From Campylobacterales bacterium (GTDB taxonomy: Bacteria > Campylobacterota > Campylobacteria > Campylobacterales > Sulfurimonadaceae), in contig JACUTT010000005.1 in NCBI GenBank assembly GCA_014859655.1, positions 1 through 64,000 on the forward strand: a DNA stretch of 64,000 nt, written 5' to 3'. Positions within the stretch are counted from its first letter, which is position 1, and each line of letters begins with the position of its first letter. Both the position numbers and the translations under genes were made by a program. The notes below the pieces were generated by a model that had not been told where the DNA came from, did no database searches, and saw only the letters and a program-made list of their open reading frames with translations. Below are positions 1-64,000 of the stretch, piece by piece.

Positions 1-1
1 T

Positions 2-46
2 GATTGTGAACATCTCTCTATCGCTGAAGGCAACTGGGGTTTTTAG
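2..46 (+). CDS. 3' end of an unidentified gene (partial)
   Basis: An open frame runs in from the left edge and encodes 14 residues, DCEHLSIAEGNWGF, before a TAG stop at 44-46. The residue mix looks like a genuine C-terminus, but too little is left to assign a family. The stop lies inside a copy of a short dispersed repeat (41-63). It could also be chance reading of intergenic DNA. Confidence 0.3.
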   Translation, partial: DCEHLSIAEGNWGF

Positions 47-63
47 AGGTGCCCTATAGTAAG
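41..63 (+). repeat. Dispersed intergenic element, copy 1 (core GAGGYGCCCT)
   Basis: TTTTAGAGGTGCCCTATAGT followed by AAG. Nearly the same string recurs at 1616-1638, and its core recurs at 18945-18961, 34236-34252 (reverse) and 40674-40688, always outside genes. The core contains the near-palindrome GGYGCC. Function unknown. Confidence 0.6.
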
Positions 64-133
64 GGTTTGGTTTTATGTTTTAGAAAAAGAGACTGCCCCG
101 ATAAGGGGCGAGGGAGAAGGGTCTGCGGAGTTC

Positions 134-1638
<1,505 letters not shown>

Positions 1639-1711
1639 TACGAAAACTATTTGCAAAGAGGTTTACGGAATTTTCTTCTGAATTGGTATCAAAAAGGCTG
1701 TTAGGTTTGGT

Positions 1712-1717
1712 TATAAT
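1712..1717 (+). promoter_or_regulatory. Possible -10 box upstream of the ATPase gene
   Basis: TATAAT matches the sigma-70 consensus -10 exactly and lies 111 bases before the ATPase start. No convincing -35 at the usual distance is visible, as expected for many Campylobacterota promoters. The tandem repeat at 1728-1765 would fall in the initially transcribed region. Confidence 0.4.
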
Positions 1718-1727
1718 CCTAATCAGT

Positions 1728-1765
1728 GTGTTGAGACAAAATCTTCGTGTTGAGACAAAATCTTC
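1728..1765 (+). repeat. Two exact 19-bp tandem copies upstream of the ATPase gene
   Basis: GTGTTGAGACAAAATCTTC occurs twice head to tail (1728-1746, 1747-1765) with no spacer. It may be a recent slippage duplication or a pair of regulator sites in the leader of the ATPase operon. Confidence 0.85.
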
Positions 1766-1827
1766 TGCGATAAAGCACAAAGAGGAGCTCTTCGCTTTCA
1801 TAAAAATTAGGCTAAACGAGAGGAATC

Positions 1828-4533
1828 ATGATGGAAAATAACCCTATTTGGCATAATCTCAGCAGTGAGAGTGTCTTAAGCGAGGCAGGCAGTTCCACGG
1901 CGGGCCTCAGCCCGGAGGAGGCGGCAAAGCGCTTGGAGACAAACGGTCCAAACCGTCTTCCCGAGCCTCCGGGGCGCAGCGCCTGGATGCGTTTTTTGCT
2001 CCAGTTTCACAACATCCTTATCTATGTGCTGCTTGGCGCAGCTGTTGTTACGGCCCTGCTTGATCACCTCATCGACACCCTCGTCATCCTTGCTGTCGTC
2101 ATCGCCAATGCGGTCATCGGGTTTATTCAAGAAGGCAAGGCCGAAAAGGCGCTTGATGCCATCAAGCAGATGCTCTCCTTGAAGGCGGCCGTTGTCCGCG
2201 GCGGAAAACGCATGAGCGTGCAGGGCGAAGCCCTTGTCGTGGGCGATATTGTCCTGCTCGAAGCGGGAGACAAGGTCCCCGCCGATATGCGTCTGATCCA
2301 GATTCACGGTTTGCAGGTGCAGGAGGCGATCCTGACCGGAGAGTCCCTGGCGGTGGACAAGCAGACTTCTCCCGTTGGACAGGAGGTGACGCTTGGAGAC
2401 CGCACCTGCATGGCCTTCAGTGGAACCACGGTCACCTCGGGCACGGCCCAGGGCGTGGTGATTTCCACCGGCGCGCAGACACAGATTGGGCGCATCAGCG
2501 GGCTTCTTCAGAGCGTACAGACCCTGACTACACCGCTGGTGGAGCAGATGGACAGCTTTGCCAAGTGGCTGACCTTTTTTATTTTGGGTCTTTCGGCGCT
2601 TATTATGGCTTACGGACTTTTGGCGACCGAGCAGGTCTTTGATGAGCTTTTTATGGCCATTGTCGGGCTTGCGGTTGCGGCTATTCCTGAGGGCTTGCCG
2701 GCGGTATTGACGATTACGCTTGCCGTAGGCGTGCAGTCGATGGCGGGCCGCAATGCCATCGTTCGCCGTCTGCCTGCTATTGAGACCATCGGCGCCGTTT
2801 CGGTCATCTGTTCGGACAAGACGGGCACGCTTACGCGCAATGAGATGATGGTGGCGACAGTTGCCCTGAAGGGAAAAGAGCTTGACGTCAAAGGCGAGGG
2901 GTATGAGCCGATAGGCGACATTAAAGAGGGAGAGCAGAATATTTCCCCGCAAGAGAACAGCATACTCTCGCTGATGGCCCATGTGAGCATACTGTGCAAC
3001 GATGCCGAGCTGAAAAATGACGGGGGAGAGTGGAGTGTCGAGGGCGATCCTATGGAGGGCGCACTGCTGAGTTTTGCTGCCAAAACGCAGAACGATCCCG
3101 GCAACTTCCGCAGCGAGTATCCGCGCACCGACCTTATCCCTTTTGACGCCAAGTATCAGTATATGGCGACCCTTAATCACAACCATGACGGCGATGCTTT
3201 CGTCTATGTCAAGGGCGCACCGGAACGCATCCTGGCCTTGTGCAGCCATGTTCTGCGCGAGGATGGAGAACTGGGTGAAACGGCGCACTCACAGTGGGAA
3301 GAATGCATCGAGACCATTGCCGCGCAGGGACAGAGGGTATTGGGACTGGCCTACAAACGGGTCGATACCTCCCAGACCGTCTTGCAGCACAGCGATCTTG
3401 AAGAGGGGCTTATATTGCTGGGGCTAGTGGGCCTGATTGATCCGCCGCGCCGCGAAGCGATTGAGGCTGTTGCCGAGTGCCACAGTGCGGGCATAGAGGT
3501 GAAGATGATCACCGGAGACCATGCACTCACCGCCGCCGCCATCGGTAGGCAGATCGGGCTGAAGCAGCATCAAGAGGTGCTTACCGGTGCGCAGATCAAT
3601 GCCTTGAGCGATGAGGAGCTTTTTGACGCCGTGCTCCGCACAGACATCTTCGCCCGCACCACCCCTGAGCACAAGCTGCGTCTGGTGATGGCGCTGCAGT
3701 CGCACGGGATGACGGTCGCGATGACGGGTGACGGGGTGAACGATGCTCCTGCGCTTAAGCGCGCCGACGCCGGGATCGCCATGGGACAAAAAGGAAGCGA
3801 AGCGGCCAAAGAGGCCTCGGAGCTGGTATTGGCAGATGACAACTTCGCCTCTATCGCCGCAGCGGTGCGCGAGGGACGGACAGTGTATAACAACATCAAA
3901 AAAGTGATCAGCTGGACCCTGCCGACCAATGCGGGGGAGGCCTCGGTCATTATCCTGGCCCTGATGTTCGGGATGATGCTTCCGATAACGCCTATCCAGA
4001 TCCTATGGGTCAATATGATCACCGCCGTGACGCTGGGCATCGCGCTGGCCTTCGAGCCGACCGACGAGGATACGATGCGCCGCGCGCCGCGTAAACGCAA
4101 GGAACCGCTTTTGGGCGGGGAGCTGCTATGGCACATCAGCTTTGTGGCGACGCTCTTTATCGCGGGGGTCTTCGGTATGTATCACTATGCGCTCGAAGAG
4201 GACAAGGGGATCGATTATGCCCGTACCGTGGCTTTTAACACCCTTGTTGTCATGGAGATCTTTCACCTCTTCTACATCCGCAATATGCACAGCCGCAGGC
4301 TTACTATAAAGATGCTCCGCGGCACCAAGGCACTCTGGATCGCAGTGGGGATCGTCGTGGTCGCCCAGCTTGCCGCTACCTATACGCCGCTGCTGCAGGG
4401 CGTCTTTGCGACGCGATCACTTGAGCTAGACGAGGGGATGCTTATCCTCGGTGTGGGAATACTACTCTTTGTCATTGTCGAGAGTGAAAAACAGCTGCGA
4501 ATGCGTCTTAAAAAAGCAGACAAGAAACAATAA
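1828..4533 (+). CDS. P2-type cation-transporting ATPase
   Basis: ATP-driven cation pump of the inner membrane, 901 aa, full length for the P2A-like group. In order: N-terminal cation-ATPase domain (about 1-80), membrane pair, actuator domain with TGES, PEGLP in M4 (287-291), phosphorylation loop DKTGTLT with Asp330, nucleotide domain with KGAPE, hinge TGDGVNDAP (633 on), and C-terminal helices. Compared with the SERCA calcium sites, the Glu of PEGLP, Asn701 and Glu704 of M5 and Asn729 and Thr732 of M6 are kept, but the position equivalent to SERCA Asp800 is Ala733. Calcium transport is therefore uncertain; Na+, K+, H+ or Mn2+ are possible. Start chosen at the first of two adjacent ATG codons behind GAGAGG. 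The antiporter gene follows with no gap, so co-transcription is likely. Confidence 0.92.
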   Translation: MMENNPIWHNLSSESVLSEAGSSTAGLSPEEAAKRLETNGPNRLPEPPGRSAWMRFLLQFHNILIYVLLGAAVVTALLDHLIDTLVILAVVIANAVIGFIQEGKAEKALDAIKQMLSLKAAVVRGGKRMSVQGEALVVGDIVLLEAGDKVPADMRLIQIHGLQVQEAILTGESLAVDKQTSPVGQEVTLGDRTCMAFSGTTVTSGTAQGVVISTGAQTQIGRISGLLQSVQTLTTPLVEQMDSFAKWLTFFILGLSALIMAYGLLATEQVFDELFMAIVGLAVAAIPEGLPAVLTITLAVGVQSMAGRNAIVRRLPAIETIGAVSVICSDKTGTLTRNEMMVATVALKGKELDVKGEGYEPIGDIKEGEQNISPQENSILSLMAHVSILCNDAELKNDGGEWSVEGDPMEGALLSFAAKTQNDPGNFRSEYPRTDLIPFDAKYQYMATLNHNHDGDAFVYVKGAPERILALCSHVLREDGELGETAHSQWEECIETIAAQGQRVLGLAYKRVDTSQTVLQHSDLEEGLILLGLVGLIDPPRREAIEAVAECHSAGIEVKMITGDHALTAAAIGRQIGLKQHQEVLTGAQINALSDEELFDAVLRTDIFARTTPEHKLRLVMALQSHGMTVAMTGDGVNDAPALKRADAGIAMGQKGSEAAKEASELVLADDNFASIAAAVREGRTVYNNIKKVISWTLPTNAGEASVIILALMFGMMLPITPIQILWVNMITAVTLGIALAFEPTDEDTMRRAPRKRKEPLLGGELLWHISFVATLFIAGVFGMYHYALEEDKGIDYARTVAFNTLVVMEIFHLFYIRNMHSRRLTIKMLRGTKALWIAVGIVVVAQLAATYTPLLQGVFATRSLELDEGMLILGVGILLFVIVESEKQLRMRLKKADKKQ

Positions 4534-6285
4534 ATGGGATTCATGGAGCTCATAGAGATCATCCATCAGAACCCTTTTTATGAGGTCGCGGCGCTGGTGA
4601 TGATGGCCGCTGTTGTCGGTTTTGTCGGCTTGCTGCTGCGCCAGCCTATGATCGTCAGCTTCATCGCCGTGGGGATAATGGCCGGGCCGTCGATGCTCAA
4701 TATCGTCGAGTCGCAGGAGCTTATCGGTCTGCTGGCCGAGCTTGGCATTTCCCTGCTGCTCTTTTTGGTGGGACTCAAGCTCGACGTGAAGCTCATCCGC
4801 TCTCTGGGCCTCGTCTCGCTAGCGACAGGGCTGGGACAGGTGCTTTTCACCTCGCTCTTTGGTTTTTTCGTAGGCCTGGCTCTGGGTTTTGATACCCTTG
4901 CCTCGCTCTATATCGCGGTCGCGCTCACCTTTTCAAGCACCATCATCATTGTCAAGCTCCTCTCGGACAAAAAAGAGGTGGACTCCCTGCACGGGCGTAT
5001 TGCCATCGGTTTTTTGATCGTTCAGGATCTCTTTGTTGTGATAGCGATGATGGTTCTCTCCTCTTTTGGCATCGGTGATCAGGGCGAGGGAGATGCTATG
5101 GCGCGCGTGGGAACGGTGCTCTTTTATGGGGCTATTATGCTCCTTATTGTCATCCTTTTTATCCGCTTTGTGGCGAATCCTCTGGTCGAACGGATGGCCC
5201 ATTCGCCCGAATTGCTGATCACCTTTGCCATCGGCTGGGCTGCTTTGCTTGCCGCACTGGGAAGCCATTTCGGTTTTAGCAAAGAGCTCGGGGGACTTTT
5301 GGCTGGAGTCTCGCTTGCCACGACGGTCTACCGCGAGATCATAGTCGCGCGCATGGCGGCACTTCGGGATTTTCTGCTTCTGTTTTTCTTTATTGCTCTG
5401 GGATCTCATCTGGACCTCTCGATGCTGGGCGAACAGATCGGTGCAGCCCTGATCTTCTCGCTTTTTGTGCTTATCGGCAATCCCATCATCGTTATGGCCA
5501 TTATGGGCTATCTGGGATACCGCAAGCGTACGGGTTTTTTGGCGGGGCTGACGGTTGCGCAAATCAGCGAGTTTTCGCTTATCTTCATGGCCATGGGACT
5601 CTCGCTCGGGCATCTCTCTTCGGACGCGCTGGGGCTTGTGACGCTGGTGGGGTTGATCACCATTGCCGGTTCGGTCTATATGATCAGCTACTCTCACCGC
5701 CTGTATGACTATCTTGAGCCGATATTAGGCATCTTTGAACGCCGTGTGGCCTCGCGCGAGAGCAAAAGCGGCTTCAATGTGCCCTTGGGTGCACGCTATG
5801 ATATTATCCTTTTCGGGGCTGGCCGCTATGGCAATGCCCTTGCCCAGGCTCTGAAAAAATCGGGCAAAAAGCTGCTGATCGTCGACTTTAATCCCGAAGA
5901 GGTACTGCATCAGCGGCGGCGCGGTTTTGATGCGGTGTATGGGGATGCAAGCGACCAGGAGTTTATTGCTTCGCTGCCGCTGGAAGGAGTGGGGTATATC
6001 ATCCTTGCCATGTCGCAGTACCATTCCAGCCTGCAGCACGAAGACCCGAGGATCGTTCTTCTGGATGCCTTGAAGCAGCATGGCTACAGGGGCAAGATCG
6101 CCCTGACGGTGCAGCAGCACAACATCGAGGAGGCAAGGGAACAAAAATGGCTCGAAGCACACGGGGCTTCTTTGGTCTTTGTCCCCTACCACGACGCCGC
6201 GCACTATGCCGTTGAAAAAATCGAAGATGATATAAGAAGAACACTTATCAACACCACACAAGGAGAGAACTATGCACCACTTTAA
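4534..6285 (+). CDS. CPA2-family cation:proton antiporter with TrkA-N domain (Kef-like)
   Basis: Inner-membrane monovalent cation/proton antiporter, 583 aa. About twelve hydrophobic segments fill residues 10-395 (Na_H_Exchanger fold, with repeated glycine-rich runs such as LLFLVGLKLD), followed by a soluble RCK/TrkA-N nucleotide-binding domain from about 420, showing GAGRYGNALAQAL and an acidic strand end in IVDFNPE. This is the KefB/KefC layout, but the glutathione-sensing residues cannot be judged by eye. The start codon directly abuts the ATPase stop; a second ATG nine bases on has GGGA upstream and is an alternative. The gene overlaps the next one by 14 bases, so ATPase, antiporter and UspA form one operon, presumably for ion and pH homeostasis. 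Confidence 0.92.
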   Translation: MGFMELIEIIHQNPFYEVAALVMMAAVVGFVGLLLRQPMIVSFIAVGIMAGPSMLNIVESQELIGLLAELGISLLLFLVGLKLDVKLIRSLGLVSLATGLGQVLFTSLFGFFVGLALGFDTLASLYIAVALTFSSTIIIVKLLSDKKEVDSLHGRIAIGFLIVQDLFVVIAMMVLSSFGIGDQGEGDAMARVGTVLFYGAIMLLIVILFIRFVANPLVERMAHSPELLITFAIGWAALLAALGSHFGFSKELGGLLAGVSLATTVYREIIVARMAALRDFLLLFFFIALGSHLDLSMLGEQIGAALIFSLFVLIGNPIIVMAIMGYLGYRKRTGFLAGLTVAQISEFSLIFMAMGLSLGHLSSDALGLVTLVGLITIAGSVYMISYSHRLYDYLEPILGIFERRVASRESKSGFNVPLGARYDIILFGAGRYGNALAQALKKSGKKLLIVDFNPEEVLHQRRRGFDAVYGDASDQEFIASLPLEGVGYIILAMSQYHSSLQHEDPRIVLLDALKQHGYRGKIALTVQQHNIEEAREQKWLEAHGASLVFVPYHDAAHYAVEKIEDDIRRTLINTTQGENYAPL

Positions 6286-7207
6286 AAATATACTCTATGC
6301 GATGAGCATGGCAGGCGAAGAGACGGAGGGGCTGAAACAGGCGCTTTCACTTGCGCGAAACGATGAGGCTGCCTTGAAGGTTTTGGCGCTTTACCCCGCC
6401 TTGCCGACCAGACTGCAGGCGCAAAAAGATGCCTTTGAAGCCTTTTTGGCCCAACGGACAGAGGATGCCCTTGTGCACGCACGCCAAATCGTGCCGGCAG
6501 AGCTGCCGGAACTGGTGCTGGAGGTCATAGAAAGTGAACTTCCTCTTGCGGTGGGGCTGACGCGCTATGTGATTCGCCACGAGCATGACCTTCTCGTCAA
6601 AGAGGCGGAGCCCACGGAGTCGGAGGGCTTCAAGGCGCTCGACATGACCCTGTTGCGCAAATGCCCCAGCGCCGTCTGGCTTGCGCGTCCTATTGCGCAT
6701 TCGCGCGAAAAGATCCGCGTTGCGGTGGCCATTGATCCTCTCGCCGAAGGGGAGAATGCCCGCGACCTTTCGATACGGCTTCTCCAGGCTGCCCGCGCGG
6801 TTGCGGACAGCTGCAGCGGAACACTCGACATCGTCTCCTTCTGGGAATATGCCTATGAGAACTATCTGCGTCACAGCAGCTGGGTAAGCGTCTCAACAGA
6901 GGAGATTGTCGACACCGTCCAAAGCGCACAGGCGGACCACCTCGCACAATTAAAGGAGCTGATAAGAGCCTCGGGCATTCAGGGTGAGCAGCGCATCTAT
7001 CATCTGCGTGGGGAAGCGGCGGAACGGCTCGCACCCTTTGCGAAAGAGAAGGGCGTGGACATCATGGTGATGGGCACAGTCGCGCGCACCGGTATAGCCG
7101 GTTTTCTTATCGGCAACACGGCGGAAAATGTTTTTGAAAAGCTCAGCTGCTCTCTTTTGACGCTAAAACCCCACGGTTATCTCTCCCCGATCTTGGCATA
7201 CGACTAA
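6272..7207 (+). CDS. Tandem universal stress protein (UspE-like)
   Basis: Cytoplasmic protein of 311 aa made of two Usp domains in tandem (about 1-145 and 150-305). The second carries the ATP-type motif VMGTVARTGIAGFLIGNTAE, matching G-2x-G-9x-G-(S/T/N), so nucleotide binding is likely in the second half; the first half lacks a clear motif. The start is backed by AAGGAGA seven bases upstream, inside the 3' end of the antiporter gene. Usp proteins commonly sit beside transporters and modulate them. Here two double-Usp genes bracket a SulP gene, suggesting regulation of ion or anion uptake under energy stress; that role is inference. Confidence 0.9.
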   Translation: MHHFKNILYAMSMAGEETEGLKQALSLARNDEAALKVLALYPALPTRLQAQKDAFEAFLAQRTEDALVHARQIVPAELPELVLEVIESELPLAVGLTRYVIRHEHDLLVKEAEPTESEGFKALDMTLLRKCPSAVWLARPIAHSREKIRVAVAIDPLAEGENARDLSIRLLQAARAVADSCSGTLDIVSFWEYAYENYLRHSSWVSVSTEEIVDTVQSAQADHLAQLKELIRASGIQGEQRIYHLRGEAAERLAPFAKEKGVDIMVMGTVARTGIAGFLIGNTAENVFEKLSCSLLTLKPHGYLSPILAYD

Positions 7208-7234
7208 GGCACTTTATGCTAAACTGCGGGTTCA

Positions 7235-7253
7235 TACTGCTCCATGAGCAGTA
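7235..7253. promoter_or_regulatory. 8-bp hairpin between uspA and the SulP gene
   Basis: TACTGCTC-CAT-GAGCAGTA is a perfect stem with a three-base loop in the 96-base gap. No T-run follows, so it is a weak terminator at best. An attenuator or operator separating two transcription units is also possible. Confidence 0.45.
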
Positions 7254-7303
7254 GATGATCCCGCTTCTGCTTGGATCATTACAAAAAAACCCAAAGGATT
7301 TTA

Positions 7304-8797
7304 ATGCTAATTTACTCAAGTCGCAAGGAGTGGTTCGGCAATATTCGCGGCGATCTGCTTGCCGGTGTCGTTGTCGCACTCGCCCTTATTCCCGAGGCGA
7401 TTGCCTTTTCTATTATCGCAGGGGTCGATCCCAAAGTGGGGCTGTATGCCTCCTTTTGTATCTCTGTTGTTATCGCCTTTGTGGGCGGGCGGACGGGGAT
7501 GATCACTGCCGCCACAGGCGCGATGGCCCTTTTGATGGTGACGCTGGTCAAAGAACACGGGCTCGAATACCTCCTTGCCGCTACCTTGCTGACGGGCGTC
7601 CTCCAGATCTTGCTGGGCTACCTGAAGATCGCCTACCTGATGAGCTTTGTTGCCCGCGCGGTTGTGATCGGTTTTGTCAATGCTCTGGCGATTTTGATCT
7701 TTATGGCGCAACTGCCCGAACTCACCAACGTCACCTGGCATGTCTACGCATTGACGGCGGCGGGATTGGGACTCATCTATCTTTTTCCTTATGTGCCCAA
7801 AATCGGCAAATTGCTTCCTTCTCCATTGGTGATGATCTTTGTGTTGACCGTAGTCGTGCTGTTTATGGGCATCGATGTACGTACCGTCGGCGATATGGGA
7901 GAGATGCCGGATACCCTGCCGATCTTCCTCTGGCCTGATGTGCCTTTGAACTTTGAGACACTTTCCATCATCTTCCCCTACTCTGCCGCACTGGCGATAG
8001 TGGGGCTTCTCGAGTCGCTGATGACCGCGACGATCGTGGACGATCTCACCGATACCAAAAGTGACAAGCACCGCGAATGTAAGGCGCAGGGAGTGGCCAA
8101 TATCGCCTCGGGCTGTCTTGGCGGTATGGCAGGCTGTGCGATGATAGGACAGTCCATTATCAACATCAAGTCCGGCGGCCGCGGTCGTCTCTCCACCTTT
8201 GCGGCAGGTTTCTTTCTGCTGATCATGGTGGTCTTTTTAAGCGACTACCTTTCCATCATACCGATGGCCGCACTGGTGGCCGTCATGATCATGGTCGCCA
8301 TTGGTACCTTTGACTGGGGCTATCTCAAACAGATGAAAACCTTTCCGCTTTCGACCAATATCGTCGTTGTCGCGACGGTCATCGTCGTCGTTGCGACGCA
8401 CAACCTTGCCTACGGCGTACTTACCGGTGTCCTGCTCGCTTCGCTCTTTTTCGCGAACAAGATCAGCCACTTTATGTATGTCAACAGTAGTATCGATGCC
8501 TCCGGAGAGGTGCGCACCTACACGGTCATCGGGCAGATATTTTTCAACTCCTCCGACAGGTTTAGCGATTTCTTTGATTTTAAAGAGGTTGTGGATAAAG
8601 TAGTGATCGATCTTAGCAAGGCGCACTTTTGGGACATCTCTGCTGTCGGCGCCCTTGACAAGACTGTCATCAAGTTCCGCCGCGAAGGGACAGAGGTTGA
8701 GCTGATCGGACAAAACGAGGCAACACAAACTATCATCGACCGTTTCGGGGTGCATGACAAACCCGAAGAGTTACAAAACGTTCTGGGAGGACACTGA
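7304..8797 (+). CDS. SulP-family anion transporter with STAS domain
   Basis: Inner-membrane anion permease of 497 aa. The start ATG at 7304 has AAAGGA upstream; a TTG eleven codons earlier is in frame but lacks a better site. Residues about 10-385 form a Sulfate_transp domain of 10-14 helices beginning [20 protein letters not shown], the SulP signature. A C-terminal STAS domain (about 390-497) holds the strand-helix run [20 protein letters not shown]. SulP members move sulfate, bicarbonate, or other anions; the substrate cannot be read here. Flanking UspA genes and close proximity to cation transporters fit bicarbonate or sulfate uptake coupled to ion balance, but this is inference. It overlaps the next gene by one base. 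Confidence 0.93.
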
Positions 8798-9648
8798 TGA
8801 AAGAAGAAAACAACACTATACTGGCCTGCATCGACGCCACACAGCAGAGCTCGGTCGTCAGCGACTATGCCATCTGGATGGCACAGCGTATTTCAAGACC
8901 CCTGCACTTTATCAACACGATAGAGCACCACAGCAAGACTCCGCAGAGTAATCTGAGCGGCAACATCGGACTCGGAGCACGGGACGACCTTCTCGAAAGC
9001 CTCGCCGGCGAAGAGGAGCAGCAGAGCCGCGAGCTTCTGGCCAAGGGCAAGACTTCCCTTCAGCATGCCAAAGAGCAAGCCGAAGTAGCGGGAGTAAAGG
9101 CCACAGCCTCTCAGCGCCACGGAATGCTTTATGAAAATCTGGCAGAACTGGAGAAGGAGATACGCGTTTTGGTGCTCGGCCGCAGCGGGGAATCGCTCAA
9201 GAGTCCCGTCGGAGGGCAGGTAGAAGAGGTAATCCGTCTTCTGCACAAACCCATCCTGCTCGTTGGCAAAGCCTTCAGCGCTCCCAAAAGCATCATGCTG
9301 GCCTATGACGGTACTCCGAGCAGCAACAAGGCCCTTGAGATGGTGGCAACAAGCCGGCTCTTTCAGACCCTTGACTGCCATGTCGTCAACGTCAATGACA
9401 GCTCCGCTGTTTCTCAAAAACTCCTTGACAAGGCAAAAGAGCTCCTTGAAAAGAGTGCTATAGCAGCGAGTTACACCTCTTTGCAGGGCGAGGCGGTCTC
9501 TCGGTTGAGCAGCTATCTGAATGAAAATAACATCGACATCATGGTGATGGGCGCCTTCAGCCACAACAGGCTGCGCGACGCGCTTTTTGGAAGCTTTACC
9601 GCCAAGCTCATCTCCGGCACGGACAAGCCGCTGCTTCTGTTGCGCTGA
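8797..9648 (+). CDS. Tandem universal stress protein
   Basis: A 283-aa cytoplasmic protein with two Usp domains (about 1-155, 160-283). The second begins IMLAYDGTPSSNKALEM and ends with VMGAFSHNRLRDALFGSFTA before a Leu-rich last strand, the Usp nucleotide-binding consensus. The first has the related LVLGRSGESLKSPVGGQVEE. The start overlaps the SulP stop (TGATG), giving translational coupling, so this Usp is probably a dedicated partner of the SulP transporter. It is a different Usp lineage from the one at 6272. Confidence 0.9.
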   Translation: MKEENNTILACIDATQQSSVVSDYAIWMAQRISRPLHFINTIEHHSKTPQSNLSGNIGLGARDDLLESLAGEEEQQSRELLAKGKTSLQHAKEQAEVAGVKATASQRHGMLYENLAELEKEIRVLVLGRSGESLKSPVGGQVEEVIRLLHKPILLVGKAFSAPKSIMLAYDGTPSSNKALEMVATSRLFQTLDCHVVNVNDSSAVSQKLLDKAKELLEKSAIAASYTSLQGEAVSRLSSYLNENNIDIMVMGAFSHNRLRDALFGSFTAKLISGTDKPLLLLR

Positions 9649-9649
9649 T

Positions 9650-10175
9650 CTTGCCCAAGCACTGCTTAAAGCACAAAATACCGTCGACAACTATGTATTG
9701 ACCTCCATCAAAAACGAAAGCGGCGATTATATCGAGCGCGCGGACGCAATTTTGAAGAAGTACAACTTTATCCAGCTGGTCTATGAGGTGGACAAAGAGT
9801 TCACGCAGGTGCGTCCGGTGATCTGTCGGCGTAACAGCAAAGCCGGCAGCCTCAAGTGCGACAAGAGCCACTGTTTCACCAAGCTGATGCTCGACGAGCA
9901 GGGGTTTTATATCCCCAACCCCTATATCCACTACCGTACCGGCAAGGCGAGCATCACGGTGACTTTGGGGATCGCTGTCTTTGACCTGGCCAAACAGATC
10001 ATGGAACATGATTGTCATCGCGCTCTCTATCGAGACTTTGATGGTGGTTTTCAAGATCACACTTGACGACTACACTCAGCTGCTCTCGGCCTTTTACCTG
10101 CTGATAGGAACGACGGCGATGTTCGTCGGTCTGGCCTACTTCTACAAGACTATCACCAGCGCCAGCTTGCACTAA
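9650..10175 (+). pseudogene. Broken PDC-type sensor gene
   Basis: From just after the Usp stop an open frame reads AQNTVDNYVLTSIKN and then an extracytoplasmic PDC/Cache-like stretch (RADAILKKYNFIQLVYEV, PYIHYRTGKASITVTLGIAV), yet no start codon or ribosome site precedes it, so the N-terminus is missing. Near 10010 the similarity jumps frame: the next frame continues IVIALSIETLMVVFKITL and a final hydrophobic helix ending at 10175. Loss of two bases or gain of one would explain the jump. What remains looks like a membrane-bound PDC sensor without an output domain. The family call is by pattern only. Confidence 0.65.
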
Positions 10176-10258
10176 GTTACGCGCTTTAGGAGCAAAGTCT
10201 ATAAAGCTACCCGCATCCTTTAGATACGGCAGGAAAATTTGCGCTAGGACACGCTGTG

Positions 10259-10807
10259 TTATTTAAGCAGTTTTTCGATCTCCGGCTCCAGCGCTTTGGG
10301 GGCGGTCGATGAGGCAAAACGCCTGAGTACATTCCCTTCTCTATCAACCAAAAACTTCGTAAAGTTCCATTTTATCGCTTCGGTGCCCAGTATTCCGCTC
10401 TGCTCTTTTTTCAAAAAGGCGTAGAGTGCAGAGGTCTTTGCGCCGTTGACGTCGATCTTTGCAAAAATGGGGAAACTCACCCCGTAGTTGAGGCGGCAAA
10501 AAGAGAGGATCTCCTCTTCGTTACCGCTCTCCTGCGCGCCGAACTGGTTGCAGGGAAAGCCCAGTATGACCAGGCCTGCGTCTTTGTACTTTTGGTAAAG
10601 GGCTTCAAGCCCCTCGTACTGCGAGGTAAAGCCGCATTTGCTGGCGACATTGACGATGAGCATCACCTTGTCTCTGTAGGGTGCGAGGCTTGTTTTTGTT
10701 CCGTCTATTGAAGTGACTTCGATCTCATAGATGCTGGGCATCATGGTCTCCTTGGCATGGATTTGCAATGTGAGCAGGAGTGCTATGGCAGCTATTTTCT
10801 TTATCAT
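10259..10807 (-). CDS. Glutathione peroxidase family thiol peroxidase, probably exported
   Basis: Reduces hydrogen peroxide or lipid hydroperoxides. The 182-aa protein has an N-terminal hydrophobic run (IAAIALLLTLQIHA) that looks like a signal peptide, then the family fold: NVASKCGFTSQY with peroxidatic Cys (not selenocysteine), the GFPCNQFGAQE motif with the catalytic Gln, and IKWNFTKFLVD with Trp and Asn, completing the Cys-Gln-Trp-Asn tetrad. Most bacterial homologues lack the leader; a downstream start at MMPSIYE would give a cytoplasmic form. The start overlaps the previous gene by four bases, so it is the last gene of the blc-trpB operon. Bacterial members usually use thioredoxin rather than glutathione. 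Confidence 0.93.
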   Translation of the reverse strand: MIKKIAAIALLLTLQIHAKETMMPSIYEIEVTSIDGTKTSLAPYRDKVMLIVNVASKCGFTSQYEGLEALYQKYKDAGLVILGFPCNQFGAQESGNEEEILSFCRLNYGVSFPIFAKIDVNGAKTSALYAFLKKEQSGILGTEAIKWNFTKFLVDREGNVLRRFASSTAPKALEPEIEKLLK

Positions 10808-12276
10808 TTTTTCTCCTCTTTTGACCGTTCTTCTATGGCCTTGGCGCGCGAAAGCACCGAGCGTATCATATCGCGGAAAACGAGGTAGTGCAGCGGGATG
10901 AGGGCGTACCAGTAGAGGCGTCCGAGTATCCCCTTGGGGAGAAAATAGGCGCTTTGTACCAGCTGACCCTCATTGATCTTGAACTCCAGCCAGGCCTTGC
11001 CGGGCACGAACATCTGCGCATAGAGCAGCAGGCGCTCATCGTCTTGGATGTCGACGACCTTCCAGAAGTCGAGACTGTCGCCGATGCGAAGTTCGTTTTG
11101 TGAGCGCCGTCCGCGGTTCAGGCCCGCGCCCCGCGCCATCTTGTCGATAAAGCCGCGGATCACCCAGAGCCAGTCGAAATTAAACCAGCCGTTCTCCCCG
11201 CCTACGCTGAGGTAGCTCTGATGCACCGAGTGTGCGCTGAGCGTGCCCAGAGGAAGCTCCTGCCTGTCGATGAAGAAGGCATTGGCGATGGAGTCCTTGT
11301 GGTCGGTTTCCCAGACGTCGCCGCCGTGGTCGCTCCAGCGGCTGATGACCTGGTTCTCCTCTGCCTCCTGAAGTGCTTTTTGGACCGCCTCTTTGAAAGA
11401 GAGCGGGTGGATCTGTGCAAAGAGGGTCTGCGCCATGTCGTTTTGCACGACGACCTCGGAGCGCAGTCCTTTGATCAGCGAAAAGGCCACGCCGAAGGGA
11501 ACGGGAGTGAAGACATTGAGCCAGTAGGAGGAGAGGCCGATGGAGAGAAAGGGCACGGGAATAACGAGGCGTTTGAGTCCCATCACTTCCGCGCACTGGT
11601 GCATCATGCTCTGGTAGCAGAGTATCTCCGAGCCGATGTCCACCATGTGACTGCCGTTGATACTCTCCTCTTTTGCCGCATCAAGGTAGGCGATAACGTC
11701 GTCCACGCCGATGCTCTGAGCACGGGTTCGGACCCATTTGGGCGTGATCATCACCGGGAGCTTCTGGATAAGGTTGCGGATGATCTCGAAACTCGCACTC
11801 CCCGAGCCGATGATAACGCCCGCGCGAAACCAGATGACGTCGATCTTGTCCGGACGCGCGGAGAGGATCTGGCCTGTCTCGATGCGGCTGAGAAGATGCT
11901 CGCTGGTGTCTTCGTTGACGACGCCCAAACCGCCCAGATAGATGATCTTTTTCACCCCCGCTGCTATAGCCGCCTCGCGGAAGTTCTCGGCGCTGATGCG
12001 GTCGCGCTGCGCGTAGTCATCCTGGCCTAGCGAATGGATGAGGTAGTAGGCTGTATCCACTCCCTCCATCGCCCGGGCCAGCACCTCGCTCTCGAAGCTG
12101 CTCCCTTCAAAAATGCTTGTCTTTTCTATGGCGGAGGAGTGCAGGGCGCTGGCATGGCGCACCAGCAGATTCAGGCTCACGTTCTCATCTTCGAGGAGTC
12201 TTTGTTTTAGGCGGCGGCCTATATATCCGGTGACACCGGTGAGCAGGATCTTTTGTTTTGCAGAGGATATTTTCAT
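10804..12276 (-). CDS. NAD(P)-binding SDR protein with C-terminal DUF2867
   Basis: A 490-aa protein. Residues about 8-290 are an atypical short-chain dehydrogenase/NmrA-like Rossmann domain ([18 protein letters not shown], GxxGxx[12 protein letters not shown]; later IIYLGGLGV). The last 140 residues ([55 protein letters not shown]) match DUF2867, a lipid-binding-like SRPBCC relative. This is the YbjT-like layout. Substrate unknown. It overlaps trpB by four bases upstream and the peroxidase by four downstream. The neighbouring lipocalin, SRPBCC protein and lipid-type peroxidase suggest membrane-lipid or hydrophobic-ligand work, which is inference. Confidence 0.88.
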
Positions 12277-13481
12277 AGTTTCAGCAGCTCCATTGCCTGG
12301 ATCATATCTTTGTCGCCGCGCCCGGAGAGGCTGACGATGATCTTCTTGCCCTTTATCATCTCCGGTGGCATCTTTTTGAGGTAGGCGATGGCATGCGCAC
12401 TTTCGAAGGCCGGGACGATCCCCTCGGCGCGGCTGAGCCAGACAAAGGCCTCGATCGCCTCCTCGTCGGTCACGCTGTCGTAGACGACCTTTCCCCCTTC
12501 CATCAGGTAGGAGTGTTCGGGACCGATGCCCGGGTAGTCAAGCCCGGCAGAGATGGAGTGGGCCTCGCTGATCTGCCCCTCGTCGTGCTGGAGCAGGTAG
12601 CTGAGCTGTCCGTGCAGAATGCCCGGTTTTCCCAGTGCCAGACTCGCCCCGTGTTTTCCGCTCTCCAGCCCGTGACCGCCCGCTTCTATGCCGATGCACT
12701 GAACTGAACTCTCCTCTATGAAGTGCGCAAACATCCCCAGAGCATTGCTACCGCCGCCGATACAGGCGATGACATAGTCGGGGAGGCTCTTCGTCTTTTC
12801 AAGAAGCTGCGCCTTCGCCTCGTAGCTGATGACGCCCTGAAAGTCCCGCACCATAAGAGGATAGGGGTGCGGGCCCGCCGCGGTTCCGATGATGTAGAAG
12901 GTGTCGCGGGCGTGCGTTACCCAGTGGCGGATGGCGTCGTTCATCGCGTCTTTGAGCGTGCGGCTTCCTGAGGTGACGGCGTGCACCTTGGCACCGAGGA
13001 GCTTCATGCGAAAGACATTGAGCTCCTGGCGCTGCACGTCCTTCTCGCCCATAAAGACCTCGCACTCCAGCCCCATCAGTGCCGCTATAGTAGCCGTGGC
13101 GACACCGTGCTGGCCAGCACCCGTCTCGGCGATGACCTTTGTCTTTCCCATTCGTTTGGCCAGAAGCCCCTGGACGATGGTGTTGTTGATCTTGTGCGCG
13201 CCGGTGTGGTTGAGGTCTTCGCGTTTGAGATAGACCTCCGCGCCGATCTCATCGGAGATATGCTGCGCCTTGTACAGCGGCGAAGGGCGGCCGACATACT
13301 CCATGAAGTAGTAGTTTACCTCGGCCCAGAAGTCGGGATCGAAGCGCACGGAGGCGTAGTAGGCATCAAGCTCAATGAGTGCGGGCATCAGCGTCTCGGG
13401 GACAAAACGCCCGCCAAATTTTCCGAAATGGCCCCGTGCGTCAGGGTCGGAGGCAAAAGCCTGGGGAATATAGTCATTCAT
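12273..13481 (-). CDS. trpB: Tryptophan synthase beta subunit
   Basis: PLP enzyme joining indole and L-serine to make tryptophan, cytoplasmic, 402 aa (normal TrpB1 length). Landmarks: start region [22 protein letters not shown] lysine in [10 protein letters not shown], substrate loop [11 protein letters not shown]-phosphate loop IGGGSNA, and the C-terminal SGRGDKDM. The start at 13481 follows AAGGAG; the frame extends 19 codons upstream without support. No trpA or other trp gene is near. The gene sits inside an operon with a lipocalin, SRPBCC and DUF2867 genes, with overlaps on both sides. It may serve indole salvage, or trpA may lie elsewhere. Confidence 0.97.
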
Positions 13482-13953
13482 GTGAACTCCTTTGCTCGGT
13501 CTCGAGCAGAAATTTGGTGCGTTCGTGACGGTAGGCAAACATCCTGCGCATGTCGCGGTACAACAGCGGAAGCAGCAGCAGGCTCAGCGGATAAAAGGGG
13601 AGCGAAAACTCTACCCGGTCGCAGAGCAGGCTGCTCTTTTCATCCACGGCGCTGAAACGGTGCTCATGCACAAAATGCGAAAAGGGGCTCTGCAAGGCAC
13701 GGTCGCACAGAAGAGAGGGCGCCTTAAGCGCGGCCACCTCCATCTTCCAGCGGGTCGTGAAGCCCAGACGTTTGATGTCGAGTTCGATCACGCTCCCCCT
13801 TCGCAGCGGCAGGTCGATCGAAACGACGGTGGCCTGCGTTCCTGGCGGAGTGATAAGCGGAAGGTTTTGCGTGTCGAGGTGAAAGGCATAGAGACTCAGC
13901 ACATTCGTCTGCACAACTGTACAGAACTCCAGAACCCTTTTGGCTTCAAACAT
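13474..13953 (-). CDS. SRPBCC-fold ligand-binding protein
   Basis: A 159-aa protein resembling the ligand-binding SRPBCC family annotated as cell division inhibitor or polyketide-cyclase-like. Typical features are the pattern [18 protein letters not shown] followed by TTRWKMEV, then [26 protein letters not shown] and a hydrophobic tail [14 protein letters not shown]. These proteins bind hydrophobic ligands; the exact role is unknown. It overlaps trpB by eight bases and starts two bases after the lipocalin stop, so it is firmly in the operon. Confidence 0.8.
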
Positions 13954-13955
13954 CT

Positions 13956-14471
13956 TTACTCTCCTTGCTTCGTCCAGATCAGCGGTTCGGCCGTGTAGCC
14001 CAGAGAAGGAAGTTTTTGCAGAATGCTCTGAACGATAGCCTCATCGAGCTGCGGCGTGCGCGACAGGATCCACAAATACTCCCGTGAAGGATCGCCCACA
14101 AGAACATAGCGGTACTCCTCGTCAAGCAGAAGTATCCAGTAGTCGCCGTAGAATGGACGGAAAAAACTCACCTTCAGGCGGCTGTTGCTCTCGTCAACAG
14201 CGTAGGCAATCCCTTTCGCTTCTTTGTGCCTGCCCTCTTCGTCGGTGCAGCGGTTGATGACCTCTACCTTTCCCTCGTCAGTGAGGGTGTAGGTCGCACT
14301 GACCTCACTGCACCCTTTTTCAAAATAGTGCTCATAGCGCGCGATCTCGTACCAGGTCCCCGCATAACGCTGCAGATCGACCTTCTCCACCGTTGCCAGC
14401 GGAGCATACTGCGGAGCACATCCGGCCATAGCCAGAAGGGCGAAGAGAAGAAAGAGCGGATAATTTTTCAT
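13956..14471 (-). CDS. blc: Outer-membrane lipoprotein lipocalin (Blc-like)
   Basis: A 171-aa lipoprotein: signal peptide with lipobox LLAMAGC (Cys at residue 18), then a lipocalin barrel. The lipocalin GxW motif appears as YAGTWYEIARYEHYFEKGC, and later VSFFRPFYGDYWILLLD and REYLWILSRTPQL match bacterial Blc. Blc binds fatty acids and lysophospholipids at the outer membrane and is stress-induced in enterobacteria. Here it is the promoter-proximal gene of the operon leading to trpB and a peroxidase, supporting an envelope or lipid-damage role for the set. Confidence 0.94.
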   Translation of the reverse strand: MKNYPLFLLFALLAMAGCAPQYAPLATVEKVDLQRYAGTWYEIARYEHYFEKGCSEVSATYTLTDEGKVEVINRCTDEEGRHKEAKGIAYAVDESNSRLKVSFFRPFYGDYWILLLDEEYRYVLVGDPSREYLWILSRTPQLDEAIVQSILQKLPSLGYTAEPLIWTKQGE

Positions 14472-14583
14472 GATGTTGTCCTGCGTGTTTAGGATAAGTG
14501 AACTTTACTATTTTAGCGTGTTAATGGGGAGATTAGTGTGCTGATTTTGTCGGTTTATAAAGAAGGGGCTTGGTTATCCCGAG

Positions 14584-14964
14584 CTACTCAAACCCTTTTT
14601 CTGTCATTTTTTTATACTCCAGAAGTCTTGATTTGAGTTTGATAAATGCGGGCTGCGGAAGGTATTGCAGAAGATTGACGATCTCTCGCACTTCTTTGGA
14701 GTAGCGGATGTTGTTTTCACTGGCATATTCTATATGAGAACTGAAAAGCTCCTGCTCATTGATGCCTAAAACCTCTGCAATAAAGGGGATGAGTTCTATT
14801 TTTATCTCTCTTTTTCCATACAAATATCCCAAAATCGTTTGTGTTGAAGGTACTTCGCCGGTACGTTTGAGTTTCGGAGCCAAGGCAATAAGATGGTTTG
14901 CAAACTCCTGTTTGGTCATCTTTTTTTCCTCTAGCAAGTAGTTGATCTTCTCCCAAACTTCCAT
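14584..14964 (-). CDS. XRE-like helix-turn-helix regulator
   Basis: A 126-aa putative DNA-binding protein. Residues about 5-75 look like a Cro/C1 HTH: EKINYLLEEKKMTKQEFANH, STQTILGYLYGKREI, then PFIAEVLGINEQELF. The C-terminal 50 residues (VREIVNLLQYLPQPAFIKLK) are likely a helical dimerisation tail. It is monocistronic and divergent from the outer-membrane barrel gene at 15279, so it may regulate that gene or itself through the dyads between them. No metabolic ligand domain is visible. Confidence 0.75.
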   Translation of the reverse strand: MEVWEKINYLLEEKKMTKQEFANHLIALAPKLKRTGEVPSTQTILGYLYGKREIKIELIPFIAEVLGINEQELFSSHIEYASENNIRYSKEVREIVNLLQYLPQPAFIKLKSRLLEYKKMTEKGFE

Positions 14965-15137
14965 GTGTAACCTTTAGCCATTTTGAAAATAATTGGCCAT
15001 ATGGTAAGTTTTATTAAAGGTCGTTATGACTATACTATTGCCACAATGAAAATAATAAAACCGTGTTATTTCATGTTTAGCATGCAGCTTCATGGTTTTT
15101 AACTTTTTTGTAAAATTCAGCATTAGGAGAAGGGTAC

Positions 15138-15216
15138 TTTGCATGAGGGGGATGCAAATATAGCATCACGGGAAAGCGCTAAGCGTCGATAAACGATTTA
15201 TCGTTTAAGAGCTTAG
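15138..15216 (+). promoter_or_regulatory. Structured leader upstream of the barrel gene
   Basis: Within the 314-base gap between the regulator and the barrel gene are TTTGCAT-GAGGGGG-ATGCAAA (15138-15158), then CTAAGC (15179-15184) and GCTTAG (15211-15216) enclosing two overlapping dyads, CGATAAA/TTTATCG (15187-15203) and AAACGAT/ATCGTTT (15191-15206). The alternatives are mutually exclusive, as in an RNA switch or layered operators. I recognise no known riboswitch class. The rest of the gap shows nothing else clear. Confidence 0.45.
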
Positions 15217-15278
15217 ACTAGATGTATATGTGAAAAGTTTATGAGGCTTAGGCACAAACAAAAATTTAGGATTATCAT

Positions 15279-15835
15279 ATGAAAAAAATTATAACATCCA
15301 TGCTTATCACAGCAGGCATCACTTCCTCTTTGGCAGCAGCCGAGAAGGGCGTATATGTGGGTATTGACATTGGAAATACATCAGCTAATCTTAAAGCTAA
15401 TATTCCTGCAATTGGCTATAGCGAATCAGAAAAAGATGATGGAGGTTCTCAAACCTTCAAGATGGCTACTATTTTGACCAAAATAGCCGAGTTGCAGTAT
15501 TTTACCAAAATGTCAATGCAGATTCCGCGGATATAGGCATCTATGGGGTCGGATTTGACTATTTGATCGGGGATCAACCTCTTAAACCGTTTGTTGGTGT
15601 TTTTGCAGGAAAAGGCAGCATAGATATTGATGACACTACTGTGGACATTTCAGGAGGCATATTTGGCGCACAGATCGGTGTGAACTATGCAATAAATGAA
15701 AACTTTTCAGTAGAAGCTGGATATCGTTATATGAAAGCAAATATGGAAGATACCATTCGTGTAAGTAATGTTGATCTAACTCTTGAGGTTGATGAGATAA
15801 CAAACTGGTTTATTGGCGCCAATTACAAATTCTAG
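15279..15835 (+). pseudogene. Frameshifted outer-membrane beta-barrel protein
   Basis: The frame starting MKKIITSMLITAGITSSLAA encodes a signal peptide and barrel start (GVYVGIDIGNTSANLK) but ends at 15536. Another frame reads DGYYFDQNSRVAVFYQNVNA from 15461 and continues GIYGVGFDYLIGDQ, GVNYAINENFSVEAGYRYMK, ending FIGANYKF with the C-terminal Phe typical of barrels. Restoring one base in the A-run at about 15459 (CTTCAA-GATGGC to CTTCAAA-GATGGC) joins them into one protein of about 185 aa in the OmpA-like/porin barrel group. Either a true one-base deletion, phase variation in a short tract, or a sequence error. Confidence 0.85.
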
Positions 15836-15842
15836 TTTTTCC

Positions 15843-15874
15843 CTCGTTCCCAACGTCCTGAGACTGTGAACGAG
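15843..15874 (+). terminator. Possible weak terminator after the barrel gene
   Basis: CTCGTTC (15843-15849) and GAACGAG (15868-15874) could pair across an 18-base loop just after the barrel stop. No T-run follows, so it may only be an mRNA-end stabiliser shared by the convergent ATPase gene. Confidence 0.3.
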
Positions 15875-15978
15875 AGAAACGCGTCCCTCATAAAGCGCTC
15901 TATTTTACATAAGCCCGTACAGCAGTGCTTATAGTTTCTGTCCAGGCCGCAGAGTCTATTGCTTTGAGGCATCTGTTT

Positions 15979-17169
15979 CTAGTACAAAAACCCAAAAAGC
16001 CAAAGGGGTATTTTGTTCCCAAAGCCTGATTCGATGCCGTCGGCGACGACAAAGGAGTTTTCTATGTTTTTTATCTGGGCAAACCCCTTCTCTTTTCCAC
16101 CCACTTCTACGAGGTGTTTCTCGTCGATCAGGAAGTCGCCTTTTTGTGGGATCTCTATGCTATGGCCTTGTGAGAGCTGATTTGCAAAAAAAGTCTCCCG
16201 CAGGGTCCCTGCTTCTTGATTTGCGCAGTAGCAATAGTTTAGATTGGTGTTGTTGAGGTAGATCTTGTCCGGTTTTAAAAAGATGTTGTCGCCCTTTGTT
16301 TTTGAACGGTGTACCTGGAGTATCTTGCCGCGATGGAGATAGTCCATAAAAAGATAGAGGGTATCCCTGTCTACGCCGACTTTTGCGCTCAACTCTTTGA
16401 TGTTTATGGTAAAGGGCTTGGAGCTGCAGACGAGCTTGACGAGCTTTTTAAGGTTGACGATATTTTCATATTTGAGGGCAAATATGGAAGGGATGTCGGT
16501 TTCGATCACCGCATTGATGGTCTCTTGGAGCTTGAGGGGGTAGGTCTCTTTGTTTTGAAAATAAAAAGGGTAGAAACCAAACTTCAGGTACTCCTCCCAA
16601 AACTCAAGCGGTTTTACCCTCTGGTTTATCTCGAGTGCGATTTCAACATGGCGGGTGAGAATATCTTCAAGGCTATAGCGCGCCAAAGCAATGCCCAGTC
16701 TTATCTCCAAGAACTCTCTATAGGAGAGCCCCTGCACGCGATACATGACGGCCCTTCTGCTCAGATCGGCAGTGGAATGTTCCAGTTTCAATGCGGACGA
16801 GCCTGAAAATATCACGTTGAGATCAAGCATATCATAGATATTTTTGAGTTCTATTTCGAAATTTTTGTACTTGTGTATCTCGTCAATTGCCAGGACCTGG
16901 CCGCCTAATGATGAAAACTCTTTGGCAATGTGAAGAAGGGTTGTGTCTGCCATCTCCAGGCTGTCTGCACTGATGTAGAGTTTTTTGTGCAGGGGAATAT
17001 CGAGTTCTTTGAGGTACTGAAGGATGTAGGTTGTTTTTCCCACCCCTCGCGCACCGACTATCCCGATGAGTTTATCATTATGATCGATCTCATCCCAAAA
17101 ATAGCGTTTATAGCTTTGTTTTAGATTGGCGAGATAGAGGATGAAGTTAGCACTCAAAATATCCAACAT
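15979..17169 (-). CDS. AAA family ATPase with DUF4143 C-terminal domain
   Basis: A 396-aa soluble protein. Walker A is GIVGARGVGKTTYILQYL near residue 35, Walker B is VLAIDEIHKYKNFE, and a sensor-like VIFSGSSALKLEHS follows: the AAA_14 plus DUF4143 architecture common in bacteria and archaea. The C-terminal half (about 200-396) contains a winged-helix-like part and ends with a restriction-endonuclease-like DUF4143 core (FLIDEKHLVEVGGKEKGF). Biological role is not established for the family. Start at 17169 chosen because the upstream 16 residues lack a ribosome site and AAAGGCG precedes this ATG. It stands alone; its promoter region has several dyads. Confidence 0.85.
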   Translation of the reverse strand: MLDILSANFILYLANLKQSYKRYFWDEIDHNDKLIGIVGARGVGKTTYILQYLKELDIPLHKKLYISADSLEMADTTLLHIAKEFSSLGGQVLAIDEIHKYKNFEIELKNIYDMLDLNVIFSGSSALKLEHSTADLSRRAVMYRVQGLSYREFLEIRLGIALARYSLEDILTRHVEIALEINQRVKPLEFWEEYLKFGFYPFYFQNKETYPLKLQETINAVIETDIPSIFALKYENIVNLKKLVKLVCSSKPFTINIKELSAKVGVDRDTLYLFMDYLHRGKILQVHRSKTKGDNIFLKPDKIYLNNTNLNYCYCANQEAGTLRETFFANQLSQGHSIEIPQKGDFLIDEKHLVEVGGKEKGFAQIKNIENSFVVADGIESGFGNKIPLWLFGFLY

Positions 17170-17234
17170 TACACGCCTTTTTGGAATAATTATAGCATAG
17201 ATTGGGTTGAATGCCAAAGTATTTATGTAAATAG

Positions 17235-17376
17235 TTGGGTTATATTCATAACTTTTTATCTAAAAAATAGGAATGTAACCCAATAGTTCAAAGTACCTGC
17301 CTTGAAGTATGGGGCGCCACCTCGGGAGAGGATGGCGCCCGTGAAGGTGCTTCGCCCCCGTGAGGGAATCTTCACT
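17235..17376. promoter_or_regulatory. Cluster of hairpins, candidate structured RNA
   Basis: In the 339-base gap between the divergent AAA ATPase and the 476-aa gene: TTGGGTTATATTC (17235-17247) pairs with GAATGTAACCCAA (17271-17283) with one G-U; GGGCGCCACCTC-GGGA-GAGG-A-TGGCGCCC (17312-17340) is a 12-bp GC-rich stem with a GNRA-type loop and one bulge; GTGAAG (17341-17346) pairs with CTTCAC (17370-17375) around a GC-rich core. I see no match to known RNA classes. Function unknown. Confidence 0.45.
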
Positions 17377-17508
17377 TTTGGAATAAAGCGGTCTGGTTGC
17401 AAGTGTCACTTATAAAACTGCCCTTGCCAAAAAAAAGCGCCTTTAAGTATAATTTGCATCCAAAACGGCACAATGGCAGAGCCGCTTATTTGAAGACAAG
17501 GAGAGACC

Positions 17509-18939
17509 ATGAAACCTGTCCCGCTTAACATGAAGGCCATCATCGGCGAGTTTGAATCTTTGGGAATGCATATCGCTCCCGGATTTTTAACCCATCCTTT
17601 GGCAAATACTCCCATTTTGGCACAGGTGACTGCCCTGCTCGAAGCCGCCGCGAAAGCGCCCGTCAAATTGACGGCAAAAGGGTTTTTGCCCATGAAGCTG
17701 GTCGAGCGCATTGCAAAAATAATGCCTACAGCCTCAGAAATGCGCTTTACCGCACACGCAAAGCGTTTTATTGAACAGGAGCAGCCCGCCGCCCTGCGCG
17801 CCAATGCGCTCTGTGATATCGGCTCGCTGTTGCGAAAGTCTGGCGGAAGGCTGCACCTCACCGCCAAAGGACGGGGATTTTTAGAGGCAACGCCCAACGA
17901 ACGCTACCTCTTCTTGCTACAGAGACATTTGGACTTTAACCTCGCTTATCTCGACTATGCACAGGCGTCGCCGCTGATCAACGCATTGCAAACGGCAGTT
18001 TTGCAGCTGATGCGCGACACGGACCCCTTTTACCGTAGCGCCAAGGTCTACGTCGCACTGTTGCTGGATCGTTATCCGCAGCTTTTTGATGAGATCGAAA
18101 AAACCATTCAGCCCAATTCCTATTTTATCAAAGAGCCTGTTGACGAATTTGAGACCCTTTTCACCATGCGGCTCTTGCGCAATTTTCTGGTGCCTTTTGG
18201 GCTTGCACAGGAGCGTGGCGTCAAATACTCTGAAGACTACGAGATATGCAAAAGCCCTCTGTGTGATGCGCTGCTTGTTCCCGTGCACGCCATCAATTCC
18301 TCTGTGGTTCTAAACAAGAAGCGCGTCAGTGAGCTTCGCAAGATGGCCCGCGAGGCAAACCTTGACGCGTTGTTCTTTGAGGATGCGGTCTATGCTCTTG
18401 CTGCTTGTATGCACCACCCCTTTCTGCCCGCACAGATGATCGCCGAACAGCTTGTGAAGTTGCGCCGTCTCATCGGCACGGCCGCTCGGGAGAGAGGGAT
18501 CTTTTACGAGCAACTCGCCGCATCGGCCATTGAGACCGTCCGCGCCTTTACCCGCCTCGACGCCAAAGGAGTGCGCAGCGACCTGCAGGAGGAGTTTGAG
18601 CAGGTCGTTGAGGCCCTCCTGTCCCTCGCACCCCGCGAACTTCCACAGACTCTTTACAGCACGCTCGGCACCATGCCAGAGCACTTTTTCGGCTGGCTGG
18701 CGACTTATTATAAGATCCCGCCTGAGAATGAGAAGATTGCCGAAGATATCCTGCAGAAGTTTGACGAAGAGGTCCTTGAGGATGTGGGCGCTCTTATTAT
18801 GAGTATGGGTGAGCTGCACAAGGCCGCAATAAAGGCAAAGCGGGTCAATGCAAAGATCAGCACCCTTGCCAAAGAGAGCGTGATCGCCTTTTTGCTGGCG
18901 GTTATGTCGGTGCACACCTTCACGCTTGAATCCGAATAA
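17509..18939 (+). CDS. Uncharacterised 476-aa protein
   Basis: No domain recognised with confidence. The protein is soluble, helical and without a signal peptide. Two repeats of a winged-helix-like run, APVKLTAKGFLPMKLVERIA and SGGRLHLTAKGRGFLEATPN, resemble the LTAKG-type segment seen in plasmid pRiA4b ORF-3 family proteins, a weak hint of nucleic-acid binding. The C-terminal 60 residues are helical and end in a hydrophobic stretch. A clear ribosome site (AAGGAGAGACC) precedes the ATG. It stands alone after the hairpin cluster, and a copy of the dispersed GAGGYGCCCT element follows its stop by six bases. Confidence 0.75.
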   Translation: MKPVPLNMKAIIGEFESLGMHIAPGFLTHPLANTPILAQVTALLEAAAKAPVKLTAKGFLPMKLVERIAKIMPTASEMRFTAHAKRFIEQEQPAALRANALCDIGSLLRKSGGRLHLTAKGRGFLEATPNERYLFLLQRHLDFNLAYLDYAQASPLINALQTAVLQLMRDTDPFYRSAKVYVALLLDRYPQLFDEIEKTIQPNSYFIKEPVDEFETLFTMRLLRNFLVPFGLAQERGVKYSEDYEICKSPLCDALLVPVHAINSSVVLNKKRVSELRKMAREANLDALFFEDAVYALAACMHHPFLPAQMIAEQLVKLRRLIGTAARERGIFYEQLAASAIETVRAFTRLDAKGVRSDLQEEFEQVVEALLSLAPRELPQTLYSTLGTMPEHFFGWLATYYKIPPENEKIAEDILQKFDEEVLEDVGALIMSMGELHKAAIKAKRVNAKISTLAKESVIAFLLAVMSVHTFTLESE

Positions 18940-18944
18940 GTCGC

Positions 18945-18961
18945 TTTTAGAGGCGCCCTTA
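18945..18961 (+). repeat. Dispersed intergenic element, copy 3
   Basis: TTTTAGAGGCGCCCTTA lies six bases after the stop of the 476-aa gene and fills much of the short gap before the convergent photolyase. The core here is the perfect palindrome GGCGCC. Confidence 0.6.
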
Positions 18962-18975
18962 AACTAGAGCTACTT

Positions 18976-20337
18976 TCAAACTACCGACCTTTTAAAATAG
19001 GCCAAGGCTGCCGCGGAAGCCTCTTTGTGAAGGAGGATGGGTTTGGGGTAGTTTGCTATAGCGTGGGCGAAAAGATACTCTTCGTCGTGAAGGGCTTTTG
19101 GGGCTATATCTTTGAGCTCAGGGCAGAAGCGTTTGATGTAGAGTGCTTCTTTGTCGAACCTTTTGGCCTGAAGGTAGGGGTTGAAGATGCGGAAGTAGGG
19201 CTGGGGGTCGATGCCCGTGCCTGCGCTCCACTGCCAGGAGAGAATGTTCGAAGCCGCGTCGTAGTCGAGAAGATGCTTCGCAAAGAAGGCCTCTCCCCAC
19301 TGCCAGGGAAGCAGAAGGTCCTTGGTGAAGAATGAGGCGCAGACCATGCGCACACGGTTGTGCATCGTGCCTGTTTGCAAGAGCTCTCTGACACCCGCGT
19401 CGACGAGGGGCACGCCTGTTTCGCCCCGGCAGAAGGCCTCGTATTTTTTGGGGTCTTCTACGCCCGTGAAACGGTATTTGTAGTTCTCTTTTTCTATGCG
19501 GGGGAAGTGGAAGAGAAGGTAGGCGTAGAAGTCGCGAAAGAGCAGCTGCCTGAAAAAAGGCTCCGTCTCTACGCCCTCTTTTTTCTGTGCACTCAAGAAG
19601 CGCAGGACTTCGCGCACCGAGAGCGTGCCGAAACGCAGGTCGACGCTGAGCTGAGAGGTAGCCTGAAGTGAGGGAAAATCCCTGTCTGTCGCGTAGTTTT
19701 TAAGCTGCTCTTTCAGCCTCGTAAGTTTCGCCTCGGGCTTCTCAAGAGAGAGTTTCTGCTCGGCAAAGCCCAAAGAGGAGGCCTCCAGGGGGAGGGGAAT
19801 CTCTCTGCCCTCTGCGATCCGTGTGATCCCTTCGTAGCCAGCGGGAAAAAGCTGCTGCGGCACAAAAGGATAAGCTTTCATGTGCTCGGCAGTGAAGAGG
19901 GTCTTGGCCCTGTTATAGAAGGGGGTGAAGACAAGATAGGGGCTCTGGTCGGCTTTGAGCACCTCGTCGGGAGCAAAGATATAGCTGTCCTTGAGGTAGC
20001 GAAAGTGCAACAGGTGCGAGACCTCGAGGTCTCTTTGCCGGGCATAAGCGTCATAGTCGCCGCTGGCGGCCACCTCGTCAAAACCCAGCGGAGCAAGCGC
20101 AGCAAAGACCTCGACCGGGGGGCCGAAAAAGAGCTTGAGGTCTAGTCCCTTTGCTTTGAGCGCGTGTTTCAGCTCTACTACCTGCGCAAAGATAAGGCTA
20201 AGGCGCCGGTCATCCGGGCTCAGAGAGGCGAGGATGTTTGTATCGAAGATGAAGATGGGCAGCACCTCGCCGCCGAGGCTGAGAAGAGGGTTGTCGTCTG
20301 CTCTAAGGTCGCGCCGGAACCAGAGGATGCGTCTCAT
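18976..20337 (-). CDS. phrB: Deoxyribodipyrimidine photolyase
   Basis: Light-driven repair of cyclobutane pyrimidine dimers, 453 aa. The N-terminal photolyase domain begins ILWFRRDLRADDNPLL. The C-terminal FAD-binding domain shows GETGVPLVDAGVRELLQTGT, MHNRVRMVCASFFTKDLLLP, and the signature LLDYDAASNILSWQWSAGTG, followed by DPQPYFRIFNP. This fits class I CPD photolyases, using FADH- and probably a folate-type antenna. It overlaps the upstream TudS-YbgA gene by four bases, a linkage also seen in E. coli (ybgA-phr). Confidence 0.96.
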   Translation of the reverse strand: MRRILWFRRDLRADDNPLLSLGGEVLPIFIFDTNILASLSPDDRRLSLIFAQVVELKHALKAKGLDLKLFFGPPVEVFAALAPLGFDEVAASGDYDAYARQRDLEVSHLLHFRYLKDSYIFAPDEVLKADQSPYLVFTPFYNRAKTLFTAEHMKAYPFVPQQLFPAGYEGITRIAEGREIPLPLEASSLGFAEQKLSLEKPEAKLTRLKEQLKNYATDRDFPSLQATSQLSVDLRFGTLSVREVLRFLSAQKKEGVETEPFFRQLLFRDFYAYLLFHFPRIEKENYKYRFTGVEDPKKYEAFCRGETGVPLVDAGVRELLQTGTMHNRVRMVCASFFTKDLLLPWQWGEAFFAKHLLDYDAASNILSWQWSAGTGIDPQPYFRIFNPYLQAKRFDKEALYIKRFCPELKDIAPKALHDEEYLFAHAIANYPKPILLHKEASAAALAYFKRSVV

Positions 20338-21281
20338 TTTCCGCTTTTGATGTCGGAGCGCAGGGCGAGAACCTTGGGATAGGGGCTGAGGAACTTCTGG
20401 CCCAGCAGATAGGAGACCTCATACTTCTGTGCAAACATCTGCAGGGTGCCCAGCGGGGAGATGAGCGGAATGATCTTGGCGGCAAAGTCGCCGATCTGCT
20501 CATGGAGCATCGCTTTTTCGACCGGGCTGAGCGCGTTTTTCAAAAATCCCGCCATATGTTCGAGCACATTTCGCGTTTTGGCAATACTGCTTTTGCGCGC
20601 AATGGCACTCTTGAAGATCAGCTCGTAGCGCGAGAGCGTCTCGGAAATGCTCAGGCCCTCGTGGTTGCCGACGATATTGCCCAGCAGTCGGTAGGCCTTC
20701 TCGTCTTTGGACTGGAGCATAAACTTGTAGTTCCGGTGGAAGACGACAAGCTCTTTCATCTGCGGCGAAGAGGCCTTGAACTGCTCGAAGTCCTCATAGG
20801 CAAAGAGCTGCATCACGAAGTTCTCCCGCAGCCAGGGATCGTTCAGCCGCCCCTCCTCCTCCATCGGCAGAAGAGGGAAGTGCTGCTGGCAGAGTTCGGC
20901 AAAGAGACCGTTACTCTTTCCTTCGGCAAAGCCGTTGTTCAGGTAGGATTTCGCACTTCCCAGACCGCAGCTTGGGGATTTTGACTTGAAGATGATGCCG
21001 CAAAGACGCTCTGCCTTGAGTACGTCCAGCTCGCTGTCGCAAGCCAGAGAGAGTGCGCTGCTTAGGTCGCTGCCATCCTTGTTGGACTGGACGATAAGGC
21101 CGTTTTCCTCCTGAACGAGGCGCACAGAGGGGCGCGGAGTGCCGAAGGCCAGATGCTCGGGGCAGAAGGGAACGAACTTGGCATACTTCCCCAGCTCGTC
21201 AGTGATAAAGTGCTCATGTTTGTGTCCCGCGTCAAAACGGACCTTTGCGCCCAGAAGGCAGGATGAGACGGCTATTTTCAT
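20334..21281 (-). CDS. DUF523-DUF1722 protein (TudS-YbgA fusion)
   Basis: A 315-aa protein. Residues about 1-150 are DUF523, the TudS thiouracil desulfurase family, with the three cluster-binding cysteines in VSSCLLGAKVRFD, VPFCPEHLAFGTPRPSVRL and SPSCGLGSAK. Residues about 170-305 are DUF1722/YbgA (FEQFKASSPQMKELVVFHRNY, ending SYLLGQKFLSPYPK). TudS proteins carry a [4Fe-4S] cluster that removes sulfur from thiolated bases; whether this fusion does so is inferred. Coupling with phrB suggests a nucleotide-damage function, as 4-thiouracil-type bases absorb near-UV. Confidence 0.93.
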   Translation of the reverse strand: MKIAVSSCLLGAKVRFDAGHKHEHFITDELGKYAKFVPFCPEHLAFGTPRPSVRLVQEENGLIVQSNKDGSDLSSALSLACDSELDVLKAERLCGIIFKSKSPSCGLGSAKSYLNNGFAEGKSNGLFAELCQQHFPLLPMEEEGRLNDPWLRENFVMQLFAYEDFEQFKASSPQMKELVVFHRNYKFMLQSKDEKAYRLLGNIVGNHEGLSISETLSRYELIFKSAIARKSSIAKTRNVLEHMAGFLKNALSPVEKAMLHEQIGDFAAKIIPLISPLGTLQMFAQKYEVSYLLGQKFLSPYPKVLALRSDIKSGK

Positions 21282-21471
21282 ACAGATACTCCCTGTGATA
21301 GACCCTGCTATAGCAGACCCTTTTGAATACGAATGGTAGCACAGAAGCCGTGAAAAAGATCAATGTCAGCGAACTTGGCCGCGACTAAAAAGTAATATGC
21401 TAGAATGAGAGCCTTTAAAAGAGTTTGCTCATTATTAAAAGCAATAACACCAGGCGTTATCAGGACGGTAG

Positions 21472-24441
21472 ATGCAAGAGACGACACAGGATCAGCTTAT
21501 ACGGCCGTGGCTATCCCCTTTGTTTTTTATGATCATTATCATGTCGGCGAGGTTCTTTGAGGGGCACCTGCTCTTTCACACGCTGGCGGAGCTTTTTACT
21601 ATTGTCGTCGGTGTCGTGATGGCCGTGGTCGCCTATTACGCCCACCAGTTTACCAAAAACAACTTCCTGCTCTATCTGGGAATGGGCTATTTCTGGATCG
21701 CGGCCCTCGATCTTTTTCACATGCTGACCTACAAGGGGATGATGATCTATCCTGCATATGATGCCAATCTGACACTTAACTTTTGGGTCCTCTCACGTCT
21801 CTTTGAAGCCTTGCTGCTGCTGAGCGCGCCTTTTGTAAATTTCAAGGTTCTCTCCAAAACACCCGTTTTCCTGCTCTTTGGAGCCATGGCTGGGGCAGTG
21901 TATGCGTTCTCTTTTTCTCCCTACCTGCTCGAGCTCTATGGGGAGGGGAGCGGACTGACTGGGCTGAAGATAGGATTTGAATATGTAGTTATAGCCTTGC
22001 TGGCGGGCGCACTCATTCTCTATAGAAAACTTCGAAACCATTTTGAGCGCTTTGTCTACTACTGCGTGCTGCTTTCCATAAGCTTTACGATGCTTGCGGA
22101 GCTTGCCTTTACTTCTTATGTCGATCTCTATGCCTATACCAACGTGCTTGGCCACCTCTTTAGATTTATGTCCTACTGGATGATTTTTCTGGCCATCGTT
22201 CAGGTCTCTTTACAAAAGCCTTTCAGCGCGATGGCGCAGGATGCGAGTACCTATGATGCCATTCCCCTGCCTGCTGTCGTGGTAGATGCGGAAGGTATCG
22301 TCCGTCAGGCCAATCGTGCAACCCTGAGTTTTCTGTCCTTGTCAAAAGAGGCTGTTTTCCATCGCCGCAACCACATGCTTTTCCATGACGTTACCATGAG
22401 TGAGGCGAAATGTGCTCTCTGTCAGGCGATTAAAAATGGGCAGGCCCTTTGCGACTATGAACTCCCTCTTGGCTCCAAGACTTACCGTTTCAGCCTCAGC
22501 CCCATCTATTTTGACAACGAACCCTCGGGAACCATTCAGGTCTGCAGTGACATCAGTGCGCTCAAAAACAGCGAAGCAAATTTGATCCGCGAAAGCAGCC
22601 TGCTCAAGACTATCATCAACACTGTTCCGATACGCATCTTCTGGAAAGACCGAGAGTCGCGCTATCTTGGCTGCAACCGGCTTCTTGCCGAAGATGCGGG
22701 GTTGAGGGATGAGGAGGAGCTTGTCGGCAAGACAGACCATGATATGCTCTGGCACAAAGAAGCGGCCTCTTATGTGAGCGATGACAAAGAAGTGATGCGG
22801 ACACAGAGGAGCAAGCTCAACTACGAAGAAGTCCAGAGCCTTAAAGACGGCTCAAAACGGTGGCTCAACACCTCCAAGGCTCCCCTTCTCGATCAGAATG
22901 GCCAAGTGGAGGGCATTTTGGGAGCCTATTTCGATATTTCCGAGCGCAAGCGAGCGCAGGAGAAGCTGATAAGGGCAAACAAACTTTTGAGTAATGCCGA
23001 ACAGTTGGGCCACATGGGGAGCTGGGAGCTTGATCTGCAGACAAAGCAGCTTTTCTGGTCGGATGAGGTCTTTAGGATACACGGCGAAGAGATCGGTGCC
23101 TTTGTACCGACGCTTGAGATCTTTATGAGCTATATATCTGCGGACGACCGCCAAAAGATCGAGGAGGCTCTCTTTTTCACGAATGTGCGAAGCGAACTAT
23201 CGGCCACACATTACAAACTGCTGCGAAAAGATGGCAGCGTACGCAGTATACAGATCAAAAACGAGATGATCTTTTCCGACAGTGGTGAGGCGGTGAAACT
23301 GATCGGTATTCTTTTTGACGAAACAGAGCGGGTCGCTTCCGAGCAGGAGCTTAAAAAACTGAAGACCGCTGTCGAGCAGAGCCCGGTCTCCATCATCATC
23401 ACTGATCTTGAGGGCAGCATCGAGTATGTCAACCCCCAATTCTCGCTGATCACCGGCTATACCTTCGAGGAAGCCATCGGCAAAAACCCCAGGATTCTTG
23501 CCTCGGGGCAGACCAGCGAGTATAAGTATGTGCATCTGTGGAACGAAGTGGCGCACGACAAGACCTGGTCGGGCATCTTCAAGAACATCAAGAAGAGCGG
23601 CGAGGCCTATTTGGAGTCCGCGATGATCTCGCCCATCAAAGACAGGGAGGGCAACATCGTCAACTACATCGGCATCGGGCAGGACATCACCGAGAAGGTG
23701 GGGATGCGTGAGCTACTCAAAGACCAGGAAGATATGATGATCATACAGTCGCGCCACGCGGCCATGGGCGAGATGGTAGGGATGATAGCCCACCAGTGGC
23801 GCCAGCCCCTTTCAATCATCTCTATGGGGGCGAACAACCTTCTGCTTGACATCGAGATGGAGGATATCAACGCGGAGGTCTTTAAAGCAGAGGCGCTCAG
23901 CATTGTCGAGCAGGTGAACCACCTCTCACAGACCATAGACGACTTTAGAAACTATTTCCGTCCCGACCGCGAAAAAGAGAGCGTACATGTCGAGGAGGTG
24001 ATAAAAGAGGCGCTAAACATCATCGGAAAGAGCCTTGAGAGCAACAAGGTAGAGCTGACTCTCTCTCTGGGCGAGAGCAGTCCTGTCGAGATCTTTAGGC
24101 GGGAGCTTGTTCAGGTGCTGATCAATGTCATCAACAATGCCAAAGAGGCGATGGTCGAACACTGCAAAGAGCAGAGGCTTCTGTCAATCAGCACCGAAGA
24201 GGTTTCGGGTGCCGTTATCATCAGGATCTGCGACAACGGTGGAGGCATAGACGAGAAGATCATCCACCGGATCTACGAGCCCTATTTTAGCACCAAAGAC
24301 AAGCAGACCGGCACCGGACTAGGGCTCTTTATGAGCAAAACGATAATGGAAAAACATCTCAACGGCAGGATAGAAGCGTTTAAAAATGACGCAGACGGCA
24401 CCTGTTTTGTCCTGAGCATCTACAAAGAGGAAAGCCTATGA
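21472..24441 (+). CDS. MASE3-PAS multidomain sensor histidine kinase
   Basis: An inner-membrane kinase of 989 aa. Residues about 15-235 hold seven to eight helices of the MASE3 type (FFEGHLLFHTLAELFTIVVG, YFWIAALDLFHMLTYKG). Four PAS domains follow (about 250-350, 370-490, 495-620, 625-745); the fourth begins with a PAS core SPVSIIITDLEGSIEYVNPQ. The H-box HAAMGEMVGMIAHQWRQPLS places the phosphorylated His at 774. The ATPase domain has NVINNAKEAM, DNGGGIDEKI and TGTGLGLFMSK. This H-box style is typical of Campylobacterota. Its stop overlaps the next gene by four bases, so the receiver-HD-GYP protein is the likely partner. Confidence 0.93.
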   Translation: MQETTQDQLIRPWLSPLFFMIIIMSARFFEGHLLFHTLAELFTIVVGVVMAVVAYYAHQFTKNNFLLYLGMGYFWIAALDLFHMLTYKGMMIYPAYDANLTLNFWVLSRLFEALLLLSAPFVNFKVLSKTPVFLLFGAMAGAVYAFSFSPYLLELYGEGSGLTGLKIGFEYVVIALLAGALILYRKLRNHFERFVYYCVLLSISFTMLAELAFTSYVDLYAYTNVLGHLFRFMSYWMIFLAIVQVSLQKPFSAMAQDASTYDAIPLPAVVVDAEGIVRQANRATLSFLSLSKEAVFHRRNHMLFHDVTMSEAKCALCQAIKNGQALCDYELPLGSKTYRFSLSPIYFDNEPSGTIQVCSDISALKNSEANLIRESSLLKTIINTVPIRIFWKDRESRYLGCNRLLAEDAGLRDEEELVGKTDHDMLWHKEAASYVSDDKEVMRTQRSKLNYEEVQSLKDGSKRWLNTSKAPLLDQNGQVEGILGAYFDISERKRAQEKLIRANKLLSNAEQLGHMGSWELDLQTKQLFWSDEVFRIHGEEIGAFVPTLEIFMSYISADDRQKIEEALFFTNVRSELSATHYKLLRKDGSVRSIQIKNEMIFSDSGEAVKLIGILFDETERVASEQELKKLKTAVEQSPVSIIITDLEGSIEYVNPQFSLITGYTFEEAIGKNPRILASGQTSEYKYVHLWNEVAHDKTWSGIFKNIKKSGEAYLESAMISPIKDREGNIVNYIGIGQDITEKVGMRELLKDQEDMMIIQSRHAAMGEMVGMIAHQWRQPLSIISMGANNLLLDIEMEDINAEVFKAEALSIVEQVNHLSQTIDDFRNYFRPDREKESVHVEEVIKEALNIIGKSLESNKVELTLSLGESSPVEIFRRELVQVLINVINNAKEAMVEHCKEQRLLSISTEEVSGAVIIRICDNGGGIDEKIIHRIYEPYFSTKDKQTGTGLGLFMSKTIMEKHLNGRIEAFKNDADGTCFVLSIYKEESL

Positions 24442-25913
24442 TCGATATTCAAGAGCTAAAAGAGTACTGCGGGGCATTAAACATTCTTTATGTAGAAGAC
24501 GACAAGGAGTTGCATGATGCTGTTTTGCGCTACCTGCTGAAGCTTTTTAAGAGTGTAGAGAATGCTTATGACGGCGAAGAGGGACTGCAAAAGTACCGCG
24601 AGGCGGAGTATGACATCGTTCTGAGCGACATCAAGATGCCCCGACTCGGCGGGCTGGAGATGCTCAAGGAGATCAAGGCGCTCAACCCCGAACAGGAGGT
24701 CATCATCCTCTCTGCGTACGCGGAAACGGGCTACTTTATGGACGCCATTCACCTCAACGTTTCGGAGTACATCATCAAGCCCATCGACTATGTGCAGATG
24801 AAAGAGGTTCTCTTCAAGGTCGCCAGGCGACTGCACGCCTTCAAGGAGAACCTGCGTTACCACGCCGAGCTGGAACGGCTGGTCAGCGAAAAGACCAAGT
24901 CGCTCATCGACAACTACGAGCAGACGCTTCGGGCGATGGTAGAGATGATAGAGGTGCGGGACTCCTATACCGGAGGGCACTCCGAGCGCGTGGCACGCTA
25001 CTCCCGCGCTATAGCCCAGGAGATGGGCCTGCCGCAAGAGGAGTGTGACCTTCTTTACCGGGCGGGGATGCTGCATGACATCGGCAAGGTCACCACGCCC
25101 GACACCATACTGCTCAAGCCGGGAAAGCTCTCCGAGCGGGAGTTTATTCTCATCAAAGACCACGTCAGCGTCAGCCATCAGCTGCTTTCAAAGATCCCTA
25201 TGTACAAGGCGATTGCCGAGATCGTCCTGCACCACCATGAGCGTTATGACGGGGCAGGCTATCCGCAGGGGCTAAGAGCCGATGAGATCCCTCTTTTGTC
25301 GCAGATCATGATCCTTGCGGACGCCTTTGACGCGATGACGACCAATCGCATCTACCAGGGGCGAAAAAGCCTTAAGGAGGCGATAGAAGAGCTGCGCTCA
25401 TGCAGCGGGAAACAGTTCGACCCGGCTATTGTTCCTTTCGCCTGCCGCGCGCTTGGCCGCATGGACGTTTCGCGCGACATCTCACAGCTGCCAAAGAGCA
25501 CGATGGAAAAAGAGCGTTTCTCCTACTTCTTCCGCGACAGTCTGACCGACACATACAACAAAGACTATCTTGACTTCTTCCTTCAGCAGGGCATCGAGGG
25601 GAGCCGCTACAGAGCTTGTATCTGCTTTTTGAAAAACTTCTCGCAGTACAACAGTAAACACGGATGGGACGAGGGGAACGAACTCTTGAGGATGTATGCG
25701 CAGTACCTTCAGGAGCGCTATAGCGATGCCATGGTCTTCCGTGTTCAAGGCGATGACTTTATTTTGCTCATCGACGAAAAGAGAACAGGGGGGTTCAAAG
25801 CGTATGAACACCCCTCTTTTTTGGAGAGCACTGAGGTTGATTCAAGCTGTCACTACCTTGACACTCTGGAGGACCTGATGGCCCAGCTTAAACGTCTGGA
25901 GCGGAGTAAGTAG
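24438..25913 (+). CDS. Response regulator with HD-GYP phosphodiesterase and degenerate GGDEF domains
   Basis: A 491-aa cytoplasmic protein. The receiver (1-125) has ILYVEDDKEL, phospho-acceptor Asp64 in VLSDIKMPRLGG, and a KPID lysine motif. A coiled linker leads to an HD-GYP domain (about 160-335): HSERVARYS, HD at 213-214 in GMLHDIGKVTTPD, HHHERYDGAGYPQGL with GYP at 274-276, and ILADAFDAMTTNR. It should hydrolyse c-di-GMP. The last 140 residues resemble a GGDEF domain (DSLTDTYNKDYLDFFL, NSKHGWDEGNELLRMYA), but the signature is RVQGDDF, so synthesis activity is doubtful. Confidence 0.93.
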   Translation: MIDIQELKEYCGALNILYVEDDKELHDAVLRYLLKLFKSVENAYDGEEGLQKYREAEYDIVLSDIKMPRLGGLEMLKEIKALNPEQEVIILSAYAETGYFMDAIHLNVSEYIIKPIDYVQMKEVLFKVARRLHAFKENLRYHAELERLVSEKTKSLIDNYEQTLRAMVEMIEVRDSYTGGHSERVARYSRAIAQEMGLPQEECDLLYRAGMLHDIGKVTTPDTILLKPGKLSEREFILIKDHVSVSHQLLSKIPMYKAIAEIVLHHHERYDGAGYPQGLRADEIPLLSQIMILADAFDAMTTNRIYQGRKSLKEAIEELRSCSGKQFDPAIVPFACRALGRMDVSRDISQLPKSTMEKERFSYFFRDSLTDTYNKDYLDFFLQQGIEGSRYRACICFLKNFSQYNSKHGWDEGNELLRMYAQYLQERYSDAMVFRVQGDDFILLIDEKRTGGFKAYEHPSFLESTEVDSSCHYLDTLEDLMAQLKRLERSK

Positions 25914-27428
25914 ATGATCACGGTCGAGACGATATCAAAACTCAAAGAGCACTCCGAGGGACTGACCCTTTTGTATGTCGAGGACAACGAAGGGCTGCGC
26001 ATCAAGGCGCACCGGCTGATGGAGAAGTTTTTTTCCAATGTCGTCTCGGCTGCAGACGGAGAGGAGGGGCTGGCGGCTTTTAAAGAACACCATCCGCAGA
26101 TCGTCATCACCGATATCAACATGCCAAAGCTCGACGGGATCGAGATGATAGCCTTGATCAAAGAGCTTAACCCCTCGACAAAGTTCATCATCATCTCTGC
26201 CTTTGACGACAAGGCACATCTTATGCGCGCCATCAAGGTCGGGATCTTCGGCTATCTGAAAAAACCGATCAAGATCGACGAGCTGACACAGACACTTCTA
26301 CGTTGCATCGAATCGATCGACACCGAAGAGAACAGCTCACTTTTCAACAGCTACATGGACGACCTGCTCAACTACCAGAGCGACCTTCTGGCCCTTGTCT
26401 CCAAGGGCAAACTGCTTTTTGTCAACCAGATGTTCCTTGACTTCTTCGGGGTGCAGACCCTTGAGGCCTTCGATGCCAAGCATGCAGACTTCGGTGTCGT
26501 GCTGCGCGAGCACAAGGGTTTTCTCTACAACCGCGAACCGGGAAGCTGGTATTTGGAGGCGAGCCGTGAGGCGGGCAAGCTCTTTCATGTCAAGATCGCC
26601 AACGAGGAGAGAGAGAGCCGCCATTTTGTCCTGAAGATGCACCCCCTTCCCAAGAAAAAAGAGATGTACATCATGTCGCTTAACGACATCACCGAGCTCA
26701 ACCTCCTCTCGCTTTTTGACAGCCGGGCCGTTGAAGATGATGAGAAGTACAAAAACCGCAACACCCTGGTAAAACTGATGGAGGTTGTCCAAAAGAACAG
26801 TGCCGAGATCAAGATACACAACTTCTATAAGGGACTCACGATCACCAATGTCGGAATGATTGCCGAGATCAACGAGAAGCATATTGTGGTGAAGAGCTCT
26901 TATGTGCAGCAAAAGGCGGTGCAGTACCAGCGAAGCATGCTGATCTCTTCGGAGATCTTCCCTAGTGCGGTACTCTGTGAGCCGATTATAAAGATCGACT
27001 TTGAGCAGCAGACCATAATCTTCAAAGAGATGCGGTTTCTGCCGCGAAACCCGACCCAGCGAAAATCGGTAAGGGTCTGTCCCGAAGAGCAGCATACCGT
27101 TTCGCTCTTTTATGAGGAGCGCAAGTTCTACGGCGAGGTGCGTGTGCATGACATCTCTGTCGATGCCGTCAAGCTCGAACTCAATGCGCTTCCGGCAGGG
27201 CTCAAGACGGAAACAAAGGTCGTGATAAACATGGTCCTGGCAAATGACAAAAAACCGATGATCATCCATGTCCCGGCCGAGGTGCTGCGCGTTGATGAGC
27301 TGGCCCGGAGTTTTTTTGTCGTCGTACTCTTGGAGTCGGGGCCGGAACAGAAGCGGCAACTGATAGAGTATGTTTCACGAAGACAGATGAATTTAATCCG
27401 CGAATTTAAAGGAATGCAGTTTGGGTAA
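25914..27428 (+). CDS. Response regulator with PilZ c-di-GMP-binding domain
   Basis: A 504-aa protein starting directly after the HD-GYP gene. The receiver (about 15-130) has LLYVEDNEGL and phospho-acceptor Asp67 in IVITDINMPKLDG. A PAS-like middle part follows (YQSDLLALVSKGKLLFVNQM, FVLKMHPLPKKKEMYIMSLN). Near the C-terminus are RKSVRV (383-388) and DISVDA (about 413-418), matching the PilZ signature RxxxR and [D/N]xSxxG except that the last Gly is Ala. It therefore probably senses c-di-GMP levels set by its neighbour. It overlaps the ODP gene by eight bases. Confidence 0.88.
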   Translation: MITVETISKLKEHSEGLTLLYVEDNEGLRIKAHRLMEKFFSNVVSAADGEEGLAAFKEHHPQIVITDINMPKLDGIEMIALIKELNPSTKFIIISAFDDKAHLMRAIKVGIFGYLKKPIKIDELTQTLLRCIESIDTEENSSLFNSYMDDLLNYQSDLLALVSKGKLLFVNQMFLDFFGVQTLEAFDAKHADFGVVLREHKGFLYNREPGSWYLEASREAGKLFHVKIANEERESRHFVLKMHPLPKKKEMYIMSLNDITELNLLSLFDSRAVEDDEKYKNRNTLVKLMEVVQKNSAEIKIHNFYKGLTITNVGMIAEINEKHIVVKSSYVQQKAVQYQRSMLISSEIFPSAVLCEPIIKIDFEQQTIIFKEMRFLPRNPTQRKSVRVCPEEQHTVSLFYEERKFYGEVRVHDISVDAVKLELNALPAGLKTETKVVINMVLANDKKPMIIHVPAEVLRVDELARSFFVVVLLESGPEQKRQLIEYVSRRQMNLIREFKGMQFG

Positions 27429-28176
27429 AGATAAGATCTTATTTGACGACGGTACACACAAGTGCGTGATGTTCAGTATTGATGACGAGAGTCACGAAGA
27501 AAGTTTTTTGGCGGTGAACCAGTTCCTGCTGATCCAAAATGGCGCGGGTATCGTCATTGACCCCGGAAGCGCGGCAATCTTTCATGAACTTTGCGAGGCT
27601 ATAGAGCGCTACATCCCTCTTGAAAACCTCAGGTTCGTTTTTTTCTCCCATCAGGACCCCGATGTGGCCGGTTCCATCTCCGAATGGTCGGTAGCCACCT
27701 CGACGCGTTTTGTCATGTCGGGCCTGTGGACGCGCTTTATGACCCACTACGGAGTTTTGGACATGGAGAGGATATTTGCACTGCCGGACAAGGGAATAAA
27801 GATACCCTTCGGCGAGGGGTATTTGCAGTTTTTGCCGGCGCACTTTATGCACAGTCCGGGAAATTTCAGCCTCTATGACAGCCAGTCGAAGATCCTCTTT
27901 TCGGGCGACATCGGCGCGGCTGTGATGCCGGCGATGAGCGCGTATAAGGAGATAAGTAACTTCGAGAGCCACCTGCCTTATCTGGAGGGCTTCCACCGAC
28001 GCTATATGGCGGGAAATATCTTCTGCAAGGCCTGGGTAAACTCTCTGGACAAGCTCGATGTGACGATGATAGCGCCCCAACACGGAGCCGTTTTCAAAGA
28101 TGAGAATGTGCAGAAATTTTTAGAGTGGCTGCACGGACTAAAATGCGGCGGCGACCTGATAGAGAACCTCTACTAG
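27421..28176 (+). CDS. Di-iron beta-lactamase-fold protein, ODP/flavodiiron-like
   Basis: A 251-aa soluble protein. The metal ligands run HQDPDVAGS (77-85), PAHFMHSPGNFSLYD, ILFSGDIGA and APQHGAVF. This matches the oxygen-binding di-iron proteins (ODP), stand-alone relatives of the flavodiiron beta-lactamase domain, which use HxDxD in place of HxExDH. In Treponema an ODP works with a chemotaxis system as an oxygen sensor. No flavodoxin or rubredoxin domain follows. Start is TTG at 27421 with AAAGGA seven bases ahead, inside the previous gene. Likely role: oxygen or NO input to the c-di-GMP cassette upstream (inference). Confidence 0.85.
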   Translation: MGKDKILFDDGTHKCVMFSIDDESHEESFLAVNQFLLIQNGAGIVIDPGSAAIFHELCEAIERYIPLENLRFVFFSHQDPDVAGSISEWSVATSTRFVMSGLWTRFMTHYGVLDMERIFALPDKGIKIPFGEGYLQFLPAHFMHSPGNFSLYDSQSKILFSGDIGAAVMPAMSAYKEISNFESHLPYLEGFHRRYMAGNIFCKAWVNSLDKLDVTMIAPQHGAVFKDENVQKFLEWLHGLKCGGDLIENLY

Positions 28177-29388
28177 TTACTCGTAGCGCAGCGCGTCGAT
28201 AGGGTTCATATTGGCCGCTTTACGCGCGGGGACGATGCCAAAGACGATGCCGATGAGCATTGAAAAGAGAAGGGCGATCACCGTTATAGCAGGGTCGATG
28301 ATCATGACGATGTCCAGCGCCTGCGCTGCGCCGAAGGTGATGGCCAGACCCAAAAAGACCCCTACGACACCGCCCAGACCCGAAAGCACGGTCGCTTCGA
28401 TAAGAAACTGGATCAAAACATCCTGAGGCAGGGCACCGATGGCCATGCGGATGCCGATCTCGCGGGTGCGCTCGGTCACCGAGACGAGCATAATGTTCAT
28501 GATCCCTATCCCGCCTACCACCAGAGAGATCCCCGCGACTGCGCCGAGCATCAGCGTCAGCATCGCCGTGATCTTGGTGATCGTGTCCAGCAGGGCCGTC
28601 ATGCTACGTATCCTGAAGTTGTCCTCCTCGTTTTCTTTGAGGTTTCTGTGCTCTCTGAGCACCTGGCGTATCTGCAAGATCGCCTCTTCAAGCGGAAAGT
28701 TCTCTTTGACTGAGGCCATGATAAGGGGGATGTTCTGGTTTCCGCTGATGCGGCGCTGAAACATCTTGATCGGCACCAAGACGAGGTCGTCCTGATCGCT
28801 GCCGAAGGTGTTTGCTCCCTTCTCTTTGAGCGTACCGATCACCTCGCAGGAGATCTTTTGCAGACGTATCTTTTTGCCCAGAGGAGACTCTCCTGAGGGG
28901 AAAAGCTTCTCAAGCACGGTCTGGCCGAGGATGCAGACTGCCTGTCCTGTTCTAATCTCGCTCTTTTCAAAAGGCCTTCCCTCCAAAAGATCCCAGTTTT
29001 GCACCTCAAAGTAGCCGTTCTCGATGCCGCGGATGCTCGTCTGGTAGTTCTGCTCCTTGTAAAGTACCGTCATTGAAGAGCTTGCCATCGGGGAGACCGC
29101 CTCGAGGGTGAAGATGGAAGCCCTGATAATCTCTACGTCTTTCATGTCAAAAGGTTTTGCTACAGCGGCCTGCCCCCCGGGGCCGTGCTCCTGAGAGGGC
29201 ATGACAAAGAGGGTATTGCTGCCCAGACTGCTGACATTTTTTGTGATCGACTCGCTCGCTCCCTTGCCGATGTTGACCATGGCGATAACCGAAGCGATGC
29301 CGATAACGATGCCGATGGCTGTGAGCAATGAACGCATCAGATTGCGGCGAATCTCGCGGATGGCCTGCAAAAAAGCGTTAAGCAGCAT
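28177..29388 (-). CDS. MacB-like ABC transporter permease
   Basis: A 403-aa inner-membrane permease. One helix at the N-terminus (MRSLLTAIGIVIGIASVIAM), a large periplasmic MacB core domain (about 45-250, with GIENGYFEVQNWDLLEGRPF), then three helices in an FtsX domain starting MLTLMLGAVAGISLVVGGIG and including SVTERTREIGIRMAIGA. The separate ATPase gene overlaps its start by 11 bases, so the E. coli fused MacB is here split in two. Last gene of a TolC-MacA-MacB efflux operon; its stop abuts that of the convergent ODP gene. Confidence 0.94.
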   Translation of the reverse strand: MLLNAFLQAIREIRRNLMRSLLTAIGIVIGIASVIAMVNIGKGASESITKNVSSLGSNTLFVMPSQEHGPGGQAAVAKPFDMKDVEIIRASIFTLEAVSPMASSSMTVLYKEQNYQTSIRGIENGYFEVQNWDLLEGRPFEKSEIRTGQAVCILGQTVLEKLFPSGESPLGKKIRLQKISCEVIGTLKEKGANTFGSDQDDLVLVPIKMFQRRISGNQNIPLIMASVKENFPLEEAILQIRQVLREHRNLKENEEDNFRIRSMTALLDTITKITAMLTLMLGAVAGISLVVGGIGIMNIMLVSVTERTREIGIRMAIGALPQDVLIQFLIEATVLSGLGGVVGVFLGLAITFGAAQALDIVMIIDPAITVIALLFSMLIGIVFGIVPARKAANMNPIDALRYE

Positions 29389-30058
29389 GGCCGCTGTCCT
29401 TTTCGATGATGCCGTCGCGCATCAGGATGGTTCGCGTCGCGTAGGCCGCGATGTGCTCCTCGTGGGTGACCATGATGATGGTGATGCCGTTTTCATTGAA
29501 GCTGCGCATCAGCTGCATGATCTCGTGGCTGCGCTGTGTGTCGAGGTTTCCTGTCGGTTCGTCGGCGATAAGCACCTTTGGATGCGTCACCATCGCCCGT
29601 GCGATCGCCACACGTTGCTGTTGTCCGCCCGAGAGCTGGCTGGGGTCATAGTCAATGCGGCTCTCAAGCCCCACATCAACCAAGGCGGCCATTGCCCGCT
29701 TTTTGCGTTCTTGCGCCTTGATGCCCTGATAGATCAGGGGCATCTCGACATTTTCTAAAGAGGAGGCCTTTTTGAGAAGGTTGAAGCCCTGAAAGACGAA
29801 GCCGAGAAGGTAGCGGCGAAAGAGGGCACGCTGAACCTTGGAGAGTTTGCCAAGATCGGTTTCACCGAAGCGGTACTTCCCGCTGCTGGGCTCGTCAAGC
29901 GCGCCGATGATGTTTAACAGGGTCGATTTGCCGCTGCCGCTGGGGCCCATAATGGCGACAAACTCCCCGCTCTTTATCTCCAGGTCGATGGCTTTAAGTA
30001 CAGGTGTGGCCGCTTCGCCGCTGCCGTAGTGCTTACTGATCTTTTCCAGAAAAATCAT
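29378..30058 (-). CDS. MacB/LolD-type ABC transporter ATP-binding protein
   Basis: A 226-aa cytoplasmic ATPase. Walker A is [16 protein letters not shown] near residue 38, the signature is [15 protein letters not shown], Walker B is [12 protein letters not shown], and the switch His sits in [11 protein letters not shown]. This fits the MacB/LolD/FtsE group, which couples ATP hydrolysis to mechanotransmission rather than classical transport. It overlaps MacA by four bases and the permease by 11. Substrate unknown. Confidence 0.95.
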
Positions 30059-31263
30059 CTCTTCTTCTCCTGAGCGATGATCAGCTCCTGCTCCGCTTTG
30101 AGCTCGTCGGATGCGACGGCGCTGAGCAGTCCGCTGCTTCCCAAAACGGAAACATAGACCTTTTTCGGCTGGCCGTTTTCAAGTACCCAAAGATGCGGTT
30201 TCGGATCGATTTCGGAGGTCTCTTTGCCTCTGAAGCCAAAAAGTTTTTTCTCCTGGGGTATGAGCGGGGTAAAGAGAAGGGCGGAGCGCGGGGCGGTGAA
30301 GGTCCCGCTGAGCGTCTCTATGATGATGTCCACATCCGCGCTCATCCCCGGGCGCAGCAGAAGATTTGAATTGTCAACTGTGAGCACCGCGATATAGGTG
30401 ACGACCCCGTCAAGGATCTCAGAGTTGACGCGCACCAGTCTGATGCTCCCTTCAAATGTCAGTTCAGGATAGGCATCTACGCTGAAATTTGTCTTCTGCC
30501 CCTCTTTTATCTTGGAAATGTCGGCCTCGTCGATGCTCACCTTGAGCTCCATTTTACGCAGGTCTTTAGCAATCTGAAAGAGCACCGGCGTCTGAAAGGA
30601 GGCGGCCAGTGTCTGCCCCGGATCGATGTTACGCACCAGAACAATCCCGTCAACGGGCGAATAGATCATAGTGCGGTCAAGATCGTACTGCGCCGCAACA
30701 AGGCTGTGTCTGGCCTGGCTCACCTGCGCGGCCGCATTGTCTACCTGCGCCTTGGCACTGAGCTCGTCCGCCCAGTGGTTGTCCCACTCCTGCTGCGAGG
30801 GGAGCATTCCTTTGGTGGCGGCTTTGAGGTTTTTGTCCCGCTCGATCGTCGCTGAGGCGCGGTAGAGCTGCGCCTGTGCGTTTTGCAAGGAGGCCTTCAT
30901 CGCATTCAGCGTCGCCTGAGCCCTGTCCACGGCGCTTTGGTATTTTGTCTTGTCGATCACGGCAAGGAGCTCTCCTTTGGTGACGGGGTCGTTGTAGTCG
31001 GCCTTGACTTCGGCGATCGTTCCCGAGACCTCGATGCCCACATCGACGCGTTCGAGCGGTTCGAGGTAGCCCGTTGCCGAGATGGTCAGGGTAAGGTCGC
31101 TTTTTTTAAGGGGGTGCGTTACATAGCTATACGCCTCTTTTTGCGAGCCCGGCACGAAAAAGAAGTAGCTAAGCCCGACCAAAACCACTACGAAAAGGCC
31201 AAGAAGTGCCTTCCGCTTCCAGCTGTGCTCTCGATACTCTGTAACTTTTTTCATCTCATCCAT
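30055..31263 (-). CDS. MacA-like periplasmic adaptor (HlyD/RND family)
   Basis: A 402-aa membrane-fusion protein with one N-terminal transmembrane helix (ALLGLFVVVLVGLSYFFFV). Biotinyl-lipoyl halves are GYLEPLERVDVGIEVSGTI with DYNDPVTKGELLAVIDKTKY and, beyond a long coiled-coil hairpin (residues about 110-205), MIYSPVDGIVLVRNIDPGQT. Beta-barrel and membrane-proximal parts follow. It links the inner-membrane MacB pair to the TolC-type channel encoded upstream. The start has AGGGAGAG four bases ahead; another ATG three codons on is possible. Confidence 0.93.
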   Translation of the reverse strand: MDEMKKVTEYREHSWKRKALLGLFVVVLVGLSYFFFVPGSQKEAYSYVTHPLKKSDLTLTISATGYLEPLERVDVGIEVSGTIAEVKADYNDPVTKGELLAVIDKTKYQSAVDRAQATLNAMKASLQNAQAQLYRASATIERDKNLKAATKGMLPSQQEWDNHWADELSAKAQVDNAAAQVSQARHSLVAAQYDLDRTMIYSPVDGIVLVRNIDPGQTLAASFQTPVLFQIAKDLRKMELKVSIDEADISKIKEGQKTNFSVDAYPELTFEGSIRLVRVNSEILDGVVTYIAVLTVDNSNLLLRPGMSADVDIIIETLSGTFTAPRSALLFTPLIPQEKKLFGFRGKETSEIDPKPHLWVLENGQPKKVYVSVLGSSGLLSAVASDELKAEQELIIAQEKKR

Positions 31264-31272
31264 TGACTCTCC

Positions 31273-32448
31273 CTACTGTTTGGTGTCGAAATAGAGCGAA
31301 ATCTTCTCTATTAAAATATTGTGTGTCTGTATCTCTTTTTCAAGCTCTTGTATCTGCACGGAGTTTCCGAGCGATTCGAGCTCGTAGACCGTCTTGGCGC
31401 CGGTGGTGACCTGCTGCTGAGTAAAGGAGTAGAGCTCCTGGTAGATCACAAGCATCTCCTGCGCCACGCCGATGCGCTCTTCGTAGTCGGCTATGGTGAA
31501 AAAACGCATAGCGTACTCCTGCTCAAGCTCCTGAGAACGGTCAAGCCTTGCCGTGCGCGTCTGCAGAAGCTGAAGCCGGCTTGAGAGCATCTGCGCCTTG
31601 GTGTTGATGTCAAGGGGCATGCTGAGCGTCGCGCCGTAGTTGTAGTTGTTTCCGGCGTACTCTATCCGCTCACTCTGATAGTCGGTATAGCCGTAGGAGC
31701 CGTTGAAGGTGAGCTTTGGCAGGTAGGCGGAGCGCACGATCTTCGCGCCCGCCTCGTCACTTCTGTCCTGGGCTTCATACTGTAGCAGTTCAAGGTGCTG
31801 TTTGAGGTACTCCTCTTTGGAAATGAGCGGTATGCTGGAGAGAGTATCCGGGTCGATCTGCGCCTCTCCGAGCAGCTTTTTCAGGCCATACTCCTCGTTT
31901 CGCAGAACATTCTTGGAGGCGATCAGCGCCGTACGCGCCGTGTCGCGGTCGATGGTGGCGCGGTTGAGTTCGCTGATGTCGGCACTCCCCGCCTTGTATT
32001 TGGCCGTGATGATAAAGAGATCGAGGTCGCGGTTGTGCAGGGTGAGTTCGTTTTGGCGCAGTTTCAGCCGGTCGCGCTCACATTGGGCATAGAGGGTGTA
32101 GGCCTGCTTGAGATACTCCGCCTCCTCTCTGTCGACGCCCAGAAGCCGGCTCATTCCCAACGCCTTCGCCTGGTCGATGCTATAGCCGATCCCGCCGCTT
32201 CTAAAAAGGTCCTGGCTCCAGTCCACACCCGCGCTTTTTGTCTCGCTCTCCTGAAAGGTCGCACTTTTGTTGCGGTTGATCGAGAGCGAAAGCCTTAAAG
32301 GAGAGACCCACTCTCTTTTTTGCAGGGTAATGTCTTCGCGGATCTTCTCGCGTTTGAGCTGTAGCAGCTCCTGCTTCTCGTCGGAGAGAACGCTCTCACC
32401 GGCAAAGACAGCGGCCGCGCAGACCGCCAGTAAAAGTGCTTTTTTCAT
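31273..32448 (-). CDS. TolC-family outer-membrane efflux protein
   Basis: A 391-aa protein with a signal peptide (ALLLAVCAAAVFAGES). The body is long helical coiled-coil with barrel strands, for example LRLSLSINRNKSATFQESET and YLPKLTFNGSYGYTDYQSER, in the two-repeat OEP layout. It is rather short for the family (TolC proper about 470 aa), a size common in Campylobacterota. First gene of the efflux operon, nine bases before the MacA-like gene. Confidence 0.9.
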   Translation of the reverse strand: MKKALLLAVCAAAVFAGESVLSDEKQELLQLKREKIREDITLQKREWVSPLRLSLSINRNKSATFQESETKSAGVDWSQDLFRSGGIGYSIDQAKALGMSRLLGVDREEAEYLKQAYTLYAQCERDRLKLRQNELTLHNRDLDLFIITAKYKAGSADISELNRATIDRDTARTALIASKNVLRNEEYGLKKLLGEAQIDPDTLSSIPLISKEEYLKQHLELLQYEAQDRSDEAGAKIVRSAYLPKLTFNGSYGYTDYQSERIEYAGNNYNYGATLSMPLDINTKAQMLSSRLQLLQTRTARLDRSQELEQEYAMRFFTIADYEERIGVAQEMLVIYQELYSFTQQQVTTGAKTVYELESLGNSVQIQELEKEIQTHNILIEKISLYFDTKQ

Positions 32449-32595
32449 AGTTTCTTCTTATAAAAATATAGGTTCTTGCTTATAGATGATGGGTCTAGAT
32501 TTTGCTTATTGTAGCATAATTTTACCGCAGGGACAGTGGCGGCCTGGTCCGGTTTTTTGCTATACTCCTGCATCTCTATGACAAAGTGAAAACAG

Positions 32596-34215
32596 ATGAA
32601 ACTCTTATCGAAAAATGCCCCCCTTGAAGAATCGATTTCAAAGATGAAAGCCGTTTTACGCGAGGTGGGATGCGAGACGACCTTCTCGCAGGAGAAACAC
32701 CCCCTCAAACACTGCTACTCGGTCAACCTGGCCTCAGTCGAAGCGCCACGCCACATCTACGCCAACGGAAAAGGGGTGCTCTCGCAGGCCTCGATAGCCA
32801 GTGCCCTGGGCGAGTACATAGAGCGTCTGCAGACCAACAACTTTTTCATCGACTTCCATCTTCCCGAGCGTAAGTACTACCCCGACGAGGTCGCCTTTGG
32901 TTTTGATGAGGCGTATCTCAGCCGTGAACTGCGCGCGCTCTATGACCCGCAGGGCGAGCTGAGGGATGAGGCCTTTGTCGATTTTAACAGCGACTACACG
33001 GACCGGGTCGTTGCCCTTCCTTTTAACAAACACTCTAACGGAGAAAAGGCCTACATCCCGCTCAACATCCTGAGCAACCTCTATGTGAGCAACGGCCTGG
33101 CGACGGGAAACACTCCCGAAGAGGCGAAAGTGCAGGCGCTTAGCGAGATCTTCGAACGCTACGCCAAGATAGCCATCATCACCAAGGGCTACGCGCTGCC
33201 GAAGTTTCCTGACGAGGTTGTGCGCTCTTTCGAGCGCCTCCACAGCGATGTCGAGGCCCTGCGTGAACTGGGCTACATCGTTGAGGTGCTCGATGCTTCT
33301 CTGGGCGGGAAGTTCCCCGTCACTGCGATCTCGCTGATCAACCCCGAGACCTCCTCGCTCTTCGTCTCCTTCGGAGCGCACCCCATCCTTCAGGTCTCGC
33401 TTGAACGGACGATGACGGAGCTTATGCAGGGGCGCGGCGTGGAGAACCTAAATGCCTTCGAGGTCCCGACCTTTGACATGAGTCTGGTCGCGGACAGCTT
33501 CAACCTCGAGTCGCACTTCATCGACTCCAACGGGAAGCTGGGCTTTGGCTTTTTGAACCGCGTCAAAAGTTTCGAGTATGCCAAGTGGCGCTACGAGGGA
33601 GAGGGAAGCGGGGACGAGTACACCTACCTTCTGCGCATCCTAGAGTCGATGGGAAAAGAGATGTACCTGCGCGAGTACAGCTATCTGGGTTTCTACTCCT
33701 GCCAGATGATCGTTCCGGGCGTCTCTGAAGTTTACCCGGTAGAGGATCTGAACTACAACAACCGAAACAGCGGCAAATGGGTGCGTGAGATGATCTTGAA
33801 TCTTTCAGAGTGCGACCCCGAAGAACTTCTCGACCTGGTCGACTCGCTCGAAGATACGCTCAGCGTAGAGAAATACATCGGCGTTATTTTCGAGAACAAC
33901 TTCTCGATGCTCGAGCTCAAAGCGCAGCTGCACCTGCTGACGGGAAATACCGAGGAGGCGCTGAGTGCCTTTGAGTTTGGCAGCAACCGGCTGGGCCACG
34001 TCATTGCCGAGCTGATCCGCATGGAAGAGGAGGAGCTGGTGTGGGAAGAGTACGAAGAGGCGCTCTTCAACATCTTCGGGCGCGAAAGGGTACAAAAGGC
34101 CCTGCAAATCCTCTCAGGTGAGGCTTTTTACATCGACACGACTCTGCATGCGGACTACTGTAATGTGCTGGCCATGTATGATCGTCTGGAGAGAAAAAAG
34201 GTCTCCAGTGTTTAA
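32596..34215 (+). CDS. ycaO: YcaO-domain protein, S12 methylthiotransferase accessory type
   Basis: A 539-aa cytoplasmic protein. The YcaO ATP-binding domain spans about 50-400 with GVLSQASIASALGEYIERLQ and TPEEAKVQALSEIFERYAKI, holding the conserved Glu ligands for Mg-ATP. The C-terminal 130 residues are a helical repeat (LTGNTEEALSAFEFGSNRLG). This full layout matches E. coli YcaO, which aids RimO in beta-methylthiolation of ribosomal protein S12, rather than RiPP cyclodehydratases, which lack the tail and sit near precursor peptides. No rimO is in the window. Divergent from the efflux operon across a 147-base promoter region. Confidence 0.92.
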   Translation: MKLLSKNAPLEESISKMKAVLREVGCETTFSQEKHPLKHCYSVNLASVEAPRHIYANGKGVLSQASIASALGEYIERLQTNNFFIDFHLPERKYYPDEVAFGFDEAYLSRELRALYDPQGELRDEAFVDFNSDYTDRVVALPFNKHSNGEKAYIPLNILSNLYVSNGLATGNTPEEAKVQALSEIFERYAKIAIITKGYALPKFPDEVVRSFERLHSDVEALRELGYIVEVLDASLGGKFPVTAISLINPETSSLFVSFGAHPILQVSLERTMTELMQGRGVENLNAFEVPTFDMSLVADSFNLESHFIDSNGKLGFGFLNRVKSFEYAKWRYEGEGSGDEYTYLLRILESMGKEMYLREYSYLGFYSCQMIVPGVSEVYPVEDLNYNNRNSGKWVREMILNLSECDPEELLDLVDSLEDTLSVEKYIGVIFENNFSMLELKAQLHLLTGNTEEALSAFEFGSNRLGHVIAELIRMEEEELVWEEYEEALFNIFGRERVQKALQILSGEAFYIDTTLHADYCNVLAMYDRLERKKVSSV

Positions 34216-34235
34216 TTTTCATTGATAATAATAAT

Positions 34236-34252
34236 TTAGGGCACCTCTAAAA
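34236..34252 (-). repeat. Dispersed intergenic element, copy 4 (reverse)
   Basis: TTAGGGCACCTCTAAAA, the reverse complement of TTTTAGAGGTGCCCTAA, found 21 bases after ycaO. It is the only copy on this strand. Confidence 0.6.
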
Positions 34253-34314
34253 TGTAAATTATGGTTTATAAAATAAATCACTAAAAAAGCGCAAGATCGA
34301 TAGCAGAAGCAGAG

Positions 34315-34575
34315 ATGACATCAAAAACAAAAACAGTAAAGAGCAGCGAAGAGGTGTAGCCCGTCGTGACGAAGATCATCACCCTGATTCCCAGCGAACT
34401 GCAGGTGGATCAGATCGAACTCGAGATGCAAAACGAAGAGCTGCGGCGCACCCAGACGGAGCTCACCCGTGCCAAAGAGCGCTATTTTGAGCTCTACAAC
34501 ATGGCACCGATGGGCTATTTTACCCTCAACGAGCATTATGCGGTGCTCGAGGCCAATCTGACCGCGACGCTCTGA
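34315..34575 (+). pseudogene. Remnant of a PAS sensor kinase N-terminus
   Basis: The frame from ATG 34315 reads MTSKTKTVKSSEEV, then an in-frame TAG (34357-34359), then LQVDQIELEMQNEELRRTQT and YFELYNMAPMGYFTLNEHYA, stopping at VLEANLTATL. This is the classic start of PAS histidine kinases (HQIELEMQNEELR, then a PAS domain), cut off about 20 residues into the PAS. Next to it, 34575-34671 encodes ADAVIRMDVSENEEAVVTL, faintly like part of a kinase ATPase domain, so most of the gene was probably deleted. Confidence 0.75.
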
Positions 34576-34678
34576 TGAGCAAAGACAAAGCAGATGCTGT
34601 GATACGCATGGATGTTTCCGAGAACGAAGAGGCTGTCGTGACCCTAAGACGCGACAAGAGCAATCAGGGGTAGGTCTA

Positions 34679-34900
34679 TCAGAGAGTTTTATTTGCCTCT
34701 TTGCCAACCTTGTTGGCCCGGAAAAACTGATGCCCGTTCTTTTCGTTTTTAGGCCCTGTTATAAGAGGATCCAACTCATCCAGATCCAGTTTCCCTGCCT
34801 GCTTTTCATAGGTAAACCCAAAGAAAAAGAAAATAAAATCCCACACGCCAACAATGACCTTGACTATATATTTGATGATAAGCAAAACTATAAATTTCAT
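34679..34900 (-). CDS. Small membrane protein of unknown function
   Basis: A 73-aa protein with one N-terminal membrane segment (FIVLLIIKYIVKVIVGVWDF plus a Phe-rich run) and a charged soluble tail (LDLDELDPLITGPKNEKNG). I chose the ATG at 34900 because GGGAG lies five bases before it; a start four codons upstream is possible. No family recognised. It is followed in the same direction by no further gene and may belong with the small protein upstream. Confidence 0.6.
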   Translation of the reverse strand: MKFIVLLIIKYIVKVIVGVWDFIFFFFGFTYEKQAGKLDLDELDPLITGPKNEKNGHQFFRANKVGKEANKTL

Positions 34901-34976
34901 AGGTACTCCCATTTAGATGCCTTCTGATACAAGAGTATTATATCTTTTTTAAAATTCCAAGCAGATAGATCTGCTA

Positions 34977-35171
34977 TTACTCTCCGAAGATCTTTGAGAA
35001 GAGTGATTTTTCCTTTTTCAAAGGCTTCTCCTCGCTGATGCGCTCATCGACAAAATCCGGATCGCCGTGTTCAAAGGCATCCTGGGAGACTCTTTTGACC
35101 GGTTTTCTTATCTTTCTCTCTTTGACATTTTCACTGCTTATCGTGCCGCCTGCACCATGGGGGATACACAT
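34977..35171 (-). CDS. Small hypothetical protein (64 aa)
   Basis: Starts MCIPHGAGGTISSENVKERK behind a strong AAGGAG site, five bases from the ATG. The sequence is charged with no membrane segment and ends KSLFSKIFGE. It holds only one Cys and no known motif. A perfect CRP-type box lies about 85 bases upstream (35253-35268), so it is a likely target of the neighbouring regulator. Confidence 0.6.
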   Translation of the reverse strand: MCIPHGAGGTISSENVKERKIRKPVKRVSQDAFEHGDPDFVDERISEEKPLKKEKSLFSKIFGE

Positions 35172-35252
35172 CACAACTCCTTTATAGGCATTCCGGCCAT
35201 CAGGCTGGAGCTTTTTTGTACATAAATCATAGCATCTTTGGATTGTTTAGTC

Positions 35253-35268
35253 TGTGATAAGGGTCACA
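35253..35268. promoter_or_regulatory. Perfect CRP-type operator TGTGA-N6-TCACA
   Basis: TGTGATAAGGGTCACA is a full match to the CRP/HcpR-like consensus. It lies between the Crp-family gene and the 64-aa gene, upstream of the latter. The recognition helix of the nearby regulator (SSREVVSR) keeps the Arg-Glu...Arg pattern that reads GTGA half-sites. Confidence 0.7.
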
Positions 35269-35303
35269 TGAAATGCAGAAAAATTAAGTTGCTGAAAGTG
35301 CGT

Positions 35304-35918
35304 CTAGTAAACCTTTATGCAGCCTCTGGAGAGTTTTACGATATTGTTTTTTTCAAATCCCTTGAGGATCCTGCTGACGACTTCACGCGAGCTGCCGACT
35401 CTTTCGCCTAACTCTTCATGGGTGATCTGAATACTTTTTTCAGGCTGGGATTGCAGCCAGTTCAAAATGCGCACATCCAGACTCGAGAAGCGGATGTCTT
35501 CAATCTGCGTCGCCATACAGTCCAGCCGTTTGACATACTGATCGAACACGTAGCGCTGAAAGGCCTTGTCCTCGACAAAGAGCCGGGCGACGAGATCTAC
35601 CGGAACATCATAGCCGGCAAGATCGGTCTCAGCTATAGCGGTTCCGACGGCGGGCGCGCTATTGTAGGAGCTTGTGAAATTGACATTGCACTGTTCGCCC
35701 TGCTCAAAATAGTACAGCAGTACGCTCTGGCCATTCTCATGGTGCCGGCTTACCCTCACGCGTCCTTTGGTCAAAAAGAGAATGTCGGTACAGATGTCAC
35801 CCTGCGAGTAGAGTGTTGTACCTTTGGGGACGGTGATATAGGTCGATGAGGCCAAAAGCTCTTCCTGGCTTTTTTTGGCGAGTGAAGAAAAAAAGTCGAA
35901 TGATTCCAATACTTCCAT
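35304..35918 (-). CDS. Crp/Fnr-family transcriptional regulator
   Basis: A 204-aa regulator. The N-terminal cyclic-nucleotide-binding-type barrel (about 8-120) reads TYITVPKGTTLYSQGDICTD and FLTKGRVRVSR but lacks the cAMP-binding RxSS cassette, and no Fnr-type Cys cluster is seen. A dimer helix leads to a winged-helix HTH with ITHEELGERVGSSREVVSRI. The recognition helix matches CRP (RETVGR), predicting TGTGA half-sites, and such boxes occur at 35253 and near 36786 and 36826. The start at 35918 has AAAGGAC upstream; a TTG eight codons earlier is less likely. Ligand unknown; haem, NO or redox sensing is common in this subgroup. Confidence 0.92.
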   Translation of the reverse strand: MEVLESFDFFSSLAKKSQEELLASSTYITVPKGTTLYSQGDICTDILFLTKGRVRVSRHHENGQSVLLYYFEQGEQCNVNFTSSYNSAPAVGTAIAETDLAGYDVPVDLVARLFVEDKAFQRYVFDQYVKRLDCMATQIEDIRFSSLDVRILNWLQSQPEKSIQITHEELGERVGSSREVVSRILKGFEKNNIVKLSRGCIKVY

Positions 35919-35976
35919 TATAGATGTCCTTTGAGGTTTCAAAGAACATTATAGCCCATCCGATAGAAGAAAAAAA

Positions 35977-36735
35977 CTATTCCGCTGCGATCTCTTTTAA
36001 GGTTTCTATGATCGCTTCGGGCTCCATGCGGATCTTGTAATCCGTCTGTGCCTCCATTTCTCGGACAATGCCGTTTTGATCGATCACGAAACTTCCGGGA
36101 ATAGGCAGACCTGTGCGTGTGCTCCCGTTATAGGCTTCAATATCAAGCCCGTGTTTTTTGTAGATATCCAGCAGCTCCTGGGGCATATCGAAGTAGAGCT
36201 TGTAGGCTTTTATTACGCTGTTGTCAAGGTCGCTTAAGACTTCAAAAGGGTAGCCATCTTTTTTGATCTGCTCGGCTGACTTGTCCGGAGTTTGAGGCGT
36301 TACCGTGATCAGCTGTGCGCCATACTGTTTAAAGTCTTCGAGGTTTTCTTGGAGTACATGCAGGTGCATATTGCAAAAAGGGCACCATGCTCCGCGGTAA
36401 AAGACCAAAATAACGGGGCCTTTTTTCAGCTCCTCATAAAGCCTCACCTCTTTGCCAAAGGCATTTTTCAACGTAAAGTCAGGTGCCTTTTCGCCCGCTT
36501 GGATACCGGGATTGGGCAAACTCACGGCAAGATCCTCGCCGGCCTTTTTCATCACCGCCTGCTCCTGCTCGGAAAAGGTCGCCTTAGACGACTGCATCTT
36601 CTGCATAAAGGCCTCAAATTCGGCCTTGTAGCTTGCCACATCTTCAGAAGCATGCAGCATACTCACTGCCATAAGCACTGAAAGACCCAGGCCTAAACGT
36701 TTTGTTCTGTTTGTTCTGTTTGATTTTTTTGTCAT
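35977..36735 (-). CDS. Exported peroxiredoxin-like protein (AhpC/TSA)
   Basis: A 252-aa protein with an N-terminal leader (basic NRTNRTKR, then LGLGLSVLMAVSMLHAS) suggesting export. The thioredoxin fold starts EKAPDFTLKNAFGKEVRLYE; the active site FYRGAWCPFCNMHLH has Cys118 and Cys121 (CPFC). This is the Prx-like group with a CxxC, so peroxide or disulfide reduction in the periplasm is likely. The start at 36735 is fixed by AAGGAG. It is divergent from the HvfA-like peptide gene, with two CRP-type boxes in the shared promoter region. Confidence 0.9.
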   Translation of the reverse strand: MTKKSNRTNRTKRLGLGLSVLMAVSMLHASEDVASYKAEFEAFMQKMQSSKATFSEQEQAVMKKAGEDLAVSLPNPGIQAGEKAPDFTLKNAFGKEVRLYEELKKGPVILVFYRGAWCPFCNMHLHVLQENLEDFKQYGAQLITVTPQTPDKSAEQIKKDGYPFEVLSDLDNSVIKAYKLYFDMPQELLDIYKKHGLDIEAYNGSTRTGLPIPGSFVIDQNGIVREMEAQTDYKIRMEPEAIIETLKEIAAE

Positions 36736-36785
36736 TGTAGTGTCTCCTTGTTTTGGGCAGTATAGCCCTTTTTGACACCCCTGTA

Positions 36786-36801
36786 TGTAATGGATATCAC
36801 A
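36786..36801. promoter_or_regulatory. CRP-type box, one mismatch
   Basis: TGTAATGGATATCACA: right half TCACA perfect, left half TGTAA with one mismatch. Located in the divergent promoter of the peroxiredoxin and HvfA-like genes, about 51 bases before the peroxiredoxin start. Confidence 0.5.
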
Positions 36802-36825
36802 TAAAAGAGAGGGAAGGATTGGATG

Positions 36826-36841
36826 TGTGACCTTCGTCACT
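36826..36841. promoter_or_regulatory. CRP-type box, one mismatch
   Basis: TGTGACCTTCGTCACT: left half perfect, right half with one mismatch. It lies 60 bases before the HvfA-like start and 40 bases (centre to centre) from the other box, about four helical turns, so the two sites face the same side. Confidence 0.55.
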
Positions 36842-36900
36842 GACATAATTTTTTTACTGCTCTAAAATATCTCTTGAAATTAAAAACAAAAGGATTTAAG

Positions 36901-37149
36901 ATGACACGCATAAATATAGCAGCATGGGTTTTGGGGACCTTATTGATGGCAGCACCGATGGCAATGGCAGCAGAAGCAGGCGCAAAATGCGGTGCGGGTA
37001 AATGTGGCGGCAGCAAAGATGCCAAAACCAAAGAACAAGGCAAGTGCGGAAGTTCAAAAGAGAAGGCTGCTGATGCGAAATGCGGCGGCGATAAAGAGAA
37101 AAAAGCTGATGCCAAGTGCGGTACAGGCAAGTGCGGCGGCAGCAAGTAA
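36901..37149 (+). CDS. HvfA-like Cys-rich secreted peptide (candidate metallophore precursor)
   Basis: An 82-aa peptide with a clear signal sequence (WVLGTLLMAAPMAMA, cut before AEAG). The mature part is low-complexity Lys/Gly/Ala with six KCG units: AKCG, GKCG, GKCG, AKCG, AKCG, GKCG. It resembles HvfA-family precursors, whose EGKCG motifs are turned into copper-binding oxazolone/thioamides by a DUF692 (MNIO) enzyme; here one unit reads EQGKCG. A DoxX gene follows at once, as in hvf loci, but no DUF692 or HvfC partner is in the window. Start at 36901 has AAAGGA upstream. It may instead be a plain metal-buffering thiol peptide. Confidence 0.8.
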   Translation: MTRINIAAWVLGTLLMAAPMAMAAEAGAKCGAGKCGGSKDAKTKEQGKCGSSKEKAADAKCGGDKEKKADAKCGTGKCGGSK

Positions 37150-37155
37150 AGCCTA

Positions 37156-37641
37156 ATGGCAAATCCCATAAAAAAGGTAGTCAAAATGTGTATATTAAAA
37201 GAAAAAATGGACAGCGTACTGGATAAATCTAAGGATTTCTCCTTATTGTTGGTGCGTCTTATTCTGGCCTATGGTTTTTATGAGCCTGCGATGATGAAGT
37301 GGAAGGATATCGGTGCAGTTGCCGATTGGTTCGCCTCTATGGGCTTTCCTTTTGCGACCTTAAATGCCTACATGGCGGCCTCTGTCGAAGCTGCCGGTGT
37401 TGTTTTGCTTGTCTTGGGACTCTTTACCCGTTACATCACGCTTCCGCTGATCGTGGTGATGCTTGTTGCGATCACAACGGTTCATCTTGCAAGCGGCTTT
37501 TCAGCAGGAAACAACGGCTTTGAGATACCTCTGTATTATATGATCATGCTCTTGGTGCTTGCTGCGCACGGCGGCGGAAAATGGAGTATTGATACTCTTA
37601 TGGCAAAAATGAACTGTGGGAGTACCTCATGTTCAAACTAA
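37156..37641 (+). CDS. DoxX-family membrane protein (HvfX-like)
   Basis: A 161-aa inner-membrane protein with four helices: SLLLVRLILAYGFYEPAMMK, ASVEAAGVVLLVLGLFTRYI, LPLIVVMLVAITTVHLASGF and PLYYMIMLLVLAAHGGGKW, the DoxX layout. The tail ends MNCGSTSCSN with two Cys. Placed seven bases after the Cys-rich peptide gene, it corresponds to the DoxX member (HvfX) of RiPP-metallophore loci, thought to serve peptide handling or quinone redox; the exact role is unknown. The start could be any of ATG 37156, 37186 or 37207. The MBL gene overlaps its end by 13 bases. Confidence 0.88.
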   Translation: MANPIKKVVKMCILKEKMDSVLDKSKDFSLLLVRLILAYGFYEPAMMKWKDIGAVADWFASMGFPFATLNAYMAASVEAAGVVLLVLGLFTRYITLPLIVVMLVAITTVHLASGFSAGNNGFEIPLYYMIMLLVLAAHGGGKWSIDTLMAKMNCGSTSCSN

Positions 37642-38501
37642 GCTTTTTGCTGCTCTTTACAGCCTCGCTTCTGGCCTCCGAGGTGAGAGTTCAGGTCCTG
37701 GGTTCGGGAGGGCCGGAGTTTCATGCTCAACGCGCATCAAGTTCATATCTTGTCTGGGTCGATGAGAAAGCGAAGATCCTGATCGACTGCGGCGGCGGGA
37801 GCTTTTTGCGTTTTGCCCAAAGCGGCGCCAAGATCGAAGACCTCGACGCTATCTTGCTGACGCATCTGCACATTGACCATACGGCGGATCTAAGCGCCTT
37901 TATCAAGGCAGGCTATTTTAGCGACCGCTCGGTGCCTTTGCCGATCTTCGGTCCGCAGGGCAAAGGTGCTTTTCCCTCTCTTGATGTTTTTCTTGAACGT
38001 TTAGTTGGAGAGAGCGGTGCCTACGCCTACATGGCCGACACGCTCACCCCGCAGAGCCGCTCTTTTGAACTTTTGGCTAACGTGTTGCCGCAGGAGCAGA
38101 AGAGTACAAAAATGAAAGCATTTTTACTGCGCAGCATGGGCGTTCACCACGGTATCGTTCCTGCCCTGGCCTTTCGCATCGAGATTGAAGGCAAAAACAT
38201 CGTCTTCACCGGCGACACAAACGATCAGGAGCATTCTCTTGCGCAGCTGGCGGACAATGCCGACCTGCTCATAGCGGATTTTGCCATACCCGAAGCGGCC
38301 GATGAGATTTCCAAAAAGCTCCATATGCAGCCCTCGCTCATAGGCGAAATGGCACACCGGGCAAATGTCGCCCATCTGCTGCTCAGCCACATCATGAAAC
38401 GCTCCGAAGCCTCAATCGATCAAAGTATCGCTATAATCCGGGGTGCTAAATTTGACAAGAAACTAAGCATTGCGAACGATTTGATGATGATCACGCCATA
38501 G
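37629..38501 (+). CDS. Exported MBL-fold hydrolase (RNase Z/arylsulfatase-like group)
   Basis: A 290-aa protein with a signal peptide (FKLSFLLLFTASLLAS). The metallo-beta-lactamase motifs are VLGSGGPEFHAQRASSSYLV, THLHIDHTADL (HxHxDH), GVHHGIVPALAFRIE, VFTGDTND and LLLSHIMKR, pointing to a two-zinc hydrolase. Close relatives are annotated as ribonuclease Z-like or arylsulfatase-like, but periplasmic export argues against tRNA processing. It is translationally coupled to the DoxX gene, making a peptide/DoxX/MBL operon. Substrate unknown. Confidence 0.9.
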   Translation: MFKLSFLLLFTASLLASEVRVQVLGSGGPEFHAQRASSSYLVWVDEKAKILIDCGGGSFLRFAQSGAKIEDLDAILLTHLHIDHTADLSAFIKAGYFSDRSVPLPIFGPQGKGAFPSLDVFLERLVGESGAYAYMADTLTPQSRSFELLANVLPQEQKSTKMKAFLLRSMGVHHGIVPALAFRIEIEGKNIVFTGDTNDQEHSLAQLADNADLLIADFAIPEAADEISKKLHMQPSLIGEMAHRANVAHLLLSHIMKRSEASIDQSIAIIRGAKFDKKLSIANDLMMITP

Positions 38502-38521
38502 CATGGAGCTAAGAGGTAAAG

Positions 38522-39097
38522 ATGTTTAACAATATCACGTCCACCGACAGGATCCTTCGGTTTATAGCGGCCTCCTTGTGCGTCTACGCAGGGATCTTTT
38601 ATTATCCCCTCTTTGCCTTTCTTGCTACAGCTCTCTTTCGCAGCGCAATGCCGAACTGAAAACATCTGCTCAGGGACTTGAAAGATCTGCCACAAGAGAG
38701 CCTTCTGGCCCTGATCGACATCAAAAACTTCGGGCAGATCAACAGCTTTTACGGCCAGGAGATCGGCGACCGCTTTTTACAGTCCTACGGGGAGCTTTTG
38801 CGCACGGCCCACGTCCAAAACGAGGCGAGATTCTACCAGGTGCAGTCGGATGTTTTTGCGGTGCTGGGCAAAGGGATGGGGATCGAATCGCTTCAGGCAT
38901 ATTGTACGCAGGGCTATATTTTGCTCGATGAGATGCAGTTTTCTCTGGAGGTGACGATAGCCTACGCCAGCAACAAAGAGACGGAACAAAACCTTCTGAC
39001 CATGGCGAAAACGGCCTTAATGGAGGCAAAGAAGAGAGGTCTTGCGAGCCTCTCCTACGGCGAGCTTGGTGACGGCGCATCTAAACACACAGGTTGA
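38522..39097 (+). pseudogene. DUF2892-like start fused in frame to a GGDEF remnant across a TGA
   Basis: From ATG 38522 (behind AGAGGT) the frame encodes NITSTDRILRFIAASLCVYA and a second hydrophobic run, like the start of a DUF2892/YgaP-type membrane protein, and stops at TGA 38657-38659. The same frame then continues KHLLRDLKDLPQESLLALID and IKNFGQINSFYGQEIGDRFL, a GGDEF-type domain whose signature has decayed to VQSDVF, ending at 39097. The upstream PN-stop-KHLL looks like LPNRKHLL with CGA changed to TGA. Alternatively the 45-aa DUF2892 protein is intact and only the GGDEF piece is dead. Confidence 0.65.
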
Positions 39098-39224
39098 AAA
39101 TTCTGAAGAGGTCAAAACCAAGATGCGTCAGATCGTTGAAGATACGCACAAGGCGATAGAGGGTTCAGCCACTAACATGGGCCTTAGCGCGGAGCTTATC
39201 AACGCGATAAAGGCCATCAAATAA
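39081..39224 (+). pseudogene. Fragment of a signalling protein C-terminus
   Basis: A third frame, overlapping the end of the GGDEF remnant, reads NTQVENSEEVKTKMRQIVED then IEGSATNMGLSAELINAIKA and stops at 39224. It looks like the helical tail of a chemoreceptor or sensor, with no start of its own. Together with the piece before it, this marks 38.5-39.2 kb as a zone of deleted signalling genes. Family call is tentative. Confidence 0.4.
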
Positions 39225-39261
39225 GAGCGTATTGCTCTCACTGCAGCTTTTGGCTGCAGGC

Positions 39262-39615
39262 TTAAAAGGTTAAAACCTTGTCGCTGGCGAGTATCCAGTC
39301 GGCGAGGATCTGCATGGTGGATGAGACGCTCTCATCGAAATAAGGCTGGTTTTTATGCAGGCCGCATCGCGCGTTGCAGCTTCCGCATGCCTGAAGAGAG
39401 ATGCCCTCTTCATAGAGCTTTTTAACCATGGAAGCGAGGTCATGGTCATAGCCTTCGGGCATTGTCGTCGTTTCTCGGGCAAGATCAACGGCGTCGTTCA
39501 TCAAGAAGAGATTGACCTTTTCGCCGTTTTGAAACAGGGTTGACGCCAGACGCAGCGCATTCCATGTGACATCAGAGCCGTCATAGGGCGGGTGATTTAG
39601 AACAATAGTCGTCAT
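39262..39615 (-). CDS. DsrE-family sulfur-relay protein (YchN-like)
   Basis: A 117-aa protein of the DsrE/DsrF/YchN fold: IVLNHPPYDGSDVTWNALRL, LFLMNDAVDLARE, and a C-terminal ACGSCNARCGL with three Cys, one of which matches the persulfide-carrying Cys of YchN-like proteins. Such proteins carry sulfane sulfur between partners. Third gene of the operon rhodanese-DUF302-DsrE, starting two bases after DUF302. Ribosome site AAAGGA. Confidence 0.88.
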   Translation of the reverse strand: MTTIVLNHPPYDGSDVTWNALRLASTLFQNGEKVNLFLMNDAVDLARETTTMPEGYDHDLASMVKKLYEEGISLQACGSCNARCGLHKNQPYFDESVSSTMQILADWILASDKVLTF

Positions 39616-39617
39616 CT

Positions 39618-40058
39618 TTATCCTTTCAATTTTGTCATCATATCTTGCAGATGCGCGAAAAGTGCAGAGGTCTCTTTGTACAAAGCGGCGTCTGACTTGA
39701 CGGCGTTGATCATCATCTGCATGTTTTGCGTGGAGATAACCGTGCTTCCCGCATCTTCATAGACGGCGATACGGCAGGGCATAAAAGGGGCGAAAAAAGG
39801 CGTTGAGGTCAGCACCATAGAGGCCGCTTTTGCCTGGCATACTTCGTAGATGTAGACCTTTCGCTCGATGGGAAAGCCCTTTGAGGCAACGACTTCATGA
39901 TAGTTGTAGCTGTGAAGCAGTGCGAACTTATACGCAAGGCAGGTGCCTTCAACATCATCGACGACAGATTGGATACTGCGCTTGCTTTTCATTGTGACGG
40001 TAAACATGCCGGCGATATCCATCTTTGCCGCCAGTGCCATAAAAATCTTTTCTAACAT
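39618..40058 (-). CDS. DUF302 domain protein
   Basis: A 146-aa protein containing DUF302: the opening FTVTMKSKRSIQSVVDDVEG, KVYIYEVCQAKAASMVLTST, then MPCRIAVYEDAGSTVIST, the family signature (P-C/R...YE..G...i). DUF302 proteins often sit with sulfur-oxidising and DsrE genes; their biochemistry is unknown. Middle gene of the rhodanese operon, with a good ribosome site (AAAGGAAAG). Confidence 0.87.
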   Translation of the reverse strand: MLEKIFMALAAKMDIAGMFTVTMKSKRSIQSVVDDVEGTCLAYKFALLHSYNYHEVVASKGFPIERKVYIYEVCQAKAASMVLTSTPFFAPFMPCRIAVYEDAGSTVISTQNMQMMINAVKSDAALYKETSALFAHLQDMMTKLKG

Positions 40059-40086
40059 CTGCTTTCCTTTAAAGACTCAGAATTTT

Positions 40087-40551
40087 TTACTCTTCGTTAC
40101 TCAAAACAGTAACGCCTAGACCGGTTTCGATCGGGTAACCGGCTTCGGCCCAGCCTTTGAGACCGCCTTGGAGGTTTGTCGCATTGGCATACCCAAGCTT
40201 TTTGAGCGTTTGCGCTGCGAGTGCACCGCGGCTTCCGCCCCGGCAGTAGGTGACGATCACGGCATTTTTGTCTTTGATCTTGTTGAGCACTTCAAACTCT
40301 AAATTGCCCCGTGTTATTGCCAGCGAATCGAAGGTGTAGATCTCGCCTTCTGCACGCTGGTTTTCCTCACGCACATCCAGGACGAGCACCTTTTTTTCCG
40401 CATCCAGCATCGCTTTGAGCTGTTTTGGAGTGATCTCTCCCGCCTCTTTTATTGCGGCGTTGATCAAGGTGTCGCTTTCGGTCTGTCCTGCCATAAGAAT
40501 GGGCCCTGCCATCAAAACTGCTACCAGCACTATACTTTTTAAACTTGCCAT
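40087..40551 (-). CDS. Exported rhodanese-like sulfurtransferase
   Basis: A 154-aa protein with a signal peptide (SIVLVAVLMAGPILMAGQTE) and one rhodanese domain (about 35-145): ITPKQLKAMLDAEKKVLVLD, active-site loop TYCRGGSRG with catalytic Cys, and ATNLQGGLKGWAEAGYPIE. It moves sulfane sulfur in the periplasm. First gene of the operon with DUF302 and DsrE, facing an ArsR-family regulator; the dyad TTAGCTA-TT-TAGCTAA lies 26 bases upstream of its start. Confidence 0.93.
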   Translation of the reverse strand: MASLKSIVLVAVLMAGPILMAGQTESDTLINAAIKEAGEITPKQLKAMLDAEKKVLVLDVREENQRAEGEIYTFDSLAITRGNLEFEVLNKIKDKNAVIVTYCRGGSRGALAAQTLKKLGYANATNLQGGLKGWAEAGYPIETGLGVTVLSNEE

Positions 40552-40576
40552 CTTCGGCCCCCATATAATTAATATA

Positions 40577-40592
40577 TTAGCTATTTAGCTAA
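40577..40592. promoter_or_regulatory. Palindromic operator in the rhodanese/arsR promoter
   Basis: TTAGCTA-TT-TAGCTAA, a perfect 7-bp dyad. A second dyad, ATTGT-ATA-ACAAT, follows at 40601-40613. Both lie between the rhodanese operon and the ArsR gene and are plausible binding sites for that regulator. ArsR-type operators are commonly dyads of this size. Confidence 0.6.
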
Positions 40593-40673
40593 GTACTAGA
40601 ATTGTATAACAATAAAATTGTTCTGTCAAGAAGAGCAGAAGTTGTTTTTTTTCTCTGAGAGGGTGCAGGATTT

Positions 40674-40688
40674 ATGGAGGCGCCCTAT
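40674..40688 (+). repeat. Dispersed intergenic element, copy 5
   Basis: ATGGAGGCGCCCTAT, sharing the GAGGCGCCCT core, placed just before the TATAAT -10 candidate at 40691-40696 of the arsR gene. Confidence 0.5.
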
Positions 40689-40729
40689 GTTATAATTGAC
40701 ATTGAAATGCATCCATTAAAAGGTAGTCT

Positions 40730-41107
40730 ATGTTAGATATGGAACAAAAGATCAAGATATTCAAGGCACTGAGCAACAAGACTCGTTTTTTGATCTTTAA
40801 GAATATTTTTACAGGCGGATACACCTGCTCTGTGGACAAAAAGCAGGCCGGCGTAGAGGTCAACCCCATCGCTACCTGCGTCAGCACCGTTGCGGAGCAT
40901 TTTAATTTTTCCCTCCCGACAATCTCCGCGCATATCAAGGAGCTCAAAGAAGCTCAGGTCATCCTTGTCGAGAAAAAAGGGAACAAAGTCTACATCGAAC
41001 CCAACATCGAAACCATCCGAGAACTTGCAGAATGTTTCCAGACACTGGTAACAAACTTTGACAATAACCGAGAACTCTTTTTTACAGACACCGTGGCTGT
41101 CAAATAA
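40730..41107 (+). CDS. ArsR-family helix-turn-helix regulator
   Basis: A 125-aa regulator: KIKIFKALSNKTRFLIFKNI is the standard first helices, and FSLPTISAHIKELKEAQVIL the recognition helix with wing KKGNKVYIEPN. Cys residues at about 32 (TCSVDKK) and 50 (IATCVS) could sense sulfide, persulfide or metal, as in BigR/SqrR-type members, though spacing does not prove it. Divergent from the rhodanese/DUF302/DsrE operon, so it probably represses it. Promoter candidate TATAAT at 40691-40696. Confidence 0.9.
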   Translation: MLDMEQKIKIFKALSNKTRFLIFKNIFTGGYTCSVDKKQAGVEVNPIATCVSTVAEHFNFSLPTISAHIKELKEAQVILVEKKGNKVYIEPNIETIRELAECFQTLVTNFDNNRELFFTDTVAVK

Positions 41108-41388
41108 CCGCTTTTGAGGTTTTCTATAGCATATTCACATTCGCCGGTTGAGGTTTTGTTTTAAAATCTCAGGCCATTAAAGAGTTTCAGGTTTTCCGTT
41201 AAACGAGGACTGATATTTAAGAGGAACGCGACAGCGGAAATAATAGATTCCGTTACGATTTTGTAGATAAGTACGCATGAATTTACCTTCAATGTGTACC
41301 AAATTTGTGTCACAGTTGTGCAAAGCCTTGCAAGAGGAGAAAAATAGTTAGATGAAGATTCGTATTTTAGGGGAGTGTTTGGGGATGA

Positions 41389-41464
<76 letters not shown>

Positions 41465-41587
41465 ATCTTTAAAAAGAAGGGAAGTATATAGCGAGAAGGC
41501 TTAATCGGTTCTAAAAAGCGATTCTTTGTAAAACAAAATGGATATTTGCCGATGTAGGACGAAGTTTAGACTGGCAAAAGGGAAGAT

Positions 41588-42094
41588 ATGCGTAAATTTT
41601 TACTCTTGGTGATGATGACTGCGGCCTTGTTTTCACAGCAGAGATACACCATTCAGGTTATCTCTGCCGACAATGAAGCATCCATTACAAAGGCTTTTAT
41701 AGCCAAGATAAAGCAGCTCTCCGCGCCCTATGTGCACAAGAAGATCGAGGGAAAACAGAAGATATTTGTGGGAAATTTTCACAACTACGAAACCGCACGC
41801 GCTTATTTGTATGAGGTGCGTTCAAAGGTGAGTCAGGGTGCTTTTGTTGTCAAAGAAAAAGAGCTCCTGGCGAAAAATCCGGAGCGCGAGCAGATAGCGG
41901 TGAGTGCAGAGACAAAAATGCTTCAGCCCCCCTTAGAAGAGAAAGTCCCGGAAAAAGCGGCGAAAGCCAAAGAGGAAAAAGGTGCTATAGAAGAGGAGGT
42001 CTTCTGTCGGCCGACGAAAAAAGCGCTTCGTGAGGCGGAGATCTCCGCGGCCCTCTCTTTTTACAAGAGCTCTTCGTTTTACACCTTTAAATGA
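41588..42094 (+). CDS. Exported SPOR-domain protein
   Basis: A 168-aa protein with a signal peptide (LLLVMMTAALFSQQ), then a SPOR-like peptidoglycan-binding segment (QQRYTIQVISADNEASITKA, KQKIFVGNFHNYETARAYLY). A Glu/Lys/Ala-rich linker (about 95-140) leads to a short tail. SPOR domains bind denuded septal glycan strands. No partners nearby. It overlaps the convergent gene by 16 bases. Confidence 0.8.
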   Translation: MRKFLLLVMMTAALFSQQRYTIQVISADNEASITKAFIAKIKQLSAPYVHKKIEGKQKIFVGNFHNYETARAYLYEVRSKVSQGAFVVKEKELLAKNPEREQIAVSAETKMLQPPLEEKVPEKAAKAKEEKGAIEEEVFCRPTKKALREAEISAALSFYKSSSFYTFK

Positions 42095-42501
42095 CGGCTG
42101 TCGTGGTCGAGAAACTCCAGGTCGATATCTAGCTTCTTCTTGACATGCGCCTGCAGGGCATCGAAAAGCTCCTGGGCGCTTTCGCCGTCTTTGGGAAAGC
42201 TCACCACCTCATGCCTGAGCGGCACCGAGAAATACTCCTCAAACATCTTCTCCACAACACCGGCGCCAAATTTGTCTGTTTGATAGAGGATAAAAAAGTA
42301 GAAGTTGTCATTGTGCACATAGGCATCTGAAGAGCGCAGGACACGCGTCAGGGAGTCTTTGATCAGCGTCTTGTCAAGCTCTTCGAAATCGCAAAACAAG
42401 ATGCTGAAGGCCTCTGCGTGAGAATCTTCTGCACGCTCCGTAATGCCGCGCTGCAGGTCGATAAGCGCCGTGAAGTTGTAAAAAGAGAAAGGCACACCCA
42501 T
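42079..42501 (-). CDS. Uncharacterised protein, possibly a relic nucleotidyl-cyclase fold
   Basis: A 140-aa soluble protein without a known signature. The pattern FSILFCDFEELDKTLIKDSL, then LRSSDAYVHNDNFYFFILYQ, resembles the strand-helix order of GGDEF domains, with the signature loop replaced by YVHNDN, so any link is structural only. Starts behind AAAGGAAAG; a perfect dyad lies 15 bases upstream. Confidence 0.6.
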   Translation of the reverse strand: MGVPFSFYNFTALIDLQRGITERAEDSHAEAFSILFCDFEELDKTLIKDSLTRVLRSSDAYVHNDNFYFFILYQTDKFGAGVVEKMFEEYFSVPLRHEVVSFPKDGESAQELFDALQAHVKKKLDIDLEFLDHDSRHLKV

Positions 42502-42515
42502 GATCTTTCCTTTGT

Positions 42516-42530
42516 GTTGGTAGTACCAAC
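42516..42530. promoter_or_regulatory. Perfect 7-bp dyad upstream of the 140-aa gene
   Basis: GTTGGTA-G-TACCAAC, a 15-base palindrome immediately upstream of the ribosome site of the minus-strand gene starting at 42501. Operator-like; no regulator identified. Confidence 0.4.
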
Positions 42531-42595
42531 TGCCACTACGGCATGTGATACAAAGAATGAGTATACAGAGTGGAATTTAAGACTTGGCTTAACTT

Positions 42596-43573
42596 TTAAA
42601 CGACGAAGTAGGCGTGCGGCGCCTTTTTGTCTTCAAAGGGCTGGGAGGTGACCTTCTCGCCGTCTATAGCAATCGTGTAGCTCTGGTTAGGCTGTGTGCG
42701 TGAGTAGGTCAGCACAAGACGGACGGCCAGCTCTCTGTCGGCTTCGCTGGCGTTACGCGAGAGCAGGGAGTGCGGTCCGGGCATGTCGAGGGTTGAGATA
42801 TGGACGTATTTGTCGTTGTCCACGGCCTCGATCTTTTCATTGTCGTGTTCGTCGCGGCCGACAACGAGTTTGGCACCATCAGGAAGGCGAAGCTGGCGGC
42901 CGTATTTGATGACGGGAATGTCTTTGACCTCGAAGGTGTCGTACTTGAGGTAGTCGTGCATCTTTTTGGTGAAGTTCTCATCCGTCAGAAGACAGCCGCC
43001 GCCGGGGCTTTCAAAGTCGGTAAGATTGTACTTTTTGGCGAGCTCAAACTGGCGCTCACGGCTTCTTCCCTGAATGGCTTCGAGCTTGTCACGATCGACC
43101 CACCCCTGCGTCTCGGCGATGGTCGGTGCGAGGTGTTTGGCAGACATGGGACGCAATAGAAGCCCCTCGCAGTTGCTCTCGTCCAGTACCTTCTGCAGGG
43201 CCTCTCTGTTTTGGCTCATCGGACGCTGTCCCATCACTTCGCCCGAGAGCAAAAAGCTCGCACCCTCAGCCTCCATAATGCGCTTGGCTACTGCGAACAT
43301 CTTCGCGTGGCAGTCGATGCAGGGATTGAAATTTTTGCCATAGCCGTGCTTGGGATCAAAAAGGACATCCTGGAGGTACTCGCTCTGTATGTCGATGATG
43401 CGAAGCTCTGCACCCACCTGGTCGCACATGTTCTGCATATGTGCGCGTCTGTCTTTGGTCGAACCAAAACCGGTGTTGATGTTGCAAGCGATCACTTCGA
43501 TCCCTTGATCGATGATCAGTTTCATGGCAAGAGTGGAGTCTAATCCACCGCTAAAAAGGGCTATAGCTTTCAT
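42596..43573 (-). CDS. PP-loop ATPase of the MnmA/ThiI-like tRNA-thiolation group
   Basis: A 325-aa cytoplasmic protein. PP-loop motif ALFSGGLDSTLAMKL at residues 6-20 binds ATP and adenylates a substrate. A CxxC in NPCIDCHAKMF and a Cys in PGGGCLLTDENF could take part in sulfur transfer. The last 120 residues (YGRQLRLPDGAKLVVGRDEH) look like an NFACT-R-type RNA-binding part. Often annotated as a thiouridylase or argininosuccinate-synthase-domain protein. A sulfur-modifying tRNA role is likely but the target base is unknown; it is not canonical MnmA. Confidence 0.82.
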   Translation of the reverse strand: MKAIALFSGGLDSTLAMKLIIDQGIEVIACNINTGFGSTKDRRAHMQNMCDQVGAELRIIDIQSEYLQDVLFDPKHGYGKNFNPCIDCHAKMFAVAKRIMEAEGASFLLSGEVMGQRPMSQNREALQKVLDESNCEGLLLRPMSAKHLAPTIAETQGWVDRDKLEAIQGRSRERQFELAKKYNLTDFESPGGGCLLTDENFTKKMHDYLKYDTFEVKDIPVIKYGRQLRLPDGAKLVVGRDEHDNEKIEAVDNDKYVHISTLDMPGPHSLLSRNASEADRELAVRLVLTYSRTQPNQSYTIAIDGEKVTSQPFEDKKAPHAYFVV

Positions 43574-43701
43574 TTGTTCTCCTGGTAAGGCACAAGAATC
43601 CGCCGAGGGATCAGTTCACCTTGAAATATTTGTGAGATTATAACGAAGCGGGTATTAGGCGCAGATAAGAGGGGTGAATTAGTAAAAAAGGTGGAATGGA
43701 T

Positions 43702-43719
43702 ACTCCTCTTTCGAGGAGT
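43702..43719. terminator. 7-bp hairpin between dnaG and the PP-loop gene
   Basis: ACTCCTC-TTTC-GAGGAGT in the 245-base gap. No T-run follows on either strand, so it is a weak terminator candidate. The rest of the gap holds nothing recognised. Confidence 0.3.
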
Positions 43720-43818
43720 GTAGAGTGCTTTGAATTTTAATTTATTAAGGAGAATAAATCGTTGTAGTGGGTGCTACAGGCGAAATTATAAGGGAGTGAT
43801 GTGTAGATAAAGTGTGAG

Positions 43819-45468
43819 CTAGAGCGTGAAGGGGACAAGTTCGCCGCGCTTTAGACGGTTGACCTTCTCCGTGAACTGGCGGATCATAAAGGCCTTCTTT
43901 TCAAAGGGGATGTTCTGCTGCATTTTGACTTTTCGCAGCTCTTTGGCGTAGTAGTTTCTTAAAAAAGTGAGCAGTTCATCTTTGATGTCTTCTTCCTTGA
44001 ACGACTTGATGCTTTCGTTGAGCAGGATCTTGGCTAAAAGGGGATGGTCGCCCTGGTTGCTCAGCGCCAGGGTGAACTCATGGGCATGCGAATGCAGCTG
44101 TGAAGGGGTGATATAGTCGAGAATGCTCTCGATAACAGCCGGGATCTCGATGATGGTCTTCACCAGGCTCAGCTCCCAGAAATCCTCGCGCGTCAGCGGG
44201 GCGGAGAGCTGGGGGATCTTCTGATTCTGGGGTGCTTTTTGAAGGCGCACGACGGATTTATTGATGTTGAGCAGGGCCGCCAGATAGCCGCGGTACTCCT
44301 CTTGCAGCAGGGGTGAGAGCGTTTTGAGGTAGCCGATGCCCGCATGCATCGCCTCCTCTTTGGCCTTGGGATTGCTCAGGTCATAGGCGTGTACGCTCTG
44401 TTCAAGGACAAACTCGATAAAGGGCTTGGGATGACGGAAGAGATTCTTGAGCTCTTCGACCTTGCCGTTTTTTACCATATCGGCCGGGTCCAGTCCCTGC
44501 GAAAAGATAACTACGCCCCCATCCATGCCGCCTGCAGAGAGGAGTTTGGAGGCTTTTATCGCCGCTGCAAGACCCGCATTGTCGCCGTCATAGGCCATGA
44601 CGATGCGCGGCTCGCCTTTGCGCAGCAGCGGGAGATGTTCGGCTGTCAGCGCCGTTCCCAGGGTCGCCACGGCATTGGTGAAGCCTGCTTGATGCAGCAT
44701 CACTACGTCCAGATACCCCTCGGTGACGATCATCTCTTTGTTCTTGTAGATGCTCTCTTTGGCGAGATGATAGGCATAAAGAAGTTTGGATTTGTTAAAG
44801 ATCTTGGTCTGCGGCGAGTTGACATACTTAGCCTGATGGCCGCTGATCGTGCGCCCTCCGAACCCGACCATGCTACCGTTTTGCGCATGGATAGGGAAGG
44901 TGATCCGCTCGATAAAACGGGCAAAGAGGTGGTTGCCACCCTCGCCGATCACCCCGAGTTCTATCCCCTCTTTGAGATCAAAAAGCTGGTTTTTAAGGAA
45001 GGCCAGCGTCTGCTGCGAAGCAGGCGCATAACCGATGCCGAACTTCTCTATGGAGGACTCGAAAACGCCGCGATCGCTGAGATAGACCTGCGCCTCGGGG
45101 TTGGAATCCAAAAGGCCCTTGTAGTAGTCGTTGAGCTTCTCCATCAAACGGGTGTCGGTTTTTCGCTGAGTGTCCGTGGTGTACTGCAGAGAGAAGTTGT
45201 ACTGCGAGGCGAGTTTTTCAAGGGCTTCGGGGTAGTTGAGCTTTTCGTACTCCATGACAAAACGGATGGGATCTCCGGTCACGCCGCAGCCGAAACAGTG
45301 GTAGATCTGTTTCGCGGGACTGACGACAAAGCTCGGGCTTTTCTCATCATGAAAGGGGCAGGGAGCCTTGTAATTCACACCGGCTTTTTTAAGCTCGATG
45401 TAGTTTCCCACAACATCAACAATATCAAGTCGGGTCTTTAAGGCCTCTATGGAGTCTTGAGCAATCAT
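43819..45468 (-). CDS. dnaG: DNA primase
   Basis: Makes RNA primers for replication. The 549-aa protein has a CHC2 zinc finger (PCPFHDEKSPSF and YHCFGCG), the RNA-polymerase domain (FARFIERITFPIHAQNG, VGFGGRTI), and the TOPRIM core with EGYLDVVMLHQAG and VMAYDGDNAG. The C-terminal helicase-binding part is present. Start at 45468; a TTG six codons upstream is in frame but lacks a better site. Upstream TATAAT overlaps the start region on this strand. Confidence 0.97.
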   Translation of the reverse strand: MIAQDSIEALKTRLDIVDVVGNYIELKKAGVNYKAPCPFHDEKSPSFVVSPAKQIYHCFGCGVTGDPIRFVMEYEKLNYPEALEKLASQYNFSLQYTTDTQRKTDTRLMEKLNDYYKGLLDSNPEAQVYLSDRGVFESSIEKFGIGYAPASQQTLAFLKNQLFDLKEGIELGVIGEGGNHLFARFIERITFPIHAQNGSMVGFGGRTISGHQAKYVNSPQTKIFNKSKLLYAYHLAKESIYKNKEMIVTEGYLDVVMLHQAGFTNAVATLGTALTAEHLPLLRKGEPRIVMAYDGDNAGLAAAIKASKLLSAGGMDGGVVIFSQGLDPADMVKNGKVEELKNLFRHPKPFIEFVLEQSVHAYDLSNPKAKEEAMHAGIGYLKTLSPLLQEEYRGYLAALLNINKSVVRLQKAPQNQKIPQLSAPLTREDFWELSLVKTIIEIPAVIESILDYITPSQLHSHAHEFTLALSNQGDHPLLAKILLNESIKSFKEEDIKDELLTFLRNYYAKELRKVKMQQNIPFEKKAFMIRQFTEKVNRLKRGELVPFTL

Positions 45469-45487
45469 AAATGAAATTATAGCCAAG

Positions 45488-45538
45488 GATGGCTTACTTC
45501 AAGGTCCTGGAGTGCCCAAGTTTTTTTCCCAAGCCATC
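45488..45538. repeat. Inverted repeat between dnaG and the ABC exporter
   Basis: GATGGCTT (45488-45495) and AAGCCATC (45531-45538), 8 bp with a 35-base loop containing a T7 run. Position in the divergent promoter region allows an attenuator or operator role; nothing more can be said. Confidence 0.35.
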
Positions 45539-45600
45539 TGTTTTATATTGTCTTTAAAAAAAAAGATTATGATACGGCACCATATATCGAAAGAGTCCCA

Positions 45601-47361
45601 ATGATAAGTTTTCACCTTCTGTTTAAGCTGGTACTCAAGCATAAACAGAAACTTCTAAAAGCCAATCTTATCGCCCTAGCAGCGACGCTGATCAGCATTC
45701 CCATCCCGCTGCTGATTCCGCTTCTGATCGACGAGGTAATACTCAAAGAACCCGGCGCGCTGATACAAAGCATCACCTTTTTGTTTGACGAGTTTTCCCC
45801 TCTGGGATACATTCTGATGACGCTGCTGATCACGATTTTGTTGCGCTTCGGGTTTTTTGTGGCCTCTGTTTTTGCCCATTACGCTTTTACCGAGATCGCG
45901 CAGGAGACGACCTTTATTTTGCGCAAAAAACTTCTGCTTCATCTCAAGCGCGTTGCCATGCATGAGTACGAGACCCTGGGCTCGGGCACCGTCTCTTCCA
46001 AGCTCGTTAGCGATATGCAGACGGTGGAGAGTTTTATCGGTTCCGCGCTGAGCCGCTCCATCGTTTCGGTGCTGACGCTTTTGGGCGTGGCGCTTATCCT
46101 TCTTCTAATCGACTGGAAGCTGGGCCTGCTGATACTCATCCTGCATCCCGCGGTCGTGGTGGTGACGCAGCTGATCTCGCGCCGTGTGGCCCGCTATAAA
46201 AAAGAGGAGAACAGGGCCATAGCAAAGTTTCAAAACGCCCTGATCGAGACCCTTGATCTCTTTGGACAGATCCGCGCCTCCTCCAAAGAGAAGGAGTTTA
46301 TCGACAAGAGCATTGAGGACGCCCAGGCGCTGCGCAACGAGACGGCGCGCTTTGGCAAGAAGAGTTTTGTGGCGGAGAAGTTCTCCTTCACCCTCTTTCT
46401 TTCTGTCTTTGAGCTTTTTCGTGCGCTAGGGCTGATCCTGGTCCTCTCCTCTGACCTGAGCATTGGTCAGATGTTTGCGGTTTTCGGCTATCTGTGGTTT
46501 ATGATGACGCCGGTGCAGGACCTTTTGTCGATGCAGTACGCCTACTCCAATGCCAAGGCCGCACTGGAGCGCCTCAACGCGCTTTTCGAGCTGGAGCAGG
46601 AACCGCTCTATCATCCGACTGCCGACCCCTTTGGCAGCAAAAGCGCTTCGATACGCGTGGAGGGACTGAACTTCTCCTATGCAGACGGACGGAGAATCTT
46701 GAAGGACATTAGCCTGCAGATAGAGGCGGGCGCTAAGGTCGCGCTGATCGGACCGAGCGGGAGCGGAAAGACGACGCTGGCGAAGGTGCTCTGCGGGTTT
46801 TATCCGCCCAAAGAGGGGGAGCTTTTTTTCAACGACATCCCCTTGTCGCAGATAGGGCTGGAGGTGCTGCGCAAAAATCTTTTTGTGGTCTTGCAGCAGC
46901 CCATACTCTTCAACGACACCCTGCGCTTCAACCTGACGATGGGGGATGACTACAGCGAAGAGAAGATCCGCGAGGCGCTCGACGTTGCACAGCTGCACCA
47001 TTTTCTAAAAGAGCTGCCGCAAGGGCTTGACACTCTGGTCGGAAAGGGAGGCGTACGGCTTTCAGGCGGGCAGAAACAGCGCCTGAGCATCGCGCGGATG
47101 ATTCTCTCCGATCCGAGCGTGGTTATCTTTGATGAGTCCACTTCGGCCCTTGATGTGCACACGGAGAGCGAGCTCTTTGAAGCGCTTCGCGGCTTTTTGG
47201 AGCGGCGCACCGTCATCACGATCGCACACCGCCTCAGCACAGTGCAGAACTCGGACTACATCTACGTGATGCGAGATGCAGAGATCGTCGAAGAGGGCGA
47301 GCCGGGCGTGCTGATGCAAGAAGAGGGTCACTATAACCGCTTCGTAAAGGCGCAGCATTAG
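45601..47361 (+). CDS. MsbA-like ABC exporter (fused TMD-NBD)
   Basis: A 586-aa half-transporter that should form a homodimer. Six helices fill residues 15-320 (LIALAATLISIPIPLLIPLL, VLTLLGVALILLLIDWKLGL). The ATPase domain has Walker A IGPSGSGKTTLAKVLCG near 390, Q-loop VVLQQPILF, signature LSGGQKQRLSIARM, Walker B VVIFDESTSALD and the switch His in ITIAHRLS. Substrate could be lipid, peptide or drug. Monocistronic, divergent from dnaG. Confidence 0.93.
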   Translation: MISFHLLFKLVLKHKQKLLKANLIALAATLISIPIPLLIPLLIDEVILKEPGALIQSITFLFDEFSPLGYILMTLLITILLRFGFFVASVFAHYAFTEIAQETTFILRKKLLLHLKRVAMHEYETLGSGTVSSKLVSDMQTVESFIGSALSRSIVSVLTLLGVALILLLIDWKLGLLILILHPAVVVVTQLISRRVARYKKEENRAIAKFQNALIETLDLFGQIRASSKEKEFIDKSIEDAQALRNETARFGKKSFVAEKFSFTLFLSVFELFRALGLILVLSSDLSIGQMFAVFGYLWFMMTPVQDLLSMQYAYSNAKAALERLNALFELEQEPLYHPTADPFGSKSASIRVEGLNFSYADGRRILKDISLQIEAGAKVALIGPSGSGKTTLAKVLCGFYPPKEGELFFNDIPLSQIGLEVLRKNLFVVLQQPILFNDTLRFNLTMGDDYSEEKIREALDVAQLHHFLKELPQGLDTLVGKGGVRLSGGQKQRLSIARMILSDPSVVIFDESTSALDVHTESELFEALRGFLERRTVITIAHRLSTVQNSDYIYVMRDAEIVEEGEPGVLMQEEGHYNRFVKAQH

Positions 47362-47416
47362 AGGCTTGAGGGGAAAATTTAGCGATTGTTTATCAGGCTT
47401 TCAATGCAATCCCTCA

Positions 47417-47854
47417 ATGAAAATATTGTTTGTAGATAGCAAATCGACATAAAACTCCATACGGGTCGGATTATTAGAACAGATGGCGTATAACGATGTC
47501 ACGCTGGTCGATACTCTTAACGCGGCAATGAAGTTTTATCTGAGCGAAGAGCCGGATATGGTACTGATCGATTTTACGGTTGATTTTGGCGCCGAAGCCC
47601 TGCATAAGATCCTCGAGACAAATCCACAGCAACAGATCATCACGATCAGCGACACCCTGGACTGCTCGGAGATCTTAGGCTGCGCTTTTTGTCTGGAACA
47701 CTATGGAAAACGGCACCTATTGAAGCATCAGGGCATTCACGATCTTATCTATCTGATCGAGAATTTTCCGGAGATGCCCTGTGAATTTGCCCATAAATTT
47801 GATGTTTGCACTCCAAAAGATGAGAAAAAAGGTGTTGACAAGAGCAAAGAGTAG
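47417..47854 (+). pseudogene. Receiver-domain protein interrupted by a stop codon
   Basis: ATG 47417 opens MKILFVDSKST, the first strand of a response-regulator receiver, and then hits TAA at 47450-47452. The frame goes on NSIRVGLLEQMAYNDVTLVD and MVLIDFTVDFGAEALHKILE, with the phospho-acceptor-type Asp in LIDF, to a stop at 47854. A TTA-to-TAA change would account for the break. A shorter protein could start at ATG 47483, but it would lack the first strand and acidic pair. No output domain is present. Confidence 0.75.
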
Positions 47855-47984
47855 CTTTCCTCCCACCCTGCTTTTGCCCAAAATGCTCTCTCCTTCGGCG
47901 CTCTTTTTGAACAGATTTCCTCCCATTTCAGAGCAGATACGCTAAAATGCCATCCAATAAAGCAGATACCATCAAGGAAGACAG

Positions 47985-49148
47985 ATGCAATTTACGGCTC
48001 CATTGAAAAGCAACAGTAAAAAGATAATGTTACTGGGTTCAGGCGAACTGGGTAAAGAGGTGGCGATCGAAGCACAGCGCCTGGGGATAGAGGTTATAGC
48101 CGTGGACCGCTATGCGGCAGCACCCGCGCACCTTGTGGCCAACAGGGCCTATATCGTCAACATGCAAGACGAAGAGGCTGTGCTGGAGATCATCCGCCGC
48201 GAGAAACCTGACTACATCCTTCCCGAGATAGAAGCGATCAGCATCAATGCCCTTTTCAGAGCCGAAAAAGAGGGATTTAACGTCATCCCCAATGCGGACG
48301 CGGTGAACAAGACGATGAACCGCAAGAACATCCGCCAGTTTGCCGCGGAGGAGCTGGGGTTGAAGACAGGGCCTTACCGTTTTGTCAAGACACGCGAAGA
48401 GATGGAGACCGCTGCGGCCGAAATGGGCTACCCCTGCGTGGTCAAGCCGGTGATGAGCTCGTCGGGGCACGGCCAGAGCGTGATGCGCTCGCCAACCGAT
48501 CTGGACAGCTCCTGGGAGATGGCCAAAGAGGCGCGCGGCGATGCGAGCGAGCTGATCGTCGAGGCCTTTGTTGATTTTGACTATGAGATCACGATGCTCA
48601 CTGCGCGCAACGGTAAAGAGACGGTCTTTTGCGAGCCCATAGGCCATCAGCAGCAAGACGGGGATTACATCTTCTCCTGGCAGCCGATGCGGATGAGCTC
48701 GCTTGCCAAAGAACGCTCCCAGCAGATCGCGAAGACGATCACGGACGGGCTAGGCGGCCGCGGTCTTTTTGGCGTGGAGCTCTTCGTCAAAGGCGACGAG
48801 GTCTACTTTTCGGAAGTGAGCCCGCGCCCGCACGACACTGGCATGGTGACGCTGATCACCCAGTCTCAAAGCGAGTTTGCCCTTCATCTGCGCGCCGTGC
48901 TGGGACTGCCGCTTGGCTTTACCTTCTACGGTGACGGGGCCTCTGCGGCCTTCAAGTCGCTCAAAGACTCCTGCTCTCCCGTTGTGGATGTGGACGATTC
49001 GCTCTTTAGTGACAACTCATTTGTGCGCGTCTTCGGAAAACCCGAGTCGCACAAGGGGCGCCGCATGGCTGTTGCTCTTGTCTTTGATGAGGTGGAGAAG
49101 GCGCTTGCGCAGGCGAAGCGTTTGATCGCCAAGATCAAAGACGTCTGA
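47985..49148 (+). CDS. purT: Formate-dependent GAR transformylase
   Basis: Makes formyl-glycinamide ribonucleotide from GAR, formate and ATP, third step of purine synthesis without folate. The 387-aa ATP-grasp enzyme shows [69 protein letters not shown] and [18 protein letters not shown]. Length matches E. coli PurT (392). It overlaps the next gene by one base. Formate would come from elsewhere in metabolism. Confidence 0.97.
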
Positions 49149-50074
49149 TGAAGATCGTACTCTTAGACACCCTGACCTTCGGGCAGAGCGACCTCGGCGG
49201 ATTTGAACAGTTCGGCGAGGTGAGTTCCTACGAGACGACTGCGGCGGAGCAGACGCTGGAGCGAATCAAAACGGCCGATGTTGTTGTTACCAACAAGGTT
49301 GTAATAAGTGCGAGGATGATGAAACAGTGTCCGCATCTGAAATTGATCTGCGTGGCGGCGACGGGGATGAACAACGTCGATCTGGAGGCTGCAAAAAAGA
49401 GTTCTATCGCCGTCAAGAATGTCGCCGGCTACTCCACCGACTCGGTCATCCAGCACACCTTTTCGATGCTCTTTTACCTGATGGGCCATTCGCGCTATTA
49501 TGACGAGTATGTCAAAAGCGGGGAGTGGCAACGCTCCGCTGTTTTTACGCATGTTGAACGTCCCTTTTTTGAACTAAAAGGCAAAAAGTGGGGCATCATC
49601 GGTCTGGGCGAGATCGGAAGAGGGGTGGCGAAGATCGCCTCGGCTTTCGGCGCGGAGGTGAGCTACTACTCCACCTCGGGGAAAAACGCCAATGCCGACT
49701 ATGTGCAGCGCAGCCTGAGCAACATTCTTGAGCAGAGCGATGTGATCTCCATCCATGCGCCCCTGAACGATGCGACGCGTGAGCTTATCGCACACTCGGA
49801 ACTGCTGATGATGAAAGACGGTGCCATTCTGCTCAATCTCGGCCGCGGCGGGATAGTAGACGAAAAGGCTCTCTCCTATATCCTCGATGCAAAGCCGATC
49901 TATGTCGGTCTGGACGTGCTGGCAAAAGAACCGATGAGCGACCCGCATCCACTGATGCAGATCAAGGCAAAAGAGCGTCTCTACATCACGCCCCATATCG
50001 CCTGGACTTCGGTTGAAGCCAGGCAGAGGCTCATTGCCTCAGTGATAGAAAACATTAAAAGCATCCATGGATAG
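49148..50074 (+). CDS. D-2-hydroxyacid dehydrogenase
   Basis: An NAD(P)-dependent cytoplasmic oxidoreductase of 308 aa. Rossmann motif GIIGLGEIGRGVAKIASAFG near residue 147, catalytic Arg in LLNLGRGGIVDE, Glu in VLAKEPMSDPHPL, and His in ITPHIAWTS. The early motif VTNKVVISARMM is typical. It resembles glycerate/phosphoglycerate or hydroxypyruvate reductases; the exact acid is not clear. Translationally coupled to purT upstream and overlaps the VTT gene by eight bases. Confidence 0.93.
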   Translation: MKIVLLDTLTFGQSDLGGFEQFGEVSSYETTAAEQTLERIKTADVVVTNKVVISARMMKQCPHLKLICVAATGMNNVDLEAAKKSSIAVKNVAGYSTDSVIQHTFSMLFYLMGHSRYYDEYVKSGEWQRSAVFTHVERPFFELKGKKWGIIGLGEIGRGVAKIASAFGAEVSYYSTSGKNANADYVQRSLSNILEQSDVISIHAPLNDATRELIAHSELLMMKDGAILLNLGRGGIVDEKALSYILDAKPIYVGLDVLAKEPMSDPHPLMQIKAKERLYITPHIAWTSVEARQRLIASVIENIKSIHG

Positions 50075-50483
50075 TCTCGCGGCAGCGGGGCTCTTCTTTT
50101 CGGCCTTTTTGGCAGCGACCCTTCTTCCCCTCTCCTCTGAAGCGGCGCTGATCACCGCTTTTGAGCTGGGAATGGGCGCGGACGAGGTGTTGCTGTATGC
50201 CTCTCTTGGAAACTGCCTTGCGGTGGCTCTGAACTTCTTTTTAGGAAGGCTTCTTTACGGCGCGATGAAAGAGAAGATAAAAGCCCACAAAAGCGGCAGA
50301 CGGGCCCTCTTGCTGGCGCACCGCTATGGCTATTACTCTTTGATACTCTCTCCTCTGCCCCTTATCGGCGACCCCATCACGATAGCCGCGGGACTGATCC
50401 GTCTGAACTTTATCTGGTTTGCGCTGATCGCCTTCTCGCTTCGTATCTTCAGGTACTGGCTCATTCTTTACTGGCTACAATAA
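50067..50483 (+). CDS. VTT/DedA-superfamily membrane protein (YqaA-like)
   Basis: A 138-aa inner-membrane protein with four helices; GLFFSAFLAATLLPLSSEAA is the family's re-entrant start, and SPLPLIGDPITIAAGLIRLN matches the YqaA signature GDP.t...G. Related DedA proteins flip or scramble lipids. Last gene of the purT operon. Function not established. Confidence 0.85.
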   Translation: MDSLAAAGLFFSAFLAATLLPLSSEAALITAFELGMGADEVLLYASLGNCLAVALNFFLGRLLYGAMKEKIKAHKSGRRALLLAHRYGYYSLILSPLPLIGDPITIAAGLIRLNFIWFALIAFSLRIFRYWLILYWLQ

Positions 50484-50579
50484 AAGAGTTTTTAAATCCA
50501 GCGCGGCGGCCTAGAACTTAAACTGCATACAGAGGCAATAGTGTAAGATGTTGAAATATATGACAGTAAAGAAGCAACA

Positions 50580-52217
50580 ATGGTTGATGTATTGGTTATC
50601 GGTTCAGGCGGGGCGGGACTAGTTGCGGCTATAGCGGCCAAAGAGTCCGGCGCGAGCGTCACCTTGGTCGGCAAATCTTTTCCTACCCGTTCGCAGACAT
50701 CTATGGCTCAGGGCGGCATCAACGCTGCGATGGGAAATGTCGAAGAGGACAGCGTCGAAGCGCACATTTCAGACACGCTGAAATCGTCCCAGGGTTTGAG
50801 CTCAGAAGCCTCGGTGCGCACAATGTGCGAAGAGGCAAGTGCGGCCATCTTGTGGCTGGACAGCATCGGCGTGCCCTTTTCGCGCACACAAGCAGGCAAG
50901 ATCTCGCAGCGGCGTCTGGGCGGGGCATCGGGGATCCGCGCCTGCTATGCTCAGGATTATACGGGCCTGAAAATTCTCCACACTCTCTATGACCAGAGTC
51001 TCAAAATGGGCATCGAAACTCTCAACGAACACTTCCTGCTCAACTACATCATCGAGGGAGAAAAGGATGCGCGCTATAGTTGCGGGGCAACCTTTTTGAA
51101 CATAAGAACGGGAGAGGTCGTCGAGATACGCGCTAAAAGCGTCATTGTCGCTACGGGAGGCTACGGCTCGCTGTTTCACGGTTTTACGACCAACTCGACG
51201 GCCTCTACCGGAGATGGAGCGGCTGCGGCCTTGCGTGCGGGGGCGAAGCTCAGTGACATGGAGTTTGTCCAGTTTCACCCCACGGCCCTGAAGAGCTCGG
51301 CGCTTCTGATCTCGGAGTCGGCGCGGGGCGCAGGCGGCTACCTGCTGAACGCACAAAAAGAGCGTTTTACAGATGAACTCTCTTCGCGCGATATCGTGGC
51401 GCGGGCGATTGCGGATGAGATTGAAAAGAGCGGAGAGGTCTATCTGGACATCCGCCATTTGGGCGAAACCTTTATCGACCATGAGCTTCCCCAAGAGCGA
51501 AAACTTGCCATCGCCTATGAGGGACTGGACCCGGTGATCGACCTGATCCCGATCAAACCCGTCGCGCACTACACCATGGGCGGCGTGGATGTGGACGAAA
51601 CGTCGATGAGCTGTATCGCAGGGCTTTTCGCGGCAGGCGAAGCGGCAAACCAAAAGGTGCACGGGGCAAACCGCCTCGGAGGAAATTCGCTTTTGGAGCT
51701 TCTTGTCTTCGGACGCCAGGCGGGGAAAAATGCGGCGCTTTACGCCAAAACCGCTCCGGTCTTCACAGCTCAGAGTGAACAGATCATAAAAGACAGGGAA
51801 TATATTCAGACGCTAAGAGAAGCTGCCGTTACAATGGATTTTTACGAGAAACGCGCTTCTTTGGGCAAAAACTTCTATGGCAGCGCGGGAATAAAGCGCA
51901 ATGAAAAAAGGCTGGAAGAACTTTTGAAAAGTGTGCAGCAGCTGCAGGAGGAGCTCCCGCTGATGGGGGCACAGGACAAGTCGCTGGTGTACAATACGAA
52001 CCTTGTGGAGTTTCTTGAGTTTACGAACATGATTGAACTCTCCCAATGCCTGCTCCTGGGTGCGATCAGCCGAAAAGAGAGCCGCGGCGCGCATTATCGT
52101 GAAGATGCACCTGCACGCAATGACGAGGCTTACGGCGGACACACCCTCTGCTGGAAAGAGGGCGGAGAACTGCATGTTGAGCTGGGTGAAAAAACTAATG
52201 AAAAAGGGAAGGGATGA
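50580..52217 (+). CDS. sdhA: Succinate dehydrogenase/fumarate reductase flavoprotein
   Basis: A 545-aa FAD subunit. FAD motif VIGSGGAGLVAAIAAKESGA at the N-terminus, SMAQGGINAA histidyl-FAD-type region, VATGGYGSLF, the HPTALK substrate loop, LSSRDIVARAI with catalytic Arg, KPVAHYTMGGV and GANRLGGNSLLEL. No Tat signal, unlike periplasmic MfrA of Campylobacter, so it faces the cytoplasm. Works with the Fe-S subunit at 52389; a 51-aa acidic ORF lies between them. Direction (succinate oxidation or fumarate reduction) cannot be told. The ribosome site is weak. Confidence 0.94.
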   Translation: MVDVLVIGSGGAGLVAAIAAKESGASVTLVGKSFPTRSQTSMAQGGINAAMGNVEEDSVEAHISDTLKSSQGLSSEASVRTMCEEASAAILWLDSIGVPFSRTQAGKISQRRLGGASGIRACYAQDYTGLKILHTLYDQSLKMGIETLNEHFLLNYIIEGEKDARYSCGATFLNIRTGEVVEIRAKSVIVATGGYGSLFHGFTTNSTASTGDGAAAALRAGAKLSDMEFVQFHPTALKSSALLISESARGAGGYLLNAQKERFTDELSSRDIVARAIADEIEKSGEVYLDIRHLGETFIDHELPQERKLAIAYEGLDPVIDLIPIKPVAHYTMGGVDVDETSMSCIAGLFAAGEAANQKVHGANRLGGNSLLELLVFGRQAGKNAALYAKTAPVFTAQSEQIIKDREYIQTLREAAVTMDFYEKRASLGKNFYGSAGIKRNEKRLEELLKSVQQLQEELPLMGAQDKSLVYNTNLVEFLEFTNMIELSQCLLLGAISRKESRGAHYREDAPARNDEAYGGHTLCWKEGGELHVELGEKTNEKGKG

Positions 52218-52369
52218 ATATAGAACGAAAAACAGAGATTATTATTGAAGAGATCGAAGAGGACGAGAACGATTTTTACGCGGATGATGATGCGTGGGGA
52301 GAAGGGTGCTGCGAAGATGCCTTTGGTGAAGATGATGACGAGCCTATTGAGCGCGAGTATTGCGACTAA
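52214..52369 (+). CDS. Small acidic protein between sdhA and sdhB
   Basis: A 51-aa ORF starting MNIERKTEIIIEEIEEDEND and ending EREYCD. It overlaps the sdhA stop by four bases (ATGA) with AAGGGAAGGG in front, and ends 19 bases before sdhB. More than 40 percent of residues are Asp or Glu, with a CC pair at 32-33 and a Cys at 50. No family recognised. Its coupling to sdhA suggests an assembly or flavinylation aid; that is inference. Confidence 0.65.
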   Translation: MNIERKTEIIIEEIEEDENDFYADDDAWGEGCCEDAFGEDDDEPIEREYCD

Positions 52370-52388
52370 AACCGACAAGGGATGAGCC

Positions 52389-53147
52389 ATGAAGATTTCC
52401 ATAAAACGCTATAGCAGCGAGAATGAGCCTTCTGCGCAGAGCGCAGAGTATAGGCTTGAGCTTGAGAATATTACACTGCTCGAAGCGCTCAACGCTATCA
52501 AGACAAAAATAGACCCCTCCTTGAGCTTTACGGCGGGATGCCGTTCGGGTGTGTGCGGTAGCTGCGCGGTGCGTGTTAACGGCACAGAGGAGCTCGCCTG
52601 TGGCTACAAGCTCAGCGATGGGGATCTCATTGAGCCGCTTGGCAACCTTCCTGTTCTGCGCGACCTTGTTGTAGATACGCAGAAGATGCTGAAGTTTAAC
52701 GCTCTTGCCAGAGCCTGGAGCAGCAGCAACAGCGAAAACCAGCTTCTTTTACCCGAACAAGTCGAGTCAAATGAGCTTCAAAGTGACTGCATCCTCTGCG
52801 GGGCCTGCTACTCCGCCTGCCCGGTTTATGCGGTCAACGAAGAGTTTCTCGGTCCTTTTGCCCTGACCCGTGTCTGGCGCTATGTCAGCGACGGCCGCGA
52901 GCAGGATGTTCGAGAGAAGATTGAAGCGGTCCAGAGTCAGGGGATATGGGACTGCACCCTGTGCAATTTGTGCGTGCCGGTCTGCCCGCAGGGGATTGCG
53001 CCGAAACAAGACATTTCGATGCTCAGAGGCAAGAGCGGCGTGATGGGGTTTATGGATCCTAACTTTGCTGCGGGGATGAGTTTTAGTTTTGGGGGAGGTC
53101 CTGATTTCGGATCCCCTTCAGGGCTAAAAAGTCCTGGGACTTCTTAG
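52389..53147 (+). CDS. sdhB: Succinate dehydrogenase/fumarate reductase iron-sulfur subunit
   Basis: A 252-aa protein with [2Fe-2S] site [15 protein letters not shown] (Cys 51, 56, 59, then ELACG), and two cysteine sets, [14 protein letters not shown] (from 134) and [14 protein letters not shown] (from 189), for the 4Fe-4S and 3Fe-4S-type centres. A Gly/Ser/Phe-rich tail ([18 protein letters not shown]) is unusual. No cytochrome b or heterodisulfide-like anchor subunit follows; the next gene is convergent and overlaps by four bases, so the membrane partner must be encoded elsewhere. Confidence 0.94.
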
Positions 53148-55060
53148 GATTTTCGGGCTTCTCTTAGCATGCTATCAAGCAGAACGAAGAGTTCATTGCT
53201 TGCTTTTTCCATCTCTTCAAAGCGCGCAACGATCTCTGCGCCGACTTCAACATGGCTGTCTTCGATCCCGTCGCTGAGGTAGGAGGCATTTTTGTTGGCC
53301 GTGTCATGCACGATCTTGTGCGGTCGGGGAATCTGTTTATAAGATGCGGTCTCTCCGAATCGTCGGGAACCCTCATTCTCGTACCATTGGCCCAGGCGGC
53401 AGTTGTGGTGGTCGCTGATCTTTAGCTGCGGGGTTGCCGTGATGATGGTGTTGTAGGCATTGGACTTGTAAATGATATGGTCGATCTTGGCGAGAACGAT
53501 AAAGATGCTGTTCTCCATGTCGTAGGAGTAGTCGACGATTTTGGTAGAATTTTCGTTGAGCTCTGCCATCGTGCTCTCGAAGTTGGTGATCTTCTGGCTT
53601 GAGCTCTCGACGACTTCGCTCATATGCTCAGAGCTTGTCTGTATGTCGTTCATCTCCTGCTGAAGCGACTTGATCGAAACGGAGATCTCGCTGGTCGCCT
53701 TGTGGGTGCGTTCTGCCAGTTTGCGTACCTCGTCGGCAACAACAGCAAAACCGCGTCCGTGTTCTCCGGCGCGTGCTGCTTCGATAGCCGCGTTGAGTGC
53801 AAGGAGGTTAGTCTGGTCCGCAATGTCCGTAATAAGTTGGATGACGGAGGTGATGTCGGTGACCTGGGTTGCCAGCGAAGAAATCGCTTCGTTGTTGTTC
53901 TGAGTGTGCTCCATTAGGCGCTGAAGCTCGGAAACGATGCTTTCGATATCGTCACGGCTATTATGGGTAAGGTCTGCCGCGGACTTGGTTGCCGCAGTGA
54001 CTCCCTTGAGGCCCTCGATATTTTTTTGCAGATCGTCCTGTATGCCCGTAAGACTCTTCATAACGCTTCCGCTGAGACTGCTAAGGTCAGAGTTAAGTGC
54101 GTCGCGTCGCTTTTTCGCCTCCCCGCTCTTCATGATGTTCAGGCTCGCGCAGATGTTCTCAATAGCAACAGTAAACTCCCCGTGCATCCCGTCTCTGGAG
54201 ATGCAGCGGTCGAAGTTGCCCTGTGTCGCGTTGACAAAAGAGACATTGATCTCTTTGATAAAGAATTCGACCTGGTAAAGGAGCTTCTGCAGGGCAAGAT
54301 TCATCTGCCCAAGCTCCGTGTCGTCGCGTTCGTCGATCTTTGTTTTTTCAAAGTTTCCATCAGCAGAGCGCTGCATGACCTGCGTAAAAGTAGTCAGCGC
54401 ATTTGTGATAGAGCTGCGTACGCTCGAGGCAAAGAGAACAACAAAGGCTGTGATAGCAAAGCCGGTGACAAGGAAAAAGATCTTGTAAAAGTTGATTCCT
54501 CTGTTCATACTGACAGAGGCACTTTTGAGTTCCTCTTCTTTGAGTTCGATAACTTTTTTGAAGGCGTCGCGTGAGGCGTTGGCGTAGGGGGTGAGGGTTT
54601 CCTGATAGCGTGCGTAGTTGTTGATGACATCGTTTTTGATCTCTTCGGAAGAGAGGCTCTGCATCATCTTCTGCGTGTTCTCAAGAAAGAGCATGGTGCT
54701 TTCTTTGGCATCGTTGATGAGGGCCAGGGAGGCATCATCATCGATCGTCATGGTAAGTCTCTCAAAAGAGTTTCGGATCTTCTCTGTGTGCTCTTTGAGC
54801 TTCTTCATATCTTTTTCGTAGTTTCCGCCAAGCATGATGTCGCGCGTAGTACGGCTGATATAGTTGAGGTCCTTTTCGATGTGTAGTGTCTCCATCGCAC
54901 CGGCCGTTGAGTGGTTTTGCAGATTGTTGTATTGATTGCCGATGGTGCTTAGCGTGTAAAAGGCGAAGATAGAGGCACCGATCACCGAAACGATGACGAT
55001 GGTCAAGAGGTAGTTGATGCGCTGTTTGATGCTTGCATCTTTGAGTAGTTGCTTAAACAT
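53144..55060 (-). CDS. Methyl-accepting chemotaxis protein with CZB zinc-binding domain
   Basis: A 638-aa receptor. N-terminal helix ([20 protein letters not shown]), a periplasmic four-helix-bundle sensor (about 35-185), second helix ([20 protein letters not shown]), HAMP-like linkers, then the signalling domain with the hairpin [20 protein letters not shown] and [20 protein letters not shown]. The C-terminal 110 residues are a CZB domain: [17 protein letters not shown] and [14 protein letters not shown] supply His and Cys for zinc. CZB receptors report zinc or hypochlorous acid-type oxidants. Monocistronic. Confidence 0.93.
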
Positions 55061-55185
55061 GAAGGCTCCGAGTGGTGTTTTAGAAATTAAGAAGATTATA
55101 ACATAGTAAAAAGAGATTGCAAATAAAAAAGAAAATAATTTATAAGTTAGAAACTGTTATACTCACCATAAAAATAGGCAATCCC

Positions 55186-55683
55186 ATGGCAAAAGAACAC
55201 TCCTTCGATATTTCGGCAAAAATAAATATGCAAAACTTTAAAGATGCGATCAATCAGGCCGAAAAAGAGGTTGTCGGCCGGTACGATTTCAAAGGTCTCA
55301 CCGCCGATATCGACTACAACGAAAAAGCAAAGACCCTTACTCTGACCAGCTCAAGTGATAATAAGCTCGAAGCCCTCGAAGACATCGTAATAGGCAGGCT
55401 GCTCAAGCGCGAACTAAGCTCCAAGGTCCTGGAGAAGACAAATGTCGTCGATGCTAGCGGCGGAGACAGACGCAAAGTCTTCAAGATCGTCGACTACATC
55501 GAATCCAAAGAGGCCAAAAAGATCATCTCCGAGATCAAAACACAGAAGATGAAGGTCACGGCCACACTTGAAGGCGACCACATCCGCGTTAAGGGGAAAA
55601 ACCTGGATGACCTTCAAGAGGCGATGAAGCTGATCCGGGCGATGGAGTGGGACGCGCCTTTGGTCTTTGAAAATTTTCGTTAA
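55186..55683 (+). CDS. yajQ: YajQ-family nucleotide-binding protein
   Basis: A 165-aa protein with two alpha/beta repeats: SFDISAKINMQNFKDAINQA, EVVGRYDFKGLTADIDYNEK, and TQKMKVTATLEGDHIRVKGK. YajQ of Xanthomonas binds c-di-GMP; nucleic-acid binding is also reported for the family. Start at 55186 gives the standard MAKEHSFDIS N-terminus; 23 codons upstream are open but unsupported. The HD-GYP gene follows 11 bases later. Confidence 0.95.
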   Translation: MAKEHSFDISAKINMQNFKDAINQAEKEVVGRYDFKGLTADIDYNEKAKTLTLTSSSDNKLEALEDIVIGRLLKRELSSKVLEKTNVVDASGGDRRKVFKIVDYIESKEAKKIISEIKTQKMKVTATLEGDHIRVKGKNLDDLQEAMKLIRAMEWDAPLVFENFR

Positions 55684-55694
55684 AAGAAGCCGCA

Positions 55695-56645
55695 ATGCAG
55701 GAGAAAAAAGGCACTCTCTACAAGTCGATCGACAAGCGTCTTCTGACAGAGGGTGCAAGGCTTGACTTTTCTGTTTATGAGAGCAATCCTGCAAAAACAG
55801 TCATGTCGATTTTCTTGCAAAGCGACAGCGTCGTTGACGGGAACAGCAAGGTTCGCCTTCGGGAGATAGAGACGCTGTTTATTGCCGATGAAGAGTACGA
55901 AAAATACAAGTTTTATGCGCAGAAACACCTTCAAAGTATAGCGAACAGTCCTGACATCCCTTTTTCCGAGAAGGCAAGCATTGTCTATGAGAAGGCCTCA
56001 GAGGCAATGGATGAGCTTTTCCGCAATCCCGATGCCCTGGGAAATATGCAAAAAAGCCAGGCCATTGTGGATGGTTTCGTCAGCCTGGCCTTGCAAAACG
56101 AGGCCACGCTCTCCTCAGTCATGAAGATCGCGGCGCACGACTACTACACGCACACCCACTCCATCAATGTCAGCATTTATTCGCTCAGTCTGGCCAAGTT
56201 TATCGGGCTCAAAGACAAGGATCTTGAAGATATGGGGATGGCCTCGATGCTGCATGACCTGGGGAAAAGCCGGGTAGACTGGGAGATCATTAACAAAAAC
56301 GGCAAGCTCAGTGACGCGGAGTTCGAGCAGATGAAAAAGCACCCTGGGTCAGGGTATGAGATCGCCGTGGAGATGGGAATCACCGACAAGCGCATTCTCG
56401 CAGGGATCAGAAGCCACCATGAGAAGCTTGATGGAAATGGCTACCCCGACGGCCTTATAGACAAGCAGATCTCTCTATTCCCACGCATTATTGCAGTGTG
56501 TGACGTCTTTGACGCGCTGACGACAAAACGCTCTTATAAGGATGCGATGACAAGTTTCGAGGCGATCAAGATCATGAAAGAGCATATGAGCACACATCTG
56601 GACATGCGCCTTGTCAATACTTTGATCAAGATGTGTGCGGCATAA
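55695..56645 (+). CDS. HD-GYP domain phosphodiesterase
   Basis: A 316-aa cytoplasmic protein. The N-terminal part (about 1-130) is DUF3391-like. The HD-GYP domain shows HDYYTHTHSINVSIYSLSLA, MASMLHDLGKSRVDWEI (HD), SHHEKLDGNGYPDGL (GYP), and VCDVFDALTTKRSY. It is predicted to degrade c-di-GMP to pGpG or GMP. Its partner yajQ, a possible c-di-GMP reader, lies just upstream, making a small signalling pair. Confidence 0.93.
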   Translation: MQEKKGTLYKSIDKRLLTEGARLDFSVYESNPAKTVMSIFLQSDSVVDGNSKVRLREIETLFIADEEYEKYKFYAQKHLQSIANSPDIPFSEKASIVYEKASEAMDELFRNPDALGNMQKSQAIVDGFVSLALQNEATLSSVMKIAAHDYYTHTHSINVSIYSLSLAKFIGLKDKDLEDMGMASMLHDLGKSRVDWEIINKNGKLSDAEFEQMKKHPGSGYEIAVEMGITDKRILAGIRSHHEKLDGNGYPDGLIDKQISLFPRIIAVCDVFDALTTKRSYKDAMTSFEAIKIMKEHMSTHLDMRLVNTLIKMCAA

Positions 56646-56655
56646 AAGGAAGATA

Positions 56656-57258
56656 ATGGCAAAACTCAGCGTTGCGCAGGCAGCAGAAAAATTTAACGTT
56701 TCCAAAGAGGCGATTCACAACCGTATCCGCCGCGGAAGTTTGGACTGTGTGATCGAGCACGGGGTCAAACACGTTCTTATCGACGAGCAGGCCCAGCCGA
56801 AAGAAGAGCCGCAGGAGAGCAAGTATTATGCTTATATCGAAGATGAGAACATAAGCCTTAAAGAGAAGATCAAAGAGCTCGAGAAACTCAACAGCACCCT
56901 GCGAAACCAAAAAGAGATGATGCTTATTGAAGAGAAGAAAAAGATAGAGCAGATATACAAAGAGCGTGACGAGCAGCTCAAACAGCTTCTAAATACGATC
57001 ACTTCAAAATTCCTGCCTCATCTTGAACAGAGATTTGTAGACGAGAAGGTCGATGATGTCGTCGATGTGGAAGCTCTGTCCAGCGAGCCGATACGCCTGA
57101 AGCGCTTTTTGAAACTCAAAGATTACAAATCGGCGAAGAACCAAAGAATAAAAAACCGCTTCAAACGGCTGGTGGGGCAAGACGAACGGGTGGTGCGCAA
57201 AGAGGGGAAGATTTACGTCGACCCCGTCAAATATGACTATCGGGACCTTTTGGAATAG
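56656..57258 (+). CDS. HTH/coiled-coil DNA-binding-like protein
   Basis: A 200-aa protein. The start AKLSVAQAAEKFNVSKEAIH and NRIRRGSLDCVIEHGVKHVL form an excisionase/MerR-like HTH. Residues 65-120 are a coiled coil (SLKEKIKELEKLNSTLRNQK), and the tail is basic (NQRIKNRFKRLVGQDERVVR). The family, common in Campylobacterota, has no proven role; chromosome or plasmid-type DNA binding is possible. Ribosome site AAAAGGAAG. Convergent overlap of 22 bases with the helicase gene. Confidence 0.75.
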   Translation: MAKLSVAQAAEKFNVSKEAIHNRIRRGSLDCVIEHGVKHVLIDEQAQPKEEPQESKYYAYIEDENISLKEKIKELEKLNSTLRNQKEMMLIEEKKKIEQIYKERDEQLKQLLNTITSKFLPHLEQRFVDEKVDDVVDVEALSSEPIRLKRFLKLKDYKSAKNQRIKNRFKRLVGQDERVVRKEGKIYVDPVKYDYRDLLE

Positions 57259-60044
57259 GTGCGCGGTTTTGAGCGGTCGCTCTGCTCCGAAGGTGCCAAG
57301 TGCCGCTTTTTGCGAAAACAGCTGCTGCAGATCGCGTGCGCAGAGTCAAGAGCAAGTGGTTTAGTACAGATGCGGCAGCGCGGGACAAACTGCGCATTTT
57401 TAAGGGTCTTTTCGATGTAGTCGTTTAGCTGTTTGCGCGCGGACCTTGCTTTTTCGCTCTCGGGAAAGATCTCGGGAAAACGGTAGTTGAGCCAGAGATA
57501 GAGCGAGACCTCCTTGACCAGATCCTCGATGTGCAGCAGGGTCTCCATCGAATCGGCGTACTCGCCATAGAGTCTGCTCTCTTTGTAGGGAACACTCTCC
57601 TGGCGGTGCATGTGCGCTATGTAGGAGGAAAAAACCTCCACAAGATAGGGTGACTGTGTGGAAAGCGGCGCACAGGCCATGTGGTACTTGCTACTCAGAT
57701 CCAGATCGTAGGCGTCGGTATAACGCGCGATCTCGATCAGCGTCTCCAGGTTGGCCACGCGGAAAGGGCCGTCAAAGGTCATGTGTTTGATAAAAAAGTG
57801 GAGTATCTCTTCGAGGTTTTTTGTCTCAAGGATCTTTCCGACAAGGAGGATGTGCTCCAGATTGGCCATGACGTTCAGGGGCAGGGTTATGTCTTTGAGC
57901 GGCTTGTGAAACTGCTCATGCACCGTCTGCAAGATAGCCGGCGTCAATGCCCCCACATACCCCTTCTCCTCCATGCCATAGCGCCCGGCCCTTCCGGCAA
58001 TCTGAATGACTTCGCCGGGCTGAAGCGTCCGGCGGCGCTCTCCGTCAAACTTTGTGTCTTTTGAGAAGAGGATGGTCTTGATCGGGAGGTTGAGCCCCAT
58101 AGAGATGGCGTCCGTGGCAACCAGGACCTCGGTCTCTCCCTCTCTGAAACGGCGTGCCTCTTCGCGTCTGACCTCGGGAGAGAGGTTCCCGTAGACGACG
58201 GAGACCTTGTACTGGCGGCTGAGCTGCTGTTTGAGTTGGAGAACATCCTTGCGTGAAAAGGCGATGATGGCAGTCTGGGGTTCGATCTGGTTCAGCGGCG
58301 TTGCGCTCTGCATCACCGACAAGGGATTCATCCGTTCAAAATAGACGACTTCGAGCTCTTCGTCCAGCCACTTTGCCAGTTCTTCTGTGGCGTGCAGGGC
58401 GTCGGGCGAGCCTGTCATGTAGACCTTTTTCGCCGGCGCGCCGATGATGGCATTTACCCAGGCCCATCCCCGGTCTTTGTCGTTGATCATCTGGACTTCA
58501 TCGATGACGCAGACATCCACGTCGATATTGAAGTTAAGCATCTCAATCGTTGAGCTGATATGCGTCGCATACTCATCGACGATCTGCTCCTCTCCCGTGA
58601 TCAAAGAGGCGGCTATTCCGTCGCGTTTGAGGTTCTCATACCCCTCCAGTGCAAGGAGTCTTAAAGGAGCGAGGTAATACCCGGTGTCGGCTTTTTCCAG
58701 GGCCTTCATCGCGGTGTAGGTCTTCCCGCTGTTGGTCGGCCCCACGTGGAAGATCAGTTTTCGCCGCAACGCACGGGCAGTGGGAAAGAGGTTTTTGAAG
58801 TCGCGTATGGTGCGTGCGAGCAGGGCTTCGCGCTGTTTTTTGAGTTTGAGTTTTTCTATGCTGGCATTGAAGCTGTAGAGTATCTGCCGCGCTGCCTTGG
58901 CCGGGATATGCAGATCGCGTCCCAGGTAGCCGTGAAGCTCTTTGAGCACAAAAGAAGCAATCTCTTCACGCCCCATCTCCAGGATCGTAGCGGACTCTTC
59001 GCAGGCATCGATCACCTCGTTCAGCTCCTCTTTGAAGGCGTTCTCTATGAGCGCGCTGTCATCGCTTAGCTCTATCTTCTGGCCTTTCCACAGACGGGGC
59101 AAAAGCTCGTCAAGGCTAAGCTCGCTGGCGGCGTCATAGGCGAAATGCTCTCCTTCATACGCAAGAGAGGCCTCTTTGTGCAGGATAAGGTTGTGTTCAA
59201 GCAGCTGGACGGCATGGGTGTTGAAGTGCCTGCCAAAGAGGGCCTTGAGCGTCTTTGCACTCAGCGGGGTGTGCTCAAAGGCTTCATTTTCAGGCGGCAT
59301 CGTCTTGAGTGCCTGCAGGATCTCCTCATCGCTGAGGTAGGGATGCGGGGAGGGAAGCGAGGAAATAAAGCGATCCGCCTCCTGCTGCTTCTGTGCCTTA
59401 AATCTCTCTTTTTGCTCTTGTAGCGCCGTTAGGAGTTCCTGCGGGCTCGACTCCTCCAAGAAGCTGTAGGAGAGGCTCTCGGAGCTGATCTGCAGGATCT
59501 TTGAAAAGCTTTCGCCCGCATAGTTAAAGGCAATCGGCGCGAAGAATTCTATGCGGTTGTCTTCGCTGATGTGCAGCTCCAGACTCTTTTCGATAGCGTG
59601 AAGCTTTTGTTTCAGGCGGATCTTGTAGAGGGCTTTTTCCATCTTGGCAAAGGAGATGCGTTTTGTTCTCTCCTCCATAAAGCTCGCACGAAGTTCTCTG
59701 GCCTCTTGCTCGCTGAGGCTGAGCTGGTCCAAAAGGCTTTCGATCTTTTCGGTTTTTTCGGGGGAGTTCTGCTTCTCGCCGCTTCCTGTAAAGACCTTTC
59801 CCAGCTCCTTGAAGTAGTTGACGATGTTCTGGCGCGGTTCGACATCGGCCTCGCTCCAGACACGCCTGAAGGCACGGATAAGCGCATCGGGTTTTAGCTC
59901 GACAGTGTCAAGGTCTATAAACTGCGCGAGTTCGATGAGGTTGTCCAGAGGAACACGGGTGATGCCCTCGTCAAATCCGTCTCCGTCGAAGAAGGCGCGC
60001 ATGATCTGGTTATATTTGAGTAGTTTTTTTTTCTTTTTTGCCAT
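57237..60044 (-). CDS. Suv3-like superfamily 2 helicase
   Basis: A 935-aa protein. Residues 1-420 are a lineage-specific helical region. Motif I is HVGPTNSGKTYTAMKA (about 433-448), which is the Suv3 form GPTNSGKT; motif II is DEVQM (about 513) where Suv3 has DEIQM; motif III MTGSPDAL; motif V LVATDAISMGLNLPIKTILF; motif VI QIAGRAGRYG. A Suv3-type C-terminal helical domain follows, then a zinc ribbon CRIC...CSSCF and a basic tail. Eukaryotic Suv3 unwinds RNA and DNA in the mitochondrial degradosome. Bacterial role unknown; RNA turnover is the natural guess. Confidence 0.9.
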   Translation of the reverse strand: MAKKKKKLLKYNQIMRAFFDGDGFDEGITRVPLDNLIELAQFIDLDTVELKPDALIRAFRRVWSEADVEPRQNIVNYFKELGKVFTGSGEKQNSPEKTEKIESLLDQLSLSEQEARELRASFMEERTKRISFAKMEKALYKIRLKQKLHAIEKSLELHISEDNRIEFFAPIAFNYAGESFSKILQISSESLSYSFLEESSPQELLTALQEQKERFKAQKQQEADRFISSLPSPHPYLSDEEILQALKTMPPENEAFEHTPLSAKTLKALFGRHFNTHAVQLLEHNLILHKEASLAYEGEHFAYDAASELSLDELLPRLWKGQKIELSDDSALIENAFKEELNEVIDACEESATILEMGREEIASFVLKELHGYLGRDLHIPAKAARQILYSFNASIEKLKLKKQREALLARTIRDFKNLFPTARALRRKLIFHVGPTNSGKTYTAMKALEKADTGYYLAPLRLLALEGYENLKRDGIAASLITGEEQIVDEYATHISSTIEMLNFNIDVDVCVIDEVQMINDKDRGWAWVNAIIGAPAKKVYMTGSPDALHATEELAKWLDEELEVVYFERMNPLSVMQSATPLNQIEPQTAIIAFSRKDVLQLKQQLSRQYKVSVVYGNLSPEVRREEARRFREGETEVLVATDAISMGLNLPIKTILFSKDTKFDGERRRTLQPGEVIQIAGRAGRYGMEEKGYVGALTPAILQTVHEQFHKPLKDITLPLNVMANLEHILLVGKILETKNLEEILHFFIKHMTFDGPFRVANLETLIEIARYTDAYDLDLSSKYHMACAPLSTQSPYLVEVFSSYIAHMHRQESVPYKESRLYGEYADSMETLLHIEDLVKEVSLYLWLNYRFPEIFPESEKARSARKQLNDYIEKTLKNAQFVPRCRICTKPLALDSAHAICSSCFRKKRHLAPSEQSDRSKPRTYSKRSR

Positions 60045-60167
60045 CAGCTTTTTTTGAAAAAAGTATATCTAAATAAGAGATAAAGTTTGGCCTGTTTACG
60101 CATTTGCATGCGATAGCTTTGGGAAAAATTTGATATTCTTGACAAAAATTATTTTCAGAGCAGCCCA

Positions 60168-60491
60168 ATGAAGAGAGAGTTTCCCAACGAGTGGACCCAA
60201 GAAGAGTTCCTCCGCAACAAGATCGCACTCGAAAAAGAGGGGATAAAAGTCCTTCTGATCGACACTATCCTCAGCCCTATAGCACATGCAAGTACGGTGA
60301 CCTACAATCCCGTAGAACTCAAAGAGGAGGCGGCGGGCTCGGTCTTTGTCTTCTACTGTGACAGCGGAAAAGCGACGATGAACAGGCTGGAGGAGTACAG
60401 AAAAAAGTTCCCGCAGCAGCACTGTATCTCCCTAAAAGGCGGCCGGGGCTACTGGCGCAAGCACTTTCAGATACTCGAGGAAGAAAAATGA
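60168..60491 (+). CDS. Small protein, possibly rhodanese-like
   Basis: A 107-aa cytoplasmic protein. The stretch VFVFYCDSGKATMNRLEEYR followed by CISLKGGRGYWRKHFQIL resembles the rhodanese active-site loop (Cys then a six-residue turn) and its last strand-helix (LKGG...W). If so it is a reduced sulfurtransferase; the N-terminal strands are short. Overlaps the DUF309 gene by four bases. Confidence 0.65.
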   Translation: MKREFPNEWTQEEFLRNKIALEKEGIKVLLIDTILSPIAHASTVTYNPVELKEEAAGSVFVFYCDSGKATMNRLEEYRKKFPQQHCISLKGGRGYWRKHFQILEEEK

Positions 60492-60808
60492 GCAGGCACA
60501 AGGAGCTTCTGGCGGAGTTTGTCGTCTGTATCAACGAGGCGCGCTATTATGATGCGCATGAGGCCCTGGAGGCGATCTGGTTTCCCCGGCGTTTTGAAGA
60601 TGACATGGAAATAAAGCTGCTCAAGGGCTTTATCAACGCCGCCGTCTCCTTTGAGCTGGTAAAACGCGGCAGAGCGGCCTCTTCGGAGAGAGTGTGGAAA
60701 AATTACGAAAAGTACAAGGTACTTCTTGGAAGTTTCGAGAGCGAACATAACAGCACTTATGGGGCGCTGGCAAAACTTATAGAAGAGACGAGAATGGAGT
60801 TAATCTAG
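60488..60808 (+). CDS. DUF309 protein
   Basis: A 106-aa helical protein matching DUF309: CINEARYYDAHEALEAIWFP is the family signature (F/Y-x-x-H-E-x-L-E-x-x-W), followed by KLLKGFINAAVSFELVKRGR. The conserved His-Glu and Glu suggest a metal or nucleotide site; function unknown. In an operon with the rhodanese-like gene. Confidence 0.88.
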   Translation: MSRHKELLAEFVVCINEARYYDAHEALEAIWFPRRFEDDMEIKLLKGFINAAVSFELVKRGRAASSERVWKNYEKYKVLLGSFESEHNSTYGALAKLIEETRMELI

Positions 60809-60827
60809 TTTTTATATAACTTTTCAG

Positions 60828-60862
60828 TTTTAAAATGTTAAAATCAATTTAACATTTTAAAA
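60828..60862. terminator. AT-rich 15-bp perfect inverted repeat
   Basis: TTTTAAAATGTTAAA (60828-60842), ATCAA, TTTAACATTTTAAAA (60848-60862), starting 19 bases after the DUF309 stop. It could end transcription, though the stem is almost all A-T, or act as a protein-binding site. Confidence 0.5.
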
Positions 60863-60888
60863 AGTATCTCATTATACCGCTTCTCTCT

Positions 60889-61047
60889 ATGCTGGGTTTC
60901 TCTCTCCTTCTTTTTCTTGTCACCATCTCTGTTTTTTATATCGTGCGGATGAGTAAACGCCAGAAGCTTGAGCAGATGCGCTCAAGTCTGATGCGCGAAG
61001 AGAGTCTTTCGCCTATGTCGATCATGAGTATAAAGTGCTCGCTTTAA
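60889..61047 (+). CDS. Small putative membrane protein
   Basis: A 52-aa ORF with one helix (GFSLLLFLVTISVFYIV) and a basic/polar tail (RMSKRQKLEQMRSSLMREES). The frame stays open upstream as KKYLIIPLLS, which looks like a natural N-terminus, but no start codon or ribosome site is there, so this may be the decayed start of a sensor or receptor gene. The rest of the 295-base gap (60809-61103) holds only the palindrome. Confidence 0.35.
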   Translation: MLGFSLLLFLVTISVFYIVRMSKRQKLEQMRSSLMREESLSPMSIMSIKCSL

Positions 61048-61103
61048 GCTTTCCTGTAAATATTATGGCTAGAATACTAGAAGATTAGCATAAGGATTGA
61101 GTG

Positions 61104-61727
61104 ATGGATTTTTTAGAAGCAATGAACTTTAGGCATGCCTGCAAGATTTTTAAAGAGGGTAAAAAGATCCCCAAAAAAATGCTTGAAAACATTTTGGAAG
61201 TGGGGCGTCTCTCCCCCTCCTCGTTTGGAATGGAGCCTTGGGAGCTTCTCGTCATTCAGTCTCAAGAGCTTAAAGAGGCTCTTCGTCCTTCGTGCTGGAA
61301 CCAGGTTCAGATCACCAGTTGCAGCGATCTTCTTGTCTTTGTGACCAAGAACAGACTGGTTCAGCCGGGTTCTGAGTATGTCGAGGAGATGTTTAAACGC
61401 AAAAATATGCCGCAGGAGATGCTGGACACTTATGTGAAGCTGTATGCCGATTTCCTGGGTTCCAAGGCAGAGGGAAACCCGAGCTTCTACAAAGACTGGG
61501 CGGCCAAGCAGGCCTATATCGCCGCGGGCAATATGATGACCTACGCGGCGACGGAGGGGATTGACAGCTGTCCGATCGAAGGATTTGATCAAAAAGAGGT
61601 CGAAAAGATATTGGGGATTGACGGAAATGAAAAGTCTGTCGCCTTGATCCTTCCCTTTGGCTACCGGGTCAATGAGCAGCCTTCAAAGATACGCCTTTCA
61701 TTGAATGGGATCTGCCGCTATCTGTAG
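61104..61727 (+). CDS. Nitroreductase-family NAD(P)H oxidoreductase
   Basis: An FMN-dependent reductase of 207 aa. FMN-binding pattern FRHACKIFKEGKKIPKKM, LSPSSFGMEPWELLVIQ, AAKQAYIAAGNMMTYAATEG and DSCPIEGFDQKEVEKILGI matches the NfsB/RdxA group. Substrates may be quinones, nitroaromatics or flavins. Start ATG at 61104 with AAGGA upstream. Monocistronic; a 9-bp GC-rich hairpin follows at 61755. Confidence 0.92.
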   Translation: MDFLEAMNFRHACKIFKEGKKIPKKMLENILEVGRLSPSSFGMEPWELLVIQSQELKEALRPSCWNQVQITSCSDLLVFVTKNRLVQPGSEYVEEMFKRKNMPQEMLDTYVKLYADFLGSKAEGNPSFYKDWAAKQAYIAAGNMMTYAATEGIDSCPIEGFDQKEVEKILGIDGNEKSVALILPFGYRVNEQPSKIRLSLNGICRYL

Positions 61728-61754
61728 AGGCGCTCGATATAAGGTCTATTTTTT

Positions 61755-61775
61755 CCCGCATCCAAAGGATGCGGG
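61755..61775 (+). terminator. GC-rich hairpin after the nitroreductase gene
   Basis: CCCGCATCC-AAA-GGATGCGGG, a perfect 9-bp stem. A T-run precedes rather than follows it, so it is not a canonical intrinsic terminator, yet its place 27 bases after the stop suggests that role. It may also work as an mRNA 3'-end stabiliser. Confidence 0.6.
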
Positions 61776-61904
61776 CAGCTTTAGGGACTTTGTTGCTAAA
61801 GTGCGTAACATCAGTTAACACGTTCTCTTCAAAACGCTTTAATCCTAAAATGCTAAAATCCCGATAATTAAAAATCAAGATAGTTTTGAATCCAGGAAGA
61901 TAAT

Positions 61905-62450
61905 ATGAGTAAAGCGTTCGTTTATAATGAGATGATGGTACATGTTCCTGTCTGTTCACACAAGTCGCCTAAAAGCCTTCTGTTGATCAGCGACAATGCA
62001 GAGGGGATCACCAAAGAGCTTTCCCGTCATAGCGGTATTGAAGTGACACAGGGTGGTTTGGATGCCATCGGCAACAGTGCTGACAACAGTTATGATGTTG
62101 TTTTGATTGACTCAAGCGCGGCGATCTCACGCGCGACCTACGCCCACCTTAACCGCATCGTCAAAGAGGACGGTCTTGTGTCCTGTCTGAGCGCCTCTTT
62201 GGAGGATGAAACTGCCTCAAAAGAGCAGATTGCTTCCCTGGGCGCTTACTTCAAGATTGTTATGCCCTATTTCGCCAAGGAGAAGACAATGATCCTCGCG
62301 AGCAAAGAGTACCATCCGACAGCCGATGTGATCTTGCAGCGCAGCGACCTGATTGACGGCCTCTCCTACTATAACTGCGACATCCACACCTCAAGTTTCG
62401 CAATGCCAAACTACATTCGTTCGGCTTACAGAGGCATCATTAGAAATTAA
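61905..62450 (+). CDS. Truncated spermidine synthase-like protein
   Basis: A 181-aa protein. The start FVYNEMMVHVPVCSHKSPKS and the end YYNCDIHTSSFAMPNYIRSA match spermidine synthase SpeE (YHEML.HVPL..H; YYN..IH...FALP), but it is about 90 residues shorter. The SAM-site GGGDGG loop is replaced by LISDNAEGI, and the catalytic strand reads YDVVLIDSSAA. Activity is doubtful; it may have another substrate or regulate. The start codon is well placed and the protein overlaps coaE by one base. Confidence 0.8.
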   Translation: MSKAFVYNEMMVHVPVCSHKSPKSLLLISDNAEGITKELSRHSGIEVTQGGLDAIGNSADNSYDVVLIDSSAAISRATYAHLNRIVKEDGLVSCLSASLEDETASKEQIASLGAYFKIVMPYFAKEKTMILASKEYHPTADVILQRSDLIDGLSYYNCDIHTSSFAMPNYIRSAYRGIIRN

Positions 62451-63064
62451 TGGCGCTTTATGACTACGCGATTGCCCTCACAGGAGGAATAGCTACAGGA
62501 AAAAGCACTGTTGCGAGCATCATGAAACTGTACGGCATACAAGTCATCGATGCGGATGCTATTGCCCACGAACTTCTGGACCTGCACCATGAGGAGATTG
62601 CCAGGATGTTTGGCGAAGCGTTCGTGATCAAGGGCCGGGTACAGCGAACGGCTCTGGGCGAGATCATCTTTAACGACGAAAGCAAAAAAAAAGAGCTTGA
62701 AGCCTTTATCCACCCCCTGATCCGCAAAGAGATAGAAAAACGCGCAGCGATCTATGACGCGCGAGCGTTCCCCTACCTGATAGACATCCCCCTCTTTTTT
62801 GAAAACGGCGCCTATGATATCAAAGAGAGCGTGGTCGTCTACACTCCGCCGCATATCCAGCTGGAACGCTATATGAAGCGCAACAAGCTGAGCGAAAAAG
62901 AGGCGAAAATACGCATAAACTCCCAGATGAACATCGACGAGAAGAAGAGACGCGCGACCTCGGTCATCGATAACAGTTCGAATCTGAAGCATCTTCAAGC
63001 CGAATGTGAGGCCTTTGTCGATAGAATAAAAGAAAAAACAGACTACAAGAACAGATACAAATAG
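62450..63064 (+). CDS. coaE: Dephospho-CoA kinase
   Basis: Final step of coenzyme A synthesis, ATP plus dephospho-CoA. The 204-aa protein has P-loop ALTGGIATGKSTVASIM, VIDADAIAHELL, IHPLIRKEIEKRAA, IDIPLFFENGAY and the lid Arg cluster KIRINSQMN. Length matches E. coli CoaE. Coupled to the spermidine synthase-like gene upstream and followed nine bases later by dapF. Confidence 0.96.
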   Translation: MALYDYAIALTGGIATGKSTVASIMKLYGIQVIDADAIAHELLDLHHEEIARMFGEAFVIKGRVQRTALGEIIFNDESKKKELEAFIHPLIRKEIEKRAAIYDARAFPYLIDIPLFFENGAYDIKESVVVYTPPHIQLERYMKRNKLSEKEAKIRINSQMNIDEKKRRATSVIDNSSNLKHLQAECEAFVDRIKEKTDYKNRYK

Positions 63065-63073
63065 GAGCGGCTG

Positions 63074-63814
63074 ATGCAGGTTGCAAAATACACGGCAAGC
63101 GGGAATGATTTTGTTATTTTCCATACCTTTATAAAAAAAGATTTCTCATCTTTGGCCAAAACGCTCTGCCACCGCCAAGAAGGCGTGGGCGCGGACGGGC
63201 TGATCGTGCTTGTGCCGCATGAGAGGCTTGATTTTGAGTGGTGTTTTTACAATGCGGACGGCAGTTCGGCCGAGATGTGCGGCAACGGAAGCCGCGCCTG
63301 TGCTCACTATGCCTTTGAAAACGGTCTGGCTCCGGCGCAGATGCGCTTTCTCACTTTAGCCGGCGAGATTGGCTGCACGGTGAGCGGAAATCGTGTGCAG
63401 AGTGATCTAACCCCTCCGAAGATACTAAGCAAAGAGATAGAGAGATACGGCAAGACGTGGTGGCTTATCGACACGGGTGTGCCTCACCTTGTGAGCTTCG
63501 ATGCCGATATCGACAAGTTTGACATCGAGGAGGCACGGAGCCTTCGCCACGAGTATAACGCCAATGTCAACATTGCTGCTATAGAAAAAGATCATATCCG
63601 TGTGCGCACCTACGAGCGCGGCGTCGAAGATGAGACCCTGGCCTGCGGGACGGGGATGGCAGCCTGTTTCTATTACGCCAACCAAGAGGGCAAAGTCGGT
63701 GACACTATGATGCTTAAACCCAGGAGCGGTGATGAGCTTTTCTTAGGGTTTGAAAATGGTATAATTACTTTCACCGGAGATGTTAGAAAAGTCTTCACAA
63801 CAGAGATCAACTAA
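63074..63814 (+). CDS. dapF: Diaminopimelate epimerase
   Basis: Interconverts LL- and meso-diaminopimelate for lysine and peptidoglycan. The 246-aa protein has the catalytic cysteines in EMCGNGSRACAHYAF and LACGTGMAACFYYANQE, with KYTASGNDFVIFHTF at the start. It is slightly shorter than E. coli DapF (274), a usual size in Campylobacterota. Ends an operon with coaE; ribosome site AGGAGCGG. Confidence 0.97.
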   Translation: MQVAKYTASGNDFVIFHTFIKKDFSSLAKTLCHRQEGVGADGLIVLVPHERLDFEWCFYNADGSSAEMCGNGSRACAHYAFENGLAPAQMRFLTLAGEIGCTVSGNRVQSDLTPPKILSKEIERYGKTWWLIDTGVPHLVSFDADIDKFDIEEARSLRHEYNANVNIAAIEKDHIRVRTYERGVEDETLACGTGMAACFYYANQEGKVGDTMMLKPRSGDELFLGFENGIITFTGDVRKVFTTEIN

Positions 63815-63889
63815 ACCCTTAACAGGTTGCTTATCGCTAAAAAGGTCTCTTTCGTACCACACGAGACCATCAAAGAATCAGGAGTTTTT

Positions 63890-64000
63890 TTGTTTAGACA
63901 GGCGCTAATAAACCTTATATTGTGTGCTGCACTTCTAGAAGCCGGCGAACTGGGTTTTGGAGCAGAGTACTACAATATTAATGATACACAGAAAAAAAAA
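63890..64000 (+). CDS. Start of an exported protein (partial)
   Basis: TTG start behind AGGAG, then 36 residues cut by the window edge: a signal-like run LINLILCAALLEAG followed by ELGFGAEYYNINDTQKKK. The ending resembles the start of a Bax-like glucosaminidase domain (Y..I.D...KK), but this is a guess from one motif. Confidence 0.55.
   Translation, partial: MFRQALINLILCAALLEAGELGFGAEYYNINDTQKKK

Follow-up and report, generated by a model that had tools for sequence, protein, structure and literature searches.

An HvfA-like KCG-repeat peptide and HvfX without an MNIO enzyme in a Campylobacterales genome, and a GMC flavoprotein pair as candidate maturase

The genome of a Campylobacterales bacterium encodes an exported KCG-repeat peptide of the HvfA family, followed by an HvfX-type membrane protein and an MBL-fold hydrolase, and contains no detectable MNIO enzyme. 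We propose, with a probability of roughly 40%, that these genes belong to an exported copper-binding KCG system that operates without MNIO, and that a GMC flavoprotein with a Gluconate_2-dh3 (G2dh3) subunit is its likely alternative maturase; the proposal is built on sequence comparisons. MNIO enzymes are regarded as the defining makers of copper peptides of the HvfA and bufferin types. The large bacterial group described here has KCG peptides and HvfX mostly without MNIO, with a candidate replacement enzyme and with terminal tags on copper proteins. The question is made testable: either a flavoenzyme performs the modification in microaerobic bacteria, or the peptide works unmodified.

The window, which is the whole 64-kb stretch of DNA that was analyzed, belongs to contig C78; the genome assembly comprises 85 contigs with a total of 2.17 Mb (completeness 99.6%, contamination 4.84%). 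The closest related genes among named genomes are from Sulfurimonas and other Campylobacterales. Relatives were surveyed in 200 Campylobacterales genomes, a sample later enlarged to 374. Genomes were counted as HvfX-bearing if they contained an HvfX match over the NF050144 cut-off (n = 40 in the 200-genome sample), and gene neighborhoods were clustered using the genes around 40 HvfX/MNIO loci and the window.

The KCG peptide is composed of a Sec-type signal sequence, MTRINIAAWVLGTLLMAAPMAMAA, and a 56-residue core, in which each of the six cysteines is within a KCG unit. It matches the HvfA family model NF050137 with 31.8 bits (cut-off 19.5), and when the core was shuffled 200,000 times, six KCG units were never reached. 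These two results uphold the original prediction of an HvfA-like peptide carrying six KCG units behind a signal sequence; the units are KCG repeats and not strict EGKCG repeats. The DoxX gene, which had been said to follow the peptide as in hvf loci, indeed encodes an HvfX-family protein (124.8 bits against NF050144, cut-off 80). Its alternative start codon, ATG 37186, has a better ribosome-binding site than that at 37156. The start of the MBL hydrolase gene overlaps the end of the HvfX gene by 13 bases, in agreement with the predicted coupling of an exported hydrolase to the peptide locus, although the locus as originally delimited leaves the hydrolase out. MBL homologs are close to KCG, HvfX, or GMC genes in about 11 related loci. 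HvfX and the exported hydrolase would be operon partners of the KCG peptide, and the peptide would act without MNIO.

Table 1 Features of the window and of other contigs of the same genome.
Feature	Position	Strand	Basis or remark
HvfA-family KCG-repeat peptide, 82 aa	36901..37149 (ATG 36901, stop ends 37149)	+	NF050137, shuffles, homologs in relatives
KCG repeat region, two KCGxGKCG motifs	36985..37146	+	Cys 30, 35, 49, 61, 73, 78 of peptide
HvfX-family DoxX membrane protein	37156..37641	+	NF050144, PF07681
Exported MBL-fold hydrolase (Lactamase_B_2)	37629..38501	+	Domain match, overlap with HvfX
Exported AhpC/TSA-family peroxiredoxin, divergent	35977..36846	-	Domain match; context only
YcaO protein, S12-accessory-like	32596..34215	+	Domain and family-model match
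HMA-domain protein ending GKCGAGKCGGAE	C72, L195:5043-5465		C-terminal KCG tag
DsbD_2-type membrane protein ending MKCESGKCGA	C57, L194:4750-5502		Beside cbb3 oxidase genes
Second KCG peptide gene	C42 (L192:220-483), C59 (L193:378-641)		

The gene of the YcaO protein is located 2.7 kb upstream of the peptide gene. YcaO enzymes act on cysteines in other RiPPs, and the protein might accordingly install azoline or thioamide groups on the KCG peptide. Nevertheless, its best match is to the ribosomal S12 accessory type (498 bits, below the cut-off of 700), and no YcaO homolog is near any other fetched KCG locus, which makes this the most improbable of the explanations considered here. The AhpC/TSA peroxiredoxin is not a conserved neighbor of the peptide in relatives, with no homolog in 367 fetched loci. 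YcaO and AhpC/TSA were both rejected as peptide partners because their homologs are absent beside other KCG loci.

Searches of the whole genome with PF05114 for MNIO/DUF692 and with PF09836 for a DUF2063/HvfC-type partner found neither, so that the absence of both genes, first noted for the window, extends genome-wide. The PF05114 search works in Campylobacterales, because it matches MNIO in 16 of the 200 relatives and in 33 of the 374 genomes of the larger sample. MNIO is missing from 29 of the 40 HvfX-bearing genomes, including the closed genomes G102, G159, G192, G141, and G152. Lack of MNIO is no peculiarity of this one locus.

Maturation might occur in trans, as suggested originally, through an MNIO that is encoded at another site of the genome and is divergent or was overlooked. 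The assembly is split into contigs, and precursors located away from MNIO genes occur in other bacteria (PMC12452194). We regard this explanation as very unlikely, since the nearly complete genome has no PF05114 candidate while the same search identified the MNIO genomes among its relatives, closed relatives (G102, G159, G192) lack MNIO too, and the partner DUF2063 is also absent. Within the detection limits of PF05114, the empty whole-genome DUF692 search rules out a distantly encoded MNIO.

Neighborhood clustering separated MNIO-type loci, with the order KCG-MNIO-DUF2063-HvfX, from many MNIO-less loci, in which genes for a G2dh3 subunit and a GMC flavoprotein come after KCG and HvfX. Loci of this second kind occur in five families, with the genes in either codirectional or divergent orientation. 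The pair matches the Pfam families GMC_oxred_N/C and Gluconate_2-dh3. GMC adjoins KCG or HvfX in 14 MNIO-less loci from five families, at least 13 of which also contain G2dh3, and further linked loci exist, among them a contig of Sulfurimonas indica (L212) with the order KCG-HvfX-G2dh3-GMC. The pair carried by MNIO-less relatives is a third option that the original prediction, which chose between a distant maturase and an unmodified peptide, missed. The GMC profile matches 49 of the 200 genomes, including that of the window; the matches in G188 and G199 are weak, and the G188 copy (L155) is of a gluconate-dehydrogenase-like type. The GMC of the window's genome (900.8 bits) is on contig C69 with G2dh3 directly upstream. 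The two genes sit there among housekeeping genes, with no KCG gene beside GMC, and the same detached arrangement is present in G102, G159, and G192.

The 40 HvfX-bearing genomes divide into 11 with MNIO only, 25 with GMC only, four with neither, and none with both (Fisher p = 6e-7, uncorrected for kinship). GMC is thus present in 25 of the 29 MNIO-less ones, including the window's genome. Over the genomes that lack MNIO, the KCG motif and GMC are distributed as 39/12/10/123 (odds ratio 40, p = 4e-20, uncorrected for kinship). The HvfX tree, few branches of which are strongly supported, has at least seven changes between the MNIO and GMC labels, and an independent-pairs test on this tree yielded few supported pairs. 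Genus g10 has six genomes of the MNIO kind and six of the GMC kind. In a fresh sample of the phylum, all three new GMC genomes have contiguous KCG-HvfX-G2dh3-GMC genes, with a broken GMC in one of them (G259), and among another 15 newly sampled GMC loci, all MNIO-less, 10-11 show linkage to KCG or HvfX. In G259 the GMC gene, which adjoins KCG and HvfX (L386:4891-6541), is split between two frames; the GMC genes of its relatives G245 and G281 are intact.

Five of the 374 genomes contain both MNIO and GMC; all belong to a single family, group f9, and their GMC genes are unlinked to KCG. The 200 genomes had suggested that MNIO and GMC strictly exclude each other, an idea given up after these five were found, and order-wide exclusion in the 374 genomes is not significant (p = 0.21). 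The relation between GMC and KCG is one of association and frequent physical linkage, not of strict exclusion, and the KCG proteins and GMC are probably functionally linked. A Sulfurimonas MAG contig (L227:982-7677) carries DUF2063-MNIO-KCG, MBL, and G2dh3-GMC together within 10 kb, and no other locus was found in which the two enzyme sets adjoin. In three loci (L131, L134, L136), Cys/Met-rich peptides with MKCGSGMM repeats precede GMC/G2dh3 and are perhaps a variant substrate. We found no report of a link of GMC to KCG peptides or KCGAGKCG tags in the openly available literature.

The best fold and sequence matches of the GMC flavoprotein are fructose dehydrogenase (FDH) and Burkholderia glucose dehydrogenase (BcGDH), and its 3Fe-4S cysteines are conserved as C-x5-C-x4-C. 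In BcGDH, His476 and Asn519 form the catalytic pair (PMC6719666). This pair is missing in all KCG-linked GMC copies, which have leucine in place of the histidine and proline (alanine in two) in place of the asparagine, whereas the distant gluconate-dehydrogenase-like GMC from the same order (L155) retains both residues. A plain gluconate dehydrogenase was ruled out on these grounds. Because both catalytic residues are lost, GMC is not an ordinary sugar dehydrogenase; it is an exported-type flavoprotein whose substrate is probably not a sugar. GMC oxidases can oxidize primary thiols (PMC7414962), and thiol chemistry in the KCG-linked GMC would need another base, since the lost histidine is the base of the known thiol-oxidizing GMC enzymes. 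Most G2dh3 sequences start with an RR-type signal, and in BcGDH the small subunit acts as a Tat hitchhiker, from which we infer Tat export of GMC with G2dh3. The G2dh3 profile had no real match in the PDB.

The KCG motif also occurs outside the repeat peptides. The pattern KCxx(G/A)KCG has matches in 61 of the 200 genomes, compared with about 10 for the reversed control. In MNIO genomes, every match falls in the precursor beside MNIO. In non-MNIO genomes, a nine-residue tag, mostly MKCxxGKCG, is present in 32 proteins of eight kinds: YtkA, NosL, DsbD_2, HMA, PCuAC, cytochrome c, CusB-type adaptor, and Spy-like proteins. The tag is positioned either at residues 22-25, right after the signal peptide, or at most 16 residues from the C-terminus. 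Genomes with terminal tags have GMC in 17 of 20 cases and MNIO in none of 20. Two tagged proteins are encoded in the window's genome (Table 1), and the DsbD_2 homologs in MNIO-containing relatives are untagged. Judged from these sequences, the KCG motif doubles as a terminal tag on other predicted copper-handling proteins in this lineage. Besides the two cysteines, the tag keeps the methionine, lysine, and glycine positions across unrelated protein families, which suggests that it is recognized by something.

Several further KCG-bearing genes were observed. The second KCG peptide gene of the window's genome and its flank are identical on C42 and C59, representing an assembly duplication or a real repeat. 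A CusB-type RND adaptor (L326:5266-6378) has MKCEAGKCG right after the signal peptide, and a gene of a KCG-bearing lipoprotein is a few kb away. A multicopper oxidase (L305:838-2523) from a genome without MNIO or GMC contains an internal KCGGAKCG in a Met-rich loop.

We propose a periplasmic role for the exported KCG peptide, which would bind copper or a comparable soft metal there. MNIO-DUF2063 would be replaced by the FAD/3Fe-4S GMC flavoprotein, exported with its hitchhiker-type Gluconate_2-dh3 subunit and encoded here on another contig. GMC would oxidize the KCG cysteines in the periplasm, and the electrons would leave through the Fe-S cluster and not to O2. That GMC modifies the KCG cysteines is a tentative hypothesis, somewhat less probable than not. 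MNIO, by comparison, converts cysteine to 5-thiooxazole in a four-electron oxidation with O2, and its precursor is best recognized with the signal peptide (PMC13419390); a thioaldehyde has been proposed in the MNIO route (PMC13097082). A cytosolic enzyme that depends on the leader would be unlikely to read the tag, because leaders vary among the tagged proteins and the tag can be at either end; a periplasmic tag-reading flavoenzyme would fit better. We speculate further, and consider it rather unlikely in this full form, that there is a second maturase class for KCG copper peptides: a periplasmic, O2-independent GMC with its hitchhiker subunit, which reads MKCxxGKCG wherever it is placed and modifies several copper proteins. 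If true, one modification would equip a whole periplasmic copper network of chaperones, NosL, CusB, cytochromes, and cbb3-linked membrane proteins.

Unmodified copper binding by thiols is almost as likely as modification by GMC. The KCG peptide and the tags would then be Cu(I)-thiolate binders forming a periplasmic thiol metal buffer, and the GMC pair would have a different task within the same copper or redox response, such as redox catalysis on thiols or metals, or would be a mere neighbor. A flexible, Lys-rich peptide can coordinate Cu(I) through unmodified cysteine pairs. Genomes G026 and G094 have tags without GMC or MNIO, and in the window's genome GMC is unlinked to the peptide; these observations favor unmodified binders. 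Unmodified binding is less easily reconciled with the conservation of methionine, lysine, and glycine in the tag across unrelated families, and with the tie of GMC to KCG genes in many genomes.

A possible origin of the locus is suggested by G170, a genome from the same family with the order KCG-MNIO-DUF2063-HvfX. The pairing of the peptide with DUF692 in close relatives, named originally as an argument against the prediction, is thus found in part. The HvfX of the window is nearest to that of the MNIO-type G170 (64%, support 83), and the KCG peptide is closest to the G170 peptide (66%). The locus may therefore descend from an MNIO-type cluster, and it may have lost MNIO in a genome that already held GMC. 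The same kinship is compatible with a decaying cluster, from which MNIO and DUF2063 were lost recently while the peptide and HvfX linger. Decay is improbable, as the peptide, HvfX, and MBL genes are all intact and coupled, the genome also encodes two intact KCG-tagged copper-type proteins and an intact second KCG peptide, and KCG-HvfX loci without MNIO are frequent, closed genomes included.

The system that we propose, with GMC as candidate maturase, resembles known copper-peptide and dehydrogenase systems in parts. It shares the signal-bearing KCG-repeat precursor, the six cysteines, and the HvfX-type DoxX protein with the HvfABCX oxazolin cluster of Haemophilus influenzae, which makes a copper-binding 5-thiooxazole RiPP. 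In contrast to that cluster, the window's genome has no HvfB (MNIO) and no HvfC (DUF2063), an MBL hydrolase is coupled instead, and strict EGKCG repeats are missing. HvfBC needs O2 and prefers the precursor with its signal peptide (PMC13419390). By sequence, the window peptide corresponds to an HvfA/oxazolin-type precursor in its signal, KCG repeats, profile match, and HvfX, but not in MNIO or a DUF2063/PME-type 1 partner. Bufferins with Buf_EGKCG precursors likewise have an exported Cys-rich precursor with DoxX, and fusion proteins that join bufferin-type motifs to different metal-binding domains have been described (PMC12452194). The published counts treat MNIO-less Buf_EGKCG precursors as a rarity (67 of 2583 genomes; PMC12452194), whereas in Campylobacterales the MNIO-less form is the more frequent of the two. 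The GMC/G2dh3 pair shares the fold, the 3Fe-4S spacing, and the small Gluconate_2-dh3 subunit with the FAD/3Fe-4S dehydrogenases FDH, BcGDH, and gluconate 2-dehydrogenase. It differs from them in the substitutions of the catalytic histidine and asparagine, in the genes of its neighborhood, which include no conserved cytochrome c, although one could act from elsewhere, and in its linkage to KCG peptides.
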